This document shows positions 1 to 6,940 of a DNA stretch of 6,940 bases, piece after piece. The translations under genes were made by a program, and so were the position numbers. The notes beneath the pieces are model-generated. The model saw only the letters and a program-made list of their open reading frames with translations, ran no database searches and had not been told where the DNA came from. The stretch comes from Deltaproteobacteria bacterium (GTDB lineage Bacteria > Desulfobacterota_B > Binatia > UBA9968). Position 1 is the first letter of the stretch. Every line of letters begins with the position of its first letter. The DNA is taken from assembly GCA_030620935.1 (NCBI GenBank), contig JAUXIP010000111.1, positions 1 through 6,940 of the forward strand, written 5' to 3'.

Positions 1-39
1 ATCATTTATGTGGCCATGGCTATCAGCCATGAGCACTGA
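1..39 (+). CDS. atpB: ATP synthase F0 subunit a, C-terminal end (partial)
   Basis: Only the last 12 codons and the TGA stop (37-39) are inside the window; they read IIYVAMAISHEH. A final membrane helix ending in a short His/Glu tail of the type (A)xSHEH is typical of F0 subunit a, the stator half of the proton channel. The next gene downstream is unmistakably subunit c, which is the usual atpB-atpE order. The 5' end lies outside the window. The identification rests on this short tail plus gene order, so it is strong by context but thin in sequence. Confidence 0.85.
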   Translation: MIYVAMAISHEH

Positions 40-98
40 GCGGGTGGCTTTCGTGGCGAGGATGAGGAGAGAAGAGTGGGTAAGCCGAAATCTGCTGG

Positions 99-107
99 AA
101 AGGAGGT
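99..107 (+). promoter_or_regulatory. Very strong Shine-Dalgarno of atpE
   Basis: AAAGGAGGT is almost a perfect anti-16S complement and ends 5 bases before the ATG at 113. Subunit c is needed in many copies per complex, so an unusually strong ribosome site is expected. The rest of the 73-base atpB-atpE spacer (40-112) shows no other clear signal. Confidence 0.85.
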
Positions 108-112
108 AAAAG

Positions 113-436
113 ATGCGGAGGATATTTTCGTTAGTGACTTTTGCCGTGATCGTTTTGCTATTTTCCGGAGTGGCGATGGCTGCTGAGACCGGGGGTCAGA
201 TGGATCCCTCGGGCAAGTGGGCTATTGCGCTGGCTTCAGGCTTGGCGATTGCGATCGGCGCTTTCGGAGCAGCCTTGGGTCAGGGACGCATGGCAGCGGC
301 TGCAATGGAGAGTATTGGGCGCAATCCGAATGCGGCGGACAAAATACAGCTACCGATGATTCTGGGTCTAGCCTTCATCGAGGCGCTAGCTCTCTACGCC
401 TTTGTTATTGCGTTTTTTCTTCAAGGCAAGATCTGA
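113..436 (+). CDS. atpE: ATP synthase F0 subunit c (precursor with signal-like N-terminus)
   Basis: This is the proteolipid that forms the rotating c-ring of F1F0 ATP synthase in the inner membrane. The 107 residues are longer than the roughly 80 of E. coli because of an extra N-terminal hydrophobic segment (residues 4-20). It ends in AMA-AE, which looks like a signal peptidase site after about residue 23. Then follow helix 1 (about 36-58, Gly/Ala rich, GAALGQG), the polar loop with R70-N71-P72, and helix 2 (about 79-103) with the ion-binding carboxylate E90 in FIEALALY. E90 is followed by Ala rather than the Ser/Thr of sodium-type rings, so proton coupling is inferred. The start is fixed by the strong ribosome site. 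It follows atpB, and a terminator comes directly after it. Confidence 0.97.
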   Translation: MRRIFSLVTFAVIVLLFSGVAMAAETGGQMDPSGKWAIALASGLAIAIGAFGAALGQGRMAAAAMESIGRNPNAADKIQLPMILGLAFIEALALYAFVIAFFLQGKI

Positions 437-458
437 GGTTGGTTGGGCGGTGGTTGGG

Positions 459-498
459 AAAAGGGGCGGGGAGAAATCCTCGTCCCTTTTTATTTTTT
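459..498 (+). terminator. Rho-independent terminator of the atp F0 operon
   Basis: A 14-bp stem (459-472 with 477-490, two G-U pairs) is closed by a GAAA tetraloop (473-476). The U-rich tract TTTTTATTTTTT (487-498) overlaps the stem base. The right arm reaches exactly to the TAA stop (490-492, minus strand) of the convergent deaminase gene. In the other direction only TTTT, itself part of the stem, follows, so termination of the minus-strand operon here would be weaker. Confidence 0.92.
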
Positions 499-951
499 CT
501 GCAGCTCGACCTTGTCCATCCGCACTTGGGTGGCGCGCAGGATCTCTTCTAGGGTGTGCAGCTTGTAAGGGCTTTCGTAATAGATGTTTTTGATGCCGGT
601 GTTGACCAATACCTTGATGCAGTGGATGCATGGGGTATGGGTGACGTAGATGGAGGCGTCTCTGATGGTGGCGCCGTTCTTTGCCGCTTGAGCGATGGCG
701 TTTATCTCCGCGTGGATGGTTCGGAAGCAGTTCTCTTCAGTTTCGCCGTTGGGCGTCTTGGAAACGTAAATGAGGCAGCCGACATCCGTGCAATGGGGCA
801 TGCCTGCAGGCGCGCCGTTGTAACCCGTAGCCAAGATATTTTTGTCCCGCACGATGACCGCTCCGACTTTGGCACGGCTGCAGGTGGAGCGCTCCGCTAC
901 CTGGCGCGTGATGGTCATAAAATACTGGTCCCAACTTGGCCGGTCGCTCAT
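490..951 (-). CDS. dCMP deaminase (ComEB-type, zinc cytidine/deoxycytidylate deaminase family)
   Basis: The predicted reaction is dCMP to dUMP plus ammonia, feeding thymidylate synthesis in the cytoplasm. The 153-residue protein has the family zinc site: H80-A-E82 in the TIHAE motif, with E82 as proton shuttle, and P107-C108-x2-C111 in HTPCIHC. Upstream, GYNG (43-46) and the C54/C59 region with HCTDVGC resemble the substrate and extra zinc elements of dCMP deaminases of the ComEB/T4 type. The frame is open further upstream (to 1056), but MSDRPSWDQYF at 951 is the family start. It also gives an ATGA overlap with the stop of the preceding gene, implying translational coupling. It is the last gene of a three-gene operon. 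Other deaminases of the fold (tRNA or guanine) are less likely given the GYNG and zinc layout. Confidence 0.93.
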   Translation of the reverse strand: MSDRPSWDQYFMTITRQVAERSTCSRAKVGAVIVRDKNILATGYNGAPAGMPHCTDVGCLIYVSKTPNGETEENCFRTIHAEINAIAQAAKNGATIRDASIYVTHTPCIHCIKVLVNTGIKNIYYESPYKLHTLEEILRATQVRMDKVELQKK

Positions 952-1748
952 GTTAACTGCTGCTGACTGCGCCGGATCCTGACCGGGCCGCCTATTTTTA
1001 CCCCGCTTTGAAGCTGGGCATTGCCTTTGAATAAAGAGATCTCCAGCAGTCCCCAACTGTTGATCAGAGCCACGTAACTCCCCTCGGCGCCGCTACTGTA
1101 GTTAGGCGCAAGACCGTTGACCGTGAGGCCGTTCAAGGAAACCGTGACGGATGCCGCTGATAGGGTCATCAGGTCGCTCTCTTGAATATTGGTGATGAGA
1201 TTTCCATATCCGTCGGCATAGATGACTTCGCCCTCGATGGTGTCCTCTGCCTGGATGACCTGCGGCCACTGAAGCCGCTGGATATCGTCGGCTTTACGTC
1301 CGAAGTGATACGGCGCAATACCTAGGGACAGGTAGGCGGAAATCGGGGCGAAGATGTCTCTTCCGTGAAAGGTTGTGCTGGTCGGCTTCAAGTGGAAGGT
1401 CTCGTTGGAAAGTTCGGTGGTCGTGGGTGCCTCTTCTGCGAAAGCCAGACTGAGAACGCCGTTGTCCGGTCCGATGAATAAACACCCGTCGGACTCGATG
1501 AGTAAAGGACGCCGGTGGCTTCCCACTCCCGGATCCACGACGGCGACATGGATGGTCCCCCGAGGGACGAATGGCACCGAGTGACGCAGGGCTAAAGCCC
1601 CAGCCATGACATCCTGGGGAGGGATCCCGTGGGTCAGATCGATAATGCGGACATTTGGGTTGATCCCGCAGATAACTCCTTTCATGACTCCGACAAACGG
1701 ATCCTTGTGGCCGAAGTCCGTGAGCAAGGTGATCAATCTGGTCTCCAT
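948..1748 (-). CDS. SAM hydroxide adenosyltransferase / SAM hydrolase (DUF62 family)
   Basis: The family splits S-adenosylmethionine to adenosine and methionine using water or hydroxide. It shares a fold with fluorinase and chlorinase. The 266 residues show the N-terminal TDFG (D11), the catalytic Asp-Arg-His set D72 (VVDPGVGS), R79 and H128 (TFHGRDIFAP), FIGPDNG (91-97), and YGNLITN (181-187) at the start of the C-terminal domain. The Asp-to-Arg spacing of 7 matches the known Asp68/Arg75 pair of the Pyrococcus enzyme. No fluorinase-type loop insertion is evident, so halogenation is unlikely. No strong Shine-Dalgarno is visible before the ATG at 1748. The TGA stop overlaps the start of the deaminase gene. 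Its cellular role in this operon is not known from sequence. Confidence 0.93.
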   Translation of the reverse strand: METRLITLLTDFGHKDPFVGVMKGVICGINPNVRIIDLTHGIPPQDVMAGALALRHSVPFVPRGTIHVAVVDPGVGSHRRPLLIESDGCLFIGPDNGVLSLAFAEEAPTTTELSNETFHLKPTSTTFHGRDIFAPISAYLSLGIAPYHFGRKADDIQRLQWPQVIQAEDTIEGEVIYADGYGNLITNIQESDLMTLSAASVTVSLNGLTVNGLAPNYSSGAEGSYVALINSWGLLEISLFKGNAQLQSGVKIGGPVRIRRSQQQLT

Positions 1749-1780
1749 GAGCTTTCGAAGAGCACAATTTAGCGGAAAAC

Positions 1781-1815
1781 CGCCGGCGGGTAAAGCAACA
1801 GTTTCTCCGCCGGCG
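1781..1815 (-). terminator. GC-rich hairpin between the nuclease and SAM hydrolase genes (weak terminator or attenuator)
   Basis: CGCCGGCGG (1781-1789) and CCGCCGGCG (1807-1815) form a perfect 9-bp stem. The 17-base loop contains a further possible AAA/TTT pairing. On the minus strand the stem is followed by GTTTTCC, a short U run. It lies in the 74-base gap between the nuclease stop (1823) and the SAM hydrolase start (1748). Partial termination or mRNA processing that lowers the downstream genes is plausible but unproven. Confidence 0.5.
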
Positions 1816-1822
1816 TCGGGCG

Positions 1823-3082
1823 CTAGAGAAGATGTATTTGACTACCGGCTGTGGCCTGAGACAAAAGCCCCGCCGCGGAGGAGGGAAAGGAGATCTTTCC
1901 GTACACTCCGTCATAGCCGGGCTCCACTTTGACCTCCCCGCGCCGTACCTTAAAGATAGCCTCATGTACCCCTGGCGGGGCATTTTTTCTCAGCTCTTCC
2001 TCCTCCACGTCCAAAAGAATATTCAGCTCAGAGCCGAAGAGGGCAGTGAGCCTCTCATATTCTCGATTGACGGTTTTGGTGCCCGTATTCGTGCCAAAAG
2101 CATGAGCCAGGATCTCTTCCAATGGAATCAAATGCTTGGCGGGAATAGCCCGCGGCGGGCCAACTCCTTCATCTCGGTCTGCCAGGTCATCTACGCGATG
2201 CATGACGCCCACAGTTACCTTGTTTCCACAGACAGGGCAAAGGCCTTTGTGTCGCCTAGTCTCCCCAGGGCTCCAAATGACCCCGCACTTGCGATGACCG
2301 TCGTAGTGGTATTTTCCCTCCTCGGGGAAAAACTCGATGGTAAAAAGGAAAGTCGCCGGATCGTGGCTCTTAATCACCTGAACGATATCTCGATACGTCG
2401 GCGGACAGTCGAAGACGTTCGCCTCCCGTGCAATTTTGCGCGGCGAATGGGCATCGGAGTTGGAAATCAAGGTGACGTTGTCGAGAGCCGAAAGCCGCCA
2501 ATTCATCGCCGGATCTGAAGAGAGGCCGGTCTCGATGGCATGAATATTCTTGGTCTCCTCTTGGAAACACTCTTCTAGAGAGTCGAAGCCGGACTTGGAG
2601 CCGAAGACGGAAAACCACGGGGTCCAAGCGTGTGCCGGGATCAGAAGACAATCGGCTGATAGATCGAGGACAAGCTTTACTAAGTCCTTGGCTGAGGAAG
2701 TAAAGGTTGGACGGCCGTCGGCGCTGAGTTTGCCCCACGAGCGGAGCCGCTGGTTGAGCCTTTCCACGACCGCTAAGTCCGGCGCGACAATGAGAGTATG
2801 GATTTTGCGCAAGCGGCCGGCTTGGTGGTAAATGTTGCACACCTCCACGGTAGGGACAAAATAGGGTCCCTCTCGGCCTCCCTTAAGCCGTAGAAGACCT
2901 CCTTCAGTGCTATCCAGCTTGGCCTTGAGTTCGGCGAAATAGAGCGGATGGGTAAAGTCGCCGGTCCCTAAAAGGTTCACTCCCTTGATCCTAGCCCAGC
3001 GGGCCAGAGCAGTAACTTCCATTTCCGGACTGCAAGCCCGGCTGTAGCGGGAGTGAATATGCAGGTCGGCAATAATGCGCAT
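1823..3082 (-). CDS. Endonuclease Q-like PHP-domain nuclease (EndoQ / TIGR00375 family)
   Basis: EndoQ enzymes nick DNA 5' of deaminated bases (hypoxanthine, uracil) and abasic sites. The best-studied members are archaeal, of about 420 residues, with scattered bacterial ones; this protein has 419. An N-terminal PHP metal site is visible: H8 and H10 in DLHIHS, D42 in GTGDFTHP, E80, H95, H151 in PAHAWTPWFS, and D210/H212 in SNSDAHSP. A zinc-ribbon-like module follows (C266, C282, C285, with H263 or H278 as possible fourth ligand), then VGVMHRVDDLADR and a C-terminal domain to 419. No helicase domain is fused. The ATG at 3082 gives the family start MRIIADLHIHS and lacks a Shine-Dalgarno. It is the first gene of the operon. 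Specificity is inferred from the family. Confidence 0.85.
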   Translation of the reverse strand: MRIIADLHIHSRYSRACSPEMEVTALARWARIKGVNLLGTGDFTHPLYFAELKAKLDSTEGGLLRLKGGREGPYFVPTVEVCNIYHQAGRLRKIHTLIVAPDLAVVERLNQRLRSWGKLSADGRPTFTSSAKDLVKLVLDLSADCLLIPAHAWTPWFSVFGSKSGFDSLEECFQEETKNIHAIETGLSSDPAMNWRLSALDNVTLISNSDAHSPRKIAREANVFDCPPTYRDIVQVIKSHDPATFLFTIEFFPEEGKYHYDGHRKCGVIWSPGETRRHKGLCPVCGNKVTVGVMHRVDDLADRDEGVGPPRAIPAKHLIPLEEILAHAFGTNTGTKTVNREYERLTALFGSELNILLDVEEEELRKNAPPGVHEAIFKVRRGEVKVEPGYDGVYGKISFPSSAAGLLSQATAGSQIHLL

Positions 3083-3094
3083 CGACGATCACGG

Positions 3095-3123
3095 AATATA
3101 GACCACGGGGCGGGATAGGACAA
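3095..3123 (-). promoter_or_regulatory. Predicted sigma-70 promoter of the nuclease operon, very close to the start codon
   Basis: On the minus strand, TTGTCC (3118-3123) and TATATT (3095-3100) are separated by exactly 17 bases. Only 12 bases lie between the -10 box and the ATG at 3082, so transcription would start within a few bases of the start codon. This agrees with the absence of any Shine-Dalgarno and suggests an almost leaderless mRNA. Confidence 0.5.
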
Positions 3124-3175
3124 GAAAAAAATCCAGCGGTCTCTGCAGCCCTTGATCACCAGCCACCCAGGGGCT

Positions 3176-3210
3176 ATGTACTACAGCTGCCGAATGTACT
3201 ATTTAAGTAC
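3176..3210. repeat. ATGTACTA direct repeat and GTACT/AGTAC inverted repeat (possible operator)
   Basis: ATGTACTA occurs at 3176-3183 and again at 3194-3201, an offset of 18 bases. The second copy is the left arm of a perfect inverted repeat, GTACT (3196-3200), ATTTA, AGTAC (3206-3210). It sits 45-79 bases upstream of the LVIVD gene start, in the divergent intergenic region, where a regulator site would be expected. A weak promoter-like pair, TTGATC (3152-3157) and TATGTA (3175-3180), with 17-base spacing, overlaps it. Confidence 0.35.
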
Positions 3211-3254
3211 CGTCTGCGCTGATTGACTCTTTTCAGGAGAAAGGAGATGAGGCT

Positions 3255-4472
3255 ATGGAAGCGCACGCATCGGACCTCCGCGATATGCAAGCGGAGAGTT
3301 ATGCGGAGAAAACGCGGCTGATCGGCCACCATGATCTCGACGGCAGCGGCGATGGGATGCAGGTGGTTAAGCACGGGCAGTATCTATACGTGGCCCATGT
3401 TGGCACCAGCAAGATGGCCCTGTCGATCCTCGACGTCTCCGATCCGTCTAATCCCCTCTTGATCCGCCAGATTCCCCATGTGCCGAACACCCACAACCAC
3501 AAAGTCCAGATCGCCGGCAATACCTTGATCCAGAACAGCGAGTTCATCTCATACATCCCTCAGACAGGCCCTGAAAAGCCTGTGACCGGCCTCAACGTCT
3601 ACAATATCGACGATCCTACCGACCCAAAGCAGGTCGGCTTCCATCCTGTCTGCGGTCGCGGTGTGCACCGCATTTGGTACCGGGAGCCGCCCTACGCCCA
3701 CATCGCTGCGTGGCTCCCGGGTGTGAACGCGCGTGGCTACCAGATCGTCGATCTCTCGGAGCCGGCCGAGCCTAAGATGGCCAGCTGCTGGTGGCTTCCC
3801 GGTACCAAGGAAGGCGATACCGAGGCATGGGTACCCCTCGATCCGAAGCATGACCACTTCCAGGTCCATGGAATCATTCCACAGAGAGACAGGGCCTACG
3901 TCTCCTGCACCGACGCCGGCATGGTTATTCTAGACATCAGCGATGTCGGCTCCCCGAAACTCATCAGCCGGATCAACTGGTGCCCGCCTTATGGCGGCTA
4001 CGCGCACACCTCCATGCCGCTTCCAGGCCGCGGCCTGATGGTTGAAGTATGCGAGTACGTAAGCGGTGGACCAGAGAGGAACGGCGACAAGCGCATCTGG
4101 ATTTTGGATATCCGCGAAGAACGCCAGCCGGTGATGATCAGCAGCTTCCCGGAACCCAAGCCACCCAAAAACTCACCCTGGAAGAGCTTTCACGATTGCC
4201 CTTTGCGCTTCGGCCCTCACAACGTGCATGAAGACTACCCAGACGGCTTCAAGAGCGAAGAGCTGATCTTCTCCACGTGGTTCAATGCCGGCCTGCGCAT
4301 TACCGATATCAGCGAGCCGGACCGGCCGACGGAGGTCGGCTACTACATACCCCCAACACCACCGGGCCAGGAGGCTCCGGTGATCAACGACGTCTACGTC
4401 GATGCCGACGGACTCATTTACTTGACGGATCGCCGCAACGGGGGGTTGTACATCGTCGAGTATGAAGGCTAG
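3255..4472 (+). CDS. LVIVD repeat-containing beta-propeller protein
   Basis: This 405-residue protein consists of repeats typical of the LVIVD family. A strand plus D-x-S/D-x-P turn recurs at 57-70 (SILDVSDPSNPLLI), 114-128 (YNIDDPTDPKQVG), 163-177 (IVDLSEPAEPK), 224-238 (ILDISDVGSPKLIS), 282-296 (ILDIREERQPVMIS) and 348-362 (ITDISEPDRPTEVG), closing with YIVEYEG. That suggests a six- or seven-bladed propeller. There is no signal peptide or membrane segment, so it is probably cytoplasmic. Histidine-rich motifs recur between blades: HNH (80-82), GVHRIW, HDHFQVHG (199-206), YAHTSMP and GPHNVHED. The ATG at 3255 is chosen because AAGGAG (3241-3246) lies 8 bases upstream. The overlapping ATG at 3247 is out of frame. 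The gene appears to be transcribed alone. The biochemical function is unknown. A distant likeness to selenium-binding-protein-type propellers is only a structural guess. Confidence 0.85.
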   Translation: MEAHASDLRDMQAESYAEKTRLIGHHDLDGSGDGMQVVKHGQYLYVAHVGTSKMALSILDVSDPSNPLLIRQIPHVPNTHNHKVQIAGNTLIQNSEFISYIPQTGPEKPVTGLNVYNIDDPTDPKQVGFHPVCGRGVHRIWYREPPYAHIAAWLPGVNARGYQIVDLSEPAEPKMASCWWLPGTKEGDTEAWVPLDPKHDHFQVHGIIPQRDRAYVSCTDAGMVILDISDVGSPKLISRINWCPPYGGYAHTSMPLPGRGLMVEVCEYVSGGPERNGDKRIWILDIREERQPVMISSFPEPKPPKNSPWKSFHDCPLRFGPHNVHEDYPDGFKSEELIFSTWFNAGLRITDISEPDRPTEVGYYIPPTPPGQEAPVINDVYVDADGLIYLTDRRNGGLYIVEYEG

Positions 4473-4511
4473 GAAGAGACCGCTTTTTTGTGAGCTTGCG
4501 TGGGTATATTG

Positions 4512-4535
4512 ACAATACACTGACCAGTGTATTGT
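4512..4535. promoter_or_regulatory. Near-perfect 24-bp palindrome, TetR-type operator candidate
   Basis: The arms ACAATACACTG (4512-4522) and CAGTGTATTGT (4525-4535) are perfect reverse complements around a central AC. No U-run follows, so it is not a terminator. It overlaps a TTGACA (4509-4514) and lies 22 bases before a better promoter. Size and symmetry resemble TetR-family operators, but no regulator gene is in the window. Confidence 0.55.
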
Positions 4536-4556
4536 GGTGGCTTAGAGGCGTTGGGT

Positions 4557-4584
4557 TTGACAAGTCATTGAGATGACGAATAAT
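4557..4584 (+). promoter_or_regulatory. Predicted sigma-70 promoter upstream of the protease gene
   Basis: A consensus TTGACA (4557-4562) is followed after 16 bases by AATAAT (4579-4584), one base off the -10 consensus. It points toward the gene at 4675 and would give a leader of about 85 bases. It lies between the two related palindromic sites (4512-4535 and 4614-4635), which would place one upstream and one just inside the transcript. Confidence 0.5.
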
Positions 4585-4613
4585 TTCGACAATGTTATGG
4601 ATCTTAATTACCG

Positions 4614-4635
4614 CAATACACCGGTCAGTATACTC
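4614..4635. promoter_or_regulatory. Second, degenerate copy of the palindromic site
   Basis: CAATACAC (4614-4621) repeats exactly the start of the palindrome at 4513-4520. Over 22 aligned bases 16 match. Its own symmetry is imperfect (CACCG, GT, CAGTATAC). The two copies are 101 bases apart in the same orientation and flank the predicted promoter. A low-affinity second operator is one reading. A left and right arm of an older recombination site is another, because GGTCAG of this copy can pair with CTGACC of the first. Confidence 0.4.
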
Positions 4636-4640
4636 ACTAG

Positions 4641-5765
4641 TTATACAGCAAAAACTATTTCATGCAGTCCATGAATGGCATCCGTACCAGACACGACCGT
4701 GAACCCTTCGCTCCTAGCCTCAACATGGAAAACGCCCGTCTTGGTTGGCGGCCTCTGCTTTCTGCTGGTCTGGCGATCGATCTCGTTCGTTGATAGCGAC
4801 TGGCTAACCGTAATTCCTTCTTGGCTCCTCCTTGCGATTGCCGGCATCATTCCGCAACTCTTCCTGTTGATCTATCCCCTCGTTACGCGCCAACAGGCCT
4901 CCGCCACTCGTTTCCGTTTGCCCCGATTGAAACGTCTCGCCATAGAAGCCGTGATCGCACTTCCAATCATTGTTGGCTGCGTTCTTCTTCTCACGATCGT
5001 CGAGTACGCACTTTCCCGCCTGTCCCCGGGGACATCGCTCTATCCAGAGTTCATGGAACGCATGGGTCGATCACCGGGTACTCCATTTGTCTACGCGTTT
5101 CTACTCGCTTCTTTCCTGTACGGCCCAATCGCTGAGGAAGTCTTCTTTCGGGGCTTCCTTTTTAACGCTTTCCGTAAACGGATGCCGCTCGTCGCTGCGG
5201 TTGTCGTGCAATCGCTCATCTTCGGTTTTGCCCACTTCTACGGCTCCTCGCATGCCTTTGCCGTAGCCTTCTTGGGCCTCGTGCTCACGTTGGTTTATTG
5301 GTGGCGGCAAACGATTTTTGCTCCCATATTCGTCCACGCTGGTTTCAACGCACTCGCCGTAGCCGGTGTCCTACTTACAATGTACGCCCATTCAAACTCT
5401 GCATTTCTTGGTGTCTCGCCACAGGAACCAGTGACAGAAAATGTCATCGGAACGGTCACACCCAATTCGCCTGCAGCCGAATCGGGGCTCCGTCCCGGTG
5501 ATACGATCACGCATTTTGACACTCATCCGGTGACGGACTTTCAAAACCTCGCTGAAACCGTAAGCTGGTATGAACCCGGTGACTCTGTTGTCGTAACGGT
5601 GGTTCGTGATGGGATACCCATCGACATCACCGTCATTCTTACTTCCCGCCGTGCCATGTCCACCCAGTAATCGGAATGCCGTATAACAAATCGCTCAACC
5701 AGAGCGGCGGTTGGGCGCCGAATCTGCGATTGAGAGTCACTGGCCGCCGCCCGGTTAGCTTTGGG
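4641..5765 (+). mobile_element. Candidate integron-type gene cassette carrying the CPBP-PDZ protease
   Basis: An inserted cassette begins with the last six bases of a GTTRRRY core and ends at the G of its own attC. The left core of that attC is complementary to the cassette's first bases. Here G-TTATAC at 4640-4646 is the exact reverse complement of GTATAAC at 5681-5687, which begins the attC-like site after the gene. The implied unit of 1125 bases holds a single gene in the usual orientation. Its start codon is 34 bases from the boundary and its stop is 10 bases before the attC. There is no integrase gene in the window, and no convincing attC or attI on the left side. The case is suggestive, not proven. 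Confidence 0.45.
4675..5670 (+). CDS. CPBP-family (CAAX-type) intramembrane metalloprotease with C-terminal PDZ domain
   Basis: This is a 331-residue inner-membrane protein. Hydrophobic segments lie at about 21-38, 46-70, 88-112, 136-152, 170-188, 192-209 and 214-236. Three CPBP/Abi motifs are present: E154-E155-x3-R159 (EEVFFRG), F183-x3-H187 (FGFAH) and H221-x3-N225 (HAGFN), all with key residues intact, so it should be active. Residues from about 250 to 326 form a PDZ domain (GTVTPNSPAAESGLRPGDTI, then a VVVTVVRDG strand), probably exposed outside the membrane core to present substrate. A TGA lies immediately before the ATG at 4675, so the start cannot be further upstream. No Shine-Dalgarno is visible. 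It stands alone between a possible cassette start and an attC-like site. Family members process membrane or secreted peptides, or act in bacteriocin self-immunity. The substrate here is unknown. Confidence 0.9.
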   Translation: MASVPDTTVNPSLLASTWKTPVLVGGLCFLLVWRSISFVDSDWLTVIPSWLLLAIAGIIPQLFLLIYPLVTRQQASATRFRLPRLKRLAIEAVIALPIIVGCVLLLTIVEYALSRLSPGTSLYPEFMERMGRSPGTPFVYAFLLASFLYGPIAEEVFFRGFLFNAFRKRMPLVAAVVVQSLIFGFAHFYGSSHAFAVAFLGLVLTLVYWWRQTIFAPIFVHAGFNALAVAGVLLTMYAHSNSAFLGVSPQEPVTENVIGTVTPNSPAAESGLRPGDTITHFDTHPVTDFQNLAETVSWYEPGDSVVVTVVRDGIPIDITVILTSRRAMSTQ

Positions 5766-5771
5766 TTCGCC
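5681..5771 (+). other. attC-like recombination site
   Basis: The arms fold in attC order. R'' is GTATAAC (5681-5687) and L'' is GCTCAACC (5693-5700). GCGGCGG (5704-5710) pairs with CCGCCGC (5744-5750). L' is GGTTAGC (5753-5759) and R' is GTTCGCC (5765-5771). R and L boxes are separated by 5 bases on both sides (the unpaired central spacer). L'' has one extra C (5696) relative to L', as at the extrahelical base of known attC sites such as aadA7. R' departs from GTTRRRY, but all of it after the G would belong to the neighbouring DNA. It begins 10 bases after the protease stop codon, where an attC belongs. Confidence 0.5.
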
Positions 5772-5821
5772 CCATGGATACTCCGGCGAGTTTCGAACCC
5801 CAGACCGCTCTCGAACGCTCG

Positions 5822-5923
5822 CTAGTCGCTCCGTAGCGGTGGGACACCGCGCCACCCGTTGAGGGGGCAGGAATCGCAGCGCGGGCGGCTGCGGCAGAAG
5901 GACCCTTTTCGATGCCTGTTGAC
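5822..5923 (-). pseudogene. 3'-end fragment of an endonuclease III-like (HhH-GPD) glycosylase gene, copy A
   Basis: On the minus strand, ending at TAG 5822-5824, the frame reads FCRSRPRCDSCPLNGWRG then VPPLRSD. This is the cysteine-rich tail of Nth-like DNA glycosylases, with three of the usual four iron-sulfur cluster cysteines. The fourth is not at the normal spacing (Arg follows PLNGW). Likeness to copy B (6614-6817) runs from about 5837 to the VN codons at 5918-5923 and fades beyond, with a two-codon insertion before FC. Nothing of the catalytic helix-hairpin-helix domain remains, so it is a remnant. The antitoxin promoter lies in its truncated edge. Confidence 0.7.
5841..5900. repeat. 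Direct repeat, copy A (partner at 6627-6686)
   Basis: These 60 bases align without gaps to 6627-6686 at about 46 of 60 positions by hand count. Together the two copies bracket the toxin-antitoxin pair. They lie 786 bases apart in the same orientation and correspond to the glycosylase 3'-end remnants. Confidence 0.8.
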
Positions 5924-5947
5924 TGATATGGATAGGATTGATAAATT
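5919..5947 (+). promoter_or_regulatory. Predicted promoter of the toxin-antitoxin operon
   Basis: TTGACT (5919-5924) and TAAATT (5942-5947) are 17 bases apart, giving a leader of about 22 bases before the antitoxin ATG. The -35 box falls at the inner edge of the glycosylase remnant. TGTC (5947-5950) and GACA (5962-5965) form a weak inverted repeat just downstream, which could be part of an antitoxin operator. Confidence 0.5.
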
Positions 5948-5975
5948 GTCTGTATCTTATGGACAGGGGGTCGAT

Positions 5976-6170
5976 ATGAAGGCCACGGTAAGAAAGAAAA
6001 CCTACAACCTGGATGGAGAGATGATCGATAAGGTCCGGCGGCTGTTCAACGTAAAGACCGATACGGAGGCTATTCACAAGGCGCTGCAGAAGACCGCTGA
6101 GGACCGAGAGACCGAGGAGGCCTTGGAAAGACTGCTCAGAGAGGGACGCTTTCGGACCATTTATCGGTGA
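5976..6170 (+). CDS. VapB-type antitoxin (ribbon-helix-helix-like)
   Basis: This 64-residue protein is predicted to neutralise the PIN toxin encoded next to it and to repress the operon. Residues 5-12 (VRKKTYNL) fit the DNA-binding strand of a ribbon-helix-helix fold. Residues 14-24 and 28-43 (KTDTEAIHKALQ) fit its two helices. The acidic helix 43-56 and the tail GRFRTIYR are a likely toxin-binding segment. The frame is open back to 5859, but that upstream part is glycosylase remnant read in the opposite sense. The ATG at 5976 is preceded by AGGGGG (5965-5970) at 5 bases and gives the normal antitoxin size. Its TGA overlaps the toxin's GTG start in GTGA, a coupling usual for such pairs. Confidence 0.82.
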   Translation: MKATVRKKTYNLDGEMIDKVRRLFNVKTDTEAIHKALQKTAEDRETEEALERLLREGRFRTIYR

Positions 6171-6598
6171 AATATCTCCTCGATACCAACGTCTATCTTG
6201 GCGCCTTTCGATCCGAGTACAAAAAGGCACAATTCAGGCACACCTTTTTCCCGCTTTTACCTGCCAGCTTTCTTTCCTCAGTGGTCGCCTACGAGCTTTA
6301 CGTCAATGCCCGAGATAACCGCACCCGTACTTTGATGAAAGAGTTTGTTCGCCCAATGGAGCAAGCTGGGCGAGTCATAGCGCCCGCATTTGATGACTGG
6401 GTCGAGGCGTCTGCCATCGCAACAGGGATTGAGCAGAAAGACAGGGGTTGGCGCTCAAAGCTTCCCACCCTTTTGAATGATATCCTCATCGCGCTCTGCG
6501 CGCGCAGGATCGGGGCGACGCTCCTGACCTATAACAGGGACGATTTTCGTCTCATCCGCCGCCACAAGGATTTTTCTCTGCGTGTGCTTGCCGAATAG
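6167..6598 (+). CDS. vapC: PIN-domain ribonuclease toxin, VapC family
   Basis: The family cuts specific RNAs (often initiator tRNA or 23S rRNA) using magnesium bound by four acidic residues. The 143 residues show D6 in KYLLDTNV, E43 in VVAYELYV, D105 in LPTLLNDILIA and D125 in LLTYNRDDF, the full PIN set in order, so activity is likely intact. The start is GTG at 6167, overlapping the antitoxin stop by 4 bases. An ATG start is not available before the conserved LLDTN motif, so GTG is chosen. Length is normal for VapC. No terminator is visible after the TAG; the gene ends 15 bases before the second glycosylase remnant. The target RNA cannot be told from sequence. Confidence 0.92.
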   Translation: MKYLLDTNVYLGAFRSEYKKAQFRHTFFPLLPASFLSSVVAYELYVNARDNRTRTLMKEFVRPMEQAGRVIAPAFDDWVEASAIATGIEQKDRGWRSKLPTLLNDILIALCARRIGATLLTYNRDDFRLIRRHKDFSLRVLAE

Positions 6599-6613
6599 TC
6601 GGCGTTCTCGGCC

Positions 6614-6817
6614 TCAGGGCAGCGGGGGGACGCCACGCCAGCCGTTGAGAGGGCAGGAACTACAGAGCGGCTTGGTCCGACAGAAGTCTTTTCCCACATT
6701 GACCAGCATGGCGTGGTACTGGTTGTATAGGGCCACGTCGGCAGGAAGCGATTTCATAAAAAGCTGCTGGGGTGGAAGAAAAGGGATCGGGAGTCTTTTT
6801 GATGCAAAGCTCTCGCC
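6614..6817 (-). pseudogene. 3'-end fragment of an endonuclease III-like (HhH-GPD) glycosylase gene, copy B
   Basis: The minus-strand frame ends at TGA 6614-6616 and is open back to a TGA at 6818-6820. From about 6763 it reads LFMKSLPADVALYNQYHA, then MLVNVGKDFC, RTKPLCSSCPLNGWRG and VPPLP. This is the last helix and iron-sulfur tail of Nth-like base-excision glycosylases (LPxDVALYNxYHALLV is a familiar pattern). Upstream of that the frame no longer looks like the family, and the helix-hairpin-helix and catalytic Asp region is missing. A one-base shift would keep another frame open further right, so a frameshifted, longer remnant is possible. An ATG at 6757 could make a 47-residue peptide, but it would have no enzymatic domain. 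Confidence 0.72.
6627..6686. repeat. Direct repeat, copy B (partner at 5841-5900)
   Basis: This is the same 60-base block as 5841-5900, starting 29 bases after the toxin stop codon. Within the shared codons for CPLNGWRGVPPL, all six base differences between the copies are synonymous. Confidence 0.8.
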
Positions 6818-6820
6818 TCA

Positions 6821-6940
6821 GACCGATCACGGCGGCGGCTGAGCTTGCGTTTTGCTTAAGACAGCAAGGATTCGGCGGGGATAGCTAGGTGCTTATGTAA
6901 AGATCGCATCATACCGACAGTGAGCTTCCTTTTTTTGTTG
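6821..6940. other. Right-end stretch without recognisable gene
   Basis: These 120 bases carry no convincing gene, RNA or terminator. The closest things to signals are a T7 run at 6930-6936 without a preceding strong hairpin, and an 18-codon minus-strand frame after an AAGGAAG. Neither is convincing. A gene may begin beyond the window edge. Confidence 0.5.

Follow-up and report, generated by a model that had tools for sequence, protein, structure and literature searches.

Integrative elements that target the 3′ ends of genes, among them tRNA genes, the tmRNA gene and some protein genes, carry a substitute end with them. Displaced 3′ ends have also been described in the immunity arrays of Vibrio T6SS loci and as Rhs orphan ends, for which one study proposes, and does not show, homology-facilitated illegitimate recombination (PMC5361080); the same process is proposed for arrays of displaced 3′ ends in another (PMC3240628). 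As outlined in the former, a shared gene anchors the incoming module, the old 3′ end is shifted downstream and repeats of the event build an array. The locus described here is similar in these respects. It lies in a stretch of 6,940 nucleotides from a Deltaproteobacteria bacterium, which we refer to as the window, and it differs from that outline in that its anchor is a repair gene, not intact in the window, and its cargo is a type II toxin–antitoxin pair. Like 3′-end integrative elements, it has its cargo flanked by two copies of a gene end, in the same orientation and each with a stop codon; it departs from them in that the window ORFs scanned include no integrase, an exact core was not found and the copies start at unequal points. 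Likewise, a chromosomal integron is apparently held at the same junction by a relative (G003), but no intI is present among the window ORFs scanned, nor is any attC site significant. Within a limited literature search we found no report of insertions at this glycosylase gene, and the available text of two papers (PMC8547433 and PMC4246890) has no bearing on them. Traces in the form of displaced gene ends have been recognized before; the combination of a glycosylase site with vapBC cargo is apparently new, at least to us. The reading that we favor, with a probability of roughly 45%, is that vapBC arrived with a donor glycosylase 3′ end through one-sided homologous recombination, displacing the native end, and that a second round followed.

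Read from left to right, the window holds atpE (113–436), a dCMP deaminase gene, a SAM hydroxide adenosyltransferase gene, a PHP-domain gene, genes for an LVIVD-repeat protein and a CPBP protease with a PDZ domain, a first glycosylase remnant (tail 1), vapBC, a second remnant (tail 2) and, tentatively, the C-terminal end of a HigA-like antitoxin gene (6856–6939, minus strand). This last gene runs off the window, the right edge of which lies only 170 bases beyond tail 2. The SAM-dependent and dCMP deaminase genes abut at 948–951, without the site-2-protease-like ORF, recognized by eye, that lies between them in L002, L004, L005 and L067 (about 310 amino acids, or 356 in L004 as called). The PHP-domain protein (1823–3082, minus strand) has 76–78% identity to those of relatives, its match to PHP_C being weak and below the cut-off, and its gene is accompanied by a promoter-like sequence (3083–3132, minus strand) with a T-run, TTGTCC and TATATT.

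Tail 1 (5822–5900, minus strand) consists of the last 25 codons and the stop codon of an endonuclease III-like glycosylase gene, with coding sequence at 5825–5899, the stop at 5822–5824 and the product FCRSRPRCDSCPLNGWRGVPPLRSD. Tail 2 (6614–6770, minus strand) comprises the last 51 codons and the stop codon of a gene of the same family (coding sequence 6617–6769, stop 6614–6616, product QQLFMKSLPADVALYNQYHAMLVNVGKDFCRTKPLCSSCPLNGWRGVPPLP). The two same-orientation blocks on which the earlier note was built, 5841–5900 and 6627–6686, are indeed identical at 46 of 60 positions, and they belong to a 66-nt repeat on the same strand (5835–5900 and 6621–6686) with 51 of 66 positions identical; 20,000 shuffles gave a mean of 20.5 and a maximum of 34. 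Both blocks encode, as that note had it, the minus-strand end of a glycosylase gene with vapBC between them, and they come from a single gene family, not from unrelated genes. Its account of tail 2 was right as to the gene and too short as to the extent, since homology to intact genes reaches about 6770 before it ends. In tail 1 the homology ends at 5900. A continuation of tail 1 upstream toward vapB was considered and rejected, as shuffles did equally well in 227, 66, 94 and 238 of 500 cases against L001–L004, respectively, and in 83 of 500 against tail 2. Glycosylase homology to the right of 6770 was also rejected: shuffles were as good in 5 of 300 cases for L002 but in 161, 83 and 192 of 300 for L001, L003 and L004. 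The sequence beside tail 1 has no detectable homology to the glycosylase gene and constitutes a non-homologous joint, a loose end of the kind that one-sided homologous recombination requires. Neither tail belongs to an intact gene within the window, where the body of the glycosylase gene is absent.

The borders of the tails bear on whether a recombinase placed vapBC here. On such an account, a recombinase-bearing element would have entered the glycosylase 3′ end with a substitute end and later shrunk to vapBC as an addiction module. Both copies of the repeat begin with CTTCTG, as might be expected of such an element, and part of the short stretch that joins tail 1 to the vapBC unit (5901–5918) has a counterpart beside tail 2, within or adjacent to a dispersed repeat motif (see below): 5901–5915 and 6791–6805 are identical at 12 of 15 positions, and when the two flanks are compared 5 of 500 shuffles do equally well. 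However, the 6 exact bases are followed by mismatches, no exact long core was found where the repeat starts in tail 1 and tail 2, and the starting points of the displaced ends are unequal: tail 1 begins at the FC codon, tail 2 begins 28 codons before FC, and the displaced end of a parallel case, L024 (see below), about 36 codons before. The earlier note had suggested looking for an integrase nearby, and this search came back empty: none was found among the 8 window ORFs scanned, with only vapB and vapC recognized between the tails. We consider entry by a site-specific recombinase unlikely. Because no integrase, exact core or common starting point was found, one-sided homologous recombination fits better, although the two processes predict a nearly identical picture; loose joining predicts unequal start points, so these count in favor of one-sided recombination, whereas the similar short sequence after both tails is not predicted by loose joining alone and counts against it.

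To place the tails within their gene family, tails 1 and 2 were aligned with a 63-residue metagenomic protein and the alignment was used to scan genome contigs. Forty-five stretches fit the pattern, and relatives are encoded at 25 loci, five of which (L001–L005, all from Deltaproteobacteria MAGs) have an end of the form CPLxGWRxVPP. The intact gene encodes about 223 residues; the models closest to it are those for 3-methyladenine glycosylase and endonuclease III, with scores below every curated cut-off. In a protein search that scored 7999 candidates and yielded 5569 matches, of which the best 120 were analyzed, NGWRGVPPL occurs in 52 of those 120 and CPLxGWRxVPP in 101, and 4 of the 120 are named as Candidatus Binatota or Binatia. 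A close copy is confined to the same five genomes, both in a set of 145 relatives of G001 and in 148 genomes of the class to which G001 belongs; in viral contigs, 18 stretches fit the pattern of the tail and none was confirmed. Two intact glycosylase genes in tandem, the arrangement that would have spoken against displacement, were not seen in the five relatives with the gene, which have one copy each; the single copy of G005 is split across two overlapping contigs, and in G004 a further, incomplete copy (223 of 250 nt identical) lies at the end of a contig. The contigs of relatives often end near the glycosylase gene, which invites the thought that the window is itself an assembly artefact, a metagenomic contig that fuses pieces of two species. 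Against this, G004 and G001 contain matches to vapBC as well as to the core genes of the window, and the same anatomy occurs in L024, so we regard such a fusion as very improbable.

The divergence of the tails is informative about their origin. Tail 1 and tail 2 are 75.8% identical over 66 nt, and 10 of their 16 differences fall at third codon positions (P 0.016). The ten pairs of orthologues are 74.7–80.0% identical over 150 nt and 77.3–84.8% over the same 66 nt, where the tails are slightly more different than any pair. The divergence of the tails is thus close to that between genes from separate species and falls mostly at third positions, which suggests that they diverged largely inside working genes. 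Compared with the five orthologues over 66 nt, tail 1 is 78.8–86.4% identical, within the range of the orthologues themselves, and tail 2 is 71.2–78.8% identical (72.7–78.0% over 150 nt). Tail 1 is the closer in all five cases (86.4 versus 78.8, 80.3 versus 75.8, 80.3 versus 78.8, 78.8 versus 71.2 and 81.8 versus 72.7%), and all 25 of its residues are identical to the ends of the metagenomic proteins P0045, P0047 and P0051. A native-looking end thus lies beside the cargo, in agreement with what the idea of displacement had led one to expect; judged by these identities, tail 1 is probably the displaced native end of the glycosylase gene, which would suit a site-specific element as well. The low identity of tail 2 to the orthologues may reflect a foreign origin, in keeping with its being the probable incoming 3′ end, itself cut off, or partial drift after it was severed.

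The composition of tail 2 was examined on either side of its FCR motif, for which 119 of the 120 listed proteins could be anchored. Before FCR, tail 2 is identical at 27 of 28 positions to P0045, P0047, P0051, P0061 and P0117, its nearest neighbors among the listed proteins; after FCR it matches P0045, P0047 and P0051 at 15 of 19, and others among the listed proteins are nearer, at 17 of 19. This immediate departure from the nearest listed proteins would favor a substitute end brought by a site-specific element, but the stretch after FCR is variable across the family anyway. As a test for a hybrid it is unremarkable, a conflict as large being found in 40 of 98 natural rows and in 14 of the 61 with an equally close neighbor. 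Of the 57 natural pairs that share 26 or more of the 28 residues before FCR, 7 also have at most 15 of 19 after it, and at a threshold of at least 27 the figure is 1 of 28. Furthermore, P0048 is a natural protein that is close to tail 2 over its entire length. The unremarkable test, the likeness to P0048 and the possibility that tail 2 has drifted all count against our favored account of an incoming donor end.

The cargo itself is ordinary. The antitoxin gene vapB (5976–6170, plus strand; PF09957, 25.8 bits against a cut-off of 23.4) overlaps the PIN-domain toxin gene vapC (6167–6598, plus strand; PF01850, 29.3 bits against 23.6), and such adjacent VapB antitoxin and PIN toxin genes identify the pair, by sequence, as a vapBC toxin–antitoxin module of type II. 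Overlapping pairs of this kind occur elsewhere in the chromosomes of relatives too: at a threshold of E 1e-10, 32 of 145 genomes encode VapC relatives, the best with 84% (G004) and 77% (G001) protein identity. By blastn, the module as conserved in relatives spans 5919–6588 (plus strand), with matches of 83.9% over 671 nt in L124, 76.2% over 664 nt in L125 and 76.8% over 164 nt in L128, where the copy is broken; in all three the match starts at window position 5919. Tail 2 lies 15 bases after vapC and tail 1 lies 18 bases before the vapBC unit. No tail is present at six vapBC loci of relatives (L124–L129), where tail matches are at chance level, from which it follows that the tails belong to this place and not to the vapBC module; this also argues against a site-specific element of which vapBC would be the remainder.

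One parallel to the window was found in another phylum. In L024, from a Hydrogenedentes MAG, an intact glycosylase gene (1265–1951) is followed by a WD40-repeat gene (1970–3847) and then by a second 3′ end (4074–4257), a 184-bp duplicate of the end of the gene with 82.6% identity. This displaced copy is closer than the gene's own end to both relatives compared, G154 and G155 (85.9 versus 81.6% and 82.6 versus 78.7%), and its match to them continues 7 and 14 bases past the stop codon, whereas for the gene's own end the match breaks off about ten bases before the stop. The anatomy is that of the window and would suit a recombinase-bearing element too, but no integrase was found in the three L024 ORFs scanned. 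L024 is the only one of the 25 loci with a second 3′ end, 22 of the 25 spanning at least 2 kb downstream, and among 61 genomes with a match (68 in its class) a second end is seen only in G149, in a search that very short tails would escape. Short matches in G186, G188 and G175 were rejected as second ends, being contig overlaps (98.2% over 394 nt and 100% over 55 nt) or contig-end pieces. Displacement of the gene end is thus rare, yet it is not confined to the window; its rarity counts against the reading that we prefer.

The sequence downstream of the glycosylase gene in relatives shows what the junction may have looked like. The search for intact genes with cargo after the stop codon, which the earlier note had called for, was borne out in part: the gene was found in five relatives, with extra DNA after its end in one of them and in the window, and with the PHP gene directly next in three of the five, at 45 (L001), 62 (L004) and 52 (L005) bases from the glycosylase stop codon. 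In these three the PHP promoter lies directly 3′ of that stop codon. In L002 the glycosylase gene is followed by the SAM-dependent gene, and in L003 by about 500 bases and then an integron integrase whose start is in a second, overlapping frame. The promoter is conserved between the window and L004, L005 and L067 (0 of 300 shuffles as good in each case) and L001 (9 of 300). Since it is kept in the window and in L067, which carries the G003 PHP gene and promoter on another contig, the extra DNA sits between the glycosylase end and the promoter in both. In the window this DNA amounts to 3.5 kb from the promoter to tail 2 and 2.7 kb from the promoter to tail 1; the distance of the promoter from tail 1 counts against the favored reading, although other cargo may have come to lie between them. 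Candidate promoter copies downstream of either tail or of the L003 gene were rejected (45 to 499 of 500 shuffles as good).

The apparent arrangement at this junction in G003 raises the possibility that the extra DNA of the window is an integron cassette array, with vapBC as a cassette and the tails as accidents. The G003 integrase (L003:6667–7699; TIGR02249, E 3e-124) is split over two overlapping frames, and the G003 contig with the PHP gene (L067, G003:C3) has one strong attC upstream of that gene (score 11.3, 1 of 100 shuffles) together with cassette-like ORFs (GmrSD_N, DUF2283 and a zinc-ribbon-like protein); G003 therefore appears to hold an integron at the glycosylase/PHP junction, and its integrase has matches in 43 of 145 relatives. 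However, the two G003 halves are on separate contigs that are not joined by sequence, and the window has no integrase in the ORFs scanned. Its best attC-like site, a hairpin 3′ of the CPBP gene (5681–5771, plus strand), scores 4.7, a value reached in 48 of 100 cases when the whole window is shuffled and in 30 of 100 when positions 3131–6940 are, and none is listed after vapC; the same purpose-made scanner finds 18 other sites with a score of at least 7 in 9 of 20 integrase-bearing loci and in L067. We know of no integron cassettes that carry gene 3′ ends, which we also count against a cassette origin, and we judge it quite improbable here.

The remaining genes of the extra DNA have varied affinities. 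The LVIVD-repeat protein (3255–4472, plus strand; PF08309), encoded between the PHP promoter and tail 1, has matches in 34 of 145 relatives at E 1e-20, with full-length identity up to 58%. In G007:C102, G018:C44, G011:C72 and other relatives, more distant LVIVD-repeat genes lie directly 3′ of a more distant Nth-like gene. The CPBP–PDZ protease (4675–5670, plus strand; PF02517 and PF13180) has weak and partial matches in 2 of 145 relatives, no match on plasmids, and 39 metagenome and genome matches at E 1e-20 (7998 candidates scored), one of them 99% identical and on a 2134-base contig. The HigA-like end, a 27-residue fragment, has no Pfam or PDB match; 53 plasmid records match it weakly, with E 0.03–0.5 among the 12 listed, one of which is annotated as a HigA family antitoxin. 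At the 5′ edge of tail 2 lies a copy of a dispersed repeat motif, GAAAAGGGRTCGGGAGTYTTTT (6775–6799, plus strand), with 12 matches at two or fewer mismatches in 6 of 8 genomes and none for the reversed control; 25 nt of it are common to the window and L125, and it is present in five viral contigs. The motif was rejected as the end of a Y1 transposon, no copy being found at 30 Y1_Tnp loci among the 39 matches listed. Separately, Y1 transposase genes in L179, L189 and L194 are flanked by inverted GGGGTCAGGTCTTG-like repeats about 900 bases apart.

This layering of cargo (LVIVD, CPBP, vapBC and HigA-like), together with the motif at the edge of tail 2, is what one would expect if the tails were simply leftovers from many rounds of exchange and deletion in an old island and were not linked by any one insertion of vapBC. 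The differing lengths of the tails and the unremarkable hybrid test point the same way. Nonetheless, both tails retain their stop codon and orientation and closely flank one module, at 15 and 18 bases, and in L024 a single cargo gene lies between the gene and its displaced end; we therefore doubt that unconnected debris accounts for the locus.

In the sequence of events that we infer for one-sided recombination, the junction after the glycosylase stop codon would gather foreign DNA, and vapBC would have been carried in on a fragment from a related species along with that species' glycosylase 3′ end. At one end of the fragment, homologous recombination would have been anchored in the shared glycosylase gene, and the other end would have been joined with little homology inside the recipient's glycosylase gene, so that the recipient's own end (tail 1) was severed, shifted downstream and replaced by the incoming end (tail 2). 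Tail 2 would then have been severed in its turn by another event of this kind, coming from the right with the HigA-like gene. The HigA-like end beyond tail 2 suggests such a second round, which would explain why the gene body, whose absence otherwise counts against this sequence of events, is missing after tail 2; a working glycosylase gene, if one survives, would lie beyond the window. The earlier note had proposed that vapBC entered by recombination at a glycosylase 3′ end or that the pair of tails traces repeated insertions. The single gene family, the extra DNA at the junction, the native-like tail 1 and the parallel in L024 uphold this proposal in part, and the integrase, exact core, constant starting point, tails at other vapBC loci and adjacent PHP promoter that would have completed it were not found.

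It is tempting to view the glycosylase 3′ end as a place where foreign genes enter again and again, in two phyla or more, with every new cargo coming attached to the donor's version of the gene end, so that the number and divergence of stacked ends record the order of arrivals and their donors; we hold this broader view to be unlikely at present. If the displacement account is right, gene-end remnants would make it possible to read how a chromosomal site has gained genes over time, and to glimpse the donors, in uncultured bacteria and without the need for a recombinase gene, and a toxin–antitoxin pair would have been retained at such a site.
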